From Paenibacillaceae bacterium (GTDB taxonomy: Bacteria > Bacillota > Clostridia > Lachnospirales > Lachnospiraceae): 64,000 nt of DNA. This document shows positions 1 through 64,000 of this stretch, one piece after another. Numbering within the stretch: position 1 is the first letter of the stretch; every line of letters begins with the position of its first letter. Location: positions 1 through 64,000 of the forward strand of contig SVDS01000009.1 in NCBI GenBank assembly GCA_015057715.1. Reading direction: 5' to 3'. Position numbers and translations under genes: made by a program. The notes beneath the pieces were generated by a model, which searched no databases, was not told the origin of the DNA, and saw only the letters and a list, made by a program, of their open reading frames with translations.

Positions 1-80
1 ATCCCCCAAGAGTATATTTTAATTTTGTACGGTACTGACCGAAAACTCTACCGCAAATCTACTAAATCAGGTGAACCGAC

Positions 81-1442
81 ATGAATTCAAACTTTTTAAA
101 GCAAAGCACCGAGCAGCGGCGGGATCTCATTCTCAACGGATCCGTCTTTGGAACCATTTTATTTCTTTCTATTCCCACCCTGATGATGGGTCTTATCCAA
201 TCCGCCATACCAGTCATTGATGGCTTGTTTCTTAACAATCTGGTAGGAACCAATGCGGCAAGTGCCGTCACCTACTGCACCCCTATTGTAAACATGGTCT
301 CTGCCCTGGCGCAGGGAGTGAGCGTGGCCGGAATGGCCATTATCGGCCAATCCAATGGAAATGGTGACTTTAAAAACAGCCGGAAGATCTCCACTCAGAT
401 CATCGTATTTACTTTTTTACTGGGCTTTTTCCTTGCACCAATTTTAGTTGCCCTTGCATTTCCCATATCCGCCCATGTAAATAAAGAAATTTCCCGCAAT
501 GTCTTTCTTTATCTTGCATTGAACGCCTGTGTGACACCGTTTTCCTTTATGGAATCAATTTATAACTCCATAAAAAATGCCAATGGCAAGCCGGAGGATA
601 CATTTGTCCGGATGGTAATCATGCTGATATTAAAAATAATTTTCAACGCCCTCTTTATTGCAGTTTTCCGCTGGGGTCTTGTAGGATCAGTTATGGCTTC
701 CCTGGCATCCAACTTTTTAATTACGGGATGGATGTATTTTGAATTATTCATCAAAAAAACTGGAGAACGCTTTATCCTGACCGGCTTCCGGTTTGACTGG
801 TCCATTATTCATACTTTACTGCGCATCGGCTTTCCTGCCATGCTTTCCAGTCTGATGCTCAACCTGGGCTTCTTTCTGATCAACAATGAAGTAGAAAAGT
901 ACGGGTCTGTTGTTTTAAATGGGCAGGGAATTGCCAATAACATCACCTCCATATGTTTCATACTGCCTTCCTCTTTCGGTTCCGCAGTCACCACTATGGT
1001 CAGCATGAATATCGGAGCCAGGCAACCGGATAAGGCAAAAAAGGCCTGTCTGGATGGGTGTATCATAAGCGCTGTCATTGCTGCACTTTTAATCGCTCTG
1101 GTCGTCCCATTGTCTTCAAAACTTACGGTGCTGTTTACCAGAGATGCCTCCGTCCTGGCCGTAGCCAACCAGGCACTTCATATATATACCTACTCCGTAA
1201 TCGGCTTTGGTATCTGTATGGTTCAGCAGGGCGCTTTTATCGGCCTGGGGAAAACCCGGATCACGCTCTTTATCAGCCTTCTGCGGGTATGGCTTCTGCG
1301 TTACATATTTATATTGGCAACCGAACATGTTCTGGGCTTTTATTCGGTATTCTGGGGAAACCTGTTTTCCAATTACATGGCTGCACTTATTACCACAATC
1401 CTCATATTAAGGGTGAAATGGGTATCCGACATAAACTACTGA
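81..1442 (+). CDS. MATE family multidrug/cation antiporter
   Basis: This is a 453-residue polytopic membrane protein of the MATE (NorM/MepA/DinF) type, which exports cationic drugs or metabolites using a Na+ or H+ gradient. The length and about 12 hydrophobic segments in two related halves fit the family. The N-terminal half carries the usual GSVFGTILFLSIPTLMMG opening of MepA-like proteins. The ATG has AGGTGA six bases upstream. It stands alone: the next gene runs on the opposite strand and a strong hairpin follows the stop. The substrate cannot be read from sequence. A second, unrelated-looking MATE gene lies at 12348-13694. Confidence 0.9.
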   Translation: MNSNFLKQSTEQRRDLILNGSVFGTILFLSIPTLMMGLIQSAIPVIDGLFLNNLVGTNAASAVTYCTPIVNMVSALAQGVSVAGMAIIGQSNGNGDFKNSRKISTQIIVFTFLLGFFLAPILVALAFPISAHVNKEISRNVFLYLALNACVTPFSFMESIYNSIKNANGKPEDTFVRMVIMLILKIIFNALFIAVFRWGLVGSVMASLASNFLITGWMYFELFIKKTGERFILTGFRFDWSIIHTLLRIGFPAMLSSLMLNLGFFLINNEVEKYGSVVLNGQGIANNITSICFILPSSFGSAVTTMVSMNIGARQPDKAKKACLDGCIISAVIAALLIALVVPLSSKLTVLFTRDASVLAVANQALHIYTYSVIGFGICMVQQGAFIGLGKTRITLFISLLRVWLLRYIFILATEHVLGFYSVFWGNLFSNYMAALITTILILRVKWVSDINY

Positions 1443-1460
1443 CAATTAGATAAATTAGCA

Positions 1461-1503
1461 AAAGGCGCTTTGCAGCATTTAAAAATACCGCAAAGCGCCT
1501 TTT
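1461..1503. terminator. Bidirectional intrinsic terminator
   Basis: A 13-bp stem (AAAGGCGCTTTGC at 1461-1473 with its complement GCAAAGCGCCTTT near 1490-1502) is flanked by A and T runs. It lies between convergent genes, the MATE exporter on plus and the last gene of the peptide operon on minus, so it can serve both. Confidence 0.85.
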
Positions 1504-1513
1504 CAATCCCTAA

Positions 1514-1870
1514 TTAATGATTAAACATAAACAATAGCTCATCTATTATGCAACCATATAACAAAATAATAATACTCATAACACTAATGGTTATCCTGTA
1601 AGAAAATATTTTAAATCTCTTTTTCCACTCGAACCAGTCTTTTTCATTTTCCCGGTCTTTTCTTAAAATAGACACTGCTCCCATTATGAGTCCCATACTT
1701 CCGGCTGCAAATAAAATTGCTTTCATGCTTTCTAAAGAAGCGATCAAATTACCTTTTGAAATTACAAAACTGATTACACCTGTTACCACCGCCAAAATAC
1801 CGCTTACCATACTGCTGTACTTCAGGCATTTATAAAAATCCAATCCCACTGTCTTTAAACGTTCCATCAT
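1514..1870 (-). CDS. Small membrane protein at the end of the opp operon (unknown function)
   Basis: I do not recognise this family. The reading frame is open to 1906, but the ATG at 1870 (MMERLKTVG) is preferred: it follows the oppF stop immediately and has AGGTTGA, overlapping that stop, as ribosome binding site. The product has 118 residues with three likely membrane segments (around residues 20-40, 50-70 and 93-113) separated by a charged loop (RKDRENEKDWFEWKKR). Tight coupling to oppF suggests a role accessory to the peptide transporter, but nothing in the sequence proves it. Confidence 0.6.
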   Translation of the reverse strand: MMERLKTVGLDFYKCLKYSSMVSGILAVVTGVISFVISKGNLIASLESMKAILFAAGSMGLIMGAVSILRKDRENEKDWFEWKKRFKIFSYRITISVMSIIILLYGCIIDELLFMFNH

Positions 1871-1877
1871 ATTCAAC

Positions 1878-2843
1878 CTATTTATTATATAAGTGACAGG
1901 CGACAAAATGTCCCGGTTCTACTTCTGTTAATTTCGGTGCATCACATTTACACTGTTCAGTCGCTTTCCGGCATCTGCCCTGGAATTTACAGCCTGGCGG
2001 TGTGTTAATCGGACTTGGCACATCACCTTCTAACATAATTCTCTGTCTGGAGTCTTCAATTTTAGGATCAGCAATGGGTATCGCCGACATCAATGCTTCC
2101 GTATAAGGATGGAAGGGGTGATGATAAAGAACTTCCGAATCTGCAAGTTCCACAATTGAGCCCAGATACATCACGGCGATACGGTCTGAAATATGCTTTA
2201 CCATTGCCAGATCATGGGCAATGAACAGATAAGTCAGCTTCATTTCCTGTTGAAATTTAATCAGCATATTGGCAATCTGTGCCTGTATGGATACATCTAG
2301 TGCTGAAATAGGCTCGTCACACATAATAAATTTGGGTTCAACAGCAAGAGCTCTTGCGATCCCGATCCTTTGCCTCTGACCACCTGAAAATTCATGGATA
2401 AACCGGTTGGCATGCTCTTTATTCAGACCCACTAATTCCAGCAGATGAGCGATCTTTTCCTCTTTTTCCTGCTTTGTTTTAGCCAGCTCATGGATTTCAA
2501 TTCCTTCCCCAATGATTTCCGCAACGGTCATTCTGGGATCCAGAGACGCATAAGGATCCTGAAAAATAATCTGGACGTCTTTGTTAAAGGCCTTTTTGTC
2601 TTTTCCTTTTAATTTATGTACATTTTGTCCCTTATAGTATACTTCTCCATCCGTTGCGCGGTACATTCCTACCACCGTACGGCCGCAGGTTGTCTTTCCA
2701 CAGCCGGATTCACCCACCAGGCCTAAGGTTTCACCCTCTTTTATGGTAAAAGAAACATCATCTACTGCCTTTAAAAGTTCATTCTTTCCCACATTAAAAT
2801 ATTTCTTTAAATGTTTTACTTCTAAAATATCATGACTACTCAT
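1878..2843 (-). CDS. oppF: Oligopeptide ABC transporter ATP-binding protein OppF
   Basis: This is one of the two cytoplasmic ATPases that drive oligopeptide import. Walker A is GESGCGKT (about residues 44-51), the signature is FSGGQRQR and Walker B ends in [10 protein letters not shown]. The C-terminal oligopeptide/dipeptide-transporter extension holds [16 protein letters not shown], the Cys-rich segment that binds a Fe-S cluster in some members. The frame is open to 2873, but the ATG at 2843 (MSSHDILEV) is chosen because GAAGGTGA lies just upstream and the alternative would overlap oppD. It is the fifth and last opp gene of the operon. Confidence 0.93.
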
Positions 2844-2844
2844 T

Positions 2845-3915
2845 TTATTCACCTTCAACTGCTGCAACATCATTTTCGTTATCAGTTATGATCTTTCTGT
2901 CATCGTAGAACATTTTTTTAACAGACTCTGGTACTTCCTGATCATGCAGCCAGCAACGTGTATGATGGCCAGCCTCCAAATCAGATGTCCCAGGCATCTC
3001 TTCCAGGCAGACATTCATACAGTAATTGCAGCGCTTTGCAAATGCACAGCCTTTTGGCGGAGAAATAAGATCTGGCGGGGTTCCTTTAATTGTCTGTAAC
3101 AGCTGTTTATTTGCCCACTCTAATTTTGGCACACTGCCAAGAAGGGCTAAGGTGTATGGGTGCTGGGGATTGTAGAAAATCTCATCTCTTGACCCGCTTT
3201 CAATCACCTGTCCCGCATACATAACGGCAACTTTATTGGCAGAACCTGCCACAACTCCAAAATCATGAGTAATTAAAATAACCGCCGTATTTCGTTTTTC
3301 TTTCAGACTTTTAATCAGCTCCATAATCTGTGCCTGAATTGTCACATCAAGGGCGGTGGTCGGCTCATCTGCAATCAGAATCTTAGGATTACAGGCAATC
3401 GCAATGGCAATCATAGCCCTTTGCCGCATGCCGCCTGAAAATTCAAATGGATACTGGTCAATTCTCTTTTCAGGATTGGGAATGCCCACTGCCTCTAATA
3501 ACTGAATGGCTTCCTGTCTTGCTTCTTTTTTATTTATCTTTTTATGCTGTACTATATTTTCAATAATCTGTTTTCCGATTTTCATGGTTGGATTTAATGA
3601 AACTAAGGCATCCTGAAAAATCATGGAGCATTCACCACCCCGAAAGGCTCTTTGCTCCTTCTTATTCAACTCTAAAACATTCTTTCCTTCATAGAGAATT
3701 TTACTTCCCTTTTTAATTTCTCCCTGAGGACCTCTGACAAGAGACATAATCGCTCTGGATGTAACACTTTTACCACAGCCTGATTCTCCGATGATGGCTA
3801 ATACTTCTCCTGCTTTTACATCAAAGGAAACTCCTCTTACCGCCTGTACTTCTCCAGCATAGGTGTGAAAAGAAACTTTTAAATCTTCAACTTTTAATAA
3901 GGGTTCCTGACTCAT
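2845..3915 (-). CDS. oppD: Oligopeptide ABC transporter ATP-binding protein OppD
   Basis: This is the partner ATPase of OppF, 356 residues. It has Walker A GESGCGKS (about residues 43-50), signature FSGGMRQR, Walker B ADEPTTALD, the H-loop in ITHDFGVV, and the C-terminal Cys cluster CAFAKRCNYCMNVC typical of OppD. AGGAGG precedes the ATG at good distance. The gene overlaps the oppF ribosome binding site, so the two are translationally linked and probably work as a heterodimer. Confidence 0.94.
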   Translation of the reverse strand: MSQEPLLKVEDLKVSFHTYAGEVQAVRGVSFDVKAGEVLAIIGESGCGKSVTSRAIMSLVRGPQGEIKKGSKILYEGKNVLELNKKEQRAFRGGECSMIFQDALVSLNPTMKIGKQIIENIVQHKKINKKEARQEAIQLLEAVGIPNPEKRIDQYPFEFSGGMRQRAMIAIAIACNPKILIADEPTTALDVTIQAQIMELIKSLKEKRNTAVILITHDFGVVAGSANKVAVMYAGQVIESGSRDEIFYNPQHPYTLALLGSVPKLEWANKQLLQTIKGTPPDLISPPKGCAFAKRCNYCMNVCLEEMPGTSDLEAGHHTRCWLHDQEVPESVKKMFYDDRKIITDNENDVAAVEGE

Positions 3916-3927
3916 CCTGATTTCCTC

Positions 3928-4845
3928 CTAGTCTCTAAGCTGTGGGTCAAGTGCATCCCTTAAACCGTCGCCTAAAATATTAAATGACAATACAAGTAAA
4001 CATAAAAGTATACTAGGATATAATAAATGGGCAGGATAAAAAGCCATGGCTTCCTGACCTGCAGAAAGCAGTGTTCCCAAACTAAATGCAGGGGGCTGAA
4101 GGCCGATTCCCAGGAACGAAAGCACAGTTTCATCAAAAATAATATAAGGAATGGAGGTCGCCAGATCCAGAATTAACAAACTCAGTGTATTGGGAATTAA
4201 ATGTTTGATAATTACTCTTCCTGACGATGCTCCCAAAGCTGCCGATGCCATGATGTATTCGCTTTCCCGAAGCTTTAAAATCTGACCTCTTACCATACGG
4301 GCTGTACTTGTCCAGTTTGTGATACACAATGCAAATAACAGAGGCAAATAACCATTTCCCAATACAACTAAAATTATTAAAGTAACGATAAGATACGGGA
4401 TACTGTTTAATACCTCTACAATACGCATCATAATATCATCTACAAAACCGCCCAGGTATGCCATAACAGCTCCATAAATACAACCGATCAGCACTTTAAG
4501 GCTCGCTGCAACCACAGCAACAATAATGGAAAATCTTAAGCCTTTCCACAAACGGGAAAAAAGATCTCTTCCTAAATAATCAGTTCCCAGCCAATAGGTA
4601 CTGTCAGGCGGTAAATTTTTAATTTCCGGCATTAATGTTGTATAATTCTGACCGCTTATGCCAGGTCCGATTACAGACATAACAAAAAGAATGAGGAGTA
4701 CGCCCATGGATAACATGGCTAATTTATTCTTCTTTAATCTTCGCCACGCATCCTGCCAGTAACTGATATTTGGTCTTACAACCTCGTCAGCATCTAACTT
4801 CGACTGGTCGGCGAGTTCAAATCTTTTATCTATTATTGAATTCAT
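3928..4845 (-). CDS. oppC: Oligopeptide ABC transporter permease OppC
   Basis: This is a 305-residue inner membrane permease of the OppC/DppC type. It begins with a cytoplasmic segment followed by one early transmembrane helix (about residues 42-62), as is normal for OppC, then five helices. The EAA loop is visible as EYIMASAALGASSGRVIIKH. The ATG has AAAGGAGA upstream. It is paired with OppB, encoded 17 bp upstream. Confidence 0.94.
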   Translation of the reverse strand: MNSIIDKRFELADQSKLDADEVVRPNISYWQDAWRRLKKNKLAMLSMGVLLILFVMSVIGPGISGQNYTTLMPEIKNLPPDSTYWLGTDYLGRDLFSRLWKGLRFSIIVAVVAASLKVLIGCIYGAVMAYLGGFVDDIMMRIVEVLNSIPYLIVTLIILVVLGNGYLPLLFALCITNWTSTARMVRGQILKLRESEYIMASAALGASSGRVIIKHLIPNTLSLLILDLATSIPYIIFDETVLSFLGIGLQPPAFSLGTLLSAGQEAMAFYPAHLLYPSILLCLLVLSFNILGDGLRDALDPQLRD

Positions 4846-4862
4846 TTTATTTCTCCTTTCCG

Positions 4863-5822
4863 TTATTTCGAAACACCGATTTTAATACGGGGATCCACAA
4901 TAACATATAAAATATCTGTTATCAGCATTGTTATAACCGTAATAATGGCATAAAATGTTGTTCCTGCCAGGACAATGGGAATATCTCTTCCCTGAACAGC
5001 TTCTATATAGTATCGTCCCATACCCGGAATGGAGAAAACGCGTTCAATAAACAGAGAACCAGTTAAAATACCTGCTACCGTAGTCGGCAGTACGGTGATA
5101 ATTGGGATAAATGAATTACGTATCACATGATTTTTTACAATCTGCAGTTCAGAGAGACCTTTTGATCTGGCTGTAAGGGTATATTCCTGATTGATGCTTT
5201 CCAGCATACTGGTTTTGGTAAGTCTTGAATAATAGGCGATGAAACTGCAGGAACCGGCAATAGTTGGAAGGATTGTATATTTCCAGCCTCCAAGCCATAA
5301 TTCTTTTCCTTTCGGCCAGCCAATAATAGGCAATTTCAGAAATGCTCCATTTGCACAATATTTTTGAAGCAAAAGAGAGATAACCAGCGAAGGCATGGAT
5401 ACTAAAATCATGGCTCCCACTAAGATCAGCTTGTCCCAGAAAGTTCCCCTCTTCATAGCTGCGATTATTCCCAATAAAATGCCTAACGTCACACCTAATA
5501 AAATCTGCTGAACACTGAGCCTGATTGTTACCGGAAGTTTAAGCTTTAAATTCTTGGCAAAAGTTTCGCCTGGTCTGATAATGGATTCTCCGAAATCGCC
5601 ATTGATCAGCAGCCCTTTCATGGTAATTACATAACGCTCTGCAACTGGTTTATCATATCCATATTTTTCTATAATCTTAGTCTGCACCGTTTGTGGTAAT
5701 TTGGCTATTTTTGAAGTCAGAGCATTACCAGGGATTGCAGACAGTAAGAAGAAAGTAGCTGTCACAATCAAATACAGGGTAATCAGCATTTCCAACACTC
5801 TTCGGATGATGTATTTTACCAT
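4863..5822 (-). CDS. oppB: Oligopeptide ABC transporter permease OppB
   Basis: This is the other membrane subunit of the peptide importer, about 319 residues. The N-terminal start of the family is present (VKYIIRRVLEMLITLYLI), then six transmembrane helices and the EAA motif EYTLTARSKGLSELQIVKNH. Two in-frame ATGs lie close together. The second (5822) is favoured because the AGGAGA sequence is adjacent to the first ATG (5828) but seven bases from the second. It lies directly downstream of oppA. Confidence 0.93.
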   Translation of the reverse strand: MVKYIIRRVLEMLITLYLIVTATFFLLSAIPGNALTSKIAKLPQTVQTKIIEKYGYDKPVAERYVITMKGLLINGDFGESIIRPGETFAKNLKLKLPVTIRLSVQQILLGVTLGILLGIIAAMKRGTFWDKLILVGAMILVSMPSLVISLLLQKYCANGAFLKLPIIGWPKGKELWLGGWKYTILPTIAGSCSFIAYYSRLTKTSMLESINQEYTLTARSKGLSELQIVKNHVIRNSFIPIITVLPTTVAGILTGSLFIERVFSIPGMGRYYIEAVQGRDIPIVLAGTTFYAIITVITMLITDILYVIVDPRIKIGVSK

Positions 5823-5904
5823 TTTCATTCTCCTAATCTATAAAGTATACCACACAGCACACCCCGTACGGTGATGCGCCATGTGGTATGACCTTTAAAT
5901 CTAT

Positions 5905-7647
5905 TTATTCTTCCACAATATAAGCATATTTGAATTCATACTTTCCACCAAAAACAGGGTATTGGAAACCATGAAGGCGATTGCTGATATAACTGTGTTT
6001 GTCGCGATAAAGAAGAGGTTTAATTGCTGCATCATCCTTGATCAGAATGCTTTCTGCATCTCCATATAGTTTGATACGTTTATCATTGTCCTGCTCTTTT
6101 GATAACTGATCCAGAACCTGATCATATTTTTCACTTGAGTATTTACCGTAGTTACTGCTTCCGCCAGTTCTGAAGATATCAATAAATGTCATGGGATCAT
6201 TGTAATCTGCTCCCCATACCTGCATACATAAGTCAAACTCACCAGCAACCTGTGCGGCATGTGCAAGTCCAAAGTCACCCACAATATCTAAATTTACTTT
6301 CACACCTAAATTATCCTGAATCCGCTGAACTACATATTGTTCAATATCTTTTTCAATGGTTGTTTCGCCATAACCTAAGAATTGAAGCGTGATTGTACTT
6401 AAATCATCGGTGTCTTTTCCAAGTTCCTTTAATCCTTCATGGAATAACGCCTTTAATTTCTCAGGATTATTAGCATATTCGCTATATTCCTCTTTAATTG
6501 GTTCTGCTACTTCCGAACGATATTCTTTGTCTCCGACTTTAATATTAGGTGTTACAAGCCCATAAGCAGCTGTATATCTGCTGTTGTAGACAGAATCAAT
6601 AAATGTCTGGCTGTCAAATGTATAAGCAACCGCTTTTCTTATCTTTGTATTCTGCATTAAACCGCTTGGACATGACTCCTGTGTATTAAATGCAAAATAC
6701 TGGGAAGCAACATCTCCGTCTGTGTATAGCTGGCATTTACCTTCACTTGCTGCCTGATCCCATTTTTTCAAATAGTCACCGGAAGCTGCTACATAATCCA
6801 ACTGACCTGCTTCAAATAACTGGAACTGGGTAGCTGTTTCATCAACCTGCTGCAGATCAATCTGATCTAAGTAAACATGTTCTGCATCCCAATACTCCGG
6901 ATTTTTTACCAGAACAGTGCTCTGATTGGCTGTATATTCCTGTACCATATAAGGTCCGCAGGATAAGGTCTGCATTGCATCGGTACCATATGTATCACCA
7001 TATTTTTCAATATTATCTACGCGAACCGGATAAAACACGGTATAAGATAATTTGTCAACAAAATAAGGTTCTGGTGTCTCAAGCGTAAATTTCAAAGTGT
7101 AATCATCTACAGCCTCTACACCGACCTGGTCAAAGCCACATTCTTTGTTGTAGTATTTCTCTGCATTTTTAATTGGAAATGCAAAGAATGAATAGGCACA
7201 TGCCAAATCAGCATTCAGCACTCTTTCTACCGCATCTTTATACTGGCTGGCAACTACTTCTACCCCGTCTGACCATTTGTTTTTTCTTAAATGAAATGTA
7301 TAGGTAAGACCATCATCTGAAACCTCATATTTTTCACAGCCTGCATTTTCAATTACACCCTTATTCTCTCGGAATAACCCTTCACAGGTGGCTAAGAAAA
7401 ATGAACCTGACTCAGAATCTCCTACCTGTGCCGTATCAAAAGTTATTACATTAAATTGCTGACCATGTGCAACCTGTTCGGATGCCAGTGTTTCTCCATT
7501 GGGTCCTTTTTTATCATTTTGTGCTGTTTTTTGAGTTTCTGCAGCGTTCCCGCCCGTGGTTTTACCAGATGAGCCGCCGCAGCCAGCCAGACTGGAGACA
7601 ACCAGACCTGATACAATTAACATACTTAAAATTTTTTTTGATTTCAT
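5905..7647 (-). CDS. oppA: Oligopeptide-binding lipoprotein OppA
   Basis: This 580-residue extracellular solute-binding protein (SBP family 5) captures peptides for OppBCDF. A signal peptide ends in a lipobox (SSLAGC, acylated Cys at residue 23), followed by a Gly/Ser/Thr-rich linker. The body carries family features such as the DGLTYTFHLRKNKWSDG stretch near residue 110, and an ADYNDPMTFIDIF segment near the C-terminus. Length fits OppA. The leader between pepF and oppA contains a small ORF and hairpin (see 7704-7759) that could set the usually higher level of binding protein. Confidence 0.93.
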   Translation of the reverse strand: MKSKKILSMLIVSGLVVSSLAGCGGSSGKTTGGNAAETQKTAQNDKKGPNGETLASEQVAHGQQFNVITFDTAQVGDSESGSFFLATCEGLFRENKGVIENAGCEKYEVSDDGLTYTFHLRKNKWSDGVEVVASQYKDAVERVLNADLACAYSFFAFPIKNAEKYYNKECGFDQVGVEAVDDYTLKFTLETPEPYFVDKLSYTVFYPVRVDNIEKYGDTYGTDAMQTLSCGPYMVQEYTANQSTVLVKNPEYWDAEHVYLDQIDLQQVDETATQFQLFEAGQLDYVAASGDYLKKWDQAASEGKCQLYTDGDVASQYFAFNTQESCPSGLMQNTKIRKAVAYTFDSQTFIDSVYNSRYTAAYGLVTPNIKVGDKEYRSEVAEPIKEEYSEYANNPEKLKALFHEGLKELGKDTDDLSTITLQFLGYGETTIEKDIEQYVVQRIQDNLGVKVNLDIVGDFGLAHAAQVAGEFDLCMQVWGADYNDPMTFIDIFRTGGSSNYGKYSSEKYDQVLDQLSKEQDNDKRIKLYGDAESILIKDDAAIKPLLYRDKHSYISNRLHGFQYPVFGGKYEFKYAYIVEE

Positions 7648-7703
7648 TAATATTCATCCCTTTCGTTTCACTTTTATAATATTTGATGATACGTTTATGT
7701 ACT

Positions 7704-7730
7704 CCCATATTGCCTTTTGGCATCTATGGG
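7704..7730 (-). other. Hairpin upstream of oppA
   Basis: The arms CCCATA and TATGGG, with inner GCC/GGC and a TTTT loop, form a two-part stem. No U-run follows on the minus strand, so it is not a standard terminator. The stop codon of the 11-codon ORF at 7724-7759 lies in the 5' arm. It may be an mRNA processing or stability element, or a pausing site. Confidence 0.4.
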
Positions 7731-7759
7731 ATTGAATCATCTCTATTAATCTTTTTCAT
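7724..7759 (-). CDS. Possible 11-residue leader peptide upstream of oppA
   Basis: A very strong ribosome binding site (AAGGAGGG) lies five bases upstream of an ATG that opens an 11-codon frame (MKKINRDDSIP) ending in TAG inside a hairpin. The short length makes chance possible. The SD strength is the only evidence that it is translated. It sits between pepF and oppA in the same transcript. Confidence 0.3.
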   Translation of the reverse strand: MKKINRDDSIP

Positions 7760-7829
7760 ACCAACCCTCCTTAAAAATTTTTATAGATTAAACGATCAGC
7801 TGACTGCTATTCGCATACTATACAGATAT

Positions 7830-9503
7830 TTAAAGACATAATGCTTCCAGTTTCTCTACAATTCTCTTTACACAGCCATCTTCAAACGGGCTGTCTAACC
7901 CAACCTCTTTCAGCATATTAGTAAAGAAATCACTGGCTGATAGATTACAAAGTTTCAAGTAGCTGTCCCAGGCTTCCTGATAATTTTCATCCATTCTTAT
8001 TTTGTACTGAAATGCACAAATCTGAGCAATACAGTAATCAATATAATAGAACGGATCGTCATAGATGTGAGGCTGCTTCTGCCAGAATCCTCCTTTTTCA
8101 AAGTAAGGATAACCGGTATAATCCAGATGCGGCCGATATTCCTTTTCAAGCTGAATCCACGCTTCATGCCTTTGGGCAGGAGTCATCTGAGGATTTTCGT
8201 AGACAATGTGCTGAAATTCGTCCACCATACAGCCATAGGGAATAAATATGGCAGCATCCTCTAAGTGCATGGAACTATAATCATCCGTCCGGTTACCAAA
8301 GAATTGGTTCATAAAGGGAGCTGTGAAAAATTCCATGGACATGGAGTGAATCTCTGCTGTTTCCATGGTGATATCCGCATGTTCTTTGATGGGATCTTTT
8401 CCTGACAGATACCCCTGGAACGCATGGCCGCATTCATGAGTAATCACGTTGATGTCACCACTGGTTCCGTTGAAATTGGCAAAAATGAAAGGCGCATTAT
8501 AAACAGGAAGGTAAGTCATATATCCCCCTGCCCGTTTTTTCTTTCTGCCCAGCACATCAAACAATTCATTCTCAGACATGAAATCAAAAAATTCCTTTGT
8601 TTCTTTGGAAAGTTCTCCATACATGTCTTGTGCACTGGCCATAATCTCTTCCGGCGTACCGACTGGTTCCGGATTGCCAGTTTCAAAGAAAACACCTTCA
8701 TCGATACAGGATAATTTTTCAATTCCTATTCTGTTTCTTCTTTTTTCATGAAGCTTTTCAGCAAATGGTACGAAATATTCCTTTACCTGTTTTCTGAAAT
8801 TTTCTACCATAGCTTTGTCATAACAATTTCTCCGTACCCGGTCATAACCTAACCCTACGAAATTATCATAGCCTAATTCTTCCGCCTGCTTTGTACGATT
8901 TTTTACCAGCTTGTCGTAAATAGAATCAAGTTTATCTCCGTTTTCTTCGAAAAAGGAACTGTATTTTACATAAGCTTTCCGGCGTACTTCCCTGTCTTTA
9001 TGGGTTAAATACTTTCTTAATAAGGAGAGGTTCAGAGTTTCCCCCTCCCAGTCGATTTCTGCACTGGCAATTAATTTATCGTATTCTGTTGTCAGCGCAT
9101 TCTCTTCCTGCTTAAGGGGAATCAGTTTTTTATCAAATGACCTGATATTCAGCTGAATGTTCTTAAATGCAACGGTTCCTATTTTTTCTTCCAGATAATT
9201 CCGATAGGGAGATTCATACATCTGCCGCGCATATCTTACGTACATATCAATCAGTTCCGGCTCTATTTCATCATAATAATTCCGTTCTTTTTCATAGAAG
9301 TCATCTGTCGTATCAATATCATGTCTGATACTTGCAATTATGACCATGGTATCGATTTCATCTTTGAACTCATAATATCTTTTATGAATCTCAAACTGGG
9401 CTTCTCCACTTTCTGCAGCTGCGAAATCCTTCATAATTTCTTCAAACCGAAGTTTTTTTTCCTCTAAATCTACTCTTTGATATGGCATTTCTTTAAACTT
9501 CAT
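7830..9503 (-). CDS. M3 family oligoendopeptidase (PepF-like)
   Basis: This is a 557-residue cytoplasmic zinc metallopeptidase that cleaves medium-size peptides. The zinc and catalytic motif HECGHAF lies near residue 355, and the third ligand region follows as METAEIHSMSMEFF. The length matches the M3 oligoendopeptidase F group. The ATG is one base beyond the stop of the upstream regulator, with GGAGG overlapping that stop, so translation is coupled. Its place just ahead of oppA-F means imported peptides are hydrolysed by a product of the same operon. Confidence 0.92.
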   Translation of the reverse strand: MKFKEMPYQRVDLEEKKLRFEEIMKDFAAAESGEAQFEIHKRYYEFKDEIDTMVIIASIRHDIDTTDDFYEKERNYYDEIEPELIDMYVRYARQMYESPYRNYLEEKIGTVAFKNIQLNIRSFDKKLIPLKQEENALTTEYDKLIASAEIDWEGETLNLSLLRKYLTHKDREVRRKAYVKYSSFFEENGDKLDSIYDKLVKNRTKQAEELGYDNFVGLGYDRVRRNCYDKAMVENFRKQVKEYFVPFAEKLHEKRRNRIGIEKLSCIDEGVFFETGNPEPVGTPEEIMASAQDMYGELSKETKEFFDFMSENELFDVLGRKKKRAGGYMTYLPVYNAPFIFANFNGTSGDINVITHECGHAFQGYLSGKDPIKEHADITMETAEIHSMSMEFFTAPFMNQFFGNRTDDYSSMHLEDAAIFIPYGCMVDEFQHIVYENPQMTPAQRHEAWIQLEKEYRPHLDYTGYPYFEKGGFWQKQPHIYDDPFYYIDYCIAQICAFQYKIRMDENYQEAWDSYLKLCNLSASDFFTNMLKEVGLDSPFEDGCVKRIVEKLEALCL

Positions 9504-9504
9504 T

Positions 9505-10617
9505 TCAATCCTCCAATAATTTATTTTTCGTAACTTCTAATAAATAATTGACTGCTTCCTTATTCATTTGATAATAGACTTTATTATCTGATTTCTCTAT
9601 ATTGATAAGACCCAGCTTCATAAGTGTATTCATGTGATGGGAAATGGTAGCGGTGGTAAGCTTTAGTTCTGCCGCAATCTCCTGACCGTAAGCCTTTTTA
9701 TTCCGAATAAAACATAATATCTCAAATTTACTGGGATCGGATAATAACTTTAATCCATTGCTCAATTCCTGATTACTCAATTGTCTTTTCGATACTTTAT
9801 AATTACAGTCAAATAGTATGCCCACATCCAATATATGATAATCCCCCACGTTTTCATCATTACCATAAAATATAACCCGGTTGCAAGCCATAATCTGTGT
9901 TCGTATAAATGTGGACTTGCTGGGATAACTGTCTTCTTTTATATTATAAAAGCTATTCATTAACTTATAGAAACTATGTTGTTTGAAATATTCCATCCAA
10001 TATTCAGTAGCTGTTTTTTTCAATTCTAACAATATTATTTCTTGTTTTTTTAATTCTGAAACTGTCTTTTCAAGAATATCATAAAGAATTTCCGCATGTT
10101 TGCTGGAATGTTCTATTAGCTCCAATAATTGCCACTTTTGTGCCGGTTCACATTCCAGATTATTAATCCTGTCTGTAAATGATACTGTTTTATTGTTTTC
10201 ATAAACGGTAGTTCTTAGATCGACATCATCAAATGATAGTTCTAAGGTATTATCATCTTTTATGGTACTCAGATATTTGATAATAAAGTGTATCACTTCA
10301 TTTTTATTGCCGGAAAAAGTGGAATGTCTCACACATTGATATAATATTTTTGCAATACATATATTTTCTGATATAAACGAGGTAAAGTAGAATTTCATTA
10401 TAGGATTGTTCACATCCGTTTTTTCTTCAATTGCTTCCTGAATCAATGATAATTTATCTAATTGATAAGAGATAACAGCCTTTTTCTTTTCATCTGTCCG
10501 CTTCAGCAGATCCATTTTTAAGTTCTGATAAGATTTTTTATTGATAATTCGAAATAATAATTCTATACTCTCCATATAGTAGTCAATTTCTTTTATAACC
10601 GTACACTCTATGCTCAT
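9505..10617 (-). CDS. Transcriptional regulator with C-terminal ArsR-type winged helix
   Basis: This 370-residue protein heads the peptide operon. Residues about 280-365 form an ArsR-like winged HTH: LSNGLKLLSDPSKFEILCF, then QEIAAELKLTTATISHHMNT as recognition region. There are no CxC-type metal ligands. The N-terminal 270 residues are mainly helical, charged, and unlike anything I can name, so they are probably the sensor domain. The HTH at the C-terminus of a long protein is unusual for ArsR members. As first gene of regulator-pepF-oppABCDF it is likely to control peptide uptake. Confidence 0.8.
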   Translation of the reverse strand: MSIECTVIKEIDYYMESIELLFRIINKKSYQNLKMDLLKRTDEKKKAVISYQLDKLSLIQEAIEEKTDVNNPIMKFYFTSFISENICIAKILYQCVRHSTFSGNKNEVIHFIIKYLSTIKDDNTLELSFDDVDLRTTVYENNKTVSFTDRINNLECEPAQKWQLLELIEHSSKHAEILYDILEKTVSELKKQEIILLELKKTATEYWMEYFKQHSFYKLMNSFYNIKEDSYPSKSTFIRTQIMACNRVIFYGNDENVGDYHILDVGILFDCNYKVSKRQLSNQELSNGLKLLSDPSKFEILCFIRNKKAYGQEIAAELKLTTATISHHMNTLMKLGLINIEKSDNKVYYQMNKEAVNYLLEVTKNKLLED

Positions 10618-10677
10618 CCCAAGACCTCATCACTTTAAATTGTCAACTTGATGCCGAAATGCAGTTCAATTTTTTTA

Positions 10678-10705
10678 ATTATAACATCAATTAGAGGGTT
10701 GTCAA
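10678..10705 (-). promoter_or_regulatory. Promoter of the regulator-pepF-opp operon
   Basis: On the minus strand TTGACA (10700-10705) is followed after 16 bases by TATAAT (10678-10683) with an upstream TG, a near-perfect SigA promoter with extended -10. A second TTGACA-like sequence lies closer to the ATG near 10641. Confidence 0.8.
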
Positions 10706-10832
10706 TGAATACATTAGATAAACATCAAATATGATACAATAAAGTTAATAAGAAAAAGTTTTTCTTTTTTATACAAAGATATTTTTGAAAAAACGAAGGA
10801 AAACAAACAAAGCGAAAGGAAATAATAAAAAT

Positions 10833-11405
10833 ATGATAGATAATACTTATCTAAAATCACCAATCATAACTGAAAGATTATGTATTAAAAAAATTACTGC
10901 AGATGAATTACTGTTAATCAGAGCTGAAATAAATTACGACGAAACAAATAAAATGACATGCCGGCCTATCATAAAAAGAGAAGGAAATGAATTGTTTGAA
11001 TTTTATAATCATATTATTAAAAAAGAAAATAACTTTTTAGTTTCCATATGGAGAAAACAGGATGAGGAATTAGTGGGCAAAGTATCCTTTAACGATTACA
11101 ATCCAAGAAACAGAAGTATGGAGTTAGGATATTATATGATACCCAGGTTCAGAAAATACGGATATATGAGGGAAGCTCTTACAAGTCTGTTTGACATTTT
11201 ATTTAGGGAAATGGAGTTAAATAAGATATATGCTCAAACTGCCAGCTTTAATATAGAATCCATTCAATTATTGGAGAAGATGTGCTTTAAGAGAGATGGA
11301 ACTTTAAGAGATCATCATGAACTCAATGAAAAATTTTATGACGATTATATTTTTTCAATATTAAATAAAGAATGGTATAATCGTTCCCAACCGGCTTCTT
11401 ACTGA
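10833..11405 (+). CDS. GNAT family N-acetyltransferase (RimJ/RimL type)
   Basis: This acetyltransferase of about 190 residues opens with the typical LKSPIITERLCIKKI strand and contains the core ELGYYMIPRFRKYGYMREAL, matching the acetyl-CoA pyrophosphate loop of RimJ/RimL proteins, and a C-terminal SIQLLEKMCFKRDGTLR. The frame is open from a TTG at 10785, but that adds a Lys/Arg/Asn-rich tail not seen in the family. The ATG at 10833 with an AAAGGA upstream is more likely. The substrate is unknown. Confidence 0.82.
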   Translation: MIDNTYLKSPIITERLCIKKITADELLLIRAEINYDETNKMTCRPIIKREGNELFEFYNHIIKKENNFLVSIWRKQDEELVGKVSFNDYNPRNRSMELGYYMIPRFRKYGYMREALTSLFDILFREMELNKIYAQTASFNIESIQLLEKMCFKRDGTLRDHHELNEKFYDDYIFSILNKEWYNRSQPASY

Positions 11406-11443
11406 GGAACTCAGTTAGTGTAAAAAGATGGTATCTGAGTTCC
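11406..11443. other. Inverted repeat between convergent genes
   Basis: A 9-bp stem (GGAACTCAG at 11406-11414, CTGAGTTCC at 11435-11443) follows the acetyltransferase stop and faces the end of the MerR gene. No T-run follows on either strand, so termination is only a possibility. Confidence 0.45.
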
Positions 11444-11495
11444 GCCAGTTCCAAAAACATGAATCATAGAAATTTACTGGTTTTTATACCCATGA

Positions 11496-12329
11496 TTATG
11501 CTTCGCCATGAGTAATTGGTATCTGAATTTCTGTCACAAACTTTTTTGCATCGTCAGTTATCCCGTAATCAATCATTGTAATTTCTTTTGAAAAACCTGA
11601 AATACGGAATTTCTGCTCTGATATAAAATCAACCAGCCTTTTATAATATACAAAAGCTTCCTTATGACCGCCGCAAAACCGCAGCGTTACACAGGTTTCT
11701 TCGGGTACTTCTTCTATTGGTCCTGTATAAGCATCTTCTTTGTCTAACAAAAGAAACACCTTATCGTATTTGTCATATTCCCCGTTTAACAGCTTTTCCC
11801 CGGTAATTCCCACACCTACTTTTCCGAGAAAAACAACGGTATTCTGCTGGTGCTGTTCTAACTGTCGAATCGAAGTTTCTAAATCAAGATAAGAGTTTAT
11901 CGATAACGTATTTTCAATCCATGCAATCCGCCTGGGTTCAAATTGCCTGATACAAATGGTATCAAGATCAGAGGAAAGAGCATCCTCAATCTGTCTTAGC
12001 CTGTTTTCTATTTTTCTCTCAATTATTTTTAATTCCTTTTGCTTGCTGATCACCGTTTCTTTTTGCTGCCTCAGCATAATCTGCATTCGATCAACATCCC
12101 GGTTGTTTAAGAAATCAGCAATTTGCTCTAATGGCATGTCCAGTACACGAAGGTAACGAATTGTATTAAGACATTCAAACTGGCGTGTGCTGTAATAGCG
12201 GTATCCTGTTTCAACGTCTGTATATTCTGGCTGTAAGAGGCCGTACTTCTCGTAGTGACGCAGAGTTCCAACACTTATATGAAACATTTTTGCTACATCA
12301 CCGATTTGAAATAATCCGCTTTTCTCCAT
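11496..12329 (-). CDS. MerR family transcriptional regulator with effector-binding domain
   Basis: This 277-residue regulator has an N-terminal MerR winged helix (FQIGDVAKMFHISVGTLRHY then GYRYYSTRQFECLNTIRYLR), a long dimerisation coiled coil (about residues 80-120) and a C-terminal GyrI/BmrR-like effector domain of about 150 residues. Drug-responsive members of this class control exporters. The gene lies 18 bp downstream of a MATE exporter on the same strand, so it probably senses a compound exported by that MATE and controls the pair. Confidence 0.88.
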   Translation of the reverse strand: MEKSGLFQIGDVAKMFHISVGTLRHYEKYGLLQPEYTDVETGYRYYSTRQFECLNTIRYLRVLDMPLEQIADFLNNRDVDRMQIMLRQQKETVISKQKELKIIERKIENRLRQIEDALSSDLDTICIRQFEPRRIAWIENTLSINSYLDLETSIRQLEQHQQNTVVFLGKVGVGITGEKLLNGEYDKYDKVFLLLDKEDAYTGPIEEVPEETCVTLRFCGGHKEAFVYYKRLVDFISEQKFRISGFSKEITMIDYGITDDAKKFVTEIQIPITHGEA

Positions 12330-12347
12330 TTTACTTCTTCTCCATTC

Positions 12348-13694
12348 TTAAATAGAACCATTTAATTTACCTGGGCGCTTACTCAGCCAGATAAAGACAC
12401 TGATACATATAACAACTGACAGAATTGACCCCACAGGTGCTGCAATTCCCATGGGAAAAAGTGTGTCCGCAAAGTATATTGATGCCAGATAGGCAAGTGG
12501 AATACGGGCGCATAGAATGGATATGGAATTATGGATAAAGGATATTCCGGACAATCCATATGCACAGAAATACCCGCTGAAGCAAAAATGAATTCCTGCA
12601 AAAATGCAATCCCAGACATAGCTGCTCATATACTGTCCGCCCAGCAGAATTACTTTCGTATTATCTGTAAACAATCCAATCACGGATCCAGCAGAAAATT
12701 GCATAATTACCGCTGATATTGTACCGAATACTACCGTGATCAGGATTCCAATCCAAAGTGTCTGACGGGCACGATCATGTTTTCCTGCACCTGCATTTTG
12801 TGCGGAAAGTACAGAGACGGCAGACAGCATGGAGGATGGAACCAAAAATAAGATGCCGATTATCTTTTCCACAATGCCCACTGCTGCTGCATCATTTAAT
12901 CCCCTGTTATTTGCAATTATTGTTATAATTAGAAATGAGATCTGAATAAATCCATCCTGCAATGCCACCGGAATGCCAACCTTAAGCAAATTAAAAATCA
13001 ATGCTGTTTTCGGTTTAAGATCCTTCAGGGAAAGGGTAAAGCCCATTTTCCGCTTCCGGATAAAGATCAGAGAAACAATTACACTGATTGTCTGTGATAA
13101 AGTTGTTCCAAGTGCAGCACCTGCTGCCCCAAGTTTCAATACTCCGATAAAAAGATAATCCAAAACAATGTTGGCCACACAGGCTATACCTATAAAATAC
13201 ATCGGACTTTTGGAATCGCCCATTCCACGGAAAATCGAACTGATAATGTTATATCCCGTAATAAATGGGATGCCAATCATACAGATGGTAAGATAGGTAA
13301 CAGTCTCATGAAATGCTTCTGGAGGTGTTAACATAACGTCAGCGATTGGCTTCACCACCATGAGCAATCCAATCATAATTATGAGGGACAAAGCCATAAA
13401 TAAAGCAATTGTATTTCCGATAACAGAAGATACCTCCTCATGCTTTCCTGCCCCCACTGCCCGTCCAATCAGCACGGTAGCTCCCATTGCCAGACCAACA
13501 ATCATAACCGTTATCATGTGCATAACCTGACTTGCAATGGAAACTGCTGTAATACTGTCAACTCCGTTAAATTGTCCGACAATAAACAGATCTGCCATTC
13601 CATACAGGGTCTGAAGAAAATACGACAGCAGGTACGGTAAGGAAAAATATACAACGGTCTTAAATACACTTCCTGTAGTTAAATTCTTTTCCAT
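12348..13694 (-). CDS. MATE family multidrug/cation antiporter
   Basis: This is a 448-residue MATE protein of about 12 membrane helices, closer to the NorM/YeeO-like branch: GSVFKTVVYFSLPYLLSYFL at the N-terminus, then LYGMADLFIVGQFNG. The ATG is preceded by AAAGGA. Transcription continues into the adjacent MerR gene, which suggests drug-inducible expression. The substrate is not predictable. Confidence 0.9.
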   Translation of the reverse strand: MEKNLTTGSVFKTVVYFSLPYLLSYFLQTLYGMADLFIVGQFNGVDSITAVSIASQVMHMITVMIVGLAMGATVLIGRAVGAGKHEEVSSVIGNTIALFMALSLIIMIGLLMVVKPIADVMLTPPEAFHETVTYLTICMIGIPFITGYNIISSIFRGMGDSKSPMYFIGIACVANIVLDYLFIGVLKLGAAGAALGTTLSQTISVIVSLIFIRKRKMGFTLSLKDLKPKTALIFNLLKVGIPVALQDGFIQISFLIITIIANNRGLNDAAAVGIVEKIIGILFLVPSSMLSAVSVLSAQNAGAGKHDRARQTLWIGILITVVFGTISAVIMQFSAGSVIGLFTDNTKVILLGGQYMSSYVWDCIFAGIHFCFSGYFCAYGLSGISFIHNSISILCARIPLAYLASIYFADTLFPMGIAAPVGSILSVVICISVFIWLSKRPGKLNGSI

Positions 13695-13765
13695 AAATCA
13701 ATTGCATCCTTTACTTCATTTGTTTTAGTATATCATAAAGTCTGCAATCGTTGTAGAGTCAATAT

Positions 13766-13799
13766 AAAAACACCATAGTTTTTCAACTACGGTGTTTTT
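13766..13799 (-). terminator. Intrinsic terminator of the PTS-bgl operon
   Basis: The stem AAAACACCATAGTT with AACTACGGTGTTTT (one mismatch) is flanked by A and T runs. It lies just past the stop of the GH1 gene in its direction of transcription and upstream of the MATE gene. Confidence 0.8.
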
Positions 13800-13806
13800 G
13801 CAAATC

Positions 13807-15276
13807 CTATTTCATGTTTTTTCCCCACTCTTTCCCATTGGATTTAATCAGTTTTGAGTACCAATAGAAAGAATCTTTTTTAATACGTTTCATGCTAAGT
13901 TCCGATACGTCCTTGCAGTTAACCAGTTCATCATCTGTAGTATCAATGTAAACCAACCCATAACGCTTCTTAATTCCATTACCAGTTGATAATAAATCCG
14001 TAAATGACCATGGGTTGTATGCAATTACATCACAGCCATCCTCAATGGCAAGACCCACATGATAGATCTGATCTCTAAGGAATTCAATTCTTGCTGTATC
14101 ATGCACCTGTCCGTCTGCATCCTTGGTCTCGTTTGCTCCAAATCCATTTTCTGTAATCATCATTGGAAGTCTGTAGTGATCCCAGAGATAGCGGAGAGAA
14201 TATCGCATTGCCTGGGGGTCGATTTCCCAATCCCAGTCCGTATATTCCACATATGGATTGGTACATAACGCATATTCACCGGGGACATTTGGCCACTGCA
14301 TCTGACCTTTGATTCCAAACTTATTGAGACCATACTCCTGTCTCTCACTGTCAATTTTTGATTCATATGCAGTGTTGCTTCTATAGCAGTTTACTGATAT
14401 GAAGTCGATTTTAGCCTTCTTCATCAGCTCTAAGTCTTCTGGACGGATATCTGGATGAATATCGTGGGTTTCCCAGTATTTTTTTACAAAATTACTGTAT
14501 TCCCCATATACATACGTGTCATTCCAGATCTTCTGGGTTAATTCTTCCGCATTCATGGCAGCGATCTGGTCGCCGGGATTACAGGTCTTTGGATAGATGG
14601 GAACATAACCTGGAACAGGTCCGATTTTTCCGCCCTCCACCATTTCATGACAGTGAATGACTGCCTTTGCATGGCAAAGATTCATGATATGGTTAATATC
14701 CCATTTCTCTCTCTCCCAGTCTGTACAGCCCACACTTGTTCCCAGCCAGTGACCATAGCAGATCTGCATATTCTGTTCATTGAGTGACAACCAGTATTTC
14801 ACTCTGTCACCGAAATTTTCAAAACAGACTTTACAGAGATGTTCAAATGCATCAATGGTCTTTCTGCTTCTCCAGCCGCCTAATTCCTCATATACCCATA
14901 CTGGAAGGTCATAATGGTAAATGGTCACGATAGGAGTAATATTGTTTTTAATCAGCTCATCAATCAGGTCGTTATAGAATTTAATTCCTTCCGGGTTGAC
15001 TTTTCCGTCTGAATGAGGAATAATTCTTGACCAGGAAAGGGAAAAACGATAAGAGCTGAACCCACATTCTGCCATCAGTGCCACATCTTCTTTATATCTG
15101 TGAAAATGATCCGCTGCGATTGAATTATCCGCATATGGTTTCTTTTTCGTGCTGTTTATATCAATCATGGCCGGTGTTCTTCCGCCCTCTGCAACTCCGC
15201 CTTCTACCTGCCATGCAGCGCTTGAAGCACCCCACATAAAGTTTTCGGGGAATTTAGGATCTTCTTTATAATACAT
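13807..15276 (-). CDS. 6-phospho-beta-glucosidase (GH1)
   Basis: This 489-residue cytoplasmic glycosidase hydrolyses phosphorylated beta-glucosides delivered by the PTS. GH1 landmarks are the N-terminal FPENFMWGASSAAWQVEGG, the acid/base region LSLNEQN (the common NEP or NEI is NEQ here), the nucleophile in MITENGFGANE, and GNGIKKRYGLVYID, where Lys/Arg-Tyr-Gly is characteristic of 6-phosphoglycosidases. GGAGGTG precedes the ATG. It follows the EIIBC gene with a gap of about 40 bp. Confidence 0.93.
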   Translation of the reverse strand: MYYKEDPKFPENFMWGASSAAWQVEGGVAEGGRTPAMIDINSTKKKPYADNSIAADHFHRYKEDVALMAECGFSSYRFSLSWSRIIPHSDGKVNPEGIKFYNDLIDELIKNNITPIVTIYHYDLPVWVYEELGGWRSRKTIDAFEHLCKVCFENFGDRVKYWLSLNEQNMQICYGHWLGTSVGCTDWEREKWDINHIMNLCHAKAVIHCHEMVEGGKIGPVPGYVPIYPKTCNPGDQIAAMNAEELTQKIWNDTYVYGEYSNFVKKYWETHDIHPDIRPEDLELMKKAKIDFISVNCYRSNTAYESKIDSERQEYGLNKFGIKGQMQWPNVPGEYALCTNPYVEYTDWDWEIDPQAMRYSLRYLWDHYRLPMMITENGFGANETKDADGQVHDTARIEFLRDQIYHVGLAIEDGCDVIAYNPWSFTDLLSTGNGIKKRYGLVYIDTTDDELVNCKDVSELSMKRIKKDSFYWYSKLIKSNGKEWGKNMK

Positions 15277-15317
15277 GTTGCACCTCCAGTTTTTTCATAC
15301 AATTTGTCATTGGTTTC

Positions 15318-16712
15318 TTAGTTGGCCCCCGCCTTCTTTTCCGCTCTTTTTCCCAGCACTAAGGTAATTACAAATGAAACCGTAACTGCAGTCACCATAA
15401 CAACCAATGAGACAATCAGATTTTTACCTGTCCCATCCGGGTTGATATAAGCAGGAATTGAAATAAATCCAGGGGTTGATACTACGTACTGGGTCATACC
15501 GAATAAACCAGCTATGAGGCCGCCAAGACCACCGCCGATCATTGCACCCAGAAGGGGATATTTTTTTACAAATAATACACCGTATACACCCGGCTCTGTA
15601 ATGCCACACAGTGCAGTAATACCGGCTCCTGTTGCGATACTGCGTGATTCTGCATTCTTTGCAATCAATGCTGCTGCCAGACAGGCACCGCCGACAGCTA
15701 CATTAGCCGGAGCCATTCCGGTACAGATTAACGGGTCAGAACCGATTTCAGCTATTAATAAGAAAACTACCGGATACGTTGCGTTGTTCATACCAAAGAA
15801 CACCATAAGGGGAGTCGTAATACCAATGATCATAACCGCGATTGCCGGAGCTACTCTGTAAACAGTCAGTACGCCGTCTGCCAGCCAGGTTCCTGCAAGA
15901 TTTCCTATGGGGCCCAGTACAATGAGTGTGACCGGTACTGTAACCAGCATGGTAATAAGGGGTACAAAAATCGTCCTTAAATAGACTGGTATGATCTTCT
16001 GTAAATATTTATAAATGACGGACATAAATAAAACGCCAAGGATTACAGGAAATACCGTTGAGTTATATGCGATCTGTGCAACCTTAATGCCAAAGAAGTC
16101 AAGAGCTTCTGCATTATTGATGGTGGAATATAACAGGATTGCTCCAAGAAACGCTCCAAGGTATCCGTTGGATTTTAATTTGTTTGCTGCTGAAAAACCG
16201 ATAAATACCGGCAGGGAATAAAAAGCCGCCTGGTTTACAGCATAGAAAATCTTGTATGCTCCATCTTCAGAAGACACTCCAAAGAGTGTGGTAAGAAGCG
16301 TTAACACGGCCCCCGTAAGACCACCAGCGATCAGTACGGGAATAACCGGAGAAAATGTGCCTCCAATAAATGCCATAATGCCTGCAAAAACATTTCCTCT
16401 GCCAGCTTTCCCATCCTGCTTAACTGCATTTGAATCCCTAACTTCACCGCCTGTTTTAATGCCGTCACGCTTCTTAAATTCTGCAAAAAGTGCCGGTACA
16501 TCCTGTCCGATCACAAACTGGTACTCTCCGCTCTGAACAATCAGGTTAAGAATTCCCGGGATTTTTTTTGCCTCATCTTTATTCAACTTTGACTCATCAT
16601 GCAGCTGAATACGCAGACGGGTCATACAGTGTGTAACATTAGCAATGTTTGATTCGCCTCCGCAAGTATTGATTATATCTGCACATATTTGTACATAATC
16701 TTTTTTTGCCAT
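15318..16712 (-). CDS. PTS beta-glucoside-type transporter EIIBC
   Basis: This protein of about 464 residues imports and phosphorylates a beta-glucoside. The EIIB domain is residues 1-85, with the phosphorylatable Cys in NVTHCMTRLR. The EIIC membrane domain begins around residue 100 (FAGIMAFIGGTFSPVIPVL) with the ITEPGVYGVLF motif near residue 370. There is no EIIA domain after the membrane part, in contrast to full-length BglP, and no EIIA gene in the window, so that subunit must act in trans. The ATG at 16712 has AAGAGGGG upstream; the longer frame to 16754 is not needed. Confidence 0.92.
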   Translation of the reverse strand: MAKKDYVQICADIINTCGGESNIANVTHCMTRLRIQLHDESKLNKDEAKKIPGILNLIVQSGEYQFVIGQDVPALFAEFKKRDGIKTGGEVRDSNAVKQDGKAGRGNVFAGIMAFIGGTFSPVIPVLIAGGLTGAVLTLLTTLFGVSSEDGAYKIFYAVNQAAFYSLPVFIGFSAANKLKSNGYLGAFLGAILLYSTINNAEALDFFGIKVAQIAYNSTVFPVILGVLFMSVIYKYLQKIIPVYLRTIFVPLITMLVTVPVTLIVLGPIGNLAGTWLADGVLTVYRVAPAIAVMIIGITTPLMVFFGMNNATYPVVFLLIAEIGSDPLICTGMAPANVAVGGACLAAALIAKNAESRSIATGAGITALCGITEPGVYGVLFVKKYPLLGAMIGGGLGGLIAGLFGMTQYVVSTPGFISIPAYINPDGTGKNLIVSLVVMVTAVTVSFVITLVLGKRAEKKAGAN

Positions 16713-16810
16713 GATTTTTCCCCTCTTCTTATAGTCTGCTTTTTGTTTCACCATACCCTCGTTGATCCATTGGATTTACACCAGCGCGCCTTATGTATTT
16801 CCATAGCCAG

Positions 16811-16842
16811 ATTATATCAGATTTCGACAAAACCGCGGGTTT
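16811..16842 (-). promoter_or_regulatory. Promoter and possible operator of the PTS operon
   Basis: On the minus strand an extended -10 (TGATATAAT, hexamer at 16811-16816) lies about 100 bp upstream of the EIIBC start with no good -35. In its place is a perfect inverted repeat AAACC-GCG-GGTTT (16830-16842), a candidate regulator site, most simply for the divergent RpiR protein. Confidence 0.5.
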
Positions 16843-16893
16843 CAGAATATGATACCAAATTTGAATTTTAATTATTTTTACCCTGATTTAATA

Positions 16894-16922
16894 TTGTGTC
16901 TCTATTATTTTTGATATATAAT
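16894..16922 (+). promoter_or_regulatory. Promoter of the rpiR-type gene
   Basis: TTGTGT (16894-16899), a 17-base spacer and a perfect TATAAT (16917-16922). Transcription would start close to 16929, which is the A of the preferred ATG, implying a leaderless or nearly leaderless message. Confidence 0.55.
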
Positions 16923-16928
16923 CTGGGC

Positions 16929-17768
16929 ATGGATGAAAATAATAAAAAACAGCAAAATGCATTTAGTCTCAAGGGCTTTAGTATTACCTCTTCCCTGCTT
17001 GCTATCATTAATAATTCCAACGAAGACGATATTAACTACGTTTTAGCAAATTATCTGTTAGAGCGCATTGATATTCTGGATAAAATCAGCATCTATGATG
17101 TGATCGATTACTGTTATGTATCAAGGAGTACAATACACAGATTCGTAAAAAGCATCGGCTTTGAAAGCTTTACACACATGAAAGATAACATCAGACATAT
17201 GCGGGTACATTCCAGAGCATTTATTGACTTTGTCAACCAGTCCTCTTTTCATGATTACATCATGACTTCCATGGTTGACATGCTGACAGATATCAATGAT
17301 ACCATCGACCAGCAAAATATAGAACTGCTTGTGGATCTGATCAAAAACAGCCGTAATGTTGTTATTTTGAATTATGACACCTCAAGCTCTTCTGCCAAGG
17401 AATTTCAGCTGGAGATGACCTCTCTTGGCAGGCTGATTAAGCTTGTCACCAATATTTCCGGCAATACCGGAATTCTTCCTGCTCTTACGGAAGATGATCT
17501 GCTGATTACCTGCTCTGCATCTGGAAATTATGCCATTGCGACCAAGGATGACGTAAAAGATGTGAAGGCACGTAAATTTCTGATTACATTAAACCACGCT
17601 AAACAGTTCGGGGAATATTATGACACCATCATTTTCCTGAGTGACAAATTTCAATCCTGCGATTACATTTCCAACGGAATGCAAAACGTTTATACCCGGT
17701 ATGGCATTAACTACTTCTTTGATTTGCTGTTCAACCGATATGTACAAAAATATATAATAGACAGGTAA
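16929..17768 (+). CDS. RpiR family transcriptional regulator
   Basis: This regulator of about 279 residues has an N-terminal HTH_6 domain (LERIDILDKISIYDVIDYCY, then VSRSTIHRFVKSIGFESF) and a C-terminal SIS sugar-phosphate-binding domain (VVILNYDTSSSSAKEFQLEM, later LLITCSASGNYAIA). It is divergent from the PTS-GH1 operon and so likely responds to the phospho-sugar. No Shine-Dalgarno is visible before the ATG at 16929. A GTG at 16896 lies in frame but inside the proposed -35 region. Confidence 0.85.
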   Translation: MDENNKKQQNAFSLKGFSITSSLLAIINNSNEDDINYVLANYLLERIDILDKISIYDVIDYCYVSRSTIHRFVKSIGFESFTHMKDNIRHMRVHSRAFIDFVNQSSFHDYIMTSMVDMLTDINDTIDQQNIELLVDLIKNSRNVVILNYDTSSSSAKEFQLEMTSLGRLIKLVTNISGNTGILPALTEDDLLITCSASGNYAIATKDDVKDVKARKFLITLNHAKQFGEYYDTIIFLSDKFQSCDYISNGMQNVYTRYGINYFFDLLFNRYVQKYIIDR

Positions 17769-17800
17769 AAGTTGAGTTTCCTTTTATCTGTCTGTTTTTT
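17759..17800 (+). terminator. Intrinsic terminator of the rpiR-type gene
   Basis: A 13-bp stem (AGACAGGTAAAAG with CTTTTATCTGTCT, one G-U) followed by GTTTTTT. The 5' arm overlaps the final codons and stop. Confidence 0.85.
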
Positions 17801-17827
17801 ATGCCAATACTTCCAGACGTAATCCGT

Positions 17828-17898
17828 TATGCGCATAGTTTCTGTAAGAAATCATAGTAATATATTGGTAATTTCAGATACCATTTGTGAAACAAATG
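17828..17898. promoter_or_regulatory. Two inverted repeats upstream of the P-type ATPase
   Basis: A perfect 10-bp palindrome TATGCGCATA (17828-17837) and a 17-bp inverted repeat CATTTGT-GAA-ACAAATG (17882-17898) lie in the 289-bp gap before the ATPase gene. They are upstream of the candidate promoter and could bind regulators. I see no match to a known K+ or c-di-AMP riboswitch in this gap. Confidence 0.4.
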
Positions 17899-17957
17899 AC
17901 CAGTTTAAAGATAATATTAAGGAAATATATGGAAGTATATAGATTCTGTTAATATTA

Positions 17958-17986
17958 TTGAGCGGCAATCTTACAGGGTATACAAT
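17958..17986 (+). promoter_or_regulatory. Candidate promoter of the P-type ATPase/RCK operon
   Basis: TTGAGC (17958-17963), 17-base spacer, TACAAT (17981-17986). The resulting leader would be about 65 nt before the ATG at 18058. Confidence 0.5.
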
Positions 17987-18057
17987 TATTTTCTCAGAAA
18001 CGATTTAGTTAAAAAGTCTTCGAAATCATTTTTTAAGAGAAAGAAGGTTATAACACA

Positions 18058-20865
18058 ATGGTTACAGAAAAAGAGGGTATGGAAGAGAACATTGCGAAGC
18101 TGCCTGCGGATCAGGTCTATGCTGCACTAGGAAGCAATGTCCGGGGTCTGAATCAGTCACAGGTGGCAGAACGGCAAAAAAAACTTGGCAAAAATCTAAT
18201 TGAAGAAAAAAAGAAAAAATCTGTAATACTTATCTTTCTGGGAAACTTTATCCATCTCATGGCGATTCTGCTCTGGATTGGCGGTGCTGTGGCATTTCTT
18301 GCGGGGATGCCCCAATTGGGAGTGGCTGTCTGGCTGGTTAACGTCATTAATGGTGTTTTCAGCTTCTGGCAGGAACATCGGGCCGGAAAAGCCACAGATG
18401 CATTAAGAAACATGCTGCCTTCCTATGCGCGCGTCATCCGTGACGGGGAAGAACAGAAAATACTGGCAGAAGATCTGATTATCGGCGATATCATACTGTT
18501 GGAGGAGGGGGACAAGATCTCCGCTGATGCCAGATTAATAGAAAGCAGTGATTTGCAGGTAGATCAGTCCACTTTAACCGGAGAATCCAACCCGGTGCGG
18601 AAAATCAAGGATGCAGTATTAAAAGATGACCTGACAAAAGCGGAAACTCCAAATCTGATATTTGCAGGTACCAATGTAGCCGAGGGCAACGGAAAAGCCG
18701 TTGTAATGGAGATTGGGATGCGTACGGAATTTGGTAAAATTGCAGGATTAACACAGAACATGAAAGAAGTCCAAAGTCCCCTGCAAAAGGAACTGAACCG
18801 TTTAACAAAACAAATTTCTGTTATTGCCATCTCATTTGGCGTATTTTTCTTTGTGGCAGCTTTGTTGCTGGTGAAGGAACCAATGGCCTCCTCCTTTATC
18901 TTTGCTCTTGGTATGATTGTGGCTTTTATTCCAGAAGGTCTTCTTCCAACAGTTACGTTATCGCTTGCCATGGCAGTCCAAAGAATGTCAAAGCGGAATG
19001 CTCTGGTGAAAAAGCTTTCTTCTGTAGAGGCACTTGGAAGCACTACCGTAATCTGTACGGATAAAACAGGAACCTTAACCCAGAATGAAATGACAGTAAA
19101 CCATTTATGGCTTGCAGAACGGGAATATGAAGTAACGGGTGTTGGTTACAGCCCCAAAGGCGAGATCATGACAGACGGAAAAACAGTAAAAGCCAGTGAG
19201 GATGAGGACATGAATCTTCTGCTGACTGGTGCTGCACTATGCAGCAATGCAAGATTACTTCCCCCAGGAGAAGAATCCGCCCGTTATACAGTGCTTGGAG
19301 ATCCTACAGAGGCATGTCTTGGCGTTGTTGCAGAAAAAGCTGGGATTAACGTGGCAAAACAGGCGGAACTGACCCCAAGATTAAGAGAACTGCCATTTGA
19401 ATCCCGCCGGAAACGAATGACAACCGTGCATCGGCTTCAAAGAACCATAGAAGGCACCAGACTGATTGCCTACGTAAAAGGTGCTCCAAAAGAAATTATG
19501 AAACTAAGTAATACCATTCGCAGAAACGGGACTGTCACTCCCATGAAAGAAGAGATGCGAAGGGAAATCATGGAGGCCAATGACAATTATGCCAGGCAGG
19601 GATTACGTGTTCTGGCTGTGGCATACCGTCTTCTGAAAAAAGAAGATAAAATTCCAACAGCCATGAGCGCCTATACACCCGATCTGATTGAACAGGATCT
19701 GACTTTTGTCGGGTTGGTAGTCATGGCAGATCCGCCCAGACCCGAAGTAGCTGCAGCCGTTGAAGAATGCCGCCACGCTGGTATCCGTATTATTATGATA
19801 ACGGGTGACTACGGATTAACGGCAGAAAGCATTGCAAAACGAATTGGTATTGTAAAAGGTACAAATCCAAGGGTTGTATCAGGGCTGGAACTGGAAGATA
19901 TGTCTGATGAGCAGTTAAAGGAATATTTAAAGGATGAAATAATCTTTGCCAGGGTGGCACCGGAGCAAAAGCTGAGAGTTGTAACGAATTTACAGGATCT
20001 GGGTGAGATTGTTGCAGTAACCGGAGATGGTGTAAATGATTCTCCTGCCCTGAAAAAAGCCGATATCGGAGTGGCTATGGGAATCGCCGGAACCGATGTG
20101 GCAAAAGAGGCAGCGGATATGATTTTAACGGATGATAACTTTGCTTCCATCGTCCATGCCATTGAAGAAGGCCGGGCTGTTTACAGTAATATCCGAAAGT
20201 TCTTACTGTATATTTTAAACTCCAATATGCCGGAGGCCGTACCCTCCGCATTATTCCTGTTTTCCAGAGGTGCAATTCCCCTTCCCCTGACTGTCATGCA
20301 AATTCTCACCATTGACTTGGGGACGGATATGATGCCTGCACTGGGATTAGGGACTGAGAAACCGGAAAAAGGAATTATGGATCAGCCACCCCGTAATCCA
20401 AAAGAGACTCTGTTAAACAGGCCGCTGATCATCAAAGCGTTCTTATGGTATGGAATGCTGGGTTCTCTTGCCTCTGCCTTTTCGTATTTCTTTGTCAATA
20501 TACAGAACGGCTGGCCGGAAATGCCGTTGGCCAGCGGAAATAATCCAGTTTATTTCAGGGCAACTACCATGGCACTGGCAGCCATTGTATTCAGCCAGAT
20601 TGGAGCTGTGTTTAACTGCCGTACGGAAAAACAGTCCGCGTTTCAAGTCGGATTGTTTAAAAATAAACAGGTTAACTTGGGAATCCTGATCGAGATTATA
20701 TTAATCTTTGCCTTAGTTTATCTGCCGCCATTGCAATCCGTATTCCATACGGCACCTCTCCTGCTTTCAGACTGGCTGCTGTTATGCATCTGGCCGCCAC
20801 TGGTATTGCTGCTTGAAGAGGTAAGGAAATTTTGGCTGCGTAATAAAGAACGGGCAGAAAATTAA
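18058..20865 (+). CDS. P-type cation ATPase, Na,K-ATPase-like (P2C-like)
   Basis: This is a 935-residue ion pump. It has the TGES actuator loop (near residue 180), the phosphorylated Asp335 in DKTGTLTQN, MITGD and TGDGVNDSPAL hinge motifs, and ten likely membrane helices. The ion-site helices match the animal Na,K-ATPase branch rather than SERCA: M4 PEGLLPTVT (292-300), M5 SNMPE (722-726) followed by IPLPL, and M6 IDLGTDM (752-758) with both aspartates. This points to transport of Na+ and/or K+. Two RCK genes follow in the same operon; no beta subunit is seen. Substrate assignment is inference. Confidence 0.9.
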   Translation: MVTEKEGMEENIAKLPADQVYAALGSNVRGLNQSQVAERQKKLGKNLIEEKKKKSVILIFLGNFIHLMAILLWIGGAVAFLAGMPQLGVAVWLVNVINGVFSFWQEHRAGKATDALRNMLPSYARVIRDGEEQKILAEDLIIGDIILLEEGDKISADARLIESSDLQVDQSTLTGESNPVRKIKDAVLKDDLTKAETPNLIFAGTNVAEGNGKAVVMEIGMRTEFGKIAGLTQNMKEVQSPLQKELNRLTKQISVIAISFGVFFFVAALLLVKEPMASSFIFALGMIVAFIPEGLLPTVTLSLAMAVQRMSKRNALVKKLSSVEALGSTTVICTDKTGTLTQNEMTVNHLWLAEREYEVTGVGYSPKGEIMTDGKTVKASEDEDMNLLLTGAALCSNARLLPPGEESARYTVLGDPTEACLGVVAEKAGINVAKQAELTPRLRELPFESRRKRMTTVHRLQRTIEGTRLIAYVKGAPKEIMKLSNTIRRNGTVTPMKEEMRREIMEANDNYARQGLRVLAVAYRLLKKEDKIPTAMSAYTPDLIEQDLTFVGLVVMADPPRPEVAAAVEECRHAGIRIIMITGDYGLTAESIAKRIGIVKGTNPRVVSGLELEDMSDEQLKEYLKDEIIFARVAPEQKLRVVTNLQDLGEIVAVTGDGVNDSPALKKADIGVAMGIAGTDVAKEAADMILTDDNFASIVHAIEEGRAVYSNIRKFLLYILNSNMPEAVPSALFLFSRGAIPLPLTVMQILTIDLGTDMMPALGLGTEKPEKGIMDQPPRNPKETLLNRPLIIKAFLWYGMLGSLASAFSYFFVNIQNGWPEMPLASGNNPVYFRATTMALAAIVFSQIGAVFNCRTEKQSAFQVGLFKNKQVNLGILIEIILIFALVYLPPLQSVFHTAPLLLSDWLLLCIWPPLVLLLEEVRKFWLRNKERAEN

Positions 20866-20886
20866 AATCATAGAGAGGTGATTGTA

Positions 20887-21537
20887 ATGAAAGTGATTGT
20901 AGTTGGCTTAGGAAAAATGGGAATCGGCTTATCCAATAATTTAATTAAAAAAGGACACCAGGTAACAGTCATTGATTCAAATCCGGAAGTTTTAGACAGC
21001 CTTGGAAGCGATTTTGCAGGAATTAAGGTTCTGGGATTTGGGTTTGACCGGGACGTTCTAAGCAAAGCCAGGATAGACAAAGTAGATGCTGTGGTATCCT
21101 GTACAGAAAGTGATGAGATTAATGCCGTAATCGCCAGGATTGCCCGAACGATTTACCGTGTCCCTCATGTGGTTGCCAGATTATATGATACGAAAAAGGC
21201 AGAAATCTATCACAGACTTGGCATTCAGACCATATCTACCACTTCCTGGGGCATTGAACGGGCAACCCAGTTTTTGACCTATCATCAGCTGGACAGTGTC
21301 TATGACATTGGAAATGGAACTGTGAATCTGGTCCGCATTGAAGTTCCCTCTCTCCTGGTGGGTCATCAGGTAAATGAAATCACAGTGCTGGGTGAAATAC
21401 AGGTTATTTCCATCAGCCGGAATAATAAAACTTTTTTACCGACTCTTGGTACAATTCTGGAGGCAGAGGATATCCTGTACATTTCAGTTATTATAGCTGC
21501 AACGGATAAGTTAAAATCCATGCTGGATCTGTTATAG
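20887..21537 (+). CDS. TrkA-like RCK protein (NAD-binding K+ transport regulator), copy 1
   Basis: This cytoplasmic protein of about 216 residues has an RCK_N Rossmann domain (MKVIVVGLGKMGIGLSNN, with VIDSNPE giving the acidic ribose-binding residue) and an RCK_C domain after residue 130. Such proteins bind NAD(H), ATP or c-di-AMP and gate Trk/Ktr channels. No TrkH or KtrB gene is in the window; the partner appears to be the P-type ATPase 20 bp upstream. The ATG at 20887 has AGAGGTGA upstream; the GTG at 20878 lies within that site. Confidence 0.9.
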   Translation: MKVIVVGLGKMGIGLSNNLIKKGHQVTVIDSNPEVLDSLGSDFAGIKVLGFGFDRDVLSKARIDKVDAVVSCTESDEINAVIARIARTIYRVPHVVARLYDTKKAEIYHRLGIQTISTTSWGIERATQFLTYHQLDSVYDIGNGTVNLVRIEVPSLLVGHQVNEITVLGEIQVISISRNNKTFLPTLGTILEAEDILYISVIIAATDKLKSMLDLL

Positions 21538-21560
21538 ATAACAAGTCGAACTGTGAGAAA

Positions 21561-22247
21561 ATGGAAAGAAAGGATGCCACGAAATCTATGAAAGTGATTA
21601 TTGTAGGAGGGGGCCAGGTCGGAACCTATCTTGCTTCCCTGTTATTATCCAACGGACATGAAATAAAAGTAATTGAACATCGGAATAAGAATTTTAACAA
21701 ACTATTAAAAGAACTGCCTTCGGAAGTATTAATTAACGGCTTCGGATCAGACCCTGCTGTACTGGAACAGGCAGGGATCGACTCTGCCGATGTTATCGCA
21801 GCAGTAACCGATGCTGATGAAATCAATCTGGTTGTATCCACTCTGGCTAAAATGGAATTTGGTGTTCCAAAAGTGGTTGCCAGGGTGAATAATCCCAAAA
21901 ATGCCTGGCTTTATAACAGCAGTATGGGCGTAGATGTTGGCGTCAATCAGGCCGATTTAATGGCTCACTTTGTAGTAGAAGAAATGGATTTAGAGGATAT
22001 GTTCACCATATTAAAATTAAAACGGGGTGATTATTCCATTATCCAGATGAAAGTCGCAGAGTCTGCCAGGGCGGCTAACCAGTTACTGAAAGACCTGTCC
22101 ATACCTAAAAAGACAGTACTGATCGCCATTACCAGAGATGATGCCTTAGTCATTCCAAAAGGGGATTCCCAAATCCTGGTGGGGGATGATATTCTGGCAT
22201 TAACTGATGAGGGAAGCCGGAAAGAATTGAAAGAAATATTTGGTTAA
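21561..22247 (+). CDS. TrkA-like RCK protein, copy 2
   Basis: This 228-residue protein has the same two-domain build as its neighbour: RCK_N with MKVIIVGGGQVGTYLASLL and VIEHRNKN, then RCK_C with IILVGDD-like ending ILVGDDILALTDEG. It is diverged from copy 1, so the two may form a heteromeric ring. The start is uncertain: ATG at 21561 or ATG at 21588, which begins directly at the Rossmann strand with AAGGA some 15 bases upstream. It is the last gene before a terminator. Confidence 0.88.
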   Translation: MERKDATKSMKVIIVGGGQVGTYLASLLLSNGHEIKVIEHRNKNFNKLLKELPSEVLINGFGSDPAVLEQAGIDSADVIAAVTDADEINLVVSTLAKMEFGVPKVVARVNNPKNAWLYNSSMGVDVGVNQADLMAHFVVEEMDLEDMFTILKLKRGDYSIIQMKVAESARAANQLLKDLSIPKKTVLIAITRDDALVIPKGDSQILVGDDILALTDEGSRKELKEIFG

Positions 22248-22258
22248 TTATTTTTTAT

Positions 22259-22303
22259 GGAACTGCTGTCACTGATAATTCTTCCGGGCTGCAGTTCCTT
22301 TTT
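22259..22303 (+). terminator. Intrinsic terminator of the ATPase/RCK operon
   Basis: GGAACTGC (22259-22266) pairs with GCAGTTCC (22291-22298), followed by TTTTTATT. It lies 12 bp past the second RCK gene. Confidence 0.8.
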
Positions 22304-22389
22304 ATTATTACTGATTGCAAAACACAAAATCCAGGCCTATACTGAAGAAAAGAAATCTCTTTAAAGACAGAGTACAAAGGAGTGTTAAT

Positions 22390-22770
22390 ATGAATCTGGA
22401 AATTTATGATACTGCAGACTCGATCTATGTAGAAAAAGAGAACCACACAAAGGTCAACTATTTTATTTTCGATGAATATGAAATTCATCTTAATTCCCTT
22501 CCCCCTCATTCCATTCAGGAATGGCACAAACACAATAGTATAGAAGAAGTTATATTTGTAATCTCCGGTAAATTAAAAATTTTGTGGAAAGAAGCGGAAC
22601 AGACAGAATGCCGGATTGTTTCAGAAAATTCAGTCGTCAGAGTAAAAAATTCCATTCATACACTGGAAAATGATTTTGATGAGGATGTGCGGTTCCTGGT
22701 CTACAGAATGGTGCCTGACGGTGTTGATAAACGTAACATCATAAAAAATGATAAGGAGCTCATCCGATAG
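22390..22770 (+). CDS. Small cupin-domain protein
   Basis: This 126-residue protein has a single cupin barrel. The metal-binding motif 1 is visible as HSIQEWHKHNSIEEVIFVISG (two to three His and one Glu in the usual positions) and motif 2 as SIHTLEND. Small cupins of this kind bind a metal or a small ligand and act as sensors, isomerases or dioxygenases; which applies here cannot be told. The ATG at 22390 has AAAGGAG seven bases upstream. It forms its own unit between two terminators. Confidence 0.75.
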   Translation: MNLEIYDTADSIYVEKENHTKVNYFIFDEYEIHLNSLPPHSIQEWHKHNSIEEVIFVISGKLKILWKEAEQTECRIVSENSVVRVKNSIHTLENDFDEDVRFLVYRMVPDGVDKRNIIKNDKELIR

Positions 22771-22774
22771 CAAT

Positions 22775-22837
22775 AAAATGAGTTTCTACCGCACAGAAAT
22801 CCATATTGGAGGTTTGTACGGAGGAAACTCATTTTTT
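22775..22837. terminator. Bidirectional terminator between cupin and flavin oxidoreductase genes
   Basis: A 12-bp stem AAAATGAGTTTC (22775-22786) with GAAACTCATTTT (22824-22835), flanked by A and T runs, between convergent genes. The loop is long (37 nt) and can fold further through ACCG/CGG. Confidence 0.75.
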
Positions 22838-22843
22838 ACCCTT

Positions 22844-24838
22844 TTAAATATTTGATGCCACCTCAAATGCATCCCAGATCGCGTACATAATATTGGAAAC
22901 CTTTCTTGCATCTCCTAATATGTAAAGATCCCTGACTTCATATTTTAGTTCATCATAAAGTCTGCTTTCGGAATCATAACCAACTGCAAGCACTACAGAA
23001 TGCGCGTTTAATTCCTCTTCTCCTGCGCCAGTCTCAATCAGAACTCCCTGCTCAGTGGTACGAATTGCTTTGGAACCTGTATAAACAGATACTCCTTTGC
23101 TTTCAATCAAGGATAAAAGCATACTGATATTAGCAAAACACAGCGGACCATTTAGTTTTAATAAACCGTCCTGTGCTTCCACAATGGAAACTTCTTTTCC
23201 GTTATTCCTAAGCCACAAAGCCAGTTCACAACCAACCAGACCTCCCCCTAAAACCACTACACGGCTGCCCGGATCTCTGGTTCCAAGAAGAACTTCTTCG
23301 GCTGTAAATACCTTACTGTCATCTCCAAGACCGAATACCTTAGGTCTTGAACCGGTTGCAACAATAACCGTATCGGGATTGGCTTTTCCAACCAACTCAG
23401 GAGTTACCTCCGTATTATAATAAACAGGTACTGACAGATCTTTTAATGTGTTCTCATACCACTTTGCCAGTGCATGATCATCTTCTTTAAAATCCGGTGT
23501 TCCTCCTGGAATTAAATTTCCTCCCAGGCGGTCTGTTTTTTCATAGATCACTGGCTGATGACCTCTCAGACTTAACACTCTGGCAGCTTCGCATCCAGCC
23601 ACTCCTCCGCCAATAATCATTACCTTTTTCTTTTTCAAAGCTGGCTTTAATTCTGTAATCCTTTCTCTTGCGCAGGCAGGGTTGACAGCGCAGTTCAGCC
23701 AGCCATAATGAACCATACGGCCAAGGCATCCCTCATGACAGGAAAGGCACGGACGAATCAGTTCCGTCTGACCGAAACGCAGTTTATTTACATAATCCGG
23801 ATCTGCAAGAAGGGGGCGTCCAAGTCCGATTAAATCGCAGCTTCCGTCTTCAATGGCAGAAAGAGCCAGATCCGGGTTATCCATACGGCCGGCACAGATA
23901 ACGGGACCATTTACTGCCTCTTTTATTGCTTTTGCATAAGGTATGTAAAGTCCCTTCTTCTGATACATTGGCGGATGATTCCAGAACCACGCATCATAAC
24001 AGCCCACATCCACGTCAAGGGAATCATAACCGTACTGCTCCAACAGCTGCGCTGCTTCAATCCCCTCCGGCAGGTCACGGCCCTTTTCATCAAATACCTC
24101 ACCAGGAAGAGCACCCACACGCCAGTCTTTTATAAATGATTTAGGACTGTAACGAAGCGTAACTGTGAAATCATCCCCGCAGGTCTTCTTTATTTCTTCC
24201 ACGATTTCTCTTGCAAAGCGAAGGCGGTTTTCCAGGCTCCCTCCGTATTCATCCGTTCTGTTATTAAAAAATGAGATCGCAAACTGATCAAGCAGGTATC
24301 CCTCATGAACCGCATGAATCTGAATTCCGTCAAATCCCGCATTTTTAGCAATTGCTGCCCCTTCCCCAAACCGTTTCACAATCCGATGGATTTCCTCTTT
24401 TGTCAAAGCTCTGCAAGGGATATCTACCCAGCGGTTCATAATCTCTGACGCAGATACTGGCTTTAAATCTGGATCAACAGGAGGTGCAACCCGGCCAAAA
24501 CCAGCACTTAACTGGAGAAATACTTTGGCATCATAAGCATGAATCCGTTCTGTCATTTCTCTTGCAGTCCGGGTAAAATGTACGGGATTAATGGTGGGAC
24601 AGGGAGTACTTGGCATGGAGTGATGCTCTGCTTCATTATCAACGAAACATACTCCTGTGATAATAAGCCCTGTTCCGCCCTTGGCCCGCTCCACATAATA
24701 ATCAATCCCTCTCTGATTAAAGCCTCCCACGGAGTCTCCCAGACCCTGAGGGCCCATGGGTGCCATAACAAAGCGGTTTTTCAATGTTACATTGCCGATT
24801 TTAACCGGTTCAAAAAGCTTTTCGTATTTGTTCTGCAT
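22844..24838 (-). CDS. NADH:flavin oxidoreductase with Fe-S cluster (old yellow enzyme/2,4-dienoyl-CoA reductase type)
   Basis: This 664-residue enzyme has three parts. Residues 1-340 form the FMN-binding TIM barrel (FEPVKIGNVTLKNRFVMAPM; catalytic region IHAVHEGYLLDQF; DEYGGSLENR). Residues about 345-375 give the [4Fe-4S] ligands CLSCHEGC and a fourth Cys in NCAVNPAC. The rest is a FAD/NAD(P)H Rossmann pair (VMIIGGGVAGCEAARVL and VVVLGGGLVGCELAL). The architecture is that of 2,4-dienoyl-CoA reductase, enoate reductase and BaiCD/BaiH. The substrate is an activated alkene or enone, not known. A PucR regulator is divergent. Confidence 0.92.
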   Translation of the reverse strand: MQNKYEKLFEPVKIGNVTLKNRFVMAPMGPQGLGDSVGGFNQRGIDYYVERAKGGTGLIITGVCFVDNEAEHHSMPSTPCPTINPVHFTRTAREMTERIHAYDAKVFLQLSAGFGRVAPPVDPDLKPVSASEIMNRWVDIPCRALTKEEIHRIVKRFGEGAAIAKNAGFDGIQIHAVHEGYLLDQFAISFFNNRTDEYGGSLENRLRFAREIVEEIKKTCGDDFTVTLRYSPKSFIKDWRVGALPGEVFDEKGRDLPEGIEAAQLLEQYGYDSLDVDVGCYDAWFWNHPPMYQKKGLYIPYAKAIKEAVNGPVICAGRMDNPDLALSAIEDGSCDLIGLGRPLLADPDYVNKLRFGQTELIRPCLSCHEGCLGRMVHYGWLNCAVNPACARERITELKPALKKKKVMIIGGGVAGCEAARVLSLRGHQPVIYEKTDRLGGNLIPGGTPDFKEDDHALAKWYENTLKDLSVPVYYNTEVTPELVGKANPDTVIVATGSRPKVFGLGDDSKVFTAEEVLLGTRDPGSRVVVLGGGLVGCELALWLRNNGKEVSIVEAQDGLLKLNGPLCFANISMLLSLIESKGVSVYTGSKAIRTTEQGVLIETGAGEEELNAHSVVLAVGYDSESRLYDELKYEVRDLYILGDARKVSNIMYAIWDAFEVASNI

Positions 24839-25033
24839 ATTTGTCCTCTCCTTTTATTGTTGCTATGAAAAAATAGTATCAAATACAAAAGGAAAAGGGT
24901 ATGTCTGAATCTATAAACTTTTACCAGTTTCTTATTGGTTTTACTAAGATATCTTTTGTTAAATAAAACAATTATATCTTTATATTTTAATAGTTTTTAA
25001 CAATCCATTCTGGAAGCCACATAAAAACAGTGA

Positions 25034-25039
25034 TATAAT
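25034..25039 (+). promoter_or_regulatory. Extended -10 of the PucR-type gene
   Basis: TGATATAAT, with hexamer at 25034-25039, 45 bp before the ATG. The -35 (TGGAAG, 17 bases upstream) is weak. The rest of the 245-bp divergent gap is AT-rich with no clear further element. Confidence 0.45.
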
Positions 25040-25083
25040 ATTTTCCATAATGATTCATAAATTCATATGAAAAGAGGACGCGT

Positions 25084-26640
25084 ATGGCAAAGCACATGAA
25101 AAATCTGGCGGAGTTTTTAAAGAATTACAGCTGTCACTGTCATATCAGTAATGATTTGGCCATCAGATCATGCCGTTGTCTGGATGGCTTACCTGAGACA
25201 TTCTGTTCCGATATTGTTTACATCGCACACGTCTGTGACCTGCCTGACTCTATCCCGCTTTCAGAAGCTGTCAATCTTTTACTTATTGGGGATAAGGAAT
25301 TCCCCCGCTCCTATGGCATGGAAAATAAAATCAACTGGATTGTCTGTGATCCCAAGCTGATGACAATGCCAAAACTAATTAACCTGACGGAGGAATTCTT
25401 TTTCGAGGAACTGAGCCTGTACCAGTACAGGGAAGAGATGATCCGGGCATTAGACGATCCGGATGCCATGAAAAAAATGCTGGAAGTGACCTTTAAATAT
25501 GTTGGAAATCCGTTGAGAGTGATCGATTCCGCCCACAATCCGGTGGTCTCCTGCTGGGGCGAGGAACAGTTGGATGAGCCTCAGTGGATGGAATATAAGG
25601 AGAATCAGACCTTCTCCCAAAAATACAACGATATCTGCAACGCTGATTACGCTTTTCAACGTCATATGATCAATTCCTCAACGCCATATATTATGAATTA
25701 CCCGGATATTTATAAACACCGCCAGCGTATCCTTCGCATCAGACAGAGTCATATGAATATTGCTTTTGTCAGCGAACTGGAATACAACCGCCCCTTTACG
25801 GAATTTTCCAGTGAAATATTACAGATCTTCGCCCATTTTGCAGGAATCCAGCTATGTAATGATGCGCATTTTTACTGCTCCTACGATTCCCCGTTATCAG
25901 AGATATTTCTTTATGTTTTAAAAACCCAGCAACCCAATCCGGAAAAGATCAGGCAGCTGATGAAGAAATCCGGACTCCATTTTAAAAAATACATATACTT
26001 AATTTATATTACAGACAATGACCTTTTTGACTCCAGGGAGAAAATGGTTTATATTTGTACTCTGCTGAATAAATTTTTTATCGGGGGTCTGACTCAGATG
26101 TTCGAAGGTAAGATAGTGATCCTTTTGGATTCTGATCAATGTACGAAATCTCCACTTGATGATGACCGGCTGCAGAATTTTCTGCAGATATTAAGTGCAA
26201 ATCATTTGTTTGCAGGAATAAGCCGCGGCTTTTTGAATCTTTCACAGGCAGACCATGCTTTAGAGCAGGCAAAAAAAGCCTTTGATTTTTCAAGACAAAA
26301 GAAAGGCCCGGGACAATTGTTTTATTATGAAGATTATATTTTAGAAGATCTGGCAGAAACCTATCTGCTTCAAAACCCGCCTGTTCACATAGTTGAGCCC
26401 GGTATTCATGATCTGATTGAATATGACAGGCTTCATAGTACATCCTTAATGGAATCACTGACCTGCTACCTGGAGCATCAGCTGGATCTGCACTCTGCTT
26501 CGGATTGTCTGCATATTCATTTAAATACATTAAAATACCGCATTCAAAAGATTAAAGATATTACCGGCCTTGATTTAAACAAGATTGATATTATTATAAG
26601 AGTCAGGCTCTCCCTGATTATACTCAAAGCCATAGAATAA
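25084..26640 (+). CDS. PucR family transcriptional regulator
   Basis: This is a 518-residue regulator. An N-terminal PucR-type ligand domain (about residues 1-125) is followed by a GAF-like/CdaR-GGDEF-like central part (NHLFAGISRGFLNLSQADHALEQA near residue 390) and a C-terminal PucR HTH (LEHQLDLHSASDCLHIHLNTLKYRIQKIKDITGLDL, described here in pieces: LHIHLNTLKYRIQKIK is the recognition part). Members control purine, amino acid or carboxylate catabolism. Divergent placement suggests control of the flavin oxidoreductase. AAGAGGA precedes the ATG. Confidence 0.87.
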   Translation: MAKHMKNLAEFLKNYSCHCHISNDLAIRSCRCLDGLPETFCSDIVYIAHVCDLPDSIPLSEAVNLLLIGDKEFPRSYGMENKINWIVCDPKLMTMPKLINLTEEFFFEELSLYQYREEMIRALDDPDAMKKMLEVTFKYVGNPLRVIDSAHNPVVSCWGEEQLDEPQWMEYKENQTFSQKYNDICNADYAFQRHMINSSTPYIMNYPDIYKHRQRILRIRQSHMNIAFVSELEYNRPFTEFSSEILQIFAHFAGIQLCNDAHFYCSYDSPLSEIFLYVLKTQQPNPEKIRQLMKKSGLHFKKYIYLIYITDNDLFDSREKMVYICTLLNKFFIGGLTQMFEGKIVILLDSDQCTKSPLDDDRLQNFLQILSANHLFAGISRGFLNLSQADHALEQAKKAFDFSRQKKGPGQLFYYEDYILEDLAETYLLQNPPVHIVEPGIHDLIEYDRLHSTSLMESLTCYLEHQLDLHSASDCLHIHLNTLKYRIQKIKDITGLDLNKIDIIIRVRLSLIILKAIE

Positions 26641-26651
26641 CCTGTCAGGTT
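26639..26651. other. Short palindrome at convergent stops
   Basis: AACCTG-T-CAGGTT covers the 4-bp gap between the PucR stop and the stop of the DUF3343 gene. It is too short to be called a terminator with confidence. Confidence 0.3.
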
Positions 26652-26920
26652 GATGGGGAAGTATAAAAACGGTCTATGGGCAGATTACTATATGTTCCTG
26701 CTGTTTTTTTAAAAATTCCCCTTGGTATAATACTGCCTTGTTTCAGTATTTCAAGAGCTTTCGGGCAGTCTCCCTCCGGCAGACGTAGGCATAGCCCACA
26801 GCCGGCAGTAATAGCCTCCGGCATGGGCATAACCTTTACCGATATCTTTTCACCCAGCAATAATGACTCAGCCATAATTGAATGATGTGTGTTGTGAAAT
26901 GTGAACAAAATATCTTCCAT
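26645..26920 (-). CDS. DUF3343 protein (putative Se/S carrier-like)
   Basis: This 91-residue protein contains the DUF3343 pattern: LFTFHNTHHSIMAESLL at the N-terminus and the central PMPEAITAGCGLCLRLPEGD with a CGLC pair of cysteines. From memory, the family is found beside selD and yedF and is described as a putative Se/S carrier. It is the last gene of the selenium operon, 17 bp after yedF. Confidence 0.8.
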   Translation of the reverse strand: MEDILFTFHNTHHSIMAESLLLGEKISVKVMPMPEAITAGCGLCLRLPEGDCPKALEILKQGSIIPRGIFKKTAGTYSNLPIDRFYTSPST

Positions 26921-26937
26921 GAGGCATTCCTTCCAGC

Positions 26938-27558
26938 TTATATGTTGATGACAGAGTCTGCAAAAGCCATACGCTCTGTAATTGTCATCATGTTTACAAT
27001 CTTACCAACACCAATAGTGTCTTTCACAGAATAGTAATCCGCACACGTTCCGCAGATTTCAATCTGGGTACCAGCCTGTTCCAGTTCACGCAGATCAGCC
27101 AATGTATTGCACCCCTCCACTGTGAGGAGGACACCTGAATTAAAAAATAAGACAGCTTTTGGCGGAGTCTTTAACTGGGTGAGAGAAAACAAGAACCCTT
27201 TTATAAGTATTTTTCCCAGTTCTTCACTTCCCTGCCCCATAGAATCTTTGCTGATGACAACTACCAGTTCGCTTTCCTCCCTTATTACAGGAGTCTGCTC
27301 TCTGACAGATTGAATCTGAACCTGCTTCTGTTCCTGTACCGGAACCTTAATTGTAACCCGGTATCTGCCAGGTTCAATCTTTTCTTCCATGACGGAATAG
27401 CCGTTTCCTTCAGCCATATTTCTTAAATTCTCGCATGCAGGCTGATTATCTACCAGCACCTGTAATTCTCCGCCCTCTAAGGCGAGTTCCGCTGCTGCTT
27501 TCTTAGCCAGGACTACCGGAACCGGACAGGCCTTTCCCATCGCATCAATTATTTTCAT
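26938..27558 (-). CDS. yedF: Selenium metabolism protein YedF (TusA-like sulfurtransferase fusion)
   Basis: This protein of 206 residues has an N-terminal TusA/SirA-like domain with the catalytic CPxP motif (MKIIDAMGKACPVPVVLAKK) and a C-terminal DsrE-like domain holding a second conserved pair of Cys (EICGTCADYY). YedF accompanies SelD in genomes that use a labile selenium cofactor. AAGGAGATG lies upstream of the ATG at 27558; the frame open to 27600 is not used because it would overlap the upstream gene. The CPxP Cys codon is TGT, so no selenocysteine. Confidence 0.88.
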   Translation of the reverse strand: MKIIDAMGKACPVPVVLAKKAAAELALEGGELQVLVDNQPACENLRNMAEGNGYSVMEEKIEPGRYRVTIKVPVQEQKQVQIQSVREQTPVIREESELVVVISKDSMGQGSEELGKILIKGFLFSLTQLKTPPKAVLFFNSGVLLTVEGCNTLADLRELEQAGTQIEICGTCADYYSVKDTIGVGKIVNMMTITERMAFADSVINI

Positions 27559-27590
27559 ACCAGTCATCTCCTTGTATTCAAATTTATACA

Positions 27591-28697
27591 TTAACTGCAT
27601 ATATCCCGAAGAGCCTTTACGGCAGATTCCACTTCTTCCACGGTGTTCATATGTGAAAAGGAAAAACGTACTGCACCTTTGTCCCTTGTTCCCAGGGCTT
27701 CATGCATAAGCGGAGCACAATGAGCTCCCGCACGAACGCAGATACCATACTTTTCATTAAGCTCAAATGCCAATTCACTGCTTCCCATGTGGGCTGCATT
27801 GAGTGCCACCACCGGAGTGCGTGTGGTGCACTCCAAATCACCATAAACCTCAATAGAGGGTATTTTTCTTAACCCTTCCAGAAAACAATCTGTCAATTCC
27901 ATTGCCTGGTTTAAAAACAATTCTCTATTCCCGCCTACATACCGCACGCCTGCCAGAAGTCCTGCAATCCCGTGGCTGTTTTGAGTGCCGGCCTCCAGAC
28001 GCTCCGGCATTTCCTCCGGACCGGTTTTGGAATATGTATTGTTCCCGCTTCCACCTGTCAACATGGGAGTTATGGAAAATTCCGGTCTTACACATATGCC
28101 GCCTGTTCCCTGAGGACCATATAGGGATTTATGACCGCTGAAACAAAGTGCAGTTATGTTCATTGCTTTCATATCAATGGGCAACAGCCCGGCAGATTGG
28201 GAGGCATCTACAATAAAATAGATTCCTTTTCTCTTGCAAAGTTCTCCAACGGAGAAAATATCATAACTATTCCCAGTCACATTGGAAGCGTGGGTCATTA
28301 CAACCGCCCCGGTATCCGGCCGAATTGCTTCCTCCACCTGTTTTATATCCAGTCTTCCTTTTGTGTCCACTGGAACGATGGTATAATCTCCTGTCCGGTA
28401 AACCGGGCGAAGGACACTATTGTGTTCTGCCGCAGTCGTCACAATATGCTTGCCGACAGAGCCAATTACTTGATTCAGCGCCATGGTGGCATTTTGGCAG
28501 AATGCCACATCAACCTCATTCTCACCGCCGAAAAAACGGGCAATCTCCTGTCTTGCATTTGTTATACATCTGAGTCCGGCAAGGGAAGCGTTGTTCACTC
28601 CTCTTGATGGGTTACCCTGGGTAAGCATTGCGGTTGTAACCGCATCAATTACACATTGGGGTTTCGGCAATGAAGTAGCCGCGCTATCAAAATACAT
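27591..28697 (-). CDS. Class V aminotransferase/cysteine desulfurase (selenium-operon type)
   Basis: This 368-residue PLP enzyme should release sulfur or selenium from cysteine or selenocysteine. It opens with MYFDSAATSLPKP, has the PLP lysine in FSGHKSLYGPQGTGG (near residue 197) and the mobile-loop cysteine in RAGAHCAPLMHEALGT (near residue 330). Short spacing to yedF and selD matches the desulfurase subfamily known next to orphan selD genes, so selenide supply to SelD is the likely task. The ATG at 28697 has AAAGGA upstream. Confidence 0.88.
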   Translation of the reverse strand: MYFDSAATSLPKPQCVIDAVTTAMLTQGNPSRGVNNASLAGLRCITNARQEIARFFGGENEVDVAFCQNATMALNQVIGSVGKHIVTTAAEHNSVLRPVYRTGDYTIVPVDTKGRLDIKQVEEAIRPDTGAVVMTHASNVTGNSYDIFSVGELCKRKGIYFIVDASQSAGLLPIDMKAMNITALCFSGHKSLYGPQGTGGICVRPEFSITPMLTGGSGNNTYSKTGPEEMPERLEAGTQNSHGIAGLLAGVRYVGGNRELFLNQAMELTDCFLEGLRKIPSIEVYGDLECTTRTPVVALNAAHMGSSELAFELNEKYGICVRAGAHCAPLMHEALGTRDKGAVRFSFSHMNTVEEVESAVKALRDICS

Positions 28698-28741
28698 ATA
28701 AAATCCTTTCTGGCACCAGTTAAATACTGGTATCACCATTG

Positions 28742-29644
28742 TTATTCCTTATAGTAATTAAGAAGGTATGCCTGAAACAATTTCTGAACAGGCTGTAAAA
28801 TCATTTCTTTTTTTGACAGCAGATAAAAGTTCCGTTTAATAACAAAATCATTTAATTCAATGGTTTTTATTAATCCCATTTGTGTATACATGGCTGAAGA
28901 TGCCCGGGATACAAATGAAATACCGGCTCCGCTGGATACAGCCTGTAAAACGCTGTGAGTGTTGTTAAAGCAGCAGACCGTATTTAAATGTTCCAGAGTC
29001 AGATTGAGATGAAGAAGGAAATTCTCCAGTTCCTTCTTTGTCCCGGATCCATCTTCCCTCATAATAAAGGGCTGGGTCCGAAGGAGCCTGATTAACATTT
29101 CTGGTGACATATTCTGTGGAGTTGAATAACTGGCAGGAACTGCAAGTACCAGCGAATCATGATAAAATGGTACCTGAACAAACTTGTTTCCAGATAGTCT
29201 TGTACCTGTAATACCAAAATCATAAATGCAGTTAGAAAGCATCTTCCCTACCTGCTCGCTGTCACTTTGCCGGACCTTGAACAGGATATCAGGATAGCTT
29301 TTCTGAAATACGGCTATCAGTGAAGGCAGTAAATACTGTGCCGGAACACTGGATGCCAATAACGATATTTCCCCTCTGATACTGCTGCCTCCCTGTGCGA
29401 CAGAATGAATGGCCTCATCACGCAGCGCCAGCATATTTTGAGCATATACGAAAAAATCCAGCCCGCTTTTAGTCGGATAAACTTCCTTTGTGGAACGTAT
29501 TAACAGCTGCGTGCCTAATTCCTTTTCCAAAGCATTAATATGGGAACTAATCGTAGGCTGAGATAGATAAATTGTATCAGCCGCTTTTGAAAAACTATTC
29601 AACTTAGCCACATAAACAAATGCTTCCAGTTGTTTTAAATCCAT
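28742..29644 (-). CDS. LysR family transcriptional regulator in the selenium operon
   Basis: This regulator of 300 residues has an N-terminal winged HTH (LEAFVYVAKLNSFSKAADTI then LSQPTISSHINALEKELG) and a periplasmic-binding-like effector domain. It lies between selD and the desulfurase gene on the same strand, which is unusual for LysR proteins, commonly divergent from their targets. It may sense a sulfur or selenium metabolite. The ATG at 29644 has AAAGG upstream; the frame open to 29662 gives a short extra tail. Confidence 0.87.
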   Translation of the reverse strand: MDLKQLEAFVYVAKLNSFSKAADTIYLSQPTISSHINALEKELGTQLLIRSTKEVYPTKSGLDFFVYAQNMLALRDEAIHSVAQGGSSIRGEISLLASSVPAQYLLPSLIAVFQKSYPDILFKVRQSDSEQVGKMLSNCIYDFGITGTRLSGNKFVQVPFYHDSLVLAVPASYSTPQNMSPEMLIRLLRTQPFIMREDGSGTKKELENFLLHLNLTLEHLNTVCCFNNTHSVLQAVSSGAGISFVSRASSAMYTQMGLIKTIELNDFVIKRNFYLLSKKEMILQPVQKLFQAYLLNYYKE

Positions 29645-29668
29645 AGTGACACAACCTTTCAACCATGA

Positions 29669-30700
29669 TTATCCTAAGATAATCAAGTTCTTATCCTGAC
29701 GTGGAATTACAGTGGCAACCTTAGAGCTTACTATATTTAAATCAGCCAAATCCTTTAATAATCCTTCCGTGTCCCGGGGATCTACACTAAGCAGCAAACC
29801 TCCGGAAGTCTGAGGATCAAATAATATTTCCTGCATCGGCTGAGGAACCTGTTCAAACCGCAGTTTATCCTGCAAAAACTTCCGGTTTTTCTTACCTCCG
29901 CCTGTAATTAAATATTCCTCTGCCAAGCGGTACGCTTCTTTAATGTAAGGAATTTCTGAGCATACTACCTGAATGGAATATTCATCTGTAACCATTTCGT
30001 TTAAATGTCCTAAAAAACCAAATCCAGTCACATCCGTACAAGCGTGCAACTCATATTTTCTGCCTGCTTCTGCTGCATATTTATTTAATGTCTGCATGCT
30101 GTTAACCGCCTGCTCATAGCTTTCCAGAGAGGCTTCTCCGGCTTTATAGGAAGATGTTACAAGTCCCACTCCCAGGGGCTTGGTAAGTATGATATCATCA
30201 CCCATACAACAGGAATTGTTTCTCATAATCTTCTGTGGATGGACAATTCCAGTCACCGAAAGACCATATTTTGGTTCCTTATCCGTAATGGAATGGCCTC
30301 CGCTAAGAACCCCTCCTGCTTCTTTTACCTTTTCGGCTCCTCCCCTGAGTATCTCACCTAATATAGCCGGGTCTTCATCCTCAGGAAAGCAGACAATATT
30401 AAGTGCAACTTTAACTTCTCCCCCCATTGCGTAAATATCACTTAATGCATTTGCTGCCGCAATTTTTCCAAATAAATAAGGATCCTCCACCATAGGAGGG
30501 AAAAAATCAAGGGTTTGAATAATCGCCAGATCATCCCTCAGGCGATATACTGCCCCATCATCAGAAGTATCAAATCCCACAATAAGATTCTGGTCGTCAA
30601 AAAGAGGGATGTTTAATAACGCTTCTTTTAACATGCCCTGAGGCAGTTTAGCAATACAGCCACCACAAGAGGTAAACTTATTAATCTTACGTATGTCCAT
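29669..30700 (-). CDS. selD: Selenide, water dikinase (selenophosphate synthetase) SelD
   Basis: This 343-residue enzyme makes selenophosphate from selenide and ATP. The N-terminal active site reads TSCGGCIAKLPQG: the catalytic residue is Cys (TGT), not selenocysteine. The AIRS-type core contains DFFPPMVEDPYLFGKIAAANALSD-like sequence, GGHSITDKEP and TDVTGFGFLGH. AAGGAG precedes the ATG. It is the first gene of the operon. No selA, selB or selC is in the window, so the selenophosphate may feed a labile Se cofactor or tRNA selenouridine instead of selenoproteins. Confidence 0.93.
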   Translation of the reverse strand: MDIRKINKFTSCGGCIAKLPQGMLKEALLNIPLFDDQNLIVGFDTSDDGAVYRLRDDLAIIQTLDFFPPMVEDPYLFGKIAAANALSDIYAMGGEVKVALNIVCFPEDEDPAILGEILRGGAEKVKEAGGVLSGGHSITDKEPKYGLSVTGIVHPQKIMRNNSCCMGDDIILTKPLGVGLVTSSYKAGEASLESYEQAVNSMQTLNKYAAEAGRKYELHACTDVTGFGFLGHLNEMVTDEYSIQVVCSEIPYIKEAYRLAEEYLITGGGKKNRKFLQDKLRFEQVPQPMQEILFDPQTSGGLLLSVDPRDTEGLLKDLADLNIVSSKVATVIPRQDKNLIILG

Positions 30701-30725
30701 AACTTCTCCTTAAACCAGTCAGTAT

Positions 30726-30781
30726 TGTAGATTGTCTACAATCTACATTTAAATCATAATGGAAAATTAGTCATTTTACAA
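30726..30781 (-). promoter_or_regulatory. selD promoter with 22-bp palindromic operator
   Basis: On the minus strand TTGTAA (30776-30781), 17-base spacer, TATGAT (30753-30758). Directly downstream, across the expected start of transcription, lies a perfect inverted repeat of 10-bp arms with a 2-bp centre (TGTAGATTGT/ACAATCTACA, 30726-30747). The core TTGTnnACAA resembles GntR-type operators. Its position implies repression. Confidence 0.7.
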
Positions 30782-30900
30782 GAAAATATTGGTTATATTG
30801 TCGTTTGTATTTATTAATTTTATCTATAAAGCAACCATATTTAAATAAATATATATCCACTTTTCATAATAACCATAAAAATCAATTATAAATACAAACA

Positions 30901-30938
30901 AAAAATGCACATTTACCCGAAAGTAACTGTGCATTTTA
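30901..30938 (-). terminator. Intrinsic terminator of the ABC/double-cubane operon
   Basis: AAAATGCACA and TGTGCATTTT arms, extended by TTAC/GTAA, give a long stem; on the minus strand it is followed by TTTTTTGTTT. It lies 23 bp past the activase gene and separates it from the selD promoter. Confidence 0.88.
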
Positions 30939-30960
30939 ACTTAACCTCTTATTATAATAC

Positions 30961-31716
30961 TTATGCTTTTAATGCTGCTCCAATGGCTCCTGCATAGCGG
31001 GAGAATTGAGAAACATTTACGGGACATCCGGTTTGCAATTCCAGTTCTTTACGGATTCCTTCCATTTGTGCCAGACCTCCTGTTAAAAGAATGGGAGACT
31101 CAGTCCCCACTCTTCCTGCCAGTGCCATTACTTTTGTCACCACAGACTGAATAATTCCGCCGGCGATTTCCTCACGGGTTTTCCCTGCTGCCAGCAAGGA
31201 TACGATTTCTGAATCGGCAAAAACTGCACACATACTACTTAGAGAACAGCGTTTTCCTTCGGTTAACAGCTTTTGAAAATCAGACAAATCAAGCCCCATG
31301 CGGTGAGCAGACATCTCAAGAAATCTCCCTGTCCCGGCGGCACATTTATCATTCATCTGAAAGGACAGCACCTTACCGTTTTCCACTGAAATCACCTTGG
31401 AGTCCTGGCCTCCAATATCAATAATTGTGCGAACTCCTTTAAGAAGGTAATCTGCTCCTGATGCATGGCAGGTAATCTCTGTTATTTTTTTATGGGCGAA
31501 GTCAATACCCACTCTTCCGTATCCAGTTGCTGCCACACGTATCTCATGCTCTGCTGTTTCTGTCTGTTCCAGAAGCTCCTCAAAGACGGTTCTGGCAGTT
31601 TCTTTTGGATTCCAGCCTGTGGGCTTTACGCAGACAGCAGCAATGGAATCTTCTTTTAACAGGACTCCCTTGCAGGCGGCTGATCCACAGTCAATTCCTA
31701 CAGTTATCTGTTTCAT
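30961..31716 (-). CDS. 2-hydroxyacyl-CoA dehydratase activase-type ATPase (double-cubane protein reductase)
   Basis: This 251-residue ASKHA-fold ATPase transfers a low-potential electron at the cost of ATP. It has the phosphate loops GIDCGSAACKGVLL and IDIGGQDSKVI, and the two cysteines that bridge a [4Fe-4S] cluster between subunits, in NDKCAAGTGRF and SSMCAVFADSE. It is encoded 3 bp after the dehydratase-like protein, its expected electron acceptor. Only one acceptor gene is present, as in double-cubane cluster protein systems and YjiL/YjiM, not two (HgdAB) as in dehydratases. Confidence 0.9.
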   Translation of the reverse strand: MKQITVGIDCGSAACKGVLLKEDSIAAVCVKPTGWNPKETARTVFEELLEQTETAEHEIRVAATGYGRVGIDFAHKKITEITCHASGADYLLKGVRTIIDIGGQDSKVISVENGKVLSFQMNDKCAAGTGRFLEMSAHRMGLDLSDFQKLLTEGKRCSLSSMCAVFADSEIVSLLAAGKTREEIAGGIIQSVVTKVMALAGRVGTESPILLTGGLAQMEGIRKELELQTGCPVNVSQFSRYAGAIGAALKA

Positions 31717-31719
31717 TGT

Positions 31720-32877
31720 TTACAGCATCTCCACAAATGCACCGGCTCTTGTTGAAAGCTGTCCGATATCTGCTGTTCCATAATCTGTTTCTAACTGCAG
31801 GTAAGGGATGTTTCTCTCTTCTAAAAATGTCTTTACTGTACGAGACTCTACCGCATATGTATGACACGCCTGCAGAGTCATTTCCACTACTCCATCCACT
31901 TTGAACTGTTCACACAGCCTTCCTAACAGTTCAAACCGGTTGGGATTGGGTGTCATGATGGAGCAGCCAATCTGCAGGTAGTGCTCTGCTATGTTGGTGA
32001 TTGGATCTCCTTCCTCTAAACACTGCCGATCCATCTGCTTGGCCCCGGTACAGTTTTCATAAGCAACTACTACACCGCCAGCCTCTTCAATCACCTTAAC
32101 CACCTTCTCCGTTACTCCACCCATGGGGCAGCCGGTGATGAGAATCCGGGGGGCATCTATGGATACCGGTCGTTCTCCTGCTTCATAGCCTGACTTTATT
32201 TGATTGATTGCATTCTGGATTTCTTCTGTTTTTTCCTTCCAGTCAAATTTAAACTGGGAACCAAATAAAATCTGAAGCTGGCGCAGGCCCGTAATGGGAG
32301 GAGGACACAAGGTGCTTAATTCATACAGCTCTTTTAAAAGTCTCCGCTCTTCGTTGCGTTTATAAATGGCATCTCTTAGCATATCATCGGTAATTGTCAC
32401 GCCAAAGTCTTTTTCTACCCGCTCTTTTAAGCGGACTATTTCTGACCGCCAAAGTGCCTTTGATTCCGGAGTAAACTGATTGCGGGGAAGCTGTAAAATA
32501 TGTAAGTTTTTCTTCTTCGCAAGCAGTTCATACATCTTTACCTTGCCGTCACAGGTGGTTTCTCCAACCACCAGATCTGCAAAATACATATATGGACACT
32601 TATCCGTAACTGCAAAACCATAGCTTGATTTAATGAGTGGACATAAATTACCTGGCAGATCTTTTTCCGCATCAGGAATTGTCTCATCACTGGTGGAACA
32701 AAGGCTTACAGAAACCAGTCCGGCTGCCATGAATATCTCAAGAGGTGTGTAAGTGCAAAACTGTCCCACTACTCCCTTGCCTGAATCTTTAATTTTCTTT
32801 ACTGCAAGAAACCCGTTTTTTCTGGCCTCGGCAAAACTGTCAAATACCTGAGGCAGTTCCTTTTTCATCTCGATCAT
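31720..32877 (-). CDS. 2-hydroxyacyl-CoA dehydratase family protein, putative double-cubane cluster protein
   Basis: This 385-residue protein resembles HgdB/YjiM. Likely cluster ligands are Cys41 (GQFCTYTP), Cys79 (GNLCPL), Cys109 (GETTCDGK) in the N-terminal half and cysteines in ITGCPMGG, YENCTG and QACHTYAVES in the C-terminal half. The last motifs are typical of single-subunit double-cubane proteins, one of which, from Carboxydothermus, reduces small molecules such as acetylene with ATP. The natural substrate is unknown. Co-transcription with an amino-acid-type importer suggests that the substrate is imported. AAAGGAG precedes the ATG. Confidence 0.85.
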   Translation of the reverse strand: MIEMKKELPQVFDSFAEARKNGFLAVKKIKDSGKGVVGQFCTYTPLEIFMAAGLVSVSLCSTSDETIPDAEKDLPGNLCPLIKSSYGFAVTDKCPYMYFADLVVGETTCDGKVKMYELLAKKKNLHILQLPRNQFTPESKALWRSEIVRLKERVEKDFGVTITDDMLRDAIYKRNEERRLLKELYELSTLCPPPITGLRQLQILFGSQFKFDWKEKTEEIQNAINQIKSGYEAGERPVSIDAPRILITGCPMGGVTEKVVKVIEEAGGVVVAYENCTGAKQMDRQCLEEGDPITNIAEHYLQIGCSIMTPNPNRFELLGRLCEQFKVDGVVEMTLQACHTYAVESRTVKTFLEERNIPYLQLETDYGTADIGQLSTRAGAFVEML

Positions 32878-32893
32878 TGTAAGACTCCTTTCT

Positions 32894-33631
32894 TTATTTC
32901 AGATTGTAATCCAGAAAACGTTTCACTCTCTCATCTTCCGGATTATCCAGTATCTCCTCTGGTGTCCCATCCGCAATTATGGAACCCTCTGCCATAAACA
33001 AGATTCTGGTGGCTATCCTTCGTGCAAACATAACCTCATGAGTAACAAGAATCATGGTAGCGCCGTCTTCTGCTACTTTCGAAATGGTATTTAACACCTC
33101 TCCTACCAGCTCAGGGTCCAGCGCTGAGGTAGGTTCATCTAGTAATAACACCTCTGGATTAAGAGCCAGCGCTCTGGCTATGCCTACCCTCTGCTGCTGG
33201 CCCCCGGAAAGCTTGGAGGGAAAAAAATCCTTCCGCTCCAGCATACCAACCTTATCTAACAGCCTTAAACTAATTTCCTGAGCTTCCTTTTTACTTTTTC
33301 CCTTCACGGTTATCAAGGCTTCCATAATATTTTCAATGGCTGTTTTATTTTTAAATAAATTATAATTCTGAAAAACCATGGCAGAATGACTTCTCAGCTC
33401 CATAATCTCTTTTTTAGAGTGTTTCTTTGCATCAATCCCATGACTGCCAATGCGAATGATTCCTTTGGTTGGCTTCGTTAAATAATTCAGGCACCGAAGC
33501 AATGTTGATTTTCCGGTTCCTGAAGAACCAAGTATTGCTACAATCTCACCTTTTTCAATGGATATATTAATATCTTTTAAAATATCTGTCTCTCCGTCAA
33601 ACGACTTCCATAAATGACTTATTTCAATCAT
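32894..33631 (-). CDS. Amino acid ABC transporter ATP-binding protein
   Basis: This 245-residue ATPase is of the polar amino acid (GlnQ/TcyC) type, with Walker A GSSGTGKST (about residues 34-42), signature LSGGQQQRVGIARAL, Walker B VLLLDEPTSALD and LVTHE. It energises the permease and binding protein encoded upstream on the same strand. It lies 16 bp before the double-cubane gene. Confidence 0.92.
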   Translation of the reverse strand: MIEISHLWKSFDGETDILKDINISIEKGEIVAILGSSGTGKSTLLRCLNYLTKPTKGIIRIGSHGIDAKKHSKKEIMELRSHSAMVFQNYNLFKNKTAIENIMEALITVKGKSKKEAQEISLRLLDKVGMLERKDFFPSKLSGGQQQRVGIARALALNPEVLLLDEPTSALDPELVGEVLNTISKVAEDGATMILVTHEVMFARRIATRILFMAEGSIIADGTPEEILDNPEDERVKRFLDYNLK

Positions 33632-33652
33632 TTTCAGTACCTTTCCATGTGC

Positions 33653-34501
33653 TTATTCGTGTATCATTTTGGTCATATCGGAATACATCCATTTAGTAAC
33701 AATTTTTGAAGTGGTTCCATCCTCCATCATTTTATCAAGGACCTGGTTTACTTCCTCACAAAGTTCCTTTCCTTTGTCATTTTTCTGAAAATAATAGGCA
33801 ACGTTATTGGCTAACAGTCTGTTCTCCAGAATATGAAACTTCATGTTCTGAGTCTTTTCATATTTATGTACCAGGCTGTCTGTGGTAGCCATGGCATCGA
33901 TCCGCTTTAAATGCAGATCCTGATATCCTGTATCACTGGTTTCATAAACCACTACATTCCAACCATATGTATCTGCCATTTTTTCCACAGACACCTGGGA
34001 GGCCTGCCCCTGTGTCACTCCAATGGTGACGTCTTTCAATGCTTCAAAGGTGTTGATATCCGACTTATCTTCGTTGACTATCACACACTGGGCATCACCA
34101 TAATAGGGATGAGACGTGGTATACTTGTCCATTCTGGCTTTTGTAGTTGCAAAACAATTTGCTGCTACGTCTACGCGTCCGGCATCCAGCTCGCCAAATA
34201 GAGAGGAAAATTCTGTCTGCTTAACTTCAATATCCCACCCCGTACGTTTTCCAATCTCACTCCACATCTCTGCATCAATGCCGGTCCAGTCTTTTCCATC
34301 ACTGCTCAGCAGACTGTAAGGCTCTCCTGTGCCTCCGGTAGCAATAATAACTTTACGCTTCCCTGCAGCCTCTGTGGCTTCTGATTTTACGCTTTCTTCT
34401 GCTGTTTTCTTTCCATCTGCTGCTTTGGAAACAGCCTGACTGGTGCAACCAGAAAGGGTCACTGCCAAAGCAGTGAAGAGAATCGGTAACATTTTTTTCA
34501 T
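33653..34501 (-). CDS. Amino acid-type substrate-binding lipoprotein (SBP family 3)
   Basis: This lipoprotein of about 283 residues begins with a short signal peptide and lipobox (VTLSGC, Cys19), a charged linker and the SBP_bac_3 domain (GTGEPYSLLSSDGKDWTGID, later FGELDAGRVDVAANCFATT). It binds a small polar compound outside the cell. The ATG at 34501 is favoured: GGAGG lies eight bases upstream, but only about two bases from the ATG at 34507. The frame open to 34549 overlaps the permease gene. Ligand identity is unknown; relatives bind cystine, glutamine or arginine. Confidence 0.88.
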   Translation of the reverse strand: MKKMLPILFTALAVTLSGCTSQAVSKAADGKKTAEESVKSEATEAAGKRKVIIATGGTGEPYSLLSSDGKDWTGIDAEMWSEIGKRTGWDIEVKQTEFSSLFGELDAGRVDVAANCFATTKARMDKYTTSHPYYGDAQCVIVNEDKSDINTFEALKDVTIGVTQGQASQVSVEKMADTYGWNVVVYETSDTGYQDLHLKRIDAMATTDSLVHKYEKTQNMKFHILENRLLANNVAYYFQKNDKGKELCEEVNQVLDKMMEDGTTSKIVTKWMYSDMTKMIHE

Positions 34502-34530
34502 TTTCATTTCCTCCCAATTTAAATTCGTCA

Positions 34531-35193
34531 TTAGTACATTTCCATACATTTTCTATCCATAATCTTATGAAGATGAGAAAATCCCAACACTAAAAGCCAG
34601 TAAATAATCATAACTGCCAGATAAATTTCAAAGTAACGAAAGGACTGCGCGCCCTCGCTCTTGGCCTGTCCCATAATATCTCTGACACCAAGCATGAAAG
34701 CAAGAGACGTGGCTTTTAAAAGATTAATCAAATCATTAAACAGGGCCGGAAGTGAAACACGAAACGCCTGAGGCAGGACGATTCTTCTGATTGTCTGAAG
34801 CTCTGACATCCCCATCATGGCGGCAGCTTCCTTTTGCCCTGAATCAACCGAAAGAAGGGCTCCCCGAATGCTTTCCGACATAAAAGCACCTGTATTTAAG
34901 CTTAAAACCAATGCCACTGCCGTCAGCGGCTTCATGTTCAGAACAATTTCACTGACCCGCGCCAGCCCATAGTAGAAAAAATATAACTGAGCCACCAGAG
35001 GAGTACCTCTTAAGATGGACAAATAAAAACGGGTAATGGGATATAAGATCCTGATCTTGTAATATGCAATCACTGCAATTGTAACTCCAATAATGATGGA
35101 AAAAACAGCAGCCGTCAGGGTCAGCAAAAGCGTCACCTGTAATTTTGATGCTATAATTGGAAATACGCTAAAGAAATAAGATAAGTCAAACAA
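34531..35193 (-). CDS. Amino acid ABC transporter permease
   Basis: This permease of about 220 residues has five likely membrane helices and the HisM/GlnP-type loop ESIRGALLSVDSGQKEAAAMMG. It is the first gene of the operon permease, binding protein, ATPase, double-cubane protein, activase. AAGGAG is eight bases from a TTG at 35193, which I prefer over the GTG at 35202 that falls inside the ribosome binding site. Confidence 0.88.
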   Translation of the reverse strand: MFDLSYFFSVFPIIASKLQVTLLLTLTAAVFSIIIGVTIAVIAYYKIRILYPITRFYLSILRGTPLVAQLYFFYYGLARVSEIVLNMKPLTAVALVLSLNTGAFMSESIRGALLSVDSGQKEAAAMMGMSELQTIRRIVLPQAFRVSLPALFNDLINLLKATSLAFMLGVRDIMGQAKSEGAQSFRYFEIYLAVMIIYWLLVLGFSHLHKIMDRKCMEMY

Positions 35194-35230
35194 ATTTTGC
35201 ACTCCTTAATCTTTCATTTTATATAGCACA

Positions 35231-35259
35231 ATTATAGCATTACGCCATATACGAAACAA
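35231..35259 (-). promoter_or_regulatory. Promoter of the ABC/double-cubane operon
   Basis: TTGTTT (35254-35259), 17-base spacer, TATAAT (35231-35236) preceded by TG on the minus strand: an extended -10 promoter about 30 bp before the permease start. Confidence 0.75.
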
Positions 35260-35351
35260 ATTCAAAATATATATTAATCTTTCTCCTATCTATACGTAAT
35301 ACCAATATATAAAAATCACAATGTCACCAATAACCCTTTATAGGGGTAATC

Positions 35352-35384
35352 AAAAACCACCGACAAGGTAAGCCGGTGGTCTTT
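35352..35384 (-). terminator. Intrinsic terminator of the citrate lyase operon
   Basis: ACCACCG/CGGTGGT stem with an 11-nt loop, followed on the minus strand by TTTTTGATT, 38 bp after citC. Confidence 0.82.
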
Positions 35385-35421
35385 GATTAATGTGATCCTT
35401 TTACTGTAATTGCCTCTATAC

Positions 35422-36417
35422 TTATGTTTTTTGTGTTAAATAGTTCCATGTCGTTTCCGGTACCAGTCTTTCTGCATCCTGGAACCCGCCTTTTTTAACA
35501 GCTTCTCTGACTCTTGAAGCGCTGATCACTTCTTCTCCCTGTATTTTTCGTTCAATCTCTATGACTTCTATTCCATATTCAGGGAGAATCTGTTTCATTG
35601 CTGTATTATAAGAACCAGTTACTCTGCATATAGGTTCTGTTCCTACGAACCGTCTGGTTATCTTAAGGGGAGGGGCAATTATTTCTGCAAACATTTCCAA
35701 GTCAAATTCACAATTGGCTTTATTTGCAAACGTCTTTTCTTTCAGATAGTAGGTGGGAAAAGTGGCGGCAGAAACCATATAATCAGAAGCCTGATGAACT
35801 ATGACCCGATTTAAATCTTCCGTTCCCTTTAAAACCATCTGATAACGGTCTTCTGCGCCATAAAAGGTCCGCTTATCCGATAATACAAACACATGCAGAT
35901 AGTCACACTGTTTCAAAGCTTCTTCTATTAAATACCGGTGTCCCAGTGTAAACGGATTACAGTTAGCTACGATTGCACCAACTATTCTCCCATAATCTTT
36001 GGCATCGATTGGTGTTATTTCCTGTATTGCCTGGATAAATTTTTCAAATCCCTGTTTCTCATTCTCCATAAACAATACAGATTTTGTCTGGAACACGGTA
36101 TAAAATCCTAAACTCTTAAACAGTTCCTCATTCTTTGGTTTTGTATATAGGACAAGCCTGCTTCTTCCATGCTCAAACTCATACTGAATCAGCTGGGATA
36201 CCACACTGCCGGATAATCCTTCTCCAAGATGATGAGGATCCACTGCAATGCATTTTAACACATTCTCTTCCACAGAACCTGCTGCAATGATTTTGTAATC
36301 ATCGTCAAGTATACATGCACTATATTCAATCCCCTCATCATAGTTAAGATCCTGACTGGCTAAAAATTTTATTAATTCCTCCAGTGCACGGCCCTGCAAT
36401 GGTCTTCCTTCCAGCAT
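35422..36417 (-). CDS. citC: [Citrate (pro-3S)-lyase] ligase CitC
   Basis: This 331-residue enzyme acetylates the thiol of the CitD prosthetic group with acetate and ATP, activating citrate lyase. The N-terminal 130 residues resemble a GNAT fold and the C-terminal part is a nucleotidyltransferase with the HxGH-type motif in IVANCNPFTLGHRYLIEEA and the downstream SASRVR. It is the last gene of the operon; many citrate lyase operons have citC first. Confidence 0.93.
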   Translation of the reverse strand: MLEGRPLQGRALEELIKFLASQDLNYDEGIEYSACILDDDYKIIAAGSVEENVLKCIAVDPHHLGEGLSGSVVSQLIQYEFEHGRSRLVLYTKPKNEELFKSLGFYTVFQTKSVLFMENEKQGFEKFIQAIQEITPIDAKDYGRIVGAIVANCNPFTLGHRYLIEEALKQCDYLHVFVLSDKRTFYGAEDRYQMVLKGTEDLNRVIVHQASDYMVSAATFPTYYLKEKTFANKANCEFDLEMFAEIIAPPLKITRRFVGTEPICRVTGSYNTAMKQILPEYGIEVIEIERKIQGEEVISASRVREAVKKGGFQDAERLVPETTWNYLTQKT

Positions 36418-36428
36418 AATTCACCTGC

Positions 36429-37319
36429 TCACTTTCCTGCCCACGCATCCTCAATCTCAGATAAAAAGATAGAGGCCGCCAGCAAATCGGCACACCCGCC
36501 GCTGCTATAGTTTTTATGAATAAAATAGGTGTCAAGTTTTATTAACTCCTCAATAGCACCTTGGGAATAGGCACCGCCTGTAAGCAAAAATTCCTGAGAC
36601 AGTTTCTGTACTTCCTTAAGCCCCTCACGCCTGCACCTGGACAGGATATTTCCATCTTCCACCTGACTCATCAGGGTAAACAGCGTCTGGATTTTCACCA
36701 GATTCCAATGGCGTCCCTCTTTTTTCCCCTGTCTGATAACCGGTAATGCCAGGTTTATGACGGAAGGATAACCATCTGCCGCCTCTCCCCTGATTCCTCT
36801 GGAACCATAAGTACATAAATTCTTTTGGCCATGGGTATCTTTACTGTTCTTAAACTGTATGGAGTCAAGTTCATTTAATAAAATATTCCGAACCATTTTT
36901 TGTTCCTGCATAATCAGTCTGCTTATGGACACCTGACCATACTTTTTAAAACAGCTTCCGGCAGCCGCACATAAGATACCCATGGTAAACACAGCCCCTT
37001 TATGGGTATTGACCTGTCTGGTTGCTTCATACATCGCATTTTCTGCCTGAATTCCAATCTGACGGATCTTTAAAAAGCAGCCTTCTGGTTTTTCAGACAT
37101 ATGAATTCCTGTTTCCGCAAATTTACGAAAATAAGGCAGCAAAGCATCTGTGCTTCTTTTAAATGTAAGCAGATTCATATCCCGGTGGGCTCCATTACTG
37201 AGCGGATCCACAAGTCCTGGCTTTGGCGCTGTATAAACTTCCTCCAGCAATGCTGATCCTGCCATGTTTCCAATCCAGCGGGCATAAGTATCATAGTTCT
37301 TCTTATCTGTATCTATCAT
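36429..37319 (-). CDS. citG: Triphosphoribosyl-dephospho-CoA synthase CitG
   Basis: This 296-residue enzyme makes the precursor of the citrate lyase prosthetic group from ATP and dephospho-CoA. Recognisable segments are LLEEVYTAPKPGLVDPLSNGAHRD (in part), TNTHKGAVFTMGILCAAAG-like sequence (here VNTHKGAVFTMGIL) and a late FLLTGGAYSQGAIEEL. Length equals stand-alone CitG; there is no CitX domain fused to it. The ATG follows the citF stop directly. Confidence 0.92.
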   Translation of the reverse strand: MIDTDKKNYDTYARWIGNMAGSALLEEVYTAPKPGLVDPLSNGAHRDMNLLTFKRSTDALLPYFRKFAETGIHMSEKPEGCFLKIRQIGIQAENAMYEATRQVNTHKGAVFTMGILCAAAGSCFKKYGQVSISRLIMQEQKMVRNILLNELDSIQFKNSKDTHGQKNLCTYGSRGIRGEAADGYPSVINLALPVIRQGKKEGRHWNLVKIQTLFTLMSQVEDGNILSRCRREGLKEVQKLSQEFLLTGGAYSQGAIEELIKLDTYFIHKNYSSGGCADLLAASIFLSEIEDAWAGK

Positions 37320-38882
37320 CTAATTATCTGCGAAAGTATATTCTTTCACCTTACGCACTACATCTAATATGGTTCCATCCCGGCTTTCGATAATACCTAC
37401 AACCTTATCATCAAATACCACTTTCTCCGGCTCACCAACCATGGAATAGGCAATGTCCCGAAGTTCTTCAATTGTTTTAAAAGGAAGGTCCACTCCTCTC
37501 ATGGCGTCAATTAAGTCCTGTCGCTTTGGATTAATGGCAATTCCATAATCAGTCACTACTACATCAATACTTTCTCCCGGAGTAGTCACAGCAGTAACTT
37601 CCGTACAGACAGCGGGAATTCTTCCCTGTAACAGCGGAACGATGACGATTGCACATTTGGCACCGGCAGCTGTGTCCGGATGTCCTCCCTGGGCTCCGGT
37701 TATCTCTCCGTCTGAGCCAACCACCACGTTACAGTTGAAATTAATATCTACTTCAAGAGCAGCCAGAATGACAAAATCCAGTTTATTCACCACCGCGCCT
37801 TTATTAAACGGATTTGCATATTCTCCGGCGGAAATACGAAAGTGTTTTAGATCTTTCACTGACTCGACTGCATCAAGATCGAAATCCTGGGTATCCAGCA
37901 GACAGTCTACCTGATCATTTGCTAACAGATCACACATGGGTTTTGTCAGGCCGCCTACACCAAAACGCATGCGGATATTGCGTTCCTTCATAATTTTAGA
38001 AAGTGAAATGGTAGATGCGATGGAGGCCCCTCCCACGCCGGTCTGATAGGAAAATCCATCTTTAAAATAAGGAGTATTAACAACAAACTGGGTACAGTAA
38101 TCAGCCATCATCAGCTTTCTCATATCTGTGGTGGGTTTTGCAGCACCTGTGGCAATCTTATCGGGATTTCCGATGGCATCTACCACGACTACATAATCCA
38201 CCTTTGTCATGCTGATGTGTGCAGGAAAATTGGGGAAAGGAACCAGGCAGTCGGTAATTGCAACGACCTGATCGGCATAATCTCCATCTACAAGAGCATA
38301 GGAAAGAACACCGCAGTTACTCTTGCCGCCGATTCCACGGCAGTTGCCATAATCGTCACAGGTTGGTGCACCGATAAATGCGATGTCGATTCTGGTTTCT
38401 CCGCTTTCAATGGCACGAACCCGGCCTCCATGAGAACGCATGATGGCCAAACCTTTTAACTTCCCGGCGGAAATAGCCTGTCCGATTTTTCCTCTGACAC
38501 CGGAGGACTGAATATTGGTTATGGTTCCATCTTCAATGTATGGAACGATTGGATCGTGAGCCTTACCAAGGGAACTGGCGCAAATGGTGATATCTTTAAT
38601 GCCCAGCCGGTGTACTTCTTCCATTACCATATTGACTATATAGTCACCTTCCCGAAAGTGATGATGGAAGCCAAGAGTCATACCATCTTTTATATTACAT
38701 TTAATCAGTGCATCATGAATACTGTCTACTAATTTACTCTTTGTATTATCACTCACACATCTGGTTACCGGGCCATCTTTTTTATAAGTATATCCGTCTC
38801 TGTAGTGAATTCCCTGGAACACTTCTTTTCCAGTGGCTTTCAAGATCTCATCCGGGATATCTCTTCCAACTGCATTTATCAT
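37320..38882 (-). CDS. citF: Citrate lyase alpha subunit CitF
   Basis: This subunit of about 520 residues is the citrate:acetyl-ACP transferase, which moves the acyl carrier protein from acetyl to citryl. It starts MINAVGRDIPDEI and has family stretches such as TLGFHHHFREGDYIVNMVM, GRVRAIESGETRIDIAFIGA and TVVTDYGIAINPKRQDL-like sequence near the C-terminus. GGGGGAT precedes the ATG at 38882, which lies one base after the citE stop. The frame open to 38963 inside citE is spurious. Confidence 0.94.
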   Translation of the reverse strand: MINAVGRDIPDEILKATGKEVFQGIHYRDGYTYKKDGPVTRCVSDNTKSKLVDSIHDALIKCNIKDGMTLGFHHHFREGDYIVNMVMEEVHRLGIKDITICASSLGKAHDPIVPYIEDGTITNIQSSGVRGKIGQAISAGKLKGLAIMRSHGGRVRAIESGETRIDIAFIGAPTCDDYGNCRGIGGKSNCGVLSYALVDGDYADQVVAITDCLVPFPNFPAHISMTKVDYVVVVDAIGNPDKIATGAAKPTTDMRKLMMADYCTQFVVNTPYFKDGFSYQTGVGGASIASTISLSKIMKERNIRMRFGVGGLTKPMCDLLANDQVDCLLDTQDFDLDAVESVKDLKHFRISAGEYANPFNKGAVVNKLDFVILAALEVDINFNCNVVVGSDGEITGAQGGHPDTAAGAKCAIVIVPLLQGRIPAVCTEVTAVTTPGESIDVVVTDYGIAINPKRQDLIDAMRGVDLPFKTIEELRDIAYSMVGEPEKVVFDDKVVGIIESRDGTILDVVRKVKEYTFADN

Positions 38883-38883
38883 T

Positions 38884-39786
38884 TTACAAATCCCCCTTAT
38901 ATACACCCGATGCTTTCGCCATATAAATGGTACGTATCGCACCGTCATAAAATGCGATATCAATCATCTTTCCATCAACGGTAAATACACCGATTCCCTT
39001 TGCCTTCTTATCATCGATTTCCTTGACTACCTTTTCTGCAAAGATAATGTCTTTCATTGTTGGTGTAAATATTTCATGTACAATATTGATCTGTCTTGGA
39101 TTTATAATTGATTTTCCGTCAAATCCCATTAGATGAATGGATTCAACCTCTTTTCGGAAGCCTTCCATGTCATCTAAATTCGTATAAACGGTATCAAAGC
39201 ACTGGACGCCGGCCGCTCTGGCTGCTATGATCATATGCTGCCTTGCACCCATGAGCTCCACTCCGGTTCCGGTAATGCGTGTCTGTAAATCTTTGGTGTA
39301 ATCTCCTCCGGAAAGGGCTATACCAAAAAGCCGTTCTGAGGATTCACAGATTTCAAGAACCTTCATTACTCCTCTGGCGGATTCAATGGCTGCCATAATA
39401 AGGGTTCTTCCTTCTGGAATATCAAACTCTTTTTCTGCTGCAGCAACCGCTTCCTCAACCAGCTTCACATCCTCTGCCCGCTCTGTTTTTGGAATTCGTA
39501 TGGAATCGCATCCGCCTGCTACTGCACAGCGGATATCTTCCTTCCAGTAAGGGGTATCCAGGGCATTGATCCGGACTACCCGTTCACATCCATGGTAATT
39601 GATTTCTTTCAGTGCATGATAAAGGGAAAAACGTGCAGCATCCTTTTGGTTTTCGGCCACTGCATCCTCTAAATCCAGCATAATGGAATCTGGCTTATAA
39701 ATGTAGGGATCTTTGATTAACCCCGGCTTCTGGGCATTTAAAAACATCATGGTTCTTCTTAATCGTTTCTTTTCCGGATTCATCAT
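38884..39786 (-). CDS. citE: Citrate lyase beta subunit CitE
   Basis: This subunit of 300 residues cleaves citryl-ACP to acetyl-ACP and oxaloacetate. It is of the HpcH/HpaI aldolase fold: RRTMMFLNAQKPGLIKD, SIMLDLEDAVAENQKDAAR, and metal-site regions IRIPKTERAEDV and MAAIESARGV. GGGGAGG is nine bases from the ATG at 39786, which overlaps the citD stop (ATGA). Confidence 0.94.
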   Translation of the reverse strand: MMNPEKKRLRRTMMFLNAQKPGLIKDPYIYKPDSIMLDLEDAVAENQKDAARFSLYHALKEINYHGCERVVRINALDTPYWKEDIRCAVAGGCDSIRIPKTERAEDVKLVEEAVAAAEKEFDIPEGRTLIMAAIESARGVMKVLEICESSERLFGIALSGGDYTKDLQTRITGTGVELMGARQHMIIAARAAGVQCFDTVYTNLDDMEGFRKEVESIHLMGFDGKSIINPRQINIVHEIFTPTMKDIIFAEKVVKEIDDKKAKGIGVFTVDGKMIDIAFYDGAIRTIYMAKASGVYKGDL

Positions 39787-40082
39787 CGAACAGCTCCTCC
39801 CCATGGAAGATGATCAAATTGCCCGATAGAACGGAATAATGCCCCTTCTACACGCGCTTTTATTGTACAATCCAGTGCTCCTTTGTCTACGATAGAGATT
39901 TTCACCTGACTGACTTCCATATTCTTTAGCGTTTCCATCACAACCTTTTTGATCTGATTACCAAACTGATTAATAACCACACTTTCCAGGTTAAATTCTA
40001 TGCCATTATTACCAGGTTCTACCGTAACCTGGCAGTCGCTGGATTCCAGTGTTCCGGCCATTGCCGGCTGCACGATTTCCAT
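39783..40082 (-). CDS. citD: Citrate lyase acyl carrier protein CitD (gamma subunit)
   Basis: This 99-residue protein carries the phosphoribosyl-dephospho-CoA group. The attachment serine lies in the N-terminal AMAGTLESSDCQV (Ser14 or Ser15). AGGAGGAAC precedes the ATG. It sits between the hydratase gene and citE and overlaps the latter by four bases. Confidence 0.93.
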   Translation of the reverse strand: MEIVQPAMAGTLESSDCQVTVEPGNNGIEFNLESVVINQFGNQIKKVVMETLKNMEVSQVKISIVDKGALDCTIKARVEGALFRSIGQFDHLPWGGAVR

Positions 40083-40098
40083 ATTGTTCCTCCTCTTA

Positions 40099-42384
40099 TT
40101 ACCTTTTTCTGTTGTAATTGATTAAGCTTCCTGCTTTAACAATCTCACGTTCTTCCTGAGTCATGTCCGTAATATATAAATGAATTTCCCGGGCTGAATC
40201 TTCTTTCACCACATAGGCTGTGATATCTGACATATTTCCACTTTCTAATGCAGTACGTACTCCAGGGACAAAAATATAATCACCTGTTTCAAATTCCGGC
40301 TCTTCCTTCATCTGAAATGGCAGCATTCCCCAGTTTATCACATTCGAACGATAGCGTTTTGTGGCATATTCTCTGGTTATATTTGCAAGTCCGCCAATCA
40401 CTCTCTGACAGCTGGCTGCCTGTTCTCTGGCAGAACCATCTCCTGGCTTAATTGCATAAATCATACTTCCGATTTCTGTATCAGATATTTCAATGGTTTC
40501 CATACCAGGTATTTTTTTGATTGAATCGTAGATCTTTGTTAACTCTGGTTCTAATTCTGCCGGAGATTTTCCTGCAGTTCTTGCTTTTTCCAGACGGTCA
40601 GTACCTTTACTTCGTTCTACATAAGCAGGATCTCTTCTGGATAAGGTGAATTCAGCAAGTCCCAATGGATTGGAACGGTAAGAAGCGGTTTCACCGGAAG
40701 GTATTAACTCATCTGTAGTTGTAACCTCATCCATAATCTTAGAGCACACCTTTAAGAGAATGTTCTCTGTCAAAGCGCTCATTTCCGGCCAGTCTTTAAT
40801 ATTGGGGCCGCATACCAGTTCCTTCTCTTTTTGTTCCTGATTAAATCCCTGGTATATTCTCTTTTTATATACAGAGCTGTCAAACTGATAATCCGGTATA
40901 TCTCCCCAGCAGTCAAAGGCTTCTGCAGAAGTAAGAACACCTCCGTTTGCTGCAGTGGCTGCAATGGAGCGGGCATCCATCAGTGCAACGGCTGCCATCT
41001 GACCGTTTCCAGGCTTGGAGCCTTCCCGGTTGGGGAAGTTTCTTGTGGTATGACGGATACTTAAGCCATTATGAGCAGGTGTATCTCCTGCACCAAAGCA
41101 TGGTCCGCAGAATGCAGTCTTTAACACGGCTCCTGCTTCCATTAAATCTGTCACAGCACCTTTTTTCACCAGATCCATGTAAACAGGCTGTGATGACGGA
41201 TAAACGGAAAGAGAGAATTCACCATAGCCGCAGTCTCTTCCTTTTAATGCATTGGCAGCTTCTATGACATTGGTATAATTGCCTCCTGCACAGCCAGCGA
41301 TAATTCCCTGCTGGACCTGAAGTTTTCCATTGATTATTTTATCGGTCAGAGTAAATGGGGCACGCCCCTTACTTACTTTCTCTGCCTCTTTTTCCACCTG
41401 ACGCAGAATATCAACCAGATTTTCATTCAGCTCATTAATTTCATATGTATTACTTGGGTGAAATGGCAGTGCGATCATGGGTTTCACTGTGCTTAAATCC
41501 ACAGATACACAGCCATCATAATAAGCCCTGTCTGCAGGTTTTAATTCCTGATAATCCGCCTCTCTGCCATGAACGGACAAGTAACTTTTTGTATCCTCAT
41601 CTGTACTCCATATGGAGCTTAAACAGGTAGTTTCCGTTGTCATTACATCAATTCCATTACGGAAGTCCGTGCTCATAGAGGCAATTCCTGGTCCCACGAA
41701 TTCCATTACTTTATTTTTCACATAACCATTTTTAAATACTGCACCGATAATTGCCAGGGCAATATCCTGTGGTCCCACTCCAGGATTTGGCTTTCCAGTG
41801 AGGTAAACTGCAATAATATCAGGATAAGCCAGATCATAGGTATCAGAAAGAAGCTGTTTTACCAGCTCACCGCCGCCCTCTCCAATTGCCATGGTTCCCA
41901 GTGCACCATAACGGGTATGGGAATCAGAACCTAAAATCATCTGACCGCCGCCTGCATGCATTTCCCTCATATACTGATGAATGACTGCAATATGAGGGGG
42001 AACATAGATGCCCCCATACTTTTGTGCCGCAGACAAACCAAAAACATGATCGTCTTCATTTATGGTACCGCCAACTGCACACAAAGAATTGTGGCAGTTG
42101 GTCAGTACATAAGGAATGGGGAATTTATCCATACCAGAAGCTTTGGCGGTCTGGATAACTCCTACAAATGTGAGATCATGGGAGGTCATGGCATCAAATT
42201 TAATTTTCAAATGAGACATATCTTCAGAAGTGTTATGGTTCTTTAAAATATGATAGGAGATTGTCCCTTTTTTTGCTTCTTCTTTCTCTGAATCTGTCAA
42301 AGCTCCTGATTTAAGGTAATCTTCCTCAGAAACAATTTCCTGACCATGAATCAGATACACGCCGCTGTCATAAAGTTTTACCAC
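40099..42384 (-). CDS. Aconitase-family hydratase
   Basis: This enzyme of about 761 residues belongs to the aconitase superfamily. The Fe-S ligands are visible in [11 protein letters not shown] and [10 protein letters not shown], and the aconitase landmark [20 protein letters not shown] lies in the N-terminal third. The C-terminal swivel domain contains [15 protein letters not shown]. The frame includes an ATG at 42402, but AGGAGG lies inside the first codons and eight bases before an in-frame GTG at 42384, the likelier start. Placed between a PrpF-type isomerase and citD, it probably interconverts cis-aconitate and citrate. Confidence 0.88.
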
Positions 42385-42433
42385 GTCTAAATCCTCCTGC
42401 ATTCTAACAATTAAGTTATTTCATCATTCCCAA

Positions 42434-43576
42434 TCAACAATATGTAAATCCTTCCAGTATCAGATTTGCGGTTCTGAATCCAAATGTATCTTCCACGATT
42501 GTTTCATTTCCTTCCACATGGAAATCAACACCTGCTTCCAAAATACCGCCTGCATGGCCGATACGGATAAACTTTGTATCTGCTTCCGGTCTTAAAACCT
42601 GGTTTACCACACTGCCTGGAATTATGGCAGCAGCAGCTGTACACATGGCACCAGTCATGGCGTAGGTGGGATGGGTCTTTTGCATTGACATCATGCGGGA
42701 TAACAGATCAATGTTATCCCCTTTTATAGTGCTGCCTGAGTTGGTCACATACTCATCCGGTTCTGCCACAAAAGTCATTTTGGGGATTCCGGGCATCTCC
42801 CATGCCGATTTCTTATAGTCAGTAATTAATCCCATTTTAACAGCTGCAAGTCCTCTTACTGTCTCTAAAAGATCCAGTTTTTCCTGGTCTGAATCCAGAT
42901 CTTTTGGAAGTTCTTTTCCCGTCAGTCCCAGATCAGAAGCCTTTACAAATACCAGTGGATTGGCTGCATCAACGATGGATACTTCTACCTGCCCAATTCC
43001 AGGAACCTCCAGCAGATCCACCGCATTGCCAGTAGGCATAAGCTTTCCGGAAACACTTCCGGCAGGATCAAGAAACTTCATTTTAACCGGTGCACCAGTT
43101 CCCGGAACTCCGGCAATGGCAAAATCACCATCGTATTTGACTGCTCCGTCTTTTACCTGTACCTCTTCTTCAATAATTTTCCCTGTATTCGTATTAAACA
43201 CTTTAACAATTGTCACAGGCTCGGTTATTTTTACAAGTCCCTGTTCAACCGCAAAAGGTCCCACTCCGGAAGAAATATTGCCGCAGTTTCCTTTGTAGCT
43301 TACAAGGGGTTTATCTACTGATACCTGTGCAAAGGTATAATCCACGTCTGCATCCTCACGGCCTGATACTCCTATAATTGCAACCTTACTTGTAACAGAA
43401 GCTGCACCGCCCAGACCATTAATCTGCTTTATATCAGGACTTCCCATGATTTTCATGAGGATTTCATCCCTTGCCTGCTCCTCAGAAGGAAGATAATTCT
43501 CCAGTATGTACACACCTTTACTGGTACCTCCCCGCATAATGGAACAGGGAATTCTTCTTCTTTGCCTATCTAACAT
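42434..43576 (-). CDS. PrpF-type isomerase (aconitate isomerase-like)
   Basis: This 380-residue protein has the two-domain PrpF/diaminopimelate-epimerase-like fold. Typical motifs are PCSIMRGGTSKGVYIL at the N-terminus, GNCGNISSGVGPFAVEQG around residue 100 and YAMTGAMCTAAAAIIPGSVV near residue 310. PrpF proteins isomerise the double bond of (2-methyl)aconitate; relatives are 4-oxalomesaconate tautomerases. Next to an aconitase homologue and citrate lyase, trans- to cis-aconitate isomerisation is the most coherent reading. GGAGGAT precedes the ATG. Confidence 0.85.
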   Translation of the reverse strand: MLDRQRRRIPCSIMRGGTSKGVYILENYLPSEEQARDEILMKIMGSPDIKQINGLGGAASVTSKVAIIGVSGREDADVDYTFAQVSVDKPLVSYKGNCGNISSGVGPFAVEQGLVKITEPVTIVKVFNTNTGKIIEEEVQVKDGAVKYDGDFAIAGVPGTGAPVKMKFLDPAGSVSGKLMPTGNAVDLLEVPGIGQVEVSIVDAANPLVFVKASDLGLTGKELPKDLDSDQEKLDLLETVRGLAAVKMGLITDYKKSAWEMPGIPKMTFVAEPDEYVTNSGSTIKGDNIDLLSRMMSMQKTHPTYAMTGAMCTAAAAIIPGSVVNQVLRPEADTKFIRIGHAGGILEAGVDFHVEGNETIVEDTFGFRTANLILEGFTYC

Positions 43577-43590
43577 TATGTATCCTCCAA

Positions 43591-44865
43591 TTATCGAATA
43601 ATTCCATAAATTCCGATTGTTGCTAAAATTGCATTAGCGATTACGCAAACAAATGCGATTAAAAACAAACGGCCGAACAGTTTATTCTGCTCCTGATCTT
43701 TGTCCTCAGCACTTGACGCTGTCATATATGCGGCCAGGATGAGTCCGCCTCCGGTAGAAGCCGGGCTGAATGCTGCTGATAAAGAAGAAGTAATTACAAC
43801 ACTGGCAAGCTCTGCAAAACCAGCATTGCCGGTTCCTAATGACTGTACAATCGGACCCAGTGTGGGGATCATGGAAGGCATTACCACACCTGTAGTTGAG
43901 CTGAAGAATGATAAAATAGAAGAACTGATTCCAATAATTGGAGCTGCTGTATTTGGTGTCATAATTGATAACAGACCTTTGGACATCAGATCCAGTCCGC
44001 CCAGTTCAATAACAACGTTCATTAACACACCAACACCACAGATTAAAATAAGGGTTCCCCATGGTACCTTTACCAACGCTTTCTTTTCATCCGTTACGCC
44101 TAAAATTACCAATACTGCTGCAACTAAAAATGAAGCAAGACCTACGTTAATATTCAGACCTACAACCATGACTACCATAACCAGTACGCCAGTGATTGTA
44201 ATCCACTGCTGTTTATTCAGATGCTCTTTGACTTTAAGTGAAATATTGTTATTGTCCGCAGGTTTAATCTTCCAGATCTTATAATAAATAGAGAAACCTA
44301 TCATAAGAATGGTTGACCATAAAATGCAGTTCCACATAACTGGAATTTCAAATCCGGTAAAACCTGCCTCTGTACCAAGCTTCTCCATCAATACTCCAGG
44401 AGGGGTTAATGGGGACAGGGTAAAACCATTGGCTGCCACTTTGGCCGCCAAAGCAAATAACAATGGATTTTCTCCCATGCTGACTGCAATCGTTACTGCA
44501 ACAACTGTCATCAAGTTTCCTACCGCGATATTACCTGGCCCGATAATCGTCAGGAATCCAGCTACAAGGAATATAATGACCGGAACCAGATAAGTTCTCT
44601 TTCCTGCAAGTCCGATTCCCTTTTTTGCAACAAGTTCCAAGGTACCATTCACCTGTGCAACGCTGAACAAAAATGATACACCAACCAGTGTAATAAACAA
44701 TTTCGCATCAAAACCGGCCAGTACCTTGCTGTCACTTAAGCCCCCCAATCTGGCAAGAATCAACGCTGATCCGATCGCCAGAACACCAATATTGCACTTT
44801 TTAACAAACCCAATTGCCACTACTACAAACAAAAATAGAATAGATATAATATCTATGTAGTTCAT
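43591..44865 (-). CDS. MatC/SLC13-like carboxylate transporter
   Basis: This 424-residue membrane protein with about 11 helices resembles the ion transporter superfamily branch that holds the MatC dicarboxylate carrier and SLC13 permeases. It has a duplicated pattern with helical hairpins rich in Ser/Thr/Pro: FTLSPLTPPGVLMEKLG (first half) and AAFSPASTGGGLILAAY (second half). As first gene of the operon it is the probable importer of the tricarboxylate that the downstream enzymes use, likely coupled to Na+ or H+. GAGGTGG precedes the ATG. Confidence 0.82.
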   Translation of the reverse strand: MNYIDIISILFLFVVVAIGFVKKCNIGVLAIGSALILARLGGLSDSKVLAGFDAKLFITLVGVSFLFSVAQVNGTLELVAKKGIGLAGKRTYLVPVIIFLVAGFLTIIGPGNIAVGNLMTVVAVTIAVSMGENPLLFALAAKVAANGFTLSPLTPPGVLMEKLGTEAGFTGFEIPVMWNCILWSTILMIGFSIYYKIWKIKPADNNNISLKVKEHLNKQQWITITGVLVMVVMVVGLNINVGLASFLVAAVLVILGVTDEKKALVKVPWGTLILICGVGVLMNVVIELGGLDLMSKGLLSIMTPNTAAPIIGISSSILSFFSSTTGVVMPSMIPTLGPIVQSLGTGNAGFAELASVVITSSLSAAFSPASTGGGLILAAYMTASSAEDKDQEQNKLFGRLFLIAFVCVIANAILATIGIYGIIR

Positions 44866-44912
44866 GCCTGTTCCACCTCATTATTAAATTTTATCTAACG
44901 GTTACCATCTCT

Positions 44913-45004
44913 GAATTATAATTCGATCGATATGGTAAATATAACATTTTCTTAACTATATGTCTAATTCATGTTTTTCATATAAACTATAGTATTTAAC
45001 TATA
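44913..45004. promoter_or_regulatory. Divergent control region of the tricarboxylate operon
   Basis: A perfect 12-bp palindrome GAATTATAATTC (44913-44924) contains the minus-strand -10 TATAAT of the transporter operon; no good -35 is seen, as expected of an activated promoter. Three copies of AACTATA lie at 44954, 44985 and 44998 and could be binding sites of the divergent LysR regulator. Confidence 0.45.
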
Positions 45005-45057
45005 ATTTTCTTGTGTTTTTGATTTGCTTCAGGTAAAATGGATAAAGAGGTGATACC

Positions 45058-45966
45058 ATGGATTTTAAAGATTTGAGTTATGTTTTAGCGGTTGCCAGGT
45101 TTCAGAATATAACAAAAGCTGCCAATTCCCTTTATATTTCCCAGCCTACGCTTACCAAGTTCCTGCAAAGTCTGGAAAGCAGCCTTGGACAGAAGCTGTT
45201 TAAAAAAATTGGAAACCGTTTCATTCTGACCTATGCTGGTGAACGATACGTTAAAAAAGCCGGAGAAATACTCCAGCTGAAAAAAGAATTGGACAACGAA
45301 CTGTCAGATATTATTAAGAGCAATATAGGGGTATTAAATATTGCATTTCCAGTTATGCGCGGAACTTATATGCTCCCCTGTACTCTTCCTATCTTCAAGA
45401 GTCTGTATCCAAATGTCATTATTAATATTAAGGAGTCTGCTTCAACCACTCTGGAAAGCATGATCCTCTCCGGTGAGACAGATCTGGCCTTTTTCAACAA
45501 ACCGGTGAAGAGTCCAGAGGTTGATTATGAGGTCATCAGCCATGAAGAAATGCTTCTTGTTATGTCAAAAAGACATCCGCTTGCAGATCAGGGAATAACA
45601 AGAAAAGATTGCAATCACCAATGGTTTGACTTAAGTCTTCTGCAGAATGAGATATTAATTCTTCAGGAAACCGATCAGCGTTCCCGTCAGACAATTGAAC
45701 GTGTCTTTCAGCAGGTTGGCTTCCAGCCTGATAAAATGCTGATTACTAGTAATATCCGGGCAGGAGCAGAGCTGGCTTCCAGAAATTATGGCGTCACTTT
45801 TGTCACAGATACCCATTTAAAACATATGAATTTTCTTGATAAACTGATATGTTTTTCCTTTGGAACACCGAATACCATGGTCGACTTTGTCGCTGCTTAC
45901 CGGAAAGGATCGTATTTGAATTATCACGCAAATGAATATATTAAAATAGTAAAAGACTTCACATAA
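45058..45966 (+). CDS. LysR family transcriptional regulator of the tricarboxylate operon
   Basis: This 302-residue regulator has the N-terminal winged HTH (LSYVLAVARFQNITKAANSL, then ISQPTLTKFLQSLESSLGQ) and an effector domain of about 200 residues beginning IGVLNIAFPVMRGTYMLP. AGAGGTGA precedes the ATG. It is transcribed away from the transporter-prpF-aconitase-citrate lyase operon, the usual arrangement for a LysR activator that senses the pathway substrate. Confidence 0.9.
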   Translation: MDFKDLSYVLAVARFQNITKAANSLYISQPTLTKFLQSLESSLGQKLFKKIGNRFILTYAGERYVKKAGEILQLKKELDNELSDIIKSNIGVLNIAFPVMRGTYMLPCTLPIFKSLYPNVIINIKESASTTLESMILSGETDLAFFNKPVKSPEVDYEVISHEEMLLVMSKRHPLADQGITRKDCNHQWFDLSLLQNEILILQETDQRSRQTIERVFQQVGFQPDKMLITSNIRAGAELASRNYGVTFVTDTHLKHMNFLDKLICFSFGTPNTMVDFVAAYRKGSYLNYHANEYIKIVKDFT

Positions 45967-45982
45967 TAGAATCAAAGAATAC

Positions 45983-46020
45983 AAAAAGCTGCCCGGCGAA
46001 CAAGTGCCGGACAGCTTTTA
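45983..46020. terminator. Bidirectional intrinsic terminator
   Basis: AAAAGCTGCCCGGC and GCCGGACAGCTTTT form a 14-position stem (one mismatch) with an 8-nt loop and A/T flanks, between the convergent LysR and nitroreductase genes. Confidence 0.87.
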
Positions 46021-46028
46021 ATCTATTA

Positions 46029-46604
46029 TTATTTCTTTACAACAACTCTCTTATTAATATCTTCTTTCTCTTTCCCATCTGGTTCTGCACCGATGCCTCC
46101 AAATGGCATCTGCCCGATCAGCTTCCAGCCAGCCGGAATGTCAAACAATCTGGCAACCGCCTCGTTGATAACCGGATTATAATGCTGAAGAGATGCTCCC
46201 ACCCCCACTTCCCGCAAAGCAGTCCAGATATTGGACTGAAGCATACCGTTGGACTGATTGGCCCAGACTGGGAAGTTATCTGCATAGAGGGCGAACTGCT
46301 CCTGATATGACTTTATAAGTTCTTCATCGATAAAATAAAGAATGGTTCCATACCCGTTCTTAAAGGAATCAGTCTTACTTTTATCCACCTGCCCGCCAAA
46401 TGCTTCATAGGCACTGTCCCACAGCTGATCCTGCTTCTCTCCAAGTGCAACCACAACTCTGGCACTCTTCATATTGAACGCATCCGGTGTTGCTTCTGTT
46501 ACCTTTCTGATAATATCCAGTACTTCCTCTTCTGATACAGGAAGCTCACGGTTGATATTATAATAGGTTCTTCTCTTCTCAAGGCTCTGAATAAATGACA
46601 TCAT
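46029..46604 (-). CDS. Nitroreductase family protein
   Basis: This 191-residue flavoenzyme is of the short nitroreductase group (about 200 residues) related to HBN1 and YdgI types. It opens FIQSLEKRRTYYNINRELPV, has the FMN-binding NMKSARVVVALG region and the C-terminal IPAGWKLIGQMPFGG. It probably reduces nitro compounds or quinones with NAD(P)H using FMN as a dimer. AGGAGGAAC lies upstream of the first of two ATGs. It has its own promoter. Confidence 0.88.
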   Translation of the reverse strand: MMSFIQSLEKRRTYYNINRELPVSEEEVLDIIRKVTEATPDAFNMKSARVVVALGEKQDQLWDSAYEAFGGQVDKSKTDSFKNGYGTILYFIDEELIKSYQEQFALYADNFPVWANQSNGMLQSNIWTALREVGVGASLQHYNPVINEAVARLFDIPAGWKLIGQMPFGGIGAEPDGKEKEDINKRVVVKK

Positions 46605-46692
46605 GTTTGTTCCTCCTTATTTTATATGAAACCACTATGAGAGTCATCTCACTTCTCACGTGTTTTATTCATTTAACAATTATTATAGTAAA

Positions 46693-46721
46693 ATACTACC
46701 ATATTATTCTACGTAAGTCAA
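46693..46721 (-). promoter_or_regulatory. Promoter of the nitroreductase gene
   Basis: TTGACT (46716-46721), 17-base spacer, TAGTAT (46693-46698) on the minus strand, about 90 bp before the ATG. Confidence 0.55.
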
Positions 46722-46758
46722 TATAGTTTTAATAAATTATATTTAACAAAATCAATTA

Positions 46759-48291
46759 TCAGTAAGATCCGATATCGATCACTCTGTCCACCCAGTCCCT
46801 GTAAAAGGAATTTTCATGGGAAACCAGCAAAACAGTGCCGGAAAATTCCCTTAGTGCCTCTTTGAGTGCCAGTTTTGCCTGTACATCCAGATGATTGGTT
46901 GGCTCATCCAGTATTAAAAAATTATAAGTTCTTCCTGTCAGCAGACATAGCTTAACTTTTGCCTGTTCCCCTCCGCTTAAGGTCCCCACAGGCTGCAGCG
47001 CATGTTTTTTTGATATCCCGTTTTGAGCCAGTTTTTTTCTCACTTCCATTCTCTCCAGCAATGGGAAATGGTCCGATACGATTTCTAATGGTGTCAGACT
47101 GTCATTTTCCCATACCTGATCCTGCTCATAATACCCGATGACTGCCTTTGCAGAAAAACAATAATTACCGCCTATGGCAGGAATCTGATTCATCAGGGTT
47201 TTTAAAAGCGTAGATTTACCCGCTCCATTAAATCCCGTTATCACCACCTTTTCCCCCTCTCTCATAGAAAAATTCACACAGGACAAAACAGGTGAACCGT
47301 ATCCTACAGTCAGATTTGATACCTTCAGTTTTCCTGCCAAAGGAAGCGTCCCCTGATCAAACCGGAAAAAAGGTCTGATTTCTTTTTGATCCAGTGCCTC
47401 CATTCGTTCCAAATGGTCAAGCTGCTTTTGCCTGCCTCTTGCCATTTTTGATTTTCTTCCTGCTATATTTTTACGGATAAATTCTTCTGTCTTTTTAATC
47501 TCTTTTTGCTGTGCGCAGTATTGCTTTGTATAATTTTCCCGAAGCTGGGCCTTCTTTTTCAAAAATTCTCCGTAAGAGCCAAAATATTTTAATACTCTTT
47601 TTTGATCAATATCACAAATCCAGTTTGTAGTTTTGGTCAGAAATCCCTCGTCATGAGAGATCACCATAAATGCCTGTTCGATCCCGCTTAAATAATCCTG
47701 AAGCCAGACAATATGATCATGATCCAAAAAATTGGTAGGCTCATCTAAAAGCAAAACATCTGGCTTCTCAATCAAAAGCTTCGCCATAATGACTTTTGCC
47801 CTCTGGCCACCGCTCATTTCTCCAATCGGACGGTTAAACCCAAGGGAAGAGAGCCCCAGCCCCTGACAAACCTGATCAATCTGTGAATCGATCCGGTAAA
47901 AATCACGATGCTCCAATTGTTCCTGGCAGACAGCAGCCGCCTTAAGCGCTCCTTCCTGCCCTCTGGCTGCACGCTCATACAGCTCCATCATCTTTTTCTC
48001 CAGAATATAGAGCTCCTCAAATGCTGTTTTTAAAAATGCTCTCATTGTCATCCCATTATCCATGCTGGCATATTGATCCAGATAACCCACTTTTGTCCCG
48101 GGATACCACACCACTCTGCCCTGATCCGGTATGATCTGTTCTGTACAAATTTTAATCAGGGTACTTTTTCCTGTACCATTCTGCCCTGTAATTCCAATAT
48201 GTTCTCCTTTATTAAGAACTAAATCTGTTTCATAAAATAACTGATTATCTCCAAATGAATGAGATAAGCCTGTAATCTCCAATAAACTCAC
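46759..48291 (-). CDS. ABC-F family ATPase (ribosome-associated, possible antibiotic resistance)
   Basis: This 510-residue protein has two ABC domains and no membrane part. Domain 1 has GITGQNGTGKST, EMSGGQRAK and LLLDEPTNFLD. A basic linker (KNIAGRKSKMARGRQKQLDH, about residues 275-295) corresponds to the arm that enters the ribosome. Domain 2 has GFNGAGKST, LSGGEQAKVKLC and LILDEPTNHLD. The start codon is GTG with GAAGGAA upstream. A 396-nt leader with a coding leader peptide and terminators precedes it, which is characteristic of drug-inducible ribosome-protecting ABC-F genes. Which drug class, if any, is unknown. Confidence 0.88.
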   Translation of the reverse strand: MSLLEITGLSHSFGDNQLFYETDLVLNKGEHIGITGQNGTGKSTLIKICTEQIIPDQGRVVWYPGTKVGYLDQYASMDNGMTMRAFLKTAFEELYILEKKMMELYERAARGQEGALKAAAVCQEQLEHRDFYRIDSQIDQVCQGLGLSSLGFNRPIGEMSGGQRAKVIMAKLLIEKPDVLLLDEPTNFLDHDHIVWLQDYLSGIEQAFMVISHDEGFLTKTTNWICDIDQKRVLKYFGSYGEFLKKKAQLRENYTKQYCAQQKEIKKTEEFIRKNIAGRKSKMARGRQKQLDHLERMEALDQKEIRPFFRFDQGTLPLAGKLKVSNLTVGYGSPVLSCVNFSMREGEKVVITGFNGAGKSTLLKTLMNQIPAIGGNYCFSAKAVIGYYEQDQVWENDSLTPLEIVSDHFPLLERMEVRKKLAQNGISKKHALQPVGTLSGGEQAKVKLCLLTGRTYNFLILDEPTNHLDVQAKLALKEALREFSGTVLLVSHENSFYRDWVDRVIDIGSY

Positions 48292-48370
48292 GTCTTACTT
48301 CCTTCTTTCCTGTGTTCATTTCAAATACAGACCGTTTCCTCTTTCAATCCTAATATCCCCTCTGCTAAAT

Positions 48371-48420
48371 TGTAATAAAAAAACAGAAGACCTGGATCAA
48401 ACTTTCTCAGCCTTCTGTTT
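48371..48420 (-). terminator. Leader terminator 2 upstream of the ABC-F gene (attenuator)
   Basis: AAACAGAAG/CTTCTGTTT stem (48412-48420 with 48381-48389), extended by CTG/CAG, followed on the minus strand by a run of seven T. It lies about 80 nt before the ABC-F start, inside its leader, so read-through must be needed for expression. Confidence 0.8.
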
Positions 48421-48431
48421 CAACTTAATAC

Positions 48432-48470
48432 AACAAAAGGCCATGAACAATTAAAACATTGTCCATGACC
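48432..48470 (-). terminator. Leader terminator 1 upstream of the ABC-F gene (attenuator)
   Basis: A 13-bp RNA stem (48458-48470 with 48439-48451, two G-U pairs, 6-nt loop) followed by TTTTGTTGTATT on the minus strand. Upstream segments GGGAAACAG and GCAAAAAG have complements closer to this hairpin, so alternative folds are possible. Confidence 0.7.
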
Positions 48471-48573
48471 CTTCACCGCAAAAAGAAGCAGGGAAAACAG
48501 GCATCAAAAGAAGAAACAGCCTGTAACGCTGTTCTTTTTGCTGCACTGTTTCCCGATGAATCTTATAAGCGTA

Positions 48574-48666
48574 TCAGTAACCGCCATACTCTGTACAATG
48601 TTTCACCGGGTTGATTTGTACAGAGCTCATTCGTCTTGTCAGTTGATCGCTAATAAAGAAATTCAT
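48574..48666 (-). CDS. Leader peptide (30 residues) of the ABC-F attenuator
   Basis: A 31-codon frame, too short for standard ORF lists, opens with ATG at 48666 behind AAGGAGA at ideal spacing and ends TGA at 48574. It begins MNFFISDQLTRRM and ends HCTEYGGY. It starts about 22 nt after the predicted start of transcription and stops about 100 nt before the first leader terminator. The layout suggests that ribosome stalling on it by an antibiotic switches the downstream RNA fold. Translation is inferred from the ribosome binding site and context. Confidence 0.65.
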   Translation of the reverse strand: MNFFISDQLTRRMSSVQINPVKHCTEYGGY

Positions 48667-48687
48667 ATCTGCTCTCCTTGCCTTTGA

Positions 48688-49875
48688 TTAAATGACTATA
48701 TCACTATCTTGTTTTTCTGTCAACCCAGGCACATCTCTATCGGACTTGCCTCCTGCTGGGATCAGTTTCCACACAAGTATACTGATAGCAGTCAGGAATA
48801 CAGCACATAGAAAATAGGGCGCCTTTCCGCCGGCAAGCAAAAAAACACTTCCTCCAATAAATGGGCCAATGATTCTGCCCAGACTGGTGCTAAGCATATA
48901 CTTTCCATAAAAATCTCCCATTACCTGCTCCGGAACTCCTTGCACAAAAATAGCATCCAAAGAATAGTCCTGTGCCGTAAGTGCTATCTGATACAAGGTC
49001 CAGACAATGGCAAATATCTGCAGATTGGGGCTGAAAACCAGCAAAACCATGAAAACAGCCGCAATCAGAGTAGCGGAAAAAATTGTTTTCTTATAGCCCA
49101 GATTATCTCCAATCTGCCCAATTCTTGGACTTAAAAAGGCAGTAATAATTACCGGCATCATAAAGACTAATCCAATTGCCTGCATATCCACATGATATGA
49201 CGCCATCATATATGGAATCACTAAAACTCCCACCAGGCTGACAGGTATACAATATAAAAGATTCAACATCCAGATCTTCTGTTCCAGGGGAGTATAAACC
49301 ACTTTCCCAGCCCTGGAAGCCAGTTCACTTGCATGAGAAGGTTTCTTTATAAATACAAGAATCAGCGAAACAAATGCAAAAGCAGAACTGATTAAAAAGA
49401 TCTTGCTCCAACCCTCTAAAAAATCAGTGCGGTTTAGTACATAAAATGTCAGACCGATTCCTATGATTCCGCCCAACTGCCGGTTCCCGCCATATCTTCC
49501 AAGCCCTTTTGCAAAACTTGTTTTCTCAGCTGTAATCAGGCTGACGGCTGAAATTGTCAAGAGAATCCCTGCCGCTCCCTGTATCATTCTTGCCGTCAGT
49601 AAATATCCCAGACCTCTTGCCTGGGAATATAAAAAATAAGCGATCCCGTATAGAAACATGGCAGAGCACAGCACCAGAAAACGGCTGTAACGGTCTGAAA
49701 TCTTCCCAATCAGTAATCTCATCATCAATTCTGAGAACGAATAAACAGAATAGAGAATACTTAACTGAAACACAGTGTATCCCAGCTCCGTGGTATAGGC
49801 TGGCAGTAAAAAGTCAAAAACCAGGCATGGCAGAGAAACCAGAATAATTGATAATGCTACTTTTTCATACTTCAT
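48688..49875 (-). CDS. MFS transporter (drug exporter-like)
   Basis: This is a 395-residue major facilitator protein with 12 predicted helices. The loop between helices 2 and 3 reads LIGKISDRYSRFLV, a version of the MFS motif A (GxxxDRxxRR), and the fifth helix region contains GRYGGNRQLGGIIGIGL. Substrate is unknown; the MFS_1 drug-exporter type is most likely. AGGGGGAG precedes the ATG. Its 3' end carries the promoter of the downstream ABC-F leader, so the two genes are adjacent but separately controlled. Confidence 0.87.
   Translation of the reverse strand: MKYEKVALSIILVSLPCLVFDFLLPAYTTELGYTVFQLSILYSVYSFSELMMRLLIGKISDRYSRFLVLCSAMFLYGIAYFLYSQARGLGYLLTARMIQGAAGILLTISAVSLITAEKTSFAKGLGRYGGNRQLGGIIGIGLTFYVLNRTDFLEGWSKIFLISSAFAFVSLILVFIKKPSHASELASRAGKVVYTPLEQKIWMLNLLYCIPVSLVGVLVIPYMMASYHVDMQAIGLVFMMPVIITAFLSPRIGQIGDNLGYKKTIFSATLIAAVFMVLLVFSPNLQIFAIVWTLYQIALTAQDYSLDAIFVQGVPEQVMGDFYGKYMLSTSLGRIIGPFIGGSVFLLAGGKAPYFLCAVFLTAISILVWKLIPAGGKSDRDVPGLTEKQDSDIVI
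48695..48723 (-). promoter_or_regulatory. Promoter of the ABC-F leader, inside the MFS gene end
   Basis: A consensus TTGACA (48718-48723), 17-base spacer and TATAGT (48695-48700) with TG one base before it, on the minus strand. Transcription would begin near 48688, at the MFS stop codon. Confidence 0.8.
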
Positions 49876-49888
49876 AAACTCCCCCTTG

Positions 49889-51100
49889 TTAAACAGAACT
49901 AAATGCCTGGTCTATATCCTTCGTAATGTCCGAATCCACAAACCCATTGTCCGCCATATCAGAAAGGACTTTAACTGCCTGATTATGAGGCATTCCAGTC
50001 CTATAAGGGCGATCCTCCGTAAGCGCCTGGTACACATCAAGGCATCCCATCATGCGTGAATTAAAATCCAGTTCAGCCCCTGTTTTACCAAAGGGATATC
50101 CCTTCCCATTCAGCTTTTCATGGTGGTTGGCAGCCCATTCTGTGATGTCCTCAAACCCCCTGATGTTCTCAAGTGCAACTCTTGTATAATACACATGTTT
50201 TTTTACTGTCTCAAATTCCTCCGGTGTCAGGGCACGGGGAACGTCAAGAATACTGTTCGGCACAGCCAGCTTTCCTAAATCATGCAAATCAGCTGCAATA
50301 ATCAGTCTGGCCGTCTCCTCCTGATCCTTATTATAATATTCAGCCATTCGGGCCGCTTTTTCTGCCAGACCCTTGGAATGGCGTCTGGTAAAGCTGGATT
50401 TACAGTCGACAATTCTGGAGAATACGCCGGTAACCTGACGAATTTTATCCAGAGGCACCTCCATCTCAAAAGACGGAATCACTTCATCAAGTGCCTGTTC
50501 AATCCTGTCATTGCTTAGATTATTCCAGACTGACTGATCTTTTACCATCTGATCAAGAACTTTGGCAAGCTGGGGACAAACCATACCTGCCTGACAAATC
50601 GACAGCCATTTTAGCACTTCTCCATGAGAATAATCTCCGTCTGCATACTTAAAATAGTTTTCAAAACTGTCAGCCGCTGCAATAATCTGGGAAATGAGGG
50701 GTATTTCATCTCCCTTTAACCCGAAATACCCATTTCCGTCATAACGCTCATGATGATAGAGAATTATATCCTGAGGTTTTGTCAGAAACGGGTAGTCTTT
50801 TATATTCTTTTCTCCAATCACACAATGGCCTCTGGTGCCTTCGAACCTGGTTACTGCATGATCCCATTCCTCGGGAAGCTGTTCATAAAGGCTTGATTCA
50901 CTTATACCGTTATCATGTAGGATGGAAAGCGCAGCTGCATCATAAATCTCTTCCTCTGATAAATTCATCCTTCTGGCTATGCATACGGTTAAATAAGCCG
51001 TTCTCTTTCCATGATTAGACTGCATTCCCAGCCGGTCCATCTCCACAAAATCCAATGCAAAGGAAACAGCTATTAAAAAATCATTTAAGCTGAATTGCAT
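49889..51100 (-). CDS. Tandem HD/HD-GYP domain phosphohydrolase
   Basis: This 403-residue cytoplasmic protein has two HD-type halves. The first has SILHDNGIS near residue 70, HHERYDGNGYFG near 115 and AAADSFENYF. The second is a full HD-GYP type with DLHDLGKLAVP near residue 272, HHEKLNGKGYPFG near 323 and DVYQALTEDRPYR. HD-GYP proteins degrade cyclic di-GMP or related dinucleotides. There is no receiver or sensor domain; the first HD half may have that role. It is 13 bp upstream of the MFS gene in the same direction. Confidence 0.88.
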   Translation of the reverse strand: MQFSLNDFLIAVSFALDFVEMDRLGMQSNHGKRTAYLTVCIARRMNLSEEEIYDAAALSILHDNGISESSLYEQLPEEWDHAVTRFEGTRGHCVIGEKNIKDYPFLTKPQDIILYHHERYDGNGYFGLKGDEIPLISQIIAAADSFENYFKYADGDYSHGEVLKWLSICQAGMVCPQLAKVLDQMVKDQSVWNNLSNDRIEQALDEVIPSFEMEVPLDKIRQVTGVFSRIVDCKSSFTRRHSKGLAEKAARMAEYYNKDQEETARLIIAADLHDLGKLAVPNSILDVPRALTPEEFETVKKHVYYTRVALENIRGFEDITEWAANHHEKLNGKGYPFGKTGAELDFNSRMMGCLDVYQALTEDRPYRTGMPHNQAVKVLSDMADNGFVDSDITKDIDQAFSSV

Positions 51101-51126
51101 ATCGTATGGGCTCCTTCCTTATCTAA

Positions 51127-51151
51127 ACCAGTAGATTACCTGTCTACTGGT
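51127..51151. repeat. 25-bp inverted repeat upstream of the HD-GYP gene
   Basis: ACCAGTAGA and TCTACTGGT are perfect 9-bp arms around a 7-base centre, between the iron ABC operon and the HD-GYP start. No T-run follows, so an operator or an RNA hairpin close to the ribosome binding site is more likely than a terminator. Confidence 0.45.
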
Positions 51152-51193
51152 AAATTCTGTATAAGTTTATTGTAAATCAGCCTGGGATGTCTG

Positions 51194-52003
51194 TCAACCA
51201 GAATGGGCTCCATGCATGCTCCTTCCTCTGCCATGGGGAATGAGTAAAGGTGTTCCAAATAATGGGTCTGTTGAGATCTCACACTCCAGATGAAAGACTT
51301 TTCTGACTGTCTCTGCAGTCATAACCTCTTCCGGAGCTCCCTCTGCATACACCCTGCGATTGCTTAACGCAACCATGTGATGACCGTAGCGGCAGGAAAG
51401 ATTTAAATCATGAAGCACCATAACGATGGTGCGTCCTTCTCTGGCATTCAGGTCATAAAGCAGATCCAGCACCTCAATCTGATGGGCAAGATCCAGATAT
51501 GTAGTCGGTTCGTCTAAAAGCAGGTATTCCGTTCCCTGTGCAAGAGTCATGGCAATCCAGGCGCGCTGTCGCTGGCCGCCGGAGAGAGAATCCACAGTTC
51601 TGTCAGCGATACCTGACACATTGGTATCTTCCATGGCTTTTTGAACCATTTCCTCGTCTTCTCTGGTCCATTGCCCCATAAAATTCTGATGAGGGTATCT
51701 GCCCTGTCTTACTAACTGGGAAACTGTCAGCCCCTCTGGCGCCGTCGGACCCTGAGGCAATACCGCCAGTTTTCTCGCCACAGCCTTTGTTGACATTTTA
51801 AAAATATCCTGTCCGTCCAGAACCACGTTTCCTTTGCCTGGTCTTAACAGGCGGCAGAGTGATTTTAGCAATGTTGATTTCCCGCACCCGTTGCTTCCCA
51901 CCAGTATGGTGATCTTTCCTTTTGGAATATGAAGATTTAATCGTTCGATAATAAGCTGGTCTCCGTAGGACAGAGATAATTGATTGGTCAATAATTCATT
52001 CAT
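51194..52003 (-). CDS. Iron/siderophore ABC transporter ATP-binding protein (FecE-type)
   Basis: This ATPase of about 269 residues powers siderophore or heme uptake. It has Walker A GSNGCGKST, signature LSGGQRQRAWIAMTLAQ and Walker B LLLDEPTTYLDLAHQ, the last typical of the FecE/FhuC group. The ATG at 52003 has AGGAGA upstream; the long frame to 52129 lies inside the permease gene and is spurious. It is the last of four genes. Confidence 0.92.
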   Translation of the reverse strand: MNELLTNQLSLSYGDQLIIERLNLHIPKGKITILVGSNGCGKSTLLKSLCRLLRPGKGNVVLDGQDIFKMSTKAVARKLAVLPQGPTAPEGLTVSQLVRQGRYPHQNFMGQWTREDEEMVQKAMEDTNVSGIADRTVDSLSGGQRQRAWIAMTLAQGTEYLLLDEPTTYLDLAHQIEVLDLLYDLNAREGRTIVMVLHDLNLSCRYGHHMVALSNRRVYAEGAPEEVMTAETVRKVFHLECEISTDPLFGTPLLIPHGRGRSMHGAHSG

Positions 52004-52016
52004 ATGTTTTCTCCTG

Positions 52017-53042
52017 TCAATTGGACTGATTGCGGCTGCGGTAAAGCTGGTAAATGAAAAACGGCGCTCCGATGGCGGCAGTAAACACTCCTGCAGGCAC
52101 ATCAACCGGCAGGAATACCGTTCTGGCAACCGTATCAGAAACCAGCAGGATCAAAGCACCGATCAGTGCCGAGACCGGCAGCAGAAAGATATGCTCTGTC
52201 CCCACCAGACGGCGGCCCATGTGGGGTGCGATAAGACCGATAAATCCAATGGCTCCTACCACCGCTGCCGCGCCTCCTGATAAAGCAGCGCTGAGTAAAA
52301 TAATAACTGCCCTGTGTCTCTGTAAATGAGCTCCCAGACCTGCTGCCACTTCATCTCCCAGCCCCTGTACATCGATATGACGGGAGTATGCCATGGAAAA
52401 GAAAAAGCAAATGGAAAACCAGGTCAGAAGAAGGCGTACATCATTCCAGTCTGCACCATACACACTGCCCACCATCCATAAATAAGCCTTATCCACTGCC
52501 GCATTTTTACTTTTAGAAAGAAGCAGGGTGGTCAGTGCGCTTGTTACAGATGAAACACCGATTCCGACCAGAATCAACCGTATGGGGGTTACTCCTTTCT
52601 TAAATGCCAGCACGTAGACAACCAGGGCTGCTGCAAGTGCTCCCAGAAACGATGCCAGGGAAAGGAAAACCGTTCCTCCATCCGGAAAATAATTGAGGAA
52701 CAGTACGGCAAAAAGACTGCCTCCTCCGGTGATACCAATTACATTGGGAGCGGCTAACGGATTTCTTATGGTACCCTGAAGCAAAGTTCCGGAAACTCCT
52801 AGTGCTGCTCCTGCAAGAACCGCAGTTGTGGCACGGGGAAGCCGGACGGTCTCCAGAATCATTTTCACCTGACTGTCAGACTTTCCGAGAATTCCAAGAA
52901 GAACAGTATCTGGAGAAAGAATCAGAGATCCGGCGCAGACGCAGGCCGCATAGGAAGCAGCCAGTAATATGGCAAGTGCCAGAAGCTTTCTTTTTGGGGC
53001 TGATGCACCTTTAGCAGCTGCAGTTTTAGATAGTAATTTCAT
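52017..53042 (-). CDS. Iron/siderophore ABC transporter permease (FecD-type)
   Basis: This 341-residue FecCD-family permease has about ten helices. Landmarks are RLPRATTAVLAGAALGVSG, LQGTIRNPLAAPNVIGITGG and GFIGLIAPHMGRRLVG, all standard for BtuC-like permeases. It overlaps the preceding permease gene by four bases (ATGA), so the two are translationally coupled and likely form a heterodimer. Confidence 0.93.
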   Translation of the reverse strand: MKLLSKTAAAKGASAPKRKLLALAILLAASYAACVCAGSLILSPDTVLLGILGKSDSQVKMILETVRLPRATTAVLAGAALGVSGTLLQGTIRNPLAAPNVIGITGGGSLFAVLFLNYFPDGGTVFLSLASFLGALAAALVVYVLAFKKGVTPIRLILVGIGVSSVTSALTTLLLSKSKNAAVDKAYLWMVGSVYGADWNDVRLLLTWFSICFFFSMAYSRHIDVQGLGDEVAAGLGAHLQRHRAVIILLSAALSGGAAAVVGAIGFIGLIAPHMGRRLVGTEHIFLLPVSALIGALILLVSDTVARTVFLPVDVPAGVFTAAIGAPFFIYQLYRSRNQSN

Positions 53043-54052
53043 CGTCTGCCTTTCCCTCCTTTTCTTGCAATATAGATGAAAAATGGTGCACCAATGAGAG
53101 CTGTCATAACTCCTACCGGTGCTTCGGAAGGCATGACAATAAATCGGGCCAGTACATCAGCAATTAATAAAAGAGCTGCTCCCAGTACTGCACTGTAAGG
53201 AATAATCCATCTGTGATCCTGCCCCACAAGATTTCTGGATAAATGGGGTACAACCAGACCCACAAAGCTGATGGAGCCTGCTGCTGCCACGGAGCTGCCT
53301 GCTAATAATATAATGCAGACTCCCATCATAATTTTGATCAGCAGGGTACGCTGTCCCAGTCCTTTTGCAACGTCATCTCCTGAAGATAAAATATTCACAG
53401 GAACCGAAAGCAGCAGGGCCAGAAGCATACCTGCTGCCATATAAGGAATCACCATCATCTGCTGCTTCATATCACGGCCTGTAATTCCTCCTGCCAGCCA
53501 GGATAAGGTGTTGCGGATTCCCGATTCGCTTAAAACCAGAATTCCCTGGGTAAAAGAAGAAAAAAGTGCAGTAATGGCAGATCCGGCCAATACGATCTTA
53601 ACAGGTGTCAGACCATCTCTCCCGACCGACCCCAGAACGTATACACAAACGGCAGAAAGAGCCGCACCTGCAAAAGCTGCCCATAAAACACCTTCCCCCG
53701 GCAGATTCCCTGCAAAGGAGGAAGCAAGCACCGCAAAAAAAACGGCACCTGAATTAATCCCCAGGATACTGGGGGAAGCCAGGGGATTTCTTGTCAGTGC
53801 CTGTGCCAGCACTCCTGAAACCCCTAAACTCCCTCCCACCAGCATGGCTGTGACTGCTCTTGGAAGTCTTGTATGTATAACCAGAATATGCTCCGTTAAA
53901 CCAGGATCAAATTGAATAAACGCCTGAACTACCTCATGAAAAGCAATGGAATAAGTACCAAGAGATACGCTGGCTCCAAAGCAGAACACCATTCCTGCAA
54001 GAAGTCCAGTTAATACTGCTGTTTTTTGTGTTGTGGTCCGCAGCCAAGCCAT
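53039..54052 (-). CDS. Iron/siderophore ABC transporter permease (FecC-type)
   Basis: This 337-residue FecCD-family permease pairs with the previous entry: RLPRAVTAMLVGGSLGVSGV, ALTRNPLASPSILGINSGA and SFVGLVVPHLSRNLVG. GAGAAAGG precedes the ATG. It follows the binding protein gene by 19 bp. Confidence 0.93.
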   Translation of the reverse strand: MAWLRTTTQKTAVLTGLLAGMVFCFGASVSLGTYSIAFHEVVQAFIQFDPGLTEHILVIHTRLPRAVTAMLVGGSLGVSGVLAQALTRNPLASPSILGINSGAVFFAVLASSFAGNLPGEGVLWAAFAGAALSAVCVYVLGSVGRDGLTPVKIVLAGSAITALFSSFTQGILVLSESGIRNTLSWLAGGITGRDMKQQMMVIPYMAAGMLLALLLSVPVNILSSGDDVAKGLGQRTLLIKIMMGVCIILLAGSSVAAAGSISFVGLVVPHLSRNLVGQDHRWIIPYSAVLGAALLLIADVLARFIVMPSEAPVGVMTALIGAPFFIYIARKGGKGRR

Positions 54053-54071
54053 ATGCCTTTCTCCTTTTCTC

Positions 54072-55040
54072 TTATTCTACTCCGTAAAATTTATATACTT
54101 CTTCAAGCATATGCATGGCTGCCTGAGGACCGCCGCCGCTGTTCCAGAATACAGAATTAACCGGATATACCTGATTGTTTTTTACTGCTGTTAAATTGGA
54201 CCACAATGGATTGGAGGTCCATTTATCCCGGTTTGTCACATTTTCTGCCTCATTTAAGTTGGTCTGGTCAAAAATCAGATCCGCCTCCATCTGGGGAATT
54301 GCTTCTTCAGACTGCAGCATAACACCCCACTCCTCTTTCTTATGACTTTCCGGACGTTCAATCCCCATGTCATCTAATACCGTAGCAGCAAAGCCTGTAT
54401 AAACGATTCTTGCATGATCCGCTCTGAAATCAATGACAGCCACCTTTGTATCCTTGATTTTATCTGCGGCCTTTTCTTTAAAATATGCGGTTTTTTCATC
54501 CCACTTTGCAAAAAACTCTTCTGCCTTTTCTTCTTTGTTCAAAGCTTTTGCACAGATATTCAAAGTATCCTTCCACTGATACACTTCTTTTACCATAACA
54601 GTTGGTGCAATTTCATTGAGCTGGGAATATATTTTTTCGTGGCGGACTTTAGACGCAATAATTAAATCGGGCTTTAACGCAATAATTTCTTCCAGATTCG
54701 GCTGGGTTTCTATTCCTAAATTCACCACGCCATCCATCTGACCCCTTAAGTATTCGTAAACCGGCTTTTCTGCCCAGGATTCTACTGCACCAAGAGGGAT
54801 TACGCCAAGAAGGAGGGCACTGTCCGTTGCTCCCTGAAACAGTGTTACAACTCTAAGAGGCGTTCCTTTTATCTCCGTTGTTCCCATGGCATGTTCAATG
54901 ACTCTGGAAGACTCCCCTTTCGTTGTCTCAGCAGTTACGGTTTCTGTTTTTGTACTCTCCTTACTCTGCCCGGATGTCCCGCATCCAGTTAAGAGAACTG
55001 TAAGTACCATGAATCCGGAAAAAAGTTTTATAAGCTTCAC
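54072..55040 (-). CDS. Iron/siderophore-binding lipoprotein
   Basis: This 322-residue lipoprotein has a signal peptide ending in the lipobox VLLTGC (Cys20) and a FepB/FhuD-like binding fold (residues 60-320: GTPLRVVTLFQGATDSALLL, LEEIIALKPDLIIASKVRH, QAAMHMLEEVYKF). It delivers ferric siderophore to the FecCD-type permeases. The start codon is GTG with AAAGGAG upstream. A putative metalloregulator operator lies in its 5' leader. Confidence 0.9.
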   Translation of the reverse strand: MKLIKLFSGFMVLTVLLTGCGTSGQSKESTKTETVTAETTKGESSRVIEHAMGTTEIKGTPLRVVTLFQGATDSALLLGVIPLGAVESWAEKPVYEYLRGQMDGVVNLGIETQPNLEEIIALKPDLIIASKVRHEKIYSQLNEIAPTVMVKEVYQWKDTLNICAKALNKEEKAEEFFAKWDEKTAYFKEKAADKIKDTKVAVIDFRADHARIVYTGFAATVLDDMGIERPESHKKEEWGVMLQSEEAIPQMEADLIFDQTNLNEAENVTNRDKWTSNPLWSNLTAVKNNQVYPVNSVFWNSGGGPQAAMHMLEEVYKFYGVE

Positions 55041-55081
55041 TCTTATACACTCCTTTGTTCGTATTGATTAATTTTCTCATT

Positions 55082-55145
55082 AGTTAGTTTATGCTAACTC
55101 GCAGAAATACCTGTACAGTCTATCATTGGATCCACCTTCTGTCAA
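55082..55145 (-). promoter_or_regulatory. Promoter and putative metalloregulator site of the iron operon
   Basis: TTGACA (55140-55145), 17-base spacer, TAGACT (55117-55122) with TG before it, on the minus strand. An inverted repeat AGTTAG-N6-CTAACT (55082-55099) lies 10-30 bases after the expected start of transcription. GTTAG/CTAAC half-sites recall DtxR-family operators. Confidence 0.6.
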
Positions 55146-55172
55146 CATAAGACAACTGAGATTAAATATCAA

Positions 55173-55210
55173 TAAAACAGGAGAAAAATGCATTACACAC
55201 CTTTCTCCTG
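55173..55210 (-). terminator. Intrinsic terminator of the zinc operon
   Basis: CAGGAGAAA (55178-55186) pairs with TTTCTCCTG (55202-55210); on the minus strand TTTTATT follows. It lies just past the TIGR03943-type gene. Confidence 0.78.
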
Positions 55211-55215
55211 CTTTA

Positions 55216-56121
55216 TCAGTAATAAGGATAGACATACTCCTGCTCCGGTTTCTCCGCTGCCACAATGGATTCTGCTTCTATGGTGGGATACCCGTCTTTT
55301 ACCAGCAGTTTACCCGTAACCGTAACCCAGTCATTCTCTTTAAAACCAAGTCCATTTAAGTCATCTGCCATCAGGCCCATAGGTGACATATCTGCAGAAC
55401 AGCACCACATAGACAGACGGACCAGCGCAAATTCATTTTCCTGCCGGTTTTCCAGATCAAGGAACACAAAACCCTTCATGGTAACTGTATACCCCTGGTA
55501 TTTGTCTGCATGAGCTCCCAGCTCTGTCATCCATGCATAATAATCGTTATCTGCGATATTGATGGTTTTCGCTTTTTCATCAATACCGTTTAATCCGGCT
55601 CCTTTTAAGAGCTCCGGCTGCTGATTTTGATCCTGCTGAATTTGTGCCTGCTGCCCGTCCTCTGTTTCCCAATCATAACCAGCACTGTAATCTGGTTGTT
55701 CCTCCTCTGTTTCATTATCATAATAATCATACCCTGCAGATTCCTGAGCACTGAAGCTGTCATAACCGCTCCCGGCCCTTTCCTGGGAAGAACCTGGAAT
55801 ACTAGCGTTTGAATAATTCTTAACTGCAGCACTGCCCTCTGGTGGAGCTGGCGGAACTGCCAATATAAGAATCGGAATTCCAAGAACAAGACAATGAAAC
55901 AGGCGACATCTGTATTTGGGGCTGAAAATTCTTCCTGCCCCCATTGCTGCCCATAGAACCATAATAGCAGATAAGCCATATAAATAGGGCTTCATTCTCG
56001 GTGTCACATAGGAGAGATATCCGCCGGTCACAGTCAGCCGGAACAGCAGTATCCCAAAAATAAGATAACAGGCAGTCTCGGTCAATGCCTGAATATTAAT
56101 TCCCTTTCCTCTTAGTTTCAT
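55216..56121 (-). CDS. TIGR03943/DUF1980-type membrane protein (YcgQ-like)
   Basis: This 301-residue protein has three to four N-terminal helices (residues 10-100), a low-complexity Ser/Tyr/Gln/Glu-rich linker (about 105-165) and a C-terminal domain of about 130 residues with VTMKGFVFLDLE, RLSMWCCSADMSPMG and NDWVTVTGKL, which is the conserved DUF1980 part. The family is nearly always encoded with a DUF318 permease, as here (4-bp overlap). The CC-AD motif suggests metal or thiol chemistry. The exact role is not known; the zinc operon context points to metal handling. Confidence 0.82.
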   Translation of the reverse strand: MKLRGKGINIQALTETACYLIFGILLFRLTVTGGYLSYVTPRMKPYLYGLSAIMVLWAAMGAGRIFSPKYRCRLFHCLVLGIPILILAVPPAPPEGSAAVKNYSNASIPGSSQERAGSGYDSFSAQESAGYDYYDNETEEEQPDYSAGYDWETEDGQQAQIQQDQNQQPELLKGAGLNGIDEKAKTINIADNDYYAWMTELGAHADKYQGYTVTMKGFVFLDLENRQENEFALVRLSMWCCSADMSPMGLMADDLNGLGFKENDWVTVTGKLLVKDGYPTIEAESIVAAEKPEQEYVYPYY

Positions 56122-57656
56122 ATGCGGATCCCTCCGCTTCCAAGCAATGCAAACACACCGACTGCACCAAAGCAGATCAGGAATGTTGTAACAAAAAGGC
56201 GGACAATAAACTTCTTTTCAAATCCGCCAAGAAGCATGGCTCCGTTTTTCAAATCAATCATGGGGCCAAACACTAAAAATCCCATCAGCGCCCCTGCCGG
56301 GAATACACCTGCCATGGTTCTAGCCACAACTGCATCGGAGGATGAGCACAAGGACAGTATAAATGCCATAGCCATCATGAATGCCACGGAAGCTAAGATG
56401 GGAATTCCTGCTCCGGAGCGGGTCATGGAAGGCCAGACTTCCTGCAGTACTGTAGATACAAAAATACCAGTAAGCAGATATGTACCAACTTTGAAAAATT
56501 CATTCTGGGCATGACCTATCATCTGATAAAACCGTGACATCCTGGTGTCTTTCAGCGCCTTTATCTCATAATCTCCGTAGGTTTCTCCTCCCTGCATTAC
56601 CGGATCCGTTAATAGAACCGTTTCAGGCGGATGCACCAGGTAGGTCAGACCAGTCAGCACAGCACATAAGATTCCCAGACCGCACCTGGCCGCAATAATC
56701 TTTAAGTTTCCATTAAATGCATACCAGGTAGATAAAATCACAACCGGATTTATCACAGGGGAAACCAGCATAAAGGTTACTGCAGCTGATAGCGGAACTC
56801 CTTTTTTTACCAGACCTTTAAACACTGGTATGGAGGCACAGTCGCAAACCGGAAGGAAGAAACCTGCCACAATAGCAAAAAGCTGCCCTAAAACCACATT
56901 CTTTGGAAATTTACTCCGTATCCAGTCCGCAGATACATAGACCTGTATGGCAGAGGAAAGTAAAACCCCGATCAAAAGAAAGGGCAGCGCCTGTAAAAAT
57001 ACTCCCAGAAACAAAGTAATAAATGATCCTAAAAATGAATTGGCTGTCAGATAAAAAATGGCTGCAGCAGCGACCAATAGCAGCCATATCTGGGATTTTA
57101 CCTCATACTGAAACATTTTTTTCTTAAAACGATCCCATTTTCCTTCTGTAAATACATGAATGTCAGGATTAATCTGAAAAAGCTCCCTTGCACTTAGTTC
57201 TGCATTCTCCTCCCTTAAATACGCCAGATTGCCTGCAGCAATCTGGGACATGGAAATCAATCCGGAATCTGCAATTTTGTGCTTCAGTTCTTTTTCATCT
57301 CCTACATAAATAACCTTTTCCACATGGATGACCGGCTTTAAGTGAAACTGAAGAAACATCTCCTCAAATCGATGAAAATGCTCCATCCCATTCCACTCAA
57401 TTAAGATTAACTCTGCCGGATCCTTATGGATCTCTTCACAAATGGAATCAGCCACAGCATATGGTGATTCCTCTATTTCCGCCTTAGAATAATAAAGGGA
57501 GCGCACTCCTTCCCCTTCGGCAAGGGGTGTATCTCCCCGCTCAAATTGAATCACCAGGACTTCCTGTTCAGAAAGCTCTTCCCGGATTAACCGGTTTATC
57601 AGCGTTGTTTTCCCGGAATCAAGAAATCCTGTGACTACCCACGCAGGTATTACCAT
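56118..57656 (-). CDS. Fusion of G3E GTPase-like domain and DUF318/ArsP-type permease
   Basis: This is a 512-residue fusion. Residues 1-170 resemble a CobW/G3E GTPase: P-loop VTGFLDSGKTTLIN, VLVIQFERGDTPL and LILIEWNGMEHF in place of the usual EPSG, but the metal-binding CxCC motif is missing. From about residue 195 follows a permease of the YcgR/YraQ group: FFLPVCDCASIPVFKGLVKK, FMLVSPVINPVVIL, and LCSSSDAVVARTM near residue 435. AAAGGAG precedes the ATG. The next gene upstream is a complete G3E GTPase. Fusion may let nucleotide hydrolysis or GTPase pairing control the permease; this is inference. Confidence 0.85.
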   Translation of the reverse strand: MVIPAWVVTGFLDSGKTTLINRLIREELSEQEVLVIQFERGDTPLAEGEGVRSLYYSKAEIEESPYAVADSICEEIHKDPAELILIEWNGMEHFHRFEEMFLQFHLKPVIHVEKVIYVGDEKELKHKIADSGLISMSQIAAGNLAYLREENAELSARELFQINPDIHVFTEGKWDRFKKKMFQYEVKSQIWLLLVAAAAIFYLTANSFLGSFITLFLGVFLQALPFLLIGVLLSSAIQVYVSADWIRSKFPKNVVLGQLFAIVAGFFLPVCDCASIPVFKGLVKKGVPLSAAVTFMLVSPVINPVVILSTWYAFNGNLKIIAARCGLGILCAVLTGLTYLVHPPETVLLTDPVMQGGETYGDYEIKALKDTRMSRFYQMIGHAQNEFFKVGTYLLTGIFVSTVLQEVWPSMTRSGAGIPILASVAFMMAMAFILSLCSSSDAVVARTMAGVFPAGALMGFLVFGPMIDLKNGAMLLGGFEKKFIVRLFVTTFLICFGAVGVFALLGSGGIRI

Positions 57657-57660
57657 GGTG

Positions 57661-58623
57661 TCATTCTCCTTTAAACAATGATATAATCTGATCTTCCTTT
57701 ATTCCCGTCCCAATAAAACACACACTGTTTCCTTCTCCCCGAAAGCTTTGTATCTTAAGCATTCCGGGTATGTAATGAAAAGAAATGCTTCCCGCGGGAC
57801 CTTTCACGATCCCTTTTCCTCTAAGAATCATTCCATCAGCCTGACTGGTCACTCTGTTTATTTTCTCCTTCAGTTCCGCCTCTGTAAGGACTTCGTCACA
57901 ATCAAAACTTACAGATAAAAAGATCTCTCTGGTAAAACGAAACAGAGGCCGCACCGCGCATTCTCCCTTGCCGCCGGAACGAATTTTCCGGTTAAGGGTT
58001 ACGGGGGTTTTCAGTTCTTCCATTAAAGACTCAGTAAGAGATACCCTGTCTCCCTGACGAAATACATCTGCAGGAATCCCATCCCAAAAATCCGCTTCAA
58101 TTCTGGCCTCAGGATTCAGTTTCCGGATTTTTTCCATGGTATCCCGGATCTCTCCTGTTTTCCCGGTTAAATGGCTTAATAGAATTAAGTCACAGAATTG
58201 AATCTGATTGATAAATACTTCTCCAAAGTTTTCCCTGTATTTATCAAAATTCATCACATCCACCACAGTAATACAACGGCAGATTTTCACCAGATCTTTT
58301 TGGTTCATACAGGCCTTAATAATATCAGAAAGTCTCCCTGCTCCAGAGGGCTCCACTAAAATCACCTCCGGCGCATACTCCTTTACAATCTGTTCCAGGG
58401 ATCTGTTAAAATCTCCGGTCAGACTGCAGCAGATACACCCTGAGTTTAAACTGGTCACAGTTAAACTGTCACCTTTTAAAAGTTCTTCATCAATTCCGGC
58501 ATCACCGAAATCATTTTCTATCACCACAACCTTCCGGTTTTCAAAAACGGCAGGGACCATAGTCTGTATAAGTGTGGTCTTGCCTGCCCCAAGAAATCCG
58601 GATATGATATATAAATCTGTCAT
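57661..58623 (-). CDS. G3E family (COG0523) metallochaperone GTPase
   Basis: This 320-residue CobW-like GTPase has the P-loop ISGFLGAGKTTLIQT, the metal site NSGCICCSLTGDF (CxCC), Walker B ILVEPSGAGRL, and a base motif region LLSHLTGKTGEI in place of a clear NKxD, which is degenerate here. COG0523 proteins under Zur control deliver zinc to client proteins. Located between znuB and the GTPase-permease fusion. AAGGAG precedes the ATG. Confidence 0.9.
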   Translation of the reverse strand: MTDLYIISGFLGAGKTTLIQTMVPAVFENRKVVVIENDFGDAGIDEELLKGDSLTVTSLNSGCICCSLTGDFNRSLEQIVKEYAPEVILVEPSGAGRLSDIIKACMNQKDLVKICRCITVVDVMNFDKYRENFGEVFINQIQFCDLILLSHLTGKTGEIRDTMEKIRKLNPEARIEADFWDGIPADVFRQGDRVSLTESLMEELKTPVTLNRKIRSGGKGECAVRPLFRFTREIFLSVSFDCDEVLTEAELKEKINRVTSQADGMILRGKGIVKGPAGSISFHYIPGMLKIQSFRGEGNSVCFIGTGIKEDQIISLFKGE

Positions 58624-58644
58624 TGATCTACTCCTTATCGTGAC

Positions 58645-59454
58645 CTAACCTTTCACTCCAAGCAGCTTTTTTCCAATAAATATAAACAGAAGGAAAACCA
58701 CACCAACTAAAACAATGGTTCCTCCCGGCTTTAATCCCAGATAATAGGCAGCAAAAAGACCGATTATCATAAATGCCACATCAAAACCAATGGCATAAAG
58801 AACCGTCTGCCTGTAATTTTTGGAAAACTGCATGGAACAGGCAGTTGGAATCACCATCATGGACGAAACAATTAAGGCTCCTACGGTTCTTGCCGCAATG
58901 GATACCGTAACTGCCGTCAATACGGTAAATATAAAATTCACTATTTTGACAGGAACGCCGGCAAGTCTTGCACTCCTCTCATCAAGAGCAATGTAAAACA
59001 GTTCTTTATAAAGAAGTACAAACAGCAAAAGCACCGTTAGCGATACTCCGATAACCAGAAACATCTCCATGTCGCTGATTGCCACAATACTGCCAAAGAG
59101 AAAACTGTTAAAATTGGCAGAATTCTTCACAAAACCAGACAGTACACCTGCCAGACCGATTCCGGCAGACATAATAATGGCAATGGACATTTCAGAATAA
59201 CGGGGCAGTTTTCTTCGTATTGCCTCGATTCCAAGAGCGGCCATAATACAGGCAGCAACTGCTCCGGCAACCGGATTAATTCCTATAATGAGGCCGAAAG
59301 CAACTCCTGCCAGAGAAGTATGGGAAAGGGCATCTCCGATCATGGAAAGCCTTTTTAATACAATTACCACACCGATACAGGGAATCACCATGGCAAGCAG
59401 GATTCCCACTACAAAGGCCTTCTGCATAAAGGCATAATTAAATATCTCCATCAC
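58645..59454 (-). CDS. znuB: Zinc ABC transporter permease ZnuB
   Basis: This 269-residue ABC-3 family permease has about eight helices: LAMVIPCIGVVIVLKRLSM, GDALSHTSLAGVAFGLIIG, and ALIVSSMMVIPTACSMQFSK. It overlaps the znuC 3' end by 17 bp. A GTG at 59454 and an ATG at 59451 are both possible starts behind GGGGGAGG. Confidence 0.92.
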   Translation of the reverse strand: MMEIFNYAFMQKAFVVGILLAMVIPCIGVVIVLKRLSMIGDALSHTSLAGVAFGLIIGINPVAGAVAACIMAALGIEAIRRKLPRYSEMSIAIIMSAGIGLAGVLSGFVKNSANFNSFLFGSIVAISDMEMFLVIGVSLTVLLLFVLLYKELFYIALDERSARLAGVPVKIVNFIFTVLTAVTVSIAARTVGALIVSSMMVIPTACSMQFSKNYRQTVLYAIGFDVAFMIIGLFAAYYLGLKPGGTIVLVGVVFLLFIFIGKKLLGVKG

Positions 59455-60145
59455 AGTCAGCCTCCCCCGGGATTGTTATTTGTCTCATCACGCCGTTTTC
59501 CAGCCGAAAGATGGTATCTGCCAGTCCAGCCAGCCGCTTCCTGTCGTGTGTTACCATAAAAACAGTCATGTGATCATTGCGATTGAAGTTTTGGATCAGC
59601 CGGTAAAATTCTTCCGTATTCTTTTCATCCACACCGGTGGTGGGCTCGTCAAGAATTAATAGACGTGGCTTGTTAACCAGGGCTCTTGCCAGCAATACCC
59701 GTTGCTGCTGACCGCCTGACAGCTTCCCGATCAGGCGTTTTCTATATGGTTCCATTCCCACCTCACAAAGAGCTTCCGTCACTTTTTCCTTCTCTTTTTT
59801 TCCAGGGAAACGAAACAGCCCGATCTGGCTGTATAAATTCGCCTGAATAATCTCCTCAACAGAAGCCGGAAAGTCCTTGTAAGTATCCATTCCATTTTGG
59901 GGAACGTATCCCACGTCCTTCCAGTCACTAAACTGGCGGATATCCTTTCCCAGCAGTTTAAAACTTCCTGCTTCTCCGGTTAAAGACAACTCGCCTAACA
60001 GGATTCGGATCAGTGTACTTTTTCCAGCTCCGTTATCACCGGTGAGGGCGGCAAAACCGCCTTGGGGAACGGTTAAATCCACTCCGTTTAAAACCCCTGT
60101 TCCACCGTAGGAAAATGTCAGTCCTTTCATTTCAATCGCGTTCAC
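59438..60145 (-). CDS. znuC: Zinc ABC transporter ATP-binding protein ZnuC
   Basis: This 235-residue ATPase has Walker A GDNGAGKST, signature LSGGQQQRVLLARAL and Walker B LLILDEPTTGVDEKN. The ABC-3 subtype and neighbours make zinc import the best assignment; manganese is the alternative, less likely given the regulator and GTPases. The start codon is GTG with AGGAGT upstream. Confidence 0.91.
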   Translation of the reverse strand: MNAIEMKGLTFSYGGTGVLNGVDLTVPQGGFAALTGDNGAGKSTLIRILLGELSLTGEAGSFKLLGKDIRQFSDWKDVGYVPQNGMDTYKDFPASVEEIIQANLYSQIGLFRFPGKKEKEKVTEALCEVGMEPYRKRLIGKLSGGQQQRVLLARALVNKPRLLILDEPTTGVDEKNTEEFYRLIQNFNRNDHMTVFMVTHDRKRLAGLADTIFRLENGVMRQITIPGEADCDGDI

Positions 60146-60164
60146 ATTCTTACTCCTGTTCTTT

Positions 60165-61097
60165 TTATTCCAGCGCTTCTTTTAAAACAGTCAGATTCTT
60201 CTCCATAACAGAAAAATAATCATCCCCATTTTTTAACTGCTCGTCAGTCAGCCCTTCTAAAGGATTTAACACCTCTGTTTTTGCGCCTGTTTCTTTTGCA
60301 ATGGTCTCCGCCACTTTAGGGCTGACCAGATCTTCAAAGAATATGGTTTTTACTTTATTCTCTTTTACAAAGTCTATCACTTCTGCCATTCTTGCCGGAT
60401 CCGGTTCAGAATCCGGTGACAATCCCTCAATGCCCATCTGGGTCAGTCCATAGGCATTGCAAAGATACCCAAATGCCTCATGGGCAACGACTACCGACTT
60501 ATTGGGCAACGGAGATAATGTATCTTTATATTTCTTGTCCAGCTCATCAAATTTGCTGGCATAGGTATCATAATTAGCCTGATAATATGCTTCATTAGCC
60601 GGATCTGCCTTAACAAATGCATTCTTAATATTCTCCATCTCTTTCTTTGCATTCATTGGGCTTAACCACACATGAGGATCGAATTCTCCGTGCTCATGAT
60701 CCTCACCTTGTGCCTCTTCATGTTCTTCCCCCTTCAACAAAGAGATTCCTGAAGATGCCTCTGTAACAGTCAGATTGCTGTTTTTAAGGCTCTTTAACAC
60801 ATCATCCACCCAGTGCTCAATTCCAGCTCCGCTATATACAAATACATCTGCTTTTTCCAGACCGGTAATATCCTTTGTCGCCGGCTCCCAGTCGTGAGGC
60901 TCTGTTCCTGCTGGCACCATATTTTTAACGTCTACTTTATCGCCGCCGATCTTTACGGCAAAATCATACATGGGGTAAAAACTTGCCATTACATTCAGCT
61001 TTCCGCTGTCATTTACTTCTTTTTTCTGACCACATCCAGATAACAGCAATGCAGAAGCTGCCGCTGCTAACAGAATTACTTTCGTTCCTTTATTCAT
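60165..61097 (-). CDS. znuA: Zinc-binding lipoprotein ZnuA
   Basis: This lipoprotein of 310 residues has a signal peptide ending in LLLSGC (Cys22). The cluster A-I fold has metal His residues in AGTEPHDWEP and DPHVWLSP, with a later VAHEAFGYL. Between them is a His/Glu-rich loop (HEEAQGEDHEHGEF, about residues 122-135), the feature that separates zinc binders from manganese binders. GGAGG lies nine bases before the ATG at 61097; the frame to 61127 is not needed. Confidence 0.93.
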   Translation of the reverse strand: MNKGTKVILLAAAASALLLSGCGQKKEVNDSGKLNVMASFYPMYDFAVKIGGDKVDVKNMVPAGTEPHDWEPATKDITGLEKADVFVYSGAGIEHWVDDVLKSLKNSNLTVTEASSGISLLKGEEHEEAQGEDHEHGEFDPHVWLSPMNAKKEMENIKNAFVKADPANEAYYQANYDTYASKFDELDKKYKDTLSPLPNKSVVVAHEAFGYLCNAYGLTQMGIEGLSPDSEPDPARMAEVIDFVKENKVKTIFFEDLVSPKVAETIAKETGAKTEVLNPLEGLTDEQLKNGDDYFSVMEKNLTVLKEALE

Positions 61098-61153
61098 GAA
61101 TAAAATCCTCCGATTTTTCTGTTTCATTCAAATTCCCGTATGGATCAACCGAT

Positions 61154-61465
61154 TCAATTATTCATACGGATCTTTAAATCTACAAGAGAAACCGGACTGA
61201 GAAACAGTCCTGCCAGATAAGGAAGCATGGAATACTTTATAATTGGTAAGGAAACAGCGATTACTGCAGCTGTTCCAATCGCTTCAAAAATTACACTGAG
61301 CGCCGAAATACATACTTCTATCTCCTGACAGACTCTGCAATGTCTGCCTGTGCAGTCATGGGAAAGATGAGTGAATACAAAAATCGATGAACCCAGAAAA
61401 ACCACAGTGAGAATCAAAGCTGTCAAAAGGGCTGCCCATTGTCTGGGATTTAATCTGCCTTTCAT
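61154..61465 (-). CDS. Small Cys/His membrane protein in the zinc operon (unknown function)
   Basis: I do not know a name for this 103-residue protein. It has one helix at residues 10-30, a loop HLSHDCTGRHCRVCQEIEVC with four cysteines and three histidines, and two further helices. The loop follows the first helix and could bind metal on one face of the membrane. It is encoded between the Zur-type regulator and znuA, with AAAGGA upstream, so it is a candidate zinc-import accessory. Confidence 0.7.
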   Translation of the reverse strand: MKGRLNPRQWAALLTALILTVVFLGSSIFVFTHLSHDCTGRHCRVCQEIEVCISALSVIFEAIGTAAVIAVSLPIIKYSMLPYLAGLFLSPVSLVDLKIRMNN

Positions 61466-61491
61466 AATAAATCCTTTCTTTTATCTGTCAC

Positions 61492-61899
61492 TTACTTCTG
61501 ACAGCTGCTGCAATAGCCGTAAAGCACCATGTGCTTTTGATCCAGCTTAAATCCATGATCATCATGGATGTGGTGGTAGAATTCATCCAGCCTGGAACAT
61601 TCTAAGGGAATCATGGATCCGCATTTTAAGCAGACCAGCTTCCCCACATTCCGGTTTATCTCCTCACCAATATATCGAAACTGAGCCTTGGATCCGTCAA
61701 CGGATGGAATTTTTACAACCACGCCATCCTCACACAAACGTTCCAGGGCCCGGTATACAGTAGTCTGTCCTACATGAATTCCATCTCTGCGCAGACTTTC
61801 CATAAATTCTTCCACGGTACAGAATATCTCTTTTTGTTTTTTTAAGCAGCTGACAATTATTTCCTGCTGCCTGGTCCGGTATCTTCCACGTTCTGCCAT
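61492..61899 (-). CDS. zur: Fur family regulator, probably Zur
   Basis: This regulator of 135 residues has a winged helix (EFMESLRRDGIHVGQTTVYRAL) and the C-terminal half with two CxxC pairs (VCLKCGS and YCSSCQ) for structural zinc and a HHIHDDHGF His cluster for sensing metal. As first gene of the znu operon, Zur is the natural assignment; Fur or PerR cannot be excluded by sequence alone. The ATG at 61899 is preferred over that at 61905, which touches the GGGG of the ribosome binding site. Confidence 0.88.
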   Translation of the reverse strand: MAERGRYRTRQQEIIVSCLKKQKEIFCTVEEFMESLRRDGIHVGQTTVYRALERLCEDGVVVKIPSVDGSKAQFRYIGEEINRNVGKLVCLKCGSMIPLECSRLDEFYHHIHDDHGFKLDQKHMVLYGYCSSCQK

Positions 61900-61923
61900 A
61901 TTCATCCCCTATTTCGAAATCAG

Positions 61924-61964
61924 AAATCATTTTCATATTATAACACTCTCCTTTTAAATGTCAA
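61924..61964 (-). promoter_or_regulatory. Promoter and possible Zur box of the zinc operon
   Basis: TTGACA (61959-61964), 16-base spacer, TATAAT (61937-61942) with TG one base before it, on the minus strand. Across the expected start lies the short palindrome AAATCATTT (61924-61932); the AATnATT core is also the centre of known Zur boxes in Firmicutes, but the outer arms are not conserved. Confidence 0.65.
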
Positions 61965-61990
61965 GGCGGATTTTAATAAAAAAGGAAGCC

Positions 61991-62025
61991 GCTGCTCCAT
62001 AAATGATATCTCACTTATGGAGCAA
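61991..62025 (-). terminator. Intrinsic terminator of the surface protein gene
   Basis: TGCTCCATAA and TTATGGAGCA arms with a 12-nt loop; on the minus strand CTTCCTTTTTTATT follows. It lies about 20 bp after the stop of the surface protein gene. Confidence 0.82.
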
Positions 62026-62045
62026 CAGCTCCCATTTGTCAGAAT

Positions 62046-64000
62046 TTATTCAGCAACGTGCTTTCTCTTTAAGTTCATACGTATGACTACTATGCCTGAA
62101 AGTGCTGAGATGGTAAACAGCCATAATGCAATCTTATTTACAGATCTGCGATCGTCGGTTTTGGGCAATCTCCCAGGATGCTGCTGTGCGTCAGAGCCTG
62201 CCATATAGCCAAGCGGCACCTGCCCCCAGATTTCGTATAACTGCTGAGGGGTATAAACATGATTGTCCGGGCCAACCATGTAGCCGAGAGGTACCTCCCC
62301 GTATATGTCATACAACTCCTGAGGGGTCATTTCTTCTCTGGTTTTTGGCGTATTGACGACTGTTACCTCTGATTGTGCCGGATCCGTGGGCTTCGGCGGG
62401 GATACTTTTGGACCTCCACCACTGCTTCCACCGCCACCGCTTTTGGATTCATTGATGTAAGTGTTGGTAAACACAGCCACTGATGTGGTAAGAGTGTCCA
62501 CTGTTCCGCTTCCTCCTGTGGAGGCGGCGGTATACCTTTGCAACCTATAATCAGCTTCTGTCACCTGATATTTCGTGCCGTCCGGTAGTCCTGTGATAGT
62601 GATGCTTTCCCCGTCAGCAAGAGAAATTTTATCTCCGCTCTGAATTGTCCCTCCACTAACGCCATTTCCTGTGTAGGGATAGGAACCCTCTGCCGTGAAA
62701 GTCACGGTGAAATCAAACTTCTTTTTTATATCGCCTCCGCTTCCTGCAACCGTTTTGCTGACAGTCAGGCTTCCAGGCAGCCATTTCGTGTTCACAAAGG
62801 AGGCAGTCTGATTTTCATTTGTGATTATCGTGCCGGTCTCATGATCGGAGTTCATCACATAGCCGTTCTGGGAATCATTATTTTCAGTTACTGTGTAAAC
62901 AGTATCCTTTGGCAGCCCTGTTATGGTGATGCTTTGGCCATGGGCGAGGGATATCTGACCGCCACTGCTAATCATTCCGCTCTCACCTGACCCGGAATAT
63001 TCGTACACGCCGTTATCCGGCGTACCATCCGGTTTTGCAAACGTTACAGTGAAATCAAACTTTATATTTTTCTCTGCATTACCGGCAACTGTTTTTTTAA
63101 TGGTCAGACTTCCGGGCAGCCACTTTGTATTGATAAAGGAAGCTGTCATGGTCTGTCCGACTTTGATGGAACCGGATTCTCCTGTGCTGGAAGTCACATA
63201 TCCGTTACCGGAATCTGCTTCACTAATCTGGTAGGAAGCACCGTCCGGAAGTCCGGTTATGGAAATCCCTTCTTTGTCCTTAAGCTGGAACGTCCCACGG
63301 TTGCCGCTGATTGTCAGCTGGCCGTTTTCCCTGCCTCCGGAACCGATGTAATTATAGATGCCGTCAACACTTCCTCCAGTGAAATCAATGGTGAAATCAA
63401 ACACATCTGAGGTACTTGCCCCATTGCCTTTTACTGTCTTGTCAATTGACAGTCTGGTGACACTGTTAATTGGGTAATTCATAACGGTGAGAATCGCTCC
63501 CGGCGTTTTTCCAGAAACTGTAGTGACCGCTTTACTATCAGAACCCCTTCTGACAGTCACAGTATAAACCATATTATCTGATTCATAACCGGGTGGAACT
63601 GTTGTTTCCTTTAAATAATAAGTAAATTCAGGGTCCCCAAAATTTCGAGGTGCAGGAATCGGAACAATCCGCAGTGTACCATCTGTACGCACAGAGCTGT
63701 TACAAACAGGATTTTGGAGTTCCCGGTCTGAATACAACGTGAACACGGCACCGGAAAGCTTCTGGCTTAACTCATTAACCTTGGAAATATCCAGATAACC
63801 ATTGCGTTCCAGGGTAGCACTTGCATGTGAATCCTGAACTGTATAAGAGGAGTTGGTGCCGGTGCCATCAATGGCGCTGCCCGATACCGTTACCTGATTC
63901 TTCAGTTTTGCACTGATATTGCCGGTCACTTCGGTCTGATAGACGATTTGATACAGTTTTCCCTCTGCCGGAGTAAAGGTCAGAATACGTGAAGCTTTCT
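62046..64000 (-). CDS. Sortase-anchored surface protein with repeated Cna-B-like domains (partial, 5' end beyond the window)
   Basis: The frame stays open to the window edge, so only the C-terminal 650 residues or so are present. A SpaA/Cna-B-like domain (YLDISKVNELSQKLSGAVFT) is followed by three related domains of about 105 residues, each opening with a K-TVAG-type strand (LSIDKTVKGN, LTIKKTVAGN, LTVSKTVAGS) and containing SITGLPDG-like turns. Then come a Gly/Ser/Pro linker, two copies of a 20-residue motif ending VPLGYM, the sorting motif LPKTD, a hydrophobic helix and a basic tail. It should be a cell-wall-attached adhesin or pilin-like protein. Confidence 0.87.
   Translation of the reverse strand, partial: KASRILTFTPAEGKLYQIVYQTEVTGNISAKLKNQVTVSGSAIDGTGTNSSYTVQDSHASATLERNGYLDISKVNELSQKLSGAVFTLYSDRELQNPVCNSSVRTDGTLRIVPIPAPRNFGDPEFTYYLKETTVPPGYESDNMVYTVTVRRGSDSKAVTTVSGKTPGAILTVMNYPINSVTRLSIDKTVKGNGASTSDVFDFTIDFTGGSVDGIYNYIGSGGRENGQLTISGNRGTFQLKDKEGISITGLPDGASYQISEADSGNGYVTSSTGESGSIKVGQTMTASFINTKWLPGSLTIKKTVAGNAEKNIKFDFTVTFAKPDGTPDNGVYEYSGSGESGMISSGGQISLAHGQSITITGLPKDTVYTVTENNDSQNGYVMNSDHETGTIITNENQTASFVNTKWLPGSLTVSKTVAGSGGDIKKKFDFTVTFTAEGSYPYTGNGVSGGTIQSGDKISLADGESITITGLPDGTKYQVTEADYRLQRYTAASTGGSGTVDTLTTSVAVFTNTYINESKSGGGGSSGGGPKVSPPKPTDPAQSEVTVVNTPKTREEMTPQELYDIYGEVPLGYMVGPDNHVYTPQQLYEIWGQVPLGYMAGSDAQQHPGRLPKTDDRRSVNKIALWLFTISALSGIVVIRMNLKRKHVAE

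Follow-up and report, generated by a model that had tools for sequence, protein, structure and literature searches.

The ABC-F locus and its leader

The window, that is, the whole stretch of 64,000 nucleotides analysed, carries on its minus strand an ABC-F ATPase gene downstream of an MFS gene. A sequence-only reading had placed before the ABC-F gene a consensus promoter hidden in the last part of the MFS gene, a leader ORF with a ribosome binding site, two tandem intrinsic terminators and leader segments that can pair alternatively, and all of these were confirmed at the locus (the terminators at 48470-48432 and 48419-48376). The features are given below in the order of transcription, with their basis in brackets where one applies.

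48695..48723, minus strand: promoter TTGACA N17 TATAGT, extended -10 (site scan)
48672..48679, minus strand: Shine-Dalgarno of the leader ORF, AAGGAGAG (sequence)
48574..48666, minus strand: leader ORF, 30 codons, MNFFISDQLTRRMSSVQINPVKHCTEYGGY, stop included (ORF list; frame kept in relatives; synonymous excess)
48588..48635, minus strand: Rfam RF03060 uup RNA, full length, 48/48 (Rfam model match)
48631..48633, minus strand: codon 12 (Arg), conserved basic position, predicted to occupy the A site when the ribosome stalls (K/R conservation)
48616..48626, minus strand: segment 1 (A), 5′ arm of the putative anti-antiterminator hairpin (A:B helix conservation)
48602..48610, minus strand: hairpin loop CCCGGTGAA, complementary to segment C (loop:C conservation)
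48583..48603, minus strand: segment 2 (B), predicted partner of A (OFF) or of segment 3 (ON) (alignment, folding)
48552..48560, minus strand: segment C, TTCATCGGG (alignment)
48489..48558, minus strand: C:D hairpin between the leader ORF and terminator 1 (covariation)
48432..48470, minus strand: terminator 1, hairpin 48470-48439 and U tail to 48432 (stem search, folding, alignment)
48470-48454, minus strand: segment 3, 5′ arm and loop of terminator 1
48442-48433, minus strand: segment 4, 3′ arm and U tail of terminator 1
48376..48419, minus strand: terminator 2 (stem search)
48418-48409, minus strand: segment 5, complementary to segment 4
48298..48308, minus strand: Shine-Dalgarno region of the ABC-F gene (sequence)
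46759..48291, minus strand: ABC-F ATPase gene, GTG start, 510 aa (ORF list, profile and structure comparison)

The promoter sits within the 3′ end of the MFS gene, whose stop is at 48688. It matches 11 of 12 consensus positions and is the best of 20 promoter-like sites in a scan of 46000-50500, where shuffled sequences give 9.5 sites. Such sites are enriched upstream of related leaders: of the 68 listed, 55 have one of at least 9/12 (10.7 expected) and 49 one of at least 10/12 (1.6 expected) within the 102 nt preceding the start of the leader. A generic terminator scan of 46000-50500 missed both terminators; they were identified by reading and stem searches, and terminator 1 also by folding and alignment with relatives.

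The ABC-F protein has two intact ATPase sites, the key Walker A, signature, Walker B and H-loop residues being invariant in 23 aligned sequences. In an alignment-based AlphaFold model (mean pLDDT 83.7; a single-sequence model with a mean pLDDT of 35.6 was discarded), the interdomain region consists of helices 240-276 and 283-298 with a six-residue loop between them, and is modelled with locally low confidence. The nearest proteins are the housekeeping YbiT, YheS, EttA and Uup, and the nearest resistance type among solved structures is PoxtA. Against NF000355 (ribo_prot_ABC_F), the curated NCBIfam model for the ARE-ABCF type, the protein scores 368.3 bits, below the cut-off of 380, and wherever a named resistance model appears in the 25 best matches listed, the score is far under its threshold. 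An ortholog of at least 60% identity occurs in only 4 of 120 family genomes. In BLAST comparisons with plasmids the leader found no match and the ABC-F gene found 8 records, in short stretches of 70-78% identity.

Related loci, the uup RNA motif and coding conservation

The RF03060 model matches the leader at 62.9 bits (gathering cut-off 36.8, E 8e-10, model positions 1-48), within the ORF, in its 3′ half, and upstream of the ABC-F gene. Score and position, before an ABC-F/Uup-type ATPase gene, both place this copy, the sole one found in the genome, in the family. The uup RNA (Weinberg et al. 2017) is a riboswitch-like motif left without an assigned function in the part consulted of a review (PMC11477304), which reports it upstream of C. 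difficile CD3359, a 'Uup family' ATPase gene. As in that account, the motif found here is full length and upstream of an ABC-F gene. Unlike there, it constitutes the 3′ half of a leader ORF and appears to be part of a longer attenuator, and related loci listed also carry it before MATE, Mef-like MFS and other genes.

At least 144 loci were gathered with RNA-only queries, 24 from first searches and 120 from the listed matches of a further scan. The counts below cover 130 of them, duplicates included, 14 having been set aside beforehand: those taken by eye for chance matches (L013, L027, L031, L034, L041, L044, L048, L054, L081, L082, L089, L105 and L107) and L028, whose contig ends 9 bases on. 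Three of these are absent from the counts although L027, on an Izhakiella contig, looks like a true member (41.0 bits, above the cut-off), as does L041 (27.6 bits against 36.8, yet with complete terminator architecture), and L028 is a true uup match (55.4 bits); the other 11 have no uup match at the gathering threshold. The alignment set comprises 125 loci (L012, L021, L036, L108 and L113 omitted), among which 69 leaders are non-redundant (<90% similarity), or 68 after omission of L068, whose first terminator is of unusual form. The folding runs used 65, leaving out L009, L088 and L139; in these three the terminator was misplaced in the B-swap test, which kept them among its 68, and its ends were set by hand for the alignment. 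Relatedness among loci inflates every shuffle and swap control reported here. Most of the uup leaders found come from Bacillota, and many of their hosts live in the gut.

The families of the genes downstream of the leader were examined for a sample of these loci. ABC-F genes follow in 89, MATE genes in 21 and Mef-like MFS genes in 9 of the 130 loci listed. Eleven have no gene assigned, 10 of them with no more than 430 bases of contig remaining, plus L021, where a metallo-beta-lactamase-fold gene lies downstream. In L042, counted as MFS, an ABC-F fragment precedes the MFS gene, and L041, outside the 130, lies before a Vat-like streptogramin A acetyltransferase gene. Judged by their sequences, the downstream genes are mostly of resistance or efflux type. 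Single loci have genes lacking an evident resistance role, a methyltransferase (L027) and a GNAT acetyltransferase (L181).

The distance from the start codon to segment A is in frame in 125 of the 130 related loci listed, or in at most 126 of 133 when L027, L041 and L028 are added, because the leaders picked in L027 and L041 put segment A outside the usual frame. Upstream of A, 68 distinct segments from the loci listed contain 264 synonymous changes (139 expected), 166 non-synonymous changes (280 expected) and no stops (10.5 expected), while the other two frames have 43 and 68 stops. The conserved basic position, codon 12 in the window, lies five codons ahead of segment A's Gln codon and is K/R in 63 of the 68 distinct leaders of the 47-nt class listed, in 56 of the 69 non-redundant leaders of all classes listed and in 7 of the 14 MATE leaders listed. 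These patterns indicate that the leader ORF, preceded by its own ribosome binding site, is translated and under coding selection upstream of the motif; conservation of the peptide in relatives, a check named by the sequence-only reading, thus holds for frame and residues up to segment A. The C-terminal half of the peptide appears not to be required, since the frame changes there in Paenibacillus-type leaders, whose residues in this half are not conserved, and in L012 and L021 a stop stands directly past segment A. Its conservation elsewhere would therefore be, at least partly, conservation of the RNA.

Two candidate stalling rules were rejected. The C-terminus K[HR]CxE/K, which 119 of the 130 loci listed have in frame, cannot be a required stalling sequence because frame-shifted and early-stopping leaders exist. 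The macrolide +X+ motif is not a universal rule either: it is present in 34 of the 69 leaders listed (14.6 expected) and absent from the window's, whose peptide (T10 R11 R12) has no K/R-X-K/R motif. As to frameshifting on the leader, no conserved slippery site is visible by eye.

Competing pairings and ribosome-mask folding

Among the loci listed, the A:B helix, inside the ORF, is paired in 96.5% of cells and 5 of its 11 pairs are changed on both sides. The main loop:C helix is 93.2% paired, with two-sided changes in 4 of 8 pairs (a ninth, outer pair is weak, 58.2% paired), and the terminator 1 stem 97.8% and 98.5%. Taken together, these helices have 95.1% of cells paired and 154 two-sided changes against 45.8 in shuffles, a number that none of 500 shuffles reaches. 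The C:D hairpin is 86.1% paired, with 70 cells changed on both sides against 20.0 in shuffles (0/500).

The competing helix, between B and segment 3 of terminator 1 (B:T), is 97.6% paired in the loci listed and holds 18 two-sided changes against 6.2 in shuffles (0/500). In both of its co-varying pairs the 3′ partner belongs to the loop of the terminator and is unpaired when the terminator itself forms. The number of B:T pairs with two-sided changes is not above shuffles (466/500 and, in a second test, 171/500), and B swapped between loci performs nearly equally, the native B doing better than the average swap in no more than 39 of 68. Clade-specific extensions lengthen the helix: TTAATC after B and GATTRA before terminator 1 occur together in 13 loci, singly in 2 and 3, and are both missing in 50 (Fisher p 1.7e-9), and a second extension, TATRGC with GCYAT, is fully paired in 27 of 31 loci listed.

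In the fold model, the 65 leaders listed form on average 4.7 B:T pairs when free of ribosomes and 12.7 when a ribosome is stalled near codon 11, against 4.5 with the ribosome at the start codon and 0.0 once it has reached the end of B. Five or more pairs form in 26, 61, 22 and 0 of the 65, respectively. The window's own leader gives 0.0 B:T pairs on stalling in the plain nested model, because loop:C wins there; it reaches 9.4 only if C is withheld, as it would be in a pseudoknot, a model in which 58 of the 65 leaders listed reach 5 pairs. L059 and L131 switch in neither model. The elements of an attenuator, mutually exclusive anti-antiterminator, antiterminator and terminator, are thus present, the window itself switching only with C set aside. 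With that proviso, the alternative pairings read from the window alone, here conserved and co-varying across related loci, and the idea that a stall relieves termination both stand. Since in the fold model the OFF hairpin persists while a ribosome occupies the start codon, PTC drugs that stall initiation, as on the known tripeptide leaders, would not be predicted to be the best inducers.

The 4:5 pairing between the two terminators scores 468 against 451 (sd 4.4) on swapping, and with sites re-maximised none of 500 swaps reaches the observed score. For 50 of the 65 loci listed, no more than 5 of 100 shuffles attain the complementarity observed. The 3′ arms of both terminators are alike (GCCTTTTGT and GCCTTCTGC), and a looser choice of sites weakened the swap control, to 15 and 14 of 2000. 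Both points would suit an attenuator working as proposed below but with terminator 2 as an independent back-up, the 4:5 complementarity being a by-product of similar arms. We hold this to be rather unlikely, given the control with re-maximised sites and because opening terminator 1 alone would presumably yield no full-length message.

Proposed attenuation by ribosome stalling and its alternatives

Our best reading is a portable, ribosome-stall-sensing attenuator of resistance-type genes. That the window's leader is a ribosome-coupled, stall-sensing transcription attenuator with tandem terminators before the ABC-F gene we consider probable, at roughly 0.8. RNA polymerase would start at the promoter in the MFS gene end, with a predicted first nucleotide near 48688, and transcribe the 30-codon leader. 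By default, ribosomes would traverse the leader and hairpin A:B would form behind them, perhaps steadied by loop:C and later by the C:D hairpin; terminator 1 would then form and end transcription, and terminator 2 would stop leak-through. A stall around codons 11-12, at the conserved basic codon, would cover segment A with the ribosome footprint, and it is the masking of A that throws the switch in the computation. Freed B would pair with segment 3 and so block terminator 1, and the freed 3′ arm of terminator 1 could in turn pair with the 5′ arm of terminator 2, disabling it and letting the ABC-F gene be transcribed. The OFF state would consist of 1:2, 3:4 and 5:6, and the ON state of 2:3 and 4:5, probably reached in this order. 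The stall may be caused by ribosome-targeting antibiotics, macrolide-like elongation stallers being our first guess, and the window's ABC-F protein may confer resistance. We lean, with less assurance, towards the wider claim that the uup RNA is a portable stall-sensing leader and not a riboswitch, serving ABC-F, MATE, Mef-like MFS and single-locus genes as a six-segment relay that opens two terminators.

The conserved K/R position and the proximity of the ABC-F protein to housekeeping types would also be expected if the leader sensed generally slow elongation, or uncharged Lys or Arg tRNA as in trp-type attenuation, and not a drug, the ABC-F protein serving any stalled ribosome. We judge this quite improbable: the leader also precedes MATE, Mef-like efflux and Vat-like acetyltransferase (L041) genes, which are no answer to amino-acid shortage, the ABC-F ortholog is as patchy in its family as a resistance gene, and the basic residue is missing from half of the MATE leaders. 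A ligand-binding riboswitch with an incidentally overlapping ORF seems very improbable. Loop and hairpin are highly conserved, and the motif is reviewed among riboswitch-like ones (PMC11477304), but pairing with C can explain the conservation of the loop and pairing with terminator 1 that of B. In place of a non-coding aptamer domain, the motif lies inside an ORF with coding selection upstream and a conserved frame, and the review, in the part consulted, states that further evidence for a riboswitch is lacking.

The stall-sensing attenuator would supply a concrete role for an orphan Rfam family, one that the part consulted of PMC11477304 lists beside riboswitches. A single leader module stands before several unrelated efflux, drug-modification and ribosome-protection genes. 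If drug induction is true, the uup motif would be a sequence tag for inducible resistance-type genes with unrecognised products, and the tandem-terminator relay, if true, would extend the classical attenuator.

Reportedly, and by the title of a 2021 study by Cai et al., the RppA ribo-regulator of Bacillus thuringiensis also joins an ABC-F-type ribosomal protection gene to a ribosome-dependent leader. In the vmlR leader of Bacillus subtilis, a three-codon uORF (MIN) undergoes stalling at initiation; it lies in an anti-antiterminator hairpin, and the stalled ribosome swaps an intrinsic terminator for an antiterminator before an ABC-F gene, according to the part consulted of PMC9226507. The logic is the one proposed here, but the present leader has 30 codons, a predicted stall at codons 11-12, a different RNA and two terminators that a relay apparently opens; in the fold model a start-codon mask leaves the present switch shut, so that the leader is not of the short, initiation-stalled vmlR/cplR type. 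The cplR leader of Clostridioides difficile has a Met-Arg-Ile uORF, where drug-induced stalling lifts the termination ahead of a clostridial ABC-F gene, as predicted here, and a terminator stem that sequesters the Shine-Dalgarno; the part consulted of PMC10201436 mentions no uup RNA for it. In the mefA/msrD operon, attenuator leader peptides MefAL (MTASMRLR) and MsrDL (MYLIFM) control Mef efflux and ABC-F genes (PMC10314930, in part). Three of the loci listed recall this arrangement, with uup leader, ABC-F gene and Mef-like MFS gene consecutive, but the peptide sequences are unrelated and a single leader precedes the gene pair in each of the three.

A leader of the uup RNA family

The leader-peptide attenuator that the sequence-only reading had proposed before the ABC-F gene is real, and it is a member of a widespread family catalogued without a function in Rfam as the uup RNA (RF03060). 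This was the one Rfam match over its cut-off in the window, and a genome scan found a single copy in the genome that holds it. The region is laid out as follows.

48723-48695, minus: promoter, 11 of 12 consensus positions
48688, minus: stop of the MFS gene, upstream of the leader ORF
48666-48574, minus: leader ORF, 30 codons, with a strong ribosome-binding site
48635-48588, inside the leader ORF: RF03060 uup RNA (covariance-model scan)
48489-48558, between the leader and terminator 1: C:D hairpin, long and strongly co-varying
48470-48432, minus: intrinsic terminator 1
48419-48376, minus: intrinsic terminator 2
48291-46759, minus: ABC-F gene, GTG start, 510 aa

The flanks hold a nitroreductase-family gene (46029-46604), past the ABC-F gene, and an HD_5-domain gene (49889-51100), ahead of the MFS gene.

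Excerpts of a C. difficile riboswitch review (PMC11477304) place the uup RNA upstream of the Uup-family ATPase gene CD3359, mention motifs of this type from Bacillota and Gammaproteobacteria, and state that there is no further evidence for its being a riboswitch. Among the open papers listed in the searches, none beyond this review treats it; the original description by Weinberg et al. 2017 may mention the ORF. Scanning 299 genomes of the family at E ≤0.001 gave RF03060 in 13, of which 11 exceed the Rfam cut-off; 392 genomes of the order gave it in 8 (7 above) and 398 of the phylum in 4 (4 above), the window's genome being included each time. To the 24 loci from these scans we added at least 120 stretches from a scan of genome contigs with a pattern built from the RNA alone; minus 14 set aside, this gave 130 loci, duplicates included. 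L027, L028 and L041 are true or likely members among those set aside and are absent from all counts; they bring in two more gene classes and leave the weighing of the explanations as it was. A non-redundant set comprises 69 loci differing by more than about 10%, 68 of which form the alignment used below. The Rfam cut-off was passed by 10 of 12 sampled loci, MATE and MFS ones included (L059 and L068 fell below).

Translation and conserved pairings of the leader

Inside the leader ORF lie the two arms, segments A and B, of a hairpin. The best start codon keeps frame with segment A in 125 of 130 loci, at a distance of 47 nt (76 loci), 53 nt (28) or 50 nt (9). For the 47-nt class (68 distinct sequences) we applied a coding test to the codons from the start to segment A, using pairs with at most 8 differences. 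Synonymous changes were in excess (264 vs 139 expected), non-synonymous changes were depleted (166 vs 280) and stops were absent (0 vs 10.5 expected); in the other two frames, 43 and 68 changes created or removed a stop. This pattern indicates that the ORF is translated. Of the 68 distinct leaders of this class, 63 have Lys or Arg at codon 12; across all length classes, the residue five positions ahead of the segment A Gln is basic in 56 of 69. The vmlR paper (PMC9226507) reports a toeprint 16 nt beyond the A of its start codon. With its leading edge about 16 nt from the start of the P-site codon, a ribosome at the conserved basic codon would cover segment A. The peptide beyond segment A is not essential, because Paenibacillus-type leaders have additional loop bases and end the ORF in a different frame, and L012 and L021 have a stop directly after segment A.

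On the alignment, hairpin A:B is paired in 96.5% of cells, and 5 of its 11 pairs show two-sided changes. The eight-pair helix between its loop and segment C is paired in 93.2% (such changes at 4 of 8; an extra outer pair in only 58.2%), and the terminator 1 stem in 97.8% and 98.5%. Together these helices show 154 two-sided changes vs 45.8 in shuffles (0/500). Hairpin C:D, which may be a pause site or a holder of C, is 86.1% paired, with 70 such changes vs 20.0 (0/500).

The alternative pairing of B with T, the 5′ arm and loop of terminator 1, is 97.6% paired over 8 pairs, with 18 two-sided changes vs 6.2 in shuffles (0/500). All are A-U to G-C and sit at two pairs (13 and 5), each of which has its 3′ side within the terminator loop; the count of B:T pairs with two-sided changes was not above shuffles (466/500). 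Two clade-specific extensions lengthen this helix. TTAATC after B and GATTRA before terminator 1 occur together in 13 loci, singly in 2 and 3, and in neither position in 50. TATRGC with GCYAT (ATGGC with GTCAT in the window) is fully paired in 27 of 31 loci, a value reached by 7 of 2000 swaps. In a control on sequence alone, dinucleotide-shuffled terminator arms matched or beat the native B duplex no more than 5 times in 100 in 59 of 68 loci. B exchanged between loci was almost as good: in 39 of 68 the native duplex beat the mean of the swapped ones, sequence relatedness weakening this and every other swap test.

The predicted stall and relay

We folded transcripts of 65 loci that stop short of the terminator 1 3′ arm, with the ribosome footprint represented as unpaired bases. 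Without a ribosome, B:T had 4.7 pairs on average. Placing codon ~11 in the P site gave a mean of 12.7, the start codon in that site gave 4.5, and a ribosome that had reached the end of B gave 0.0; five or more pairs formed in 26, 61, 22 and 0 of the 65 loci, respectively. The window's leader is one of four without a switch in this nested model, since its nine-pair loop:C helix leaves no room for B:T. Once C was set aside, as in a pseudoknot, this leader gave 0.0 pairs free, 9.4 stalled and 0.0 at initiation, and five pairs were reached in 13, 58 and 10 of all 65 loci. Since the fold runs switch with the mask at codon ~11 and not with that at the start codon, the predicted signal is an elongation stall before segment A. 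In this the uup leader differs from the three-codon leaders of vmlR (PMC9226507) and cplR (PMC10201436): its stall is predicted in elongation, not at initiation.

The best explanation is that the leader is a ribosome-stall sensor opening two terminators in relay, with read-through, and its induction by a drug, as predictions. A ribosome stalled before segment A would be the sensor event. B would then bind the 5′ arm of terminator 1 and free its 3′ arm, which can then hold the 5′ arm of terminator 2 and would open the second terminator. In the window, the terminator 1 3′ arm and U tail (segment 4, GGCCUUUUGU) and the terminator 2 5′ arm (segment 5, ACAGAAGGCU) are complementary over ten bases, 10/10 counting G-U. 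In 50 of 65 loci, no more than 5 of 100 shuffles equalled or bettered the duplex that segment 4 forms with the downstream 110 nt. With 4:5 partners swapped between loci, the summed score was 451 (sd 4.4), below the native 468 (0/500); a looser, earlier site choice gave 15 and 14 of 2000. From these complementarities we infer the relay from terminator 1 to terminator 2.

Genes behind the leader

The first gene after the leader encodes an ABC-F protein in 89 of 130 loci, a MATE transporter in 21, an MFS protein nearest Mef(A)/Mef(B) in 9 and an unassigned product in 11 (41, 14, 8 and 6 of the 69 non-redundant loci), with five MFS and five MATE proteins, then more, scanned for their families and every Mef match falling below curated cut-offs. 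Some genomes have the leader twice, before different gene classes: G046 before ABC-F (L004) and MFS (L014), and G179 before ABC-F (L011) and MATE (L015).

The window's ABC-F protein has intact ATPase motifs and, in the predicted structure, what looks like a short interdomain loop. Its score is slightly short of the NCBIfam cut-off for ribosomal-protection-like ABC-F proteins, and it is nearest, by sequence and structure, to YbiT, YheS, EttA, Uup and PoxtA; its context suggests that it confers resistance. Proteins of its type (≥60% identity) occur in 4 of 120 family genomes, the only ones of the 120 with a uup match above cut-off, and a relative at 41-44% identity occurs in 53.

Among ABC-F loci with room downstream, 3 of 38 run on into a Mef-like MFS gene (L119, L097 and L127, where leader, ABC-F and MFS gene are consecutive). 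The same partnership is known from mefA/msrD (PMC10314930). L042 has a leader near-identical to these three, followed by a mere fragment of ABC-F and then the MFS gene.

Other genes also follow the motif. A uup RNA above cut-off precedes a GNAT acetyltransferase gene in L181 (6305-7031) and a class I methyltransferase gene in L027 (4823-5834), an Izhakiella contig outside Bacillota whose terminator is without the usual loop sequence. L041 (951-1801) has a sub-threshold uup-like motif (27.6 bits) with the usual terminator upstream of a gene whose product is best matched by the Vat streptogramin A acetyltransferase family (241 bits vs cut-off 300). L021, a sub-threshold uup-like leader with the early stop, lies before a metallo-beta-lactamase-fold gene (subclass B3 models nearest, far below cut-off), and the usual terminator 1 was not seen there. 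In L025 the MATE gene is broken by an in-frame stop.

On the viral contig IMGVR_UViG_2565956789_000002 (L182:53-7719), a uup leader and MATE gene lie between capsid/tail-tube and tape-measure genes, a drug-efflux-type cassette set among the structural genes of a phage. Two further viral contigs, L176 and L180, carry a uup match before an ORF that by eye resembles the MATE gene of L182.
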